Shown here piece by piece: positions 1-10,728 of a DNA stretch of 10,728 bases. Both the position numbers and the translations under genes were made by a program. The number at the start of each line of letters is the position of its first letter. Positions within the stretch are counted from its first letter, which is position 1. The notes under the pieces are model-generated. The model worked only from the letters and a program-made list of their open reading frames with translations, was not told the DNA's origin and did not search any database. The DNA comes from an uncultured Bifidobacteriaceae bacterium (lineage in GTDB: Bacteria > Actinomycetota > Actinomycetes > Actinomycetales > Bifidobacteriaceae): the NCBI GenBank assembly GCA_946891915.1, contig CAMPNN010000034.1, positions 1-10,728 on the forward strand, written 5' to 3'.

Positions 1-1191
1 TGCTGGATTGACATCAATCTTTTCTGCCAAATCAGAAAGAGTTGCGCCCTGGCGCAAACGAATAGTAGCGCCATTACCAGAAGGAATACGCACACCGCCA
101 ATAACTGGTGCTTTAAGCTCTTCGTACTCACGACGCTTCGCTAAACGGTTCTTACGAGCCTTAGAAGACTTGCCTCCCTGACGACCGAATGCGCCTGCAG
201 CTCCTGCCCTACCACGGCCACCACCGCGAGATGGTCCACCATTAGGAGCGCCTGCAGCTGCAGCTTGGAAGCTTGCGCCTTGCGATGCAAAACGAGATTC
301 TGCTGATGGGCGACTCGAAGCCGAACCAGAGCCAGAACCTGCGCCTCCGCGACGCTGACCCGACCACTGCGAAGAACGTCCAGCACCTTGACCTGAACGG
401 CCGCCGCGAGAACGATTGCCGCGCTCCCCACGCGAACCATTAGCTGCACCTGCGCCAGCCTGACCCGGACGACCACCATGGCCATCCTGTGCGCCTGGGC
501 GGGACATTGGATGAGGGCGAGGAATATCTCCCGGAGTAGGAGCACGCATACCCTGCTTACGACTAAACGGATTATTGCCCGGACGAGGAGCTGCAGCGCT
601 CGCTCCCTGAGCACCCTGATGAGGACGTGGGCGTGGAGGCATTTGCGAACGATCGCCACGAGACTGACCCTGTGACTTTTGCTTAGATTCACCACGATTT
701 TCGCGATTTTCACGGTTTTCGCGATTTTCTTTACGACGCTCGCCGCCCTTAGATTCAGAACCAGCTGCGTGAGAATTATGATTTTGACGAGGCTGATTTG
801 CACCCGGCTTTGGTACGTTATGCGCAGCCGCAGCATGCTCATGCTTTTCTGCAGAAGGCGCAGAATTTGCTACAGACGAGTCTGCGGAATTTGCAGCAGT
901 TGCAGCAGTTGCAGCAGTTGCAGGAGTTGCAGAATTTGCAGGAGTTGCAGGCGCTTTATGCGATGCAGCTTGAGGTTTTGCCTTCGGTGCAGCAGGTTTA
1001 GCTGCGTTTGAAGATTTCGCAGACTGATTACCATCTGCTGCCAACGCCGTCTGCAAACGACGTACTACTGGAGCCTCAACTGTTGAAGAAGCAGACTTAA
1101 CAAATTCGCCCATGCTCTTCAAACGCTCCAACACGGTTTTACTGTCTACGCCAAATTCCTTGGCCAGTTCATACACGCGCTTTTTAACCAC
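1..1191 (-). CDS. infB: Translation initiation factor IF-2, N-terminal part (runs off left edge)
   Basis: IF-2 is the GTPase that brings fMet-tRNA to the 30S subunit and promotes subunit joining. Only 397 N-terminal codons are in the window; the frame is open to base 1 and the G domain lies outside. Residues 1-50 form the first IF2_N domain ([20 protein letters not shown], then [12 protein letters not shown]). Residues of about 55-340 are a low-complexity linker rich in Ala, Pro, Gly, Arg and Gln, as is usual in high-GC Gram-positive IF-2. Residues 341-397 start the second conserved IF2_N region ([19 protein letters not shown], then [17 protein letters not shown]). The start is GTG at 1189-1191, chosen because AGAGGAG lies 8 nt upstream and the next residues match the family N-terminus. 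It lies downstream of nusA on the same strand with a 238-nt gap. The linker carries two short in-frame repeat tracts. Confidence 0.95.
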
Positions 1192-1429
1192 CCAGTGTTC
1201 TCCTCTATCTGTGGCAACGCTAGCGCGCGCCACTTTACATTATTGCGAGCTTATTGTTTATTATCGTGCGATATTTCATCGTGCGACCATGATCTTGTAC
1301 CTCGTCTACAGCCGGACTACTGCCACCGCATTCAGCCCAGATTTCAGCTTTTAGCATACTCGAAACGTTGGATTGGCGCGAGTGTCGCTAAACGCTGGTG
1401 AAGAGATTAGATTAGTATTACTTTACGAA
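1192..1429. other. nusA-infB spacer without a gene
   Basis: This 238-nt gap between two genes normally co-transcribed is open to neither a YlxR-like nor any other convincing small protein on the minus strand. Plus-strand frames here (starting at 1112 and 1195) overlap the infB start and have no family features. I see no strong terminator, so read-through from nusA is plausible, but a local infB promoter cannot be excluded. Confidence 0.5.
1200..1206 (-). promoter_or_regulatory. Ribosome binding site of infB
   Basis: AGAGGAG on the minus strand, 8 nt before a GTG codon. It decides the GTG start of infB; there is no ATG near this position in frame. Confidence 0.8.
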
Positions 1430-2509
1430 TTATTCAGCAGCAGATTCAGTATGCGAAGAATCTGCAGCAGACTGTGCGTTCTGCGCTTGAGCTGCAGCAA
1501 CCTTCTTAGCATGCTCCTCAGCTGATTCAATACCAATCTTCCAACCAGTCAACTTCGCAGCCAAACGAGCATTCTGACCTTCCTTGCCAATAGCAAGCGA
1601 AAGCTGAGCATCGTGAATAAAAGCAACAGCAGTTTGATTCTTCTCACTCACAACCTGCACCTGAGTAGCAGTTGCAGGAGAAAGTGCAGCAGCAACAAAC
1701 TTGGCTGGATCGTCTGACCAATCAACAATATCAATCTTTTCTTGACCCAAGTTTTCCATTACTGCACGCACACGAGAACCACCAGGACCAATCAAAGCAC
1801 CCTTTGGATTAACTCCTTCAGTATTTGCACGCACTGCAATCTTTGTGCGCGCTCCTGCCTCACGAGCAATCGCCATAATCGAAACAGCACCAGAGACAAG
1901 CTCTGGAACTTCACGCTCAAACAAGCGACGAACCAACTCAGGATGAGAACGCGAAACAACGATTTCTGGGCCACGAAGACCTCGCGCAACATTCACCACA
2001 TAAACACGAATGCGCTCACCATGACGGTAACGCTCGCCAGGAACCTGCTCACGACGTGGCAGAATCGCCTCAACATCGCCAACAGCAACGTGAATGTTAG
2101 TAGTATCTTTTGCATCCTGCTGAATAATGCCGTTAATCAGCTTGCCTTTTTGACCAGAAAACGCACCAAATACGCGATCGTCTTCAGCCTTACGGAAAAT
2201 CTGACTAATAACCTGACGAGCTGTTGCTGCAGCAAGACGACCAAAATCGCGAGGAGTGTCGTCATATTCTTCGCCCAAGGTTGGTGCCGGATACGGGTTA
2301 TCCTCAGTAGGTTCACCAGGAATTTCATCCCTAGCCCACACAGTGAACGAACCTGCGCGTTCGTCCAATTCAACTCGCACATGCTTTGCAGGATGAGCGG
2401 TTTTCATATACGCAAGACGCAAGGCCTCGGCGAGTGCCTCGTCCAGCTCCTCGGCATTAATCCCCTGCTGTGCCGCAAGCTGATGCATTCCCGCCAAATC
2501 CAATTCCAT
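1430..2509 (-). CDS. nusA: Transcription termination/antitermination factor NusA
   Basis: NusA binds RNA polymerase and nascent RNA and controls pausing, termination and antitermination. The 359-residue product has the N-terminal polymerase-binding domain (about 1-118), an S1 domain (about 118-178; GKLINGIIQ, then AILPRREQVPGERY), KH1 (about 200-270; KGALIGPGGSRVRAV, then EKIDIVDW) and KH2 (about 280-330; LAIGKEGQNARLAAKLTGW). The tail is Ala/Gln/Ser-rich and lacks the acidic repeats of proteobacterial NusA, as expected in actinobacteria. The start is ATG at 2507-2509, with AGAGGA 8 nt upstream; a start 27 nt further out lacks this support. infB follows on the same strand. rimP, which commonly precedes nusA in other bacteria, is absent: the upstream gene is divergent and unrelated. 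Confidence 0.96.
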   Translation of the reverse strand: MELDLAGMHQLAAQQGINAEELDEALAEALRLAYMKTAHPAKHVRVELDERAGSFTVWARDEIPGEPTEDNPYPAPTLGEEYDDTPRDFGRLAAATARQVISQIFRKAEDDRVFGAFSGQKGKLINGIIQQDAKDTTNIHVAVGDVEAILPRREQVPGERYRHGERIRVYVVNVARGLRGPEIVVSRSHPELVRRLFEREVPELVSGAVSIMAIAREAGARTKIAVRANTEGVNPKGALIGPGGSRVRAVMENLGQEKIDIVDWSDDPAKFVAAALSPATATQVQVVSEKNQTAVAFIHDAQLSLAIGKEGQNARLAAKLTGWKIGIESAEEHAKKVAAAQAQNAQSAADSSHTESAAE

Positions 2510-2517
2510 CGCGCACG

Positions 2518-2523
2518 TCCTCT
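2518..2523 (-). promoter_or_regulatory. Ribosome binding site of nusA
   Basis: AGAGGA on the minus strand, 8 nt from the ATG at 2507-2509. It favours the 359-residue NusA over a 368-residue version starting at 2536. Confidence 0.75.
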
Positions 2524-2657
2524 CGTTATAACGCATTCATTTATGATTATTATTATTTTGCAACTTCCACACACACCGAATTAAATCAGCGCATATTGGT
2601 CACACACAGTGGCTATTTTAGTAGATTATGCAGACACTTTATGTTTTGTTATATGCC

Positions 2658-3653
2658 ATGCGAAAAGTCGCAAAACGCAACCTAACTACGGTCATTACTG
2701 TTTTTATGTGCATTTCACTAATGCCATCATTAGGCGCTTGTGGCACGTTACAAAATATTCATGTCGATCGCAGCACAAATTCTACAGCACCAGAAAATAC
2801 TTGCGCTAAAGCCTACAAAATTGCCAAAAACAACCAACGTATGCTTGAAAAAAATGACGGCAATCAAAATGGAACCAATCAAAATAATGTGGATTGGAAA
2901 ACCGCAGCAAAAGCGTGGGAAACAGTAGCTCAACAATGCCCTGGCAGATTAAGCGAAAGCATTGTTTACACCGCAAAAGCACAGTGGGAAATACTAAATC
3001 AGAACAACTCTCCTGAAGCAAGCGACAAAAATTCAATAACGCAACAAATAGAACACAACGCTTACGTTCAAATGCGCGAAGTGCTAGACCATTACAAAAA
3101 CTTCCAGTGGACTCACAATCCCCTTGCACAAGCAGCAGCATCCGAAGATCAGCTATCGTTTATTCTTCAAGCTTTAGCTGCAAAAAAGATACCAGGATTG
3201 CCATTGGAATACAGCGATATAGCTTCAACAAATGCGCAAGGAATTATGCGCGCAGCCGGAAAAGGAACGGATTTACGCAAAAAAGTTTACGAAATCCCAC
3301 AGCAAGCATTAGACAGCGGAATAATACACGATTCAACTAGCAAGAAAGACTTGCCGCTAGCAGCTTTTGCTTACATGAACTGCGCAAGAGGAGAACTTGC
3401 AGCATTCCAGCAAACAATAACAATTAACGCAATAAATCAGAATAAAACTAACGCAAATAATGATGTAAGCGCAAACTCAAATAAAAACAGCGCAAACGCA
3501 AACAACGCAAGAGGCAAAAATAGCGACGACAATAACGCTGTTCTCGCCAATCAAGCCTTCAAAAATGCGATTGTAAAATTGATTACTTCCAGATTATTAC
3601 GCGCTTACGCACTAGGCTACCCTGCAGACGTATCACTGCTTTTTAGCAAATAA
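2658..3653 (+). CDS. Predicted lipoprotein of unknown function, Asn-rich C-terminal region
   Basis: I do not recognise a family. The N-terminus MRKVAKRNLTTVITV is a basic n-region followed by a hydrophobic core and a lipobox (SLGAC, Cys28), so the mature protein should be lipid-anchored outside the membrane. The mature part is hydrophilic and mostly helical in character (e.g. KTAAKAWETVAQQCPG, with the look of a helical-repeat or sensor-type lipoprotein). Near the C-terminus, about residues 265-305, is a low-complexity stretch of Asn, Ala, Ser and Lys. An in-frame ATG at 2628 would add ten residues, but these would put a hydrophobic stretch before the basic n-region; neither ATG has a clear ribosome binding site. 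The gene is divergent from nusA, with about 150 nt between starts. It is followed by a 246-nt gap with repeats. Coding is convincing because of the signal peptide and the long open frame. Confidence 0.8.
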   Translation: MRKVAKRNLTTVITVFMCISLMPSLGACGTLQNIHVDRSTNSTAPENTCAKAYKIAKNNQRMLEKNDGNQNGTNQNNVDWKTAAKAWETVAQQCPGRLSESIVYTAKAQWEILNQNNSPEASDKNSITQQIEHNAYVQMREVLDHYKNFQWTHNPLAQAAASEDQLSFILQALAAKKIPGLPLEYSDIASTNAQGIMRAAGKGTDLRKKVYEIPQQALDSGIIHDSTSKKDLPLAAFAYMNCARGELAAFQQTITINAINQNKTNANNDVSANSNKNSANANNARGKNSDDNNAVLANQAFKNAIVKLITSRLLRAYALGYPADVSLLFSK

Positions 3654-3661
3654 TTCTTCGC

Positions 3662-3676
3662 TTGCGAAATTCGCAA
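3662..3676. promoter_or_regulatory. 15-bp palindrome, possible operator
   Basis: TTGCGAA-A-TTCGCAA is a perfect inverted repeat with 7-bp arms and a single central base, just after the lipoprotein stop codon. It has no T-run on the plus strand, so it is not a good terminator. Its size and symmetry suit a dimeric repressor, perhaps of the solute-binding gene downstream, but it is about 220 bp from that start. Function is inferred. Confidence 0.3.
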
Positions 3677-3690
3677 ATAAGTAAGAAGAA

Positions 3691-3758
3691 AGATAAACAG
3701 ATAGCTAATCATATAGATAAGCAGACAGATAAGCAGACAGATAAGCAGACAGATAAGC
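3691..3758. repeat. 12-bp tandem repeat (AGATAAGCAGAC), about 5.7 copies
   Basis: Three exact copies of AGATAAGCAGAC run from 3715 to 3750, followed by a partial copy to 3758. Two diverged copies in the same 12-bp register lie at 3691-3702 (AGATAAACAGAT) and 3703-3714. The repeat is between a lipoprotein gene and the solute-binding gene, about 140 bp upstream of the latter's ATG. Such repeats often change copy number by slippage. Confidence 0.9.
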
Positions 3759-3899
3759 CACGGATAATATCAAACGCAATATCTGAATTTCCCTGTAGTT
3801 AGCGCATACCCGCATCTTAAGAACATACTCGTATAGTCGTACACTTATTAAACGTATCGCCAAAGTGCATGTAAAGACTCGGTATGTTGGGAGGTAAGC

Positions 3900-5180
3900 A
3901 TGGCGAATATGGGGAGAACCATAAAGAAGACACTTGGCTTAATGCTAGCCACAGTCACATTGCTATCTGTTACTGCGTGCAGCTCTAGCTTCGGATCGCA
4001 AGTTAAGCTCAACGTGTTAGCACCTGAAAAGTTTGTAAAGAAGGGCGGCTGGATTCTTACCATGGAAGACGCCTTCCGTAAAGAACATCCGGAAGTTTCG
4101 TTTACTAACACTTCTATTAAACAATTTGACGAACCGTATTCGCCAGCTACGGACAAAGACAAGTATCCGAAAGTTTCAGCCGATGTCTTTATATTCAAAA
4201 GCGATACAATACCTTACTTGCATAAAGCAGGTATTCTTGGCAAGTTCAGCAAAGAGACCGAAAAGCAGATTGAAAAGCAGAACCCTACGCCGTTATCCAA
4301 CTCAGTATTTTACAATCAAGCATACTACGGGGTTCCGTACACGAGTAACGCTTGGTTTATGTACTACGACAAGTCTAAGCTTTCCGAAAACGATGTGAAG
4401 TCTTTGAATACTATGCTGCAAAAGCAGAAAGTTGCACTCAATCTAAGAAGCACCGATCTTTTTGAGAGCTTATACCTTGATTCATGCATGATTTTTGGTG
4501 TATCTAAGGCAGGACTGGACTCAAGAGATGGCGTAAACTTCAACGAAAAGTGCTACCCTATTACCAAGTACCTTACAAACCTTGTTAATGAACCAAACTT
4601 CATTAATGCTGTAGGCGATACTGGCATTGAATCCTTAAGAAATGGTAGTGCAGCAGCCTACTTCTCCGGAATTTGGGAAGCTGATGAAGTCAAGAAGATT
4701 CTAGGCAAAAACTTTGCAGCTGCACCATTGCCTAAAGTTCGCGCGGACCAAGGTTATGATACTGAGGAATACGATTCTACTGCAAACTTCGAATATCAGA
4801 TGAAACAAAACGTAGATTCTCAAGCTATTGGCTATAACGCAAAATCAAAGTATCGTGACTTAGCAGAGAAGTTCGCAGCATTCCTTGGTTCGACCGAATC
4901 TCAAAAAAAGGCATACGAACTGCAAAAGATTGTGCCAAGCGATAAAACTTTGAAGAGCTTTGTAGCAAACGATCCTGCCGCAAGCACGCAAATGCAAAGC
5001 GTGGAAAAAACTTCGATAGATCAACCGTTTAGCTATAGAGAATATAATACAACTTCGTATTATTTAAGCACGTTAAACCGCCATATATCTGAAAAGACTT
5101 TGAATGATGGTAGCACAATCTTCGACGATATTGATTATGCACAAGAGTACATCAATAAATACCTTAGAAAAACTAAGTAA
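3900..5180 (+). CDS. ABC-transporter solute-binding lipoprotein (family 1, MalE-like), orphan
   Basis: This is the extracellular substrate-capture subunit of a carbohydrate-type ABC importer, lipid-anchored to the outer face of the membrane. The signal peptide begins MANMGRTIKKTLGLMLATVT and ends in a lipobox (SVTAC, Cys27). Family marks are the early Gly-Gly then WILTMEDAFRKEHPEV (about 49-66), the hinge-type YYGVPYTSNAWFMYYDKSKL (142-161), and YFSGIWEADEVKKIL (254-268) followed by AAAPLPKV. The 426-residue length is normal. The start is ATG at 3900 with GGGAGGT ending 4 nt upstream; an internal ATG at 3909 is too far from it. No permease or ATPase gene is nearby, so it must work with distant partners. 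The substrate cannot be read from the sequence. The gene's 3' end is partly duplicated just after the stop codon. Confidence 0.9.
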   Translation: MANMGRTIKKTLGLMLATVTLLSVTACSSSFGSQVKLNVLAPEKFVKKGGWILTMEDAFRKEHPEVSFTNTSIKQFDEPYSPATDKDKYPKVSADVFIFKSDTIPYLHKAGILGKFSKETEKQIEKQNPTPLSNSVFYNQAYYGVPYTSNAWFMYYDKSKLSENDVKSLNTMLQKQKVALNLRSTDLFESLYLDSCMIFGVSKAGLDSRDGVNFNEKCYPITKYLTNLVNEPNFINAVGDTGIESLRNGSAAAYFSGIWEADEVKKILGKNFAAAPLPKVRADQGYDTEEYDSTANFEYQMKQNVDSQAIGYNAKSKYRDLAEKFAAFLGSTESQKKAYELQKIVPSDKTLKSFVANDPAASTQMQSVEKTSIDQPFSYREYNTTSYYLSTLNRHISEKTLNDGSTIFDDIDYAQEYINKYLRKTK

Positions 5181-5208
5181 AAACTACGTAGATACTAAGT
5201 AAAAACTA
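5172..5208. repeat. Direct repeat at the end of the solute-binding gene
   Basis: ACTAAGTAAAAACTA occurs at 5172-5186 and again at 5194-5208 (22-bp period). The first copy contains the TAA stop codon of the solute-binding gene, so the second copy looks like a short local duplication of the gene's end. Confidence 0.8.
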
Positions 5209-5230
5209 TTAATCAAATTAACCGTATAAA

Positions 5231-5257
5231 CAACCAAATAAACACAACCAAATAAAC
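5231..5257. repeat. Short tandem direct repeat in AT-rich leader
   Basis: CAACCAAATAAAC occurs at 5231-5243 and 5245-5257, separated by one base. It lies 60-90 bp upstream of the next start codon, in an A-rich leader. A role is not evident. Confidence 0.75.
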
Positions 5258-5320
5258 TTAGCGTTTGTTATAAAAACTTTATACACGACGCTATTCATAC
5301 AATGAACGAAAGAAGCTATT

Positions 5321-6613
5321 ATGAAGCGTTTTACTAAAGCACTTCTGACCTTCGCATGCGCAGCAAGCATTGTAATAGGAATTCCTACTTGTGCATATGC
5401 AGACGAACAAGAAAAACCAAATGTTATATCATCCATAATGAAACTCAACGATGACCAAAAATGGGACTATTGGAGAGGTCAAAATGACGCTGCCAAGATT
5501 AGCAACGTGAAAGTTACGGATGTTGAAGCTCACAGTGCAAAAGTCTCCTTTGACTATGAACTATTTAATGTCAAAGATCTTAAAAAGCTAACATTCATTG
5601 TTTCCGTAAGAAAATACTCGAAAATAATGGTAACGAACGATAGTTTACTAGGCTATTCGTTGTCTGCCGAAGCTGGCGATATTGATCCTCAATATAATCA
5701 ACAGAGCAAAAACGAAGAAGACAAAAAGAAAGATACTTCCAAAGAGGACGAATATGTCTACAAAGAAAGCAATATACCGTTCTTTAGTGATGAACCAGCC
5801 AGCGGATACATTCGCGGACTAGATTACTACAGCTACCATTACCCGAAAAATCTTCCAACGAAGAAAAAGGGACATGCATACGTTATAGTGAGCACAAAGC
5901 CAGCAACTAAATACACTAATACGCAAAATATGGGCGATACAACTAGAATGATTCGCGTTGAAAAAGGCGAAACGACGGATCCTGTTAAGCCATACATCGA
6001 CACATTCTCACTCATGCGTTGGATTGCTGGGAAAATAGACAAAGAATACTACGATAAGGCAACAGATATTGATGTCAACTCTACTTATGTAGGTATTCAT
6101 GCGGATTATAAGGACGGCAGCGCAATCTACTTCAACAACAATGCCGTGCAAGTGCCAACATTTACAACATTGAGAAAAGATCCGCCTTCGCACTGCTCGG
6201 TTGGCAAAAAGAATAATGATTCGAGCAAGAAAGATGGCAATAGCGATAAGAATGCCGCAGAAAATGCGTCGGCAAATGATTCAACAATGACACCATTGCA
6301 GCGCGCTTTCAATAGAAGCCCAGTGGCATTTACGATTGCCATTGTGTCGGCAGTATTGCTTGTGGCAATAGGCGTTGGACTTGCAGTAAAGCACAGCTTG
6401 ACTAAGAAGAAGCGTGCGCTTGCCAGTAAAGAAGCGTCAGATGCGGACGGAGCGGAAAACGGCGACGGCGAGGCTGAGGCGGCTGCTGCTGAGGCTGAGG
6501 CTGATGCTGAGGCGACTGATGCCGATGCTGCTGAGGCGACTGAGGCTGGAGAAGCTGAAGCTGCTGGAACTACTGAAGCTCCGGAAGCACCTTCACCAAG
6601 CGAGCAGCTGTAA
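5321..6613 (+). CDS. Secreted, membrane-anchored surface protein with acidic Ala/Glu-rich tail
   Basis: I do not recognise a named family. Residues 1-27 are a type I signal peptide (MKRFTKALLTFACAASIVIG, cleavage likely after AYA27). The outside part, about 28-330, has a Lys/Glu/Asp-rich insert (128-145) and aromatic-rich stretches (GLDYYSYHYPKN), then a Ser/Asn/Lys-rich hydrophilic stalk (295-325). A single membrane helix spans about 334-356 (VAFTIAIVSAVLLVAIGVGL) and is followed by KKKR, a stop-transfer signal that puts the C-terminus inside the cell. The last 60 residues are almost only Ala, Glu, Asp, Gly and Thr, ending Pro/Ser-rich. There is no LPXTG motif, so anchoring is by the helix. 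The start is ATG at 5321 with only a weak purine tract (GAAAGAAG) upstream. It lies 140 nt after the solute-binding gene and could share its transcript. Confidence 0.85.
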   Translation: MKRFTKALLTFACAASIVIGIPTCAYADEQEKPNVISSIMKLNDDQKWDYWRGQNDAAKISNVKVTDVEAHSAKVSFDYELFNVKDLKKLTFIVSVRKYSKIMVTNDSLLGYSLSAEAGDIDPQYNQQSKNEEDKKKDTSKEDEYVYKESNIPFFSDEPASGYIRGLDYYSYHYPKNLPTKKKGHAYVIVSTKPATKYTNTQNMGDTTRMIRVEKGETTDPVKPYIDTFSLMRWIAGKIDKEYYDKATDIDVNSTYVGIHADYKDGSAIYFNNNAVQVPTFTTLRKDPPSHCSVGKKNNDSSKKDGNSDKNAAENASANDSTMTPLQRAFNRSPVAFTIAIVSAVLLVAIGVGLAVKHSLTKKKRALASKEASDADGAENGDGEAEAAAAEAEADAEATDADAAEATEAGEAEAAGTTEAPEAPSPSEQL

Positions 6614-6670
6614 TACTAAATCATCTGCACGATTCAATAACAATCGATAATTAAAAAGCAACTATACGCA

Positions 6671-6713
6671 GAAACCGTAGCTTTTGTACATAATGCATGA
6701 AAGCTGCGGTTTT
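6671..6713. terminator. Symmetric Rho-independent terminator after the surface-protein gene
   Basis: GAAACCGTAGCTTT (6671-6684) pairs with AAAGCTGCGGTTTT (6700-6713), with one G-U pair and a 15-nt loop. The stem has an A-tract on one side and a T-tract on the other, so it could stop transcription from both sides; on the plus strand it lies 58 nt after the stop codon at 6613. Confidence 0.75.
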
Positions 6714-6795
6714 CGCATATTTTATCCAGTATTGCCGGCACATAGTGCGTTCACAGGCACATAGTGAGTCTGGATTTTCAGACACTTGCTTGATT

Positions 6796-6880
6796 CCTGC
6801 CCTGCCTGCGTCAATCGAGACGCAGGCAGACCTCGCTCAGGTTGGAAGCACACTGTGCTTCCAACCTGAGCAAGCTCGGC
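6796..6880 (-). repeat. 85-bp double-hairpin element, copy A
   Basis: The plus strand shows hairpin 1, CTGCCTGCGTC / GACGCAGGCAG (6802-6812 and 6819-6829, 6-nt loop), then hairpin 2, a perfect 37-bp palindrome (6835-6871) with arms GCTCAGGTTGGAAGCACA and its complement around one base. A second copy of exactly the same length is at 7566-7650. The strand is given as minus because the copy lies directly downstream of the minus-strand tRNA-Ser terminator, as copy B does for truA. No open frame over it is convincing as a gene. Confidence 0.85.
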
Positions 6881-6881
6881 A

Positions 6882-6930
6882 GAATAAAAAAGCTTCAAGC
6901 GCAAAATGCAGCTTGAAGCTTATTATTCTG
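6882..6930 (-). terminator. Rho-independent terminator of tRNA-Ser
   Basis: On the minus strand AAGCTTCAAGC and GCTTGAAGCTT pair around a 10-nt loop (6890-6921 with flanks) and run into a T-tract (TTTTTT, complement of 6886-6891). An outer stem of GCAGAATAA (6880-6888) and TTATTCTGC (6923-6931) extends it. It begins immediately after the tRNA 3' end. Confidence 0.85.
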
Positions 6931-7016
6931 CGGATGAAGCGAGATTCGAACTCGCGGAGGATTTTACCCTCACACGCTTTCGAGGCGTGCTCCTTAGACC
7001 GCTCGGACATTCATCC
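6931..7016 (-). tRNA. tRNA-Ser, anticodon CGA
   Basis: The 86-nt minus-strand sequence folds as a class II tRNA: acceptor GGATGAA / TTCATCC with discriminator G, D-stem TCC/GGA, anticodon stem CACGC/GCGTG around loop CTCGAAA (anticodon CGA, reading UCG), long variable arm GAGG/CCTC, and T-arm GCGAG-TTCGAAT-CTCGC. The long variable arm and the G discriminator fit serine. CCA is not encoded and must be added after transcription. The gene stands alone, with its own terminator directly downstream and a possible promoter upstream. Confidence 0.96.
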
Positions 7017-7034
7017 ACATGCAATTTGACGCAA

Positions 7035-7063
7035 CTTAATCGCGCACAAACGCAACTTTTCAA
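7035..7063 (-). promoter_or_regulatory. Possible promoter of tRNA-Ser
   Basis: On the minus strand TTGAAA (7058-7063) and ATTAAG (7035-7040) are separated by 17 bp and would place the transcript start about 12 nt before the tRNA. The -35 matches the consensus at five of six bases, but the -10 is weak. Confidence 0.35.
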
Positions 7064-7176
7064 TTGTAAACCATGCCGCGAATATAAATTCATGGCGCGT
7101 TGAAACACATAGCAGACGTTGCGCGCAAATGTGTACTTACACACCACCCAACGCTCGCGCTATAAGCGCTCGCTAT

Positions 7177-7223
7177 GAAACTCGCGTTGGAAGTCCACTG
7201 GACTTCCAACCTGAGCGAGTTTC
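7177..7223. repeat. Diverged single-hairpin relative of the double-hairpin element, copy C
   Basis: GTTGGAAGTCCA (7186-7197) and TGGACTTCCAAC (7199-7210) pair around one base; outer arms GAAACTCGC (7177-7185) and GCGAGTTTC (7215-7223) extend the stem, leaving a CTGA bulge on the right side (7211-7214). The inner hairpin, the central CACTG and the CCTGAGC after the right arm match elements A and B. The first hairpin of A and B is not present. Confidence 0.75.
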
Positions 7224-7281
7224 CGCTCCGAGTTGCTTTCGCGCTACGCTCTATGTGCGGAGGCAGGTCGTCGTGCAAACT

Positions 7282-7297
7282 CCGGAAAATTTTCCGG
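7282..7297. repeat. Perfect 16-bp palindrome
   Basis: CCGGAAAATTTTCCGG is a perfect inverted repeat without a spacer. It ends 17 bp before the first unit of the tandem palindrome array. It could be a protein site or part of the same composite region; nothing more can be said from sequence. Confidence 0.6.
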
Positions 7298-7314
7298 CAA
7301 ATGTTCAATAAAAA

Positions 7315-7506
7315 CGATTATTCCTTTACATCGTTGTAAAGAAAAAATCGAAATCAAGACAAAAAACGATTAAAACTTTACAACCGTGTAAAGTTTCGAT
7401 CGAATATCAGCCGAAAAACGATTAAAACTTTACAGCAGTGTAAAGGAAATGTCGAAATCAAGCCAAAAAACGATTATTCCTTTACACGAGTGTAAAGGAA
7501 TAATCG
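7315..7506. repeat. Tandem array of four 36-bp palindromes at 52-bp period
   Basis: Units start at 7315, 7367, 7419 and 7471. Each is CGATTA-N3-CTTTACA, a 4-nt centre, then TGTAAAG and an imperfect complement ending TCG. Centres differ in every unit: TCGT, ACCG, GCAG, CGAG. The core CTTTACA-N4-TGTAAAG is identical in all four, while arm middles vary; unit 4 is fully symmetric. Spacers are all 16 bp, close to AAATCAAGCCAAAAAA. Fifty-two bp is about five helical turns, so cores fall on one face of DNA. On the minus strand each unit is followed by a T-run, so the units also resemble terminators downstream of truA. I do not recognise the element. Confidence 0.95.
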
Positions 7507-7565
7507 CGCGCTAAATCGCAGCGCTCAAGCAGGTCGTCAGCGTACACCAATCACAACCAAACTAA

Positions 7566-7650
7566 CCTGCCCTGCCTTCGTCTTTATTGACGAAGGCAGA
7601 CCTCGCTTGCGTGGAAAGTCCACTGGACTTTCCACCTGAGCAAGCTCAGC
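7566..7650 (-). repeat. 85-bp double-hairpin element, copy B
   Basis: Hairpin 1 is CTGCCTTCGTC / GACGAAGGCAG (7572-7582 and 7589-7599, 6-nt loop). Hairpin 2 is GTGGAAAGTCCA (7611-7622) pairing with TGGACTTTCCAC (7624-7635) around one base, with an outer stem GCTTGC/GCAAGC and a CTGA bulge. Compared with copy A, paired positions change together. The TGA stop codon of truA lies inside this copy (7646-7648). Confidence 0.85.
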
Positions 7651-8614
7651 GAATCGAAGTGACTTCTCGCGCATTATGCAGCTCGAAGTCGTCGATTCGC
7701 AACTCAGCCGAATCGCGGCGAGCGCGAATCTGCTCAGCACGCGACGCAAGTTCCTCATCCGGCGGATACGCCACATACTCCAAAGTCAACCCATGCGGAG
7801 CAATCGGACCAGTAGAACCCTCTCGAATCGGCCTATTAATCTTATCAACAAACCAATCAATCGAACGCTTGCCACAACCAATCTGCACAGAAGCTTGCAC
7901 AAGCGAGCGCACCATGTTATGCGCAAAAGCATCAGCAACAATCGTAAACTCAATCAAGCCCTGCTCAACAGGCGGCACGCAACCAGTTTTAAGCTCAACG
8001 CGCGAATCTCCCAAACTCTCGCCCACTCTCTCCCAGCGAGCCTCAATCACCTTGCGAATCGTAGTACCACCAGGATTTGGACGCGCAAAAGAGCCAAAAT
8101 CATGAAGCCCAAGCATAAACTGCGCAGCCGCATTCATAGCGTCAACATCCAACACATCGTCAAGCTGCAAAACAAAACCGCGCATACGAGGATCACGCAT
8201 AGCCTTACAAGAACCATCCGAAATTCGGTACACGTAAGTGCGCTCCAGCGCAGAAAACCTAGCATCAAAACCGCAAGGCGCCACACTCACACCGTGCAGC
8301 GAAATATCTTGCGGCAAAACGTGACGCAACCTGTACTCAAGCGCAGCAACTCCATCCAACCCAGTATGCCCAATACAGCGCTGCAAAGTCTCTTCAGAAA
8401 CATCAAGATGGCAAACCTGATGCGAAGCATGAACGCCAGTATCCGTGCGACCGGCAACAGTAACGCGAAGAGGCTCGTTTACATCACACTCAGGTACGCG
8501 CAAAACCATGTGCAAAGCCGACTCAAGTTCACCCTGGACGGTGCGCAAAACCGGCTGCTTAGCCCAACCGTAAAATCCGCCGCCATCGTAAGCTAAATCT
8601 AAGCGAAGTCGCAT
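7646..8614 (-). CDS. truA: tRNA pseudouridine synthase A (TruA)
   Basis: TruA converts uridine to pseudouridine at positions 38-40 of the tRNA anticodon stem-loop. Seen here: MRLRLDLAYDGGGFYGWAKQ at the N-terminus, the catalytic motif AGRTDTGVHA (54-63, nucleophile Asp58), FDARFSALERTYVYRI in the middle, and FAHNMVRSLVQASVQIGCG near the C-terminus. At 322 residues it is longer than the ~270 of E. coli, mostly through internal insertions and a charged tail (RAEQIRARRDSAELRIDDFE). The start at 8612-8614 has GGAAAGG 6 nt upstream. It begins 27 nt after the hydrolase gene and is probably co-transcribed with it. The last codons run into a repeat element, which supplies the stop codon. A 306-codon open frame on the opposite strand is a shadow. 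Confidence 0.96.
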   Translation of the reverse strand: MRLRLDLAYDGGGFYGWAKQPVLRTVQGELESALHMVLRVPECDVNEPLRVTVAGRTDTGVHASHQVCHLDVSEETLQRCIGHTGLDGVAALEYRLRHVLPQDISLHGVSVAPCGFDARFSALERTYVYRISDGSCKAMRDPRMRGFVLQLDDVLDVDAMNAAAQFMLGLHDFGSFARPNPGGTTIRKVIEARWERVGESLGDSRVELKTGCVPPVEQGLIEFTIVADAFAHNMVRSLVQASVQIGCGKRSIDWFVDKINRPIREGSTGPIAPHGLTLEYVAYPPDEELASRAEQIRARRDSAELRIDDFELHNAREVTSIR

Positions 8615-8641
8615 TCAAAACCTTTCCAAACAGACTTTCAA

Positions 8642-9928
8642 CTAGCTTTTCTTATCCGAAGAGCCGCCCGCAAGCGCAAAAGCACTCATAACACTACGAA
8701 TCAGCTCATAAGTTTTTGAATCCATATGCATCGCAACCTTCAATAATTTAGGAACAACTTCTGACCAATGCGAAGACATCTCGTCGAAAGTCGGGTACCC
8801 TAAACTGCTAAAAATGCTGTAAACGCTGTCAATCCTGCGCTTGCGCTCCTCAAACGACAAATTCATCATCCAATCGTTCGTAGCCTTAGAAACGGCCAGC
8901 GCGCGCGGAGTTACGCAATCGCAGTAGTCAAAATCGCCATCCTTAACTTGCCAATACATGCCAAAATGTTGCATTAAGCCAATCGAGTCGGCAACCGTAA
9001 CTTTATACGGCACACCCGTATTCATAATCAAACCAATAAAAGCAGACTGCGGCACAACTTTTTCGATTCTGCTAGAAACGTGCGCAAAAACCGCAGGATC
9101 AACAACGTCCGAACCAAAGCTAGGGCCGTCCATAGAGTAGATTTTTGACACAAGATTTCCAAGTTTTTCATCCTCGGCATCTAATCGCATAGCCGCATAA
9201 GCCGCCATATTGCCGCCTTTTGAGTGGCCGACAACAATAATATTCGGATTATTATTAGGCTGATTTGAAGGGGAAGATTTTGAAGTGTACGAGTTATAAG
9301 AAGAGTTAGAAGAAGACGACTTAGAAGAAGACGACTTTGAAAAGTACGCTAAAATTTTCTGCAAAAAGTTTTTATTAGCATAATTTTTACTATAACGCTG
9401 CGCTATCGAAATAAGATATTCCGCAGCCGACTCCTGCGCTGGAACCGGGCAACGGAAAGCCATGTTAAAATCTTCCTTCCAACCAACAAGCGTATTGTCA
9501 GTGCCGCGATACGACACAACCAACGTATGCGGATTGTCAATTCCCTCACACTCGCTAAGATCAAAAGTTACTCCAGAAAACTGCTGCTCTAAAGATTCGT
9601 CAATATTTGATTCATCAAACCTTTCAAGATACTCCCCTACGCGAATTCCCCTATACCTAGGGCTGGAGGCGACAGCAAGAAGCAGCTTTCTGCGGAATTT
9701 ATCTACTTTAGGAGACCCAGAAGCAAACATTGACGAATAGTCTTCTATTCTAAGCAATTCGTTAATAGATACAGTTGAAATATTCTTTGGATTATCGCAA
9801 TATTTTGGCACAGACGTTGGCATATTAATATAAGCTAGCTCGCACAAAATCAGCGCATCCACGGCATTAAACTTGCGCTGAGCGAAGGTAGAGAAATCGT
9901 TGCGCAACAAATCAATAACATTCGACAT
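8642..9928 (-). CDS. DUF2974 / Mbeg1-like alpha/beta-hydrolase
   Basis: The product looks like the Mbeg1-like (DUF2974) branch of lipase-class alpha/beta-hydrolases; the substrate is unknown. It opens with NAVDALILCELAYINM (21-36), a typical family start. VVSYRGTDNTLVGWKEDFNM (137-156) resembles the lipase_3 RGT motif. The nucleophile elbow is GHSKGGNMAAYAA (234-246, Ser236). SMDGPSF (265-271) and His321 in MQHFGMYWQV are candidates for the other catalytic residues. A Ser/Asn/Lys-rich low-complexity insert (198-228) sits just before the nucleophile strand. There is no signal peptide, so it is probably cytoplasmic. It lies between rplQ and truA and has no ribosome binding site; a -10-like sequence lies just upstream. 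Start ATG at 9926-9928. Confidence 0.85.
   Translation of the reverse strand: MSNVIDLLRNDFSTFAQRKFNAVDALILCELAYINMPTSVPKYCDNPKNISTVSINELLRIEDYSSMFASGSPKVDKFRRKLLLAVASSPRYRGIRVGEYLERFDESNIDESLEQQFSGVTFDLSECEGIDNPHTLVVSYRGTDNTLVGWKEDFNMAFRCPVPAQESAAEYLISIAQRYSKNYANKNFLQKILAYFSKSSSSKSSSSNSSYNSYTSKSSPSNQPNNNPNIIVVGHSKGGNMAAYAAMRLDAEDEKLGNLVSKIYSMDGPSFGSDVVDPAVFAHVSSRIEKVVPQSAFIGLIMNTGVPYKVTVADSIGLMQHFGMYWQVKDGDFDYCDCVTPRALAVSKATNDWMMNLSFEERKRRIDSVYSIFSSLGYPTFDEMSSHWSEVVPKLLKVAMHMDSKTYELIRSVMSAFALAGGSSDKKS
9308..9337 (-). repeat. In-frame 15-bp tandem duplication coding for Ser-rich insert
   Basis: TTAGAAGAAGACGAC occurs twice in a row (9308-9322 and 9323-9337) and codes on the minus strand for alternating Lys and four Ser inside the hydrolase's low-complexity insert. 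Being a multiple of three, copy-number changes would keep the frame. Confidence 0.85.
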
Positions 9929-9937
9929 AATTCAATA

Positions 9938-9966
9938 ATAATACAAAAAACGAGCCGAGGAATTAA
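9938..9966 (-). promoter_or_regulatory. Possible promoter of the DUF2974 hydrolase gene
   Basis: TATTAT (9938-9943) on the minus strand matches the -10 consensus at five of six bases and lies 9 nt before the ATG. TTAATT (9961-9966, the loop of the rplQ terminator) is a weak -35 at 17-bp spacing. The transcript would start at or next to the ATG, which fits the missing ribosome binding site. Confidence 0.35.
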
Positions 9967-9976
9967 CCTCGGCTCG
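9945..9976 (-). terminator. Rho-independent terminator of the rpoA-rplQ transcript
   Basis: CGAGCCGAGG (complement of 9967-9976) and CCTCGGCTCG (complement of 9951-9960) form a perfect 10-bp GC-rich stem with loop TTAATT, followed by TTTTTT (9945-9950). It lies about 80 nt downstream of the rplQ stop codon and 16 nt before the hydrolase ATG. Confidence 0.92.
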
Positions 9977-10025
9977 CTGTAGCGATTCTTTTAAAAAGTG
10001 ATTTTACGCTTTATTTTAAGATTCA

Positions 10026-10043
10026 CTTTACCGATGCGTAAAG
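10026..10043. promoter_or_regulatory. Single CTTTAC-N6-GTAAAG palindrome
   Basis: This site just past the rplQ stop codon has the same outer arms and spacing as the cores of the tandem array at 7315-7506, but its inner pair is C/C in place of A/T. It may be chance in AT-rich sequence. Confidence 0.3.
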
Positions 10044-10055
10044 CTGGAACGCAAA

Positions 10056-10490
10056 CTACTCGGCAGCTTCTTCCTTAGCTGCTACCTTAGTAGCTGCTTC
10101 AGCTTCCTTCACAACAGCCTTCTTTGGGCTTACTGGCTCGGTTACAAGCTCAATAATAGCCTGTGGAGCTGTGTCACCACGACGTGGAGCAATCTTCACG
10201 ATACGGGTGTAGCCACCTTCACGCTGCTTCATCTGCTCAGCAATGCGAGTGAAAAGCACGTGAACCACGGACTTGTTGCGAATCACGCGCAACACGCGAC
10301 GACGCGAATGCAAATCGCCACGCTTAGCGAATGAAATCAAACGCTCAGCAAGCGGGCGAAGACGCTTTGCCTTTGGCAACGTCGTCACAATACGACCGTG
10401 CTGGAAGAGGCTGGTCGCCATGTTGGCCAGCATCAGGCGCTCATGAGCCGGGCTAGAAGCCAGACGAGGGCCTTGTTTCGGTGTAGGCAT
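10056..10490 (-). CDS. rplQ: 50S ribosomal protein L17
   Basis: L17 is a structural protein of the large ribosomal subunit. The 144-residue product has the family core: [20 protein letters not shown] (16-35), then [20 protein letters not shown] (36-55) and [18 protein letters not shown], with [20 protein letters not shown] near 92-111. It is longer than the ~127-residue E. coli protein because of an Ala/Glu/Lys-rich tail ([17 protein letters not shown]), common in actinobacteria. The ATG at 10488-10490 is preceded by AAGGAG, 5 nt away. It follows rpoA by 77 nt, the usual order at the end of the alpha operon, and is closed by a strong terminator. Confidence 0.97.
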
Positions 10491-10567
10491 TATTACTCCT
10501 TATTGTCGCAACATTCAGGTGGGCATCAACCCGAACATCCAAATGTTACGACGATTGCAGGCGGATT

Positions 10568-10728
10568 CTACTCGTCTTCAGGCGAGAAGAAAGTGCCACC
10601 TTCGAGATTATTGGCGTCGAAGCCAATCGGCGAAGCCTTCAAAGACAGACCCATTGCCTGCAACTTTTCCTTAACTTCATCGATGGATTTCATGCCGAAA
10701 TTACGAATATCGAGCAAATCCTGCTCAG
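10568..10728 (-). CDS. rpoA: RNA polymerase alpha subunit, C-terminal end (runs off right edge)
   Basis: Only the last 52 codons and the TAG stop are present. They encode [40 protein letters not shown] and [12 protein letters not shown], the end of the alpha C-terminal domain, which contacts UP-element DNA and activators. The rest of the gene is upstream on the minus strand outside the window. It is followed by rplQ, as in most bacteria. Confidence 0.95.

What the first reader, a model, noticed from the sequence alone, without database searches (positions are those of the whole stretch)
7315..7506. Four palindromes at an exact 52-bp period with a fixed core and a different tetranucleotide centre in each
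Seen: all four units keep CTTTACA and TGTAAAG exactly, spacers are all 16 bp, yet the centres are TCGT, ACCG, GCAG and CGAG, and the arm middles (TTCC or AAAA types) vary. A fixed-length, free-sequence centre between conserved half-sites is the pattern of a dimeric DNA-binding protein or a selected hairpin. Fifty-two bp is about five helical turns, so all cores face the same way. No regulator or mobile gene lies beside it. This could be an operator cluster, a nucleoid or segregation site, or an unknown selfish repeat.
Basis: partly seen in the sequence, partly recalled or inferred. Interest (0 to 1): 0.75.

Follow-up and report, generated by a model that had tools for sequence, protein, structure and literature searches.

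The report
Gardnerella-specific tandem palindrome repeat family
The four look-alike palindromes are one copy of a family of short repeat arrays scattered between genes in several Gardnerella-type genomes; they look like paired protein-binding sites carried by spreading, non-coding repeats, and no function has been shown for them.

Summary
Window 7315-7506 holds four 36-bp imperfect palindromes with CTTTACA-N4-TGTAAAG cores, separated by 16-bp spacers. They belong to a dispersed family: I analysed 73 arrays (178 units) from seven related genomes plus the window. A sequence model finds 7 to 79 hits in 7 of 112 genomes of the same genus group, one weak hit in an eighth, and none in G. piotii. In internal units the core is conserved while centre and outer arms vary. 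The core arms do not covary, so a selected hairpin is unlikely and a dimeric double-stranded DNA site fits better (inference). The centre is not free: 70% G+C. At shared sites, species differ by whole 52-bp units. At the window's own place, five other species join truA almost directly to the tRNA-Ser flank; the window has ~595 bp of mixed repeats there, the array among them. No transposase searched for follows the arrays; I saw no target duplication and no promoter preference. The closest published analogue found is Neisseria dRS3/NIME. I judge it a new member of a known kind, intergenic palindromic mosaic repeats.

The parts
7315..7350 (+). unit 1, 36-bp imperfect palindrome, core 7324-7341, centre TCGT
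7351..7366 (+). 16-bp spacer 1 (family consensus about AAATCTCGCCAAAAAG)
7367..7402 (+). unit 2, core 7376-7393, centre ACCG
7403..7418 (+). 16-bp spacer 2
7419..7454 (+). unit 3, core 7428-7445, centre GCAG
7455..7470 (+). 16-bp spacer 3
7471..7506 (+). unit 4, core 7480-7497, centre CGAG; arms perfectly complementary (16 of 16)
7107..7700 (.). ~595-bp block of mixed repeats that contains the array and is missing between truA and the tRNA-Ser flank in L002-L006
7263..7306 (-). flanking modules X (GCAGGTCGTCG...) and P (CTCCGG..CCGGCAAATGTTC palindrome), seen beside some other arrays
7507..7540 (+). flanking module CGCGCTAAATCGCAGCGCTC..GCAGGTCGTC, also beside arrays L251 and L256, and with one change L261
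7649..7700 (-). palindromic module that forms the last ~17 codons of the window's truA; the same residues (within 302-322) recur at nine other loci

Best explanation
The array is one copy of a Gardnerella-type family of dispersed, non-coding intergenic repeats. Shown: the unit is 52 bp (a 36-bp palindrome plus a 16-bp spacer); at shared positions, species differ by whole units; at this locus the array sits in a block of several repeat modules that five other species lack. Inferred: the block was gained here and not lost in all the others. Inferred: the conserved double half-site CGAY..CTDTACR-N4-YGTAHAG..RTCG is kept because a homodimeric protein binds it as double-stranded DNA. Inferred: tandem duplication (slippage or unequal exchange) changes unit number, and recombination or an unseen transposition moves arrays together with neighbouring modules. 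The protein and any benefit to the host are unknown; a dRS3/BIME-like passenger that at most attracts a nucleoid protein, gyrase or an integrase is my preferred reading.
For: 70 of 75 groups lie between two called genes. Unit difference at the same place: G006 two units, G003 and G004 one; G006 six, G002 and G007 two; G002 three, G003 one; G007, G002 and G004 two each. Steps within 74 groups are 52 (97 times), 73 (3), 50 (1), 41 (1), none 104. Core information 1.65 bits per column against 0.44 for the centre, 1.02 for the outer arms and 0.98 for the spacer, in 40 internal units of 29 arrays (the twelve-unit array, not fully in register, is left out). No covariation overall: 73.1% of cells paired against 72.1 +- 0.9 shuffled, 71 of 500 as high; in 145 units the core has 123 one-sided breaks and 29 wobbles against 2 compensated cells. 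Block absent in five species: aligned truA end and tRNA flank are 5 bp apart in L002-L006.
Against: No binding protein was identified. Units were found through their core (<=3 mismatches), so core conservation is partly built in. In the outer arms there are 126 compensated cells beside 457 one-sided breaks, and pairing exceeds the shuffle mean at positions 4, 7 and 8 (at 7 above all 1000 shuffles: 59% against a maximum of 57%); a similar excess at 4, 7 and 8 across the spacer, where no stem is expected, suggests kinship between units. Two measures lean upwards in the thinned set (25 and 27 of 500 shuffles as high), and real units fold slightly better than re-dealt halves (-7.9 against -7.4 kcal/mol, below all 20 re-deals). 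No target duplication or enzyme was found, so movement as such is not shown. Several sites are shared between species, so present mobility is unproven. Nine further stretches fetched hold mostly single units (8 of 9 groups), so tandem arrays are less general outside G007 and G002 than the 73-array set suggests.
Confidence: 0.6

Rival explanations
1. Recombination or insertion target: the palindrome with a variable centre is the site of an integrase or transposase, as dRS3 is for the Nf1/MDA phage, or the 48-bp stretch between two centres is a miniature transposon with CTTTACA ends.
For: Half-site plus variable centre resembles dRS3 ATTCCC(N8)GGGAAT; some arrays share flanking modules; a near-clean presence/absence pair between G003 and G002.
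Against: Y1 transposase in 0 of 9 genomes; IS256 matches in 3 of 9, and in the four loci looked at I saw no pair of half-sites as ends; the IS110-type family gives only weak partial matches in 5 of 9 (within positions 2-43 of 87); rve in 4 of 9, not following the arrays. No match in the phage and plasmid collections or, for one extended pattern, in IMG/VR. The window's four centres all differ; elsewhere neighbouring centres are sometimes equal, as duplication would also give. Other transposase families were not searched.
Confidence: 0.2
2. Host-useful binding array: sites for a nucleoid, gyrase or terminus protein (arrays lie beside a dif-like site in four species).
For: Conserved core and shared positions; arrays in G002, G003, G006 and G007 lie beside a dif-like sequence (recognised from memory) that maps to the cumulative GC-skew maximum of G. 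piotii.
Against: G. piotii has none, and G008 (GED7760B) only one one-mismatch pattern match; arrays map to many parts of the G. piotii chromosome, few to its first 200 kb; the dif neighbourhood may be one inherited insertion.
Confidence: 0.13
3. Transcribed hairpins: terminators or RNA stabilisers.
For: Unit 4 of the window folds into a perfect 16-bp stem (-19.8 kcal/mol) and the spacer holds an A-run, so one strand ends in Ts; convergent gaps are 15 of 70 classified groups against 84 of 655 gaps of at least 80 bp in G. piotii, a mild excess not tested further.
Against: No covariation in the core; one-sided changes break the stem in many units; 42 of 70 classified groups lie between genes in tandem; no Rfam match in the window at gathering thresholds.
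Confidence: 0.05
4. Operator cluster of a local transcription factor.
For: Dimeric site geometry.
Against: No preference for divergent gaps: 13 of 70 classified groups against 117 of 655 in G. piotii; no regulator family among seven window proteins, two of which match nothing in Pfam; arrays at tens of places.
Confidence: 0.02

Closest known systems
Neisseria dRS3 repeats in neisserial intergenic mosaic elements (NIME)
   Same: Short repeat with conserved inverted arms and a free fixed-length centre, in intergenic arrays between other repeats; passages of PMC3898611 and PMC3046118 seen.
   Different: Other sequence and lengths (6-N8-6 against 7-N4-7 within 36 bp); the RS units between dRS3 are 30-160 bp, here the spacer is 16 bp; dRS3 is a phage integration site, here no such enzyme is known; almost 700 copies against tens.
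REP elements and BIMEs
   Same: Extragenic palindromes, here in tens of copies, in mosaic clusters.
   Different: REPs carry an unpaired GTAG or CGTC tag, and GTAG REPs often a RAYT (passages of PMC3733652 and PMC2817692); no such tag is in the consensus and no Y1 transposase was found. CGTC REPs lack a known transposase too.
Pneumococcal BOX elements (boxA-boxBn-boxC)
   Same: Tandem array with variable unit number, in clusters with other repeats (passages of PMC3049150).
   Different: BOX has boxA and boxC end modules, terminal inverted repeats and target duplications and a predicted folded RNA; here end modules are shared by only some arrays and the core arms do not covary.

Membership tests
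dRS3/NIME | ATTCCC(N8)GGGAAT repeat | tested here: not met
   core is CTTTACA-N4-TGTAAAG
dRS3/NIME | intergenic mosaic with other repeat units | tested here: met
   modules P, X, Q, R around the window array; P or X beside part of the other arrays
dRS3/NIME | target of a phage integrase (IS110/492-like) | tested here: inconclusive
   only weak partial PF02371 matches in 5 of 9 genomes; their relation to arrays was not examined
REP/BIME | GTAG or CGTC tag at one end | tested here: not met
   unit ends are CGAY/RTCG on both sides, judged by eye on the consensus
REP/BIME | RAYT (Y1 transposase) in the genome, for GTAG REPs | tested here: not met
   0 of 9 genomes with PF01797
MITE | terminal inverted repeats with target-site duplication at empty sites | tested here: inconclusive
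   no duplication seen at the window block or the G003/G002 pair, but flanks are diverged
BOX element | fixed A and C end modules around tandem B units | tested here: not met
   P within 100 bp of 19 of 73 arrays, X of 13 of 73
structured RNA / terminator hairpin | compensatory base changes in the stem | tested here: not met
   core 2 compensated cells of 1015; outer arms mixed, 126 compensated and 457 one-sided breaks of 1305
operator array | bound by a regulator | not testable with these tools
   needs a binding assay

The most novel reading that the evidence does not exclude
The units are sites of an undescribed Gardnerella homodimeric DNA-binding or recombining protein that both keeps the half-sites intact and drives the spread and 52-bp amplification of the arrays, so that array-bearing and array-free species differ in a whole chromosome-binding system.
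Probability: 0.17. Interest if true: 0.65.

Novelty: new member of a known kind. Interest (0 to 1): 0.4.

Why it matters
It gives Gardnerella-type bacteria a defined family of intergenic repeats that differ in unit number between species and lie, here, in a block that lengthens a pseudouridine synthase gene. It offers possible typing markers, a likely source of assembly and annotation trouble, and a concrete bait for finding an unknown DNA-binding protein. The rows listed by my searches of an open-access paper library showed no description of it; four of those lists were cut (20 of 129, 15 of 25, 12 of 763, 15 of 305), and closed-access papers were not searched.

Tried and rejected
RNA hairpin: tested by per-pair shuffles, compensated-cell counts and an independent pair counter; not supported in the core, mixed in the outer arms. 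Pairing across the spacer (right arm with next left arm): none in the core; a small excess at positions 4, 7 and 8 like that within units. Helical periodicity of conservation: not significant. Rfam on the window: no match at gathering thresholds. Y1, IS256, IS110-type and rve families: no candidate mover; Phage_integrase matches occur in 9 of 9 genomes, array-free ones included. Inverted half-sites around a gene as transposon ends: the pairs printed are mostly halves of units in separate groups; the genes between were not identified. tRNA preference: 12 of 75 groups lie within 500 bp of a tRNA; the only background computed, 2.8% of the whole G. piotii contig, is not a fair intergenic one, so no claim. 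A G. piotii near-match (CATTACA-GCGT-TGTAATG) occurs once and looks, by eye, like an ordinary terminator. The DNA search found matches in 7 of 9 genomes: none in G001 (which the pattern and the model do hit) or G008, and in G. piotii only one, at E 9.8e-4, to query positions 5-27, mostly outside the array. Papers: PMC3733652, PMC2817692, PMC3049150, PMC3898611 and PMC3046118 were seen as passages only; all others as search listings. Rows dropped before counts: two single-site groups (L235 at 740, L284 at 7081) are in the 75 but not in the 73 arrays; nine stretches fetched (9 groups, 10 units) are in neither; some of the 18 single-unit groups (e.g. L267) may be chance. The arrays come from listed hits, not from an exhaustive scan.

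Full report
Observation. The window holds four CTTTACA-N4-TGTAAAG palindromes exactly 52 bp apart (7315-7506), within 36-bp imperfect palindromes separated by 16-bp spacers. Seven matches with up to 3 mismatches stand against a mean of 0.56, and 0 of 200 shuffles reached seven. The array lies between a tRNA-Ser gene (6930-7016, minus strand) and a tRNA pseudouridine synthase gene (7646-8614, minus strand; PF01416), which I call truA from general knowledge. No own genome is held for the window. That protein is 89% identical to its match in strain NR047 and 85% to those of G. vaginalis PSS_7772B and G. greenwoodii, so I take the window to be from a Gardnerella.

A family, not a single site. With up to one mismatch the core pattern occurs 71 times in G007 (strain NR010), 29 in G002 (NR047), 19 in G006 (NR021), 18 in G003 (G. 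swidsinskii), 8 in G005 (1500E), 6 in G004 (G. greenwoodii), 4 in G001 (PSS_7772B), 1 in G008 (GED7760B) and 0 in G009 (G. piotii); the backward control gave 1 in G003 and 0 in the others (NR047 and NR021 are titled Bifidobacteriaceae bacterium, the others Gardnerella). The same search gave 0 in one genome each of B. ruminantium, B. moukalabense and Pseudoscardovia radai. In a scan of 112 genomes of the genus group, 16 had a match, seven of them a single one; G055 had 8 in a different arrangement. A sequence-only model built from 43 thinned units of other loci finds 8 of 112 genomes at E <= 1e-4: the seven listed first above with 7 to 79 hits each, and G112 with one weak hit; the filters were strict and at most 52 stretches per genome were scored, so counts are lower bounds. 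The window units, not in the model, score down to E 1.5e-15. A 221-base query from the window matched nothing in the phage and plasmid collections, and an extended pattern nothing in IMG/VR.

Anatomy. I analysed 73 arrays with 178 units: 28 arrays in G007, 16 in G002, 11 each in G006 and G003, 3 in G004, 2 in G005, 1 in G001 and the window; 18 have one unit, 25 two, 20 three, 8 four, one six and one twelve. Nine more stretches from G001, G003 and G005 hold nine groups, eight of them single units. In 40 internal units from 29 arrays, mean information is 1.65 bits per column in the core, 1.65 in the outermost CG pairs, 1.02 in the outer arms, 0.98 in the spacer and 0.44 in the centre. The units were found by their core, so some of this is built in; but of 102 steps within groups 97 are 52 bp, the rest 73 (3), 50 and 41, and none 104, so no internal unit had dropped out.

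Hairpin or double-stranded site. In 145 distinct oriented units the share of Watson-Crick pairs between the arms is close to what re-dealt letters give at each of the seven core positions; in the outer arms it is above the shuffle mean at positions 4, 7 and 8, and at 7 above all 1000 shuffles, with a like excess across the spacer. At the core there are 123 one-sided breaking cells and 29 wobbles against 2 compensated; in the outer arms 457 one-sided breaks and 67 wobbles against 126 compensated. On the thinned alignment 73.1% of cells pair against 72.1 +- 0.9 in shuffles (71 of 500 as high); cells with both sides changed (25 of 500) and the covariation score (27 of 500) lean upwards, as related sequences can. 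Real units fold a little better than re-dealt ones (-7.9 against -7.4 kcal/mol, lower than all 20 re-deals). I conclude that the core half-sites vary independently, as expected of a site read by a dimer on double-stranded DNA, and not of a selected hairpin; the outer arms leave a small open question. That a protein binds is inference.

Place and inheritance. Of 75 array groups, 42 lie between genes in tandem, 15 convergent, 13 divergent, 4 undetermined and 1 touches a called ORF beside a run of N; G. piotii gaps of at least 80 bp are 454, 84 and 117 (home-made gene caller). Several places are shared between species. At one, G006 has two units and G003 and G004 one; at another G006 has six and G002 and G007 two. 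G002 has three where G003 has one; G007, G002 and G004 share a two-unit array with closely similar flanks. G003 has three units where G002 shows a near-exact empty place (5-bp gap). So species differ by whole 52-bp units at shared positions. In G002, G003, G006 and G007 an array lies beside TTTGACATAACGTACATTATCGG (one change in G007), which I take from memory to be the dif site; in G. piotii nearly the same sequence lies at the cumulative GC-skew maximum.

The window's own place. In L002-L006 the truA end (GAGTTATAG or GAGTTATAA) is followed at once by CGTTTCAAC.., with 5 bp between the aligned pieces, where the window has about 595 bp (7107-7700). L001 has a shorter insert of about 120 bp that begins with the same module. 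The block holds the array and other palindromic modules, and its module next to truA adds about 17 codons to that gene; those residues recur at nine other loci, G. piotii and GED7760B among them (L055-L063). The simplest reading is that the array was gained here as part of a mosaic. P modules lie within 100 bp of 19 of 73 arrays and X modules of 13 of 73, mostly in G007 and G002. I saw no target duplication.

Movers. PF01797 gave 0 of 9 genomes. PF00872 gave 3 of 9, without a pair of half-sites as ends in the four loci examined. PF02371 gave weak matches to about half the profile in 5 of 9, rve 4 of 9, one of them G. piotii, Phage_integrase 9 of 9. None follows the arrays.

Comparison with the known. 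The nearest published design I found is the Neisseria dRS3 repeat, ATTCCC(N8)GGGAAT, almost 700 copies in intergenic mosaics and an integration site of a filamentous phage (passages of PMC3898611 and PMC3046118). REP elements differ by their tags and RAYT (passages of PMC3733652 and PMC2817692), BOX elements by their end modules (passages of PMC3049150). The Gardnerella family works like these but is a member of none by sequence. The rows listed by searches of the paper library showed nothing on it (listings only, four of them cut).

Verdict. A real, clade-limited intergenic repeat family with dimer-site-like conservation and unit-number differences, lying here in a mosaic block. Its partner protein and any use are open.

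Noticed in passing
window 7646-7700 and L055-L063: A repeat module has lengthened the pseudouridine synthase gene by about 17 codons in the window and in L001 (match to residue 322 against 305 in L002-L006); the added residues recur at nine other loci.
   Followed up: partly
window 6840-6874, 7181-7219, 7606-7644: Three copies of a second palindromic module (GTTGGAAGTCCACTGGACTTCCAAC type) whose two arms, by eye, change together between copies; a better hairpin candidate than the array given.
   Followed up: no
   Followed up: partly
L238, L262, L277, L279: An array lies beside a dif-like sequence in four species.
   Followed up: partly
L243:2862-3532: Twelve-unit array with a higher-order pattern: three steps of 73 bp, i.e. 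21 bp more than the usual 52.
   Followed up: no
window 3682-3758 and 891-950: Other short tandem repeats (12-bp and 9-bp periods).
   Followed up: no
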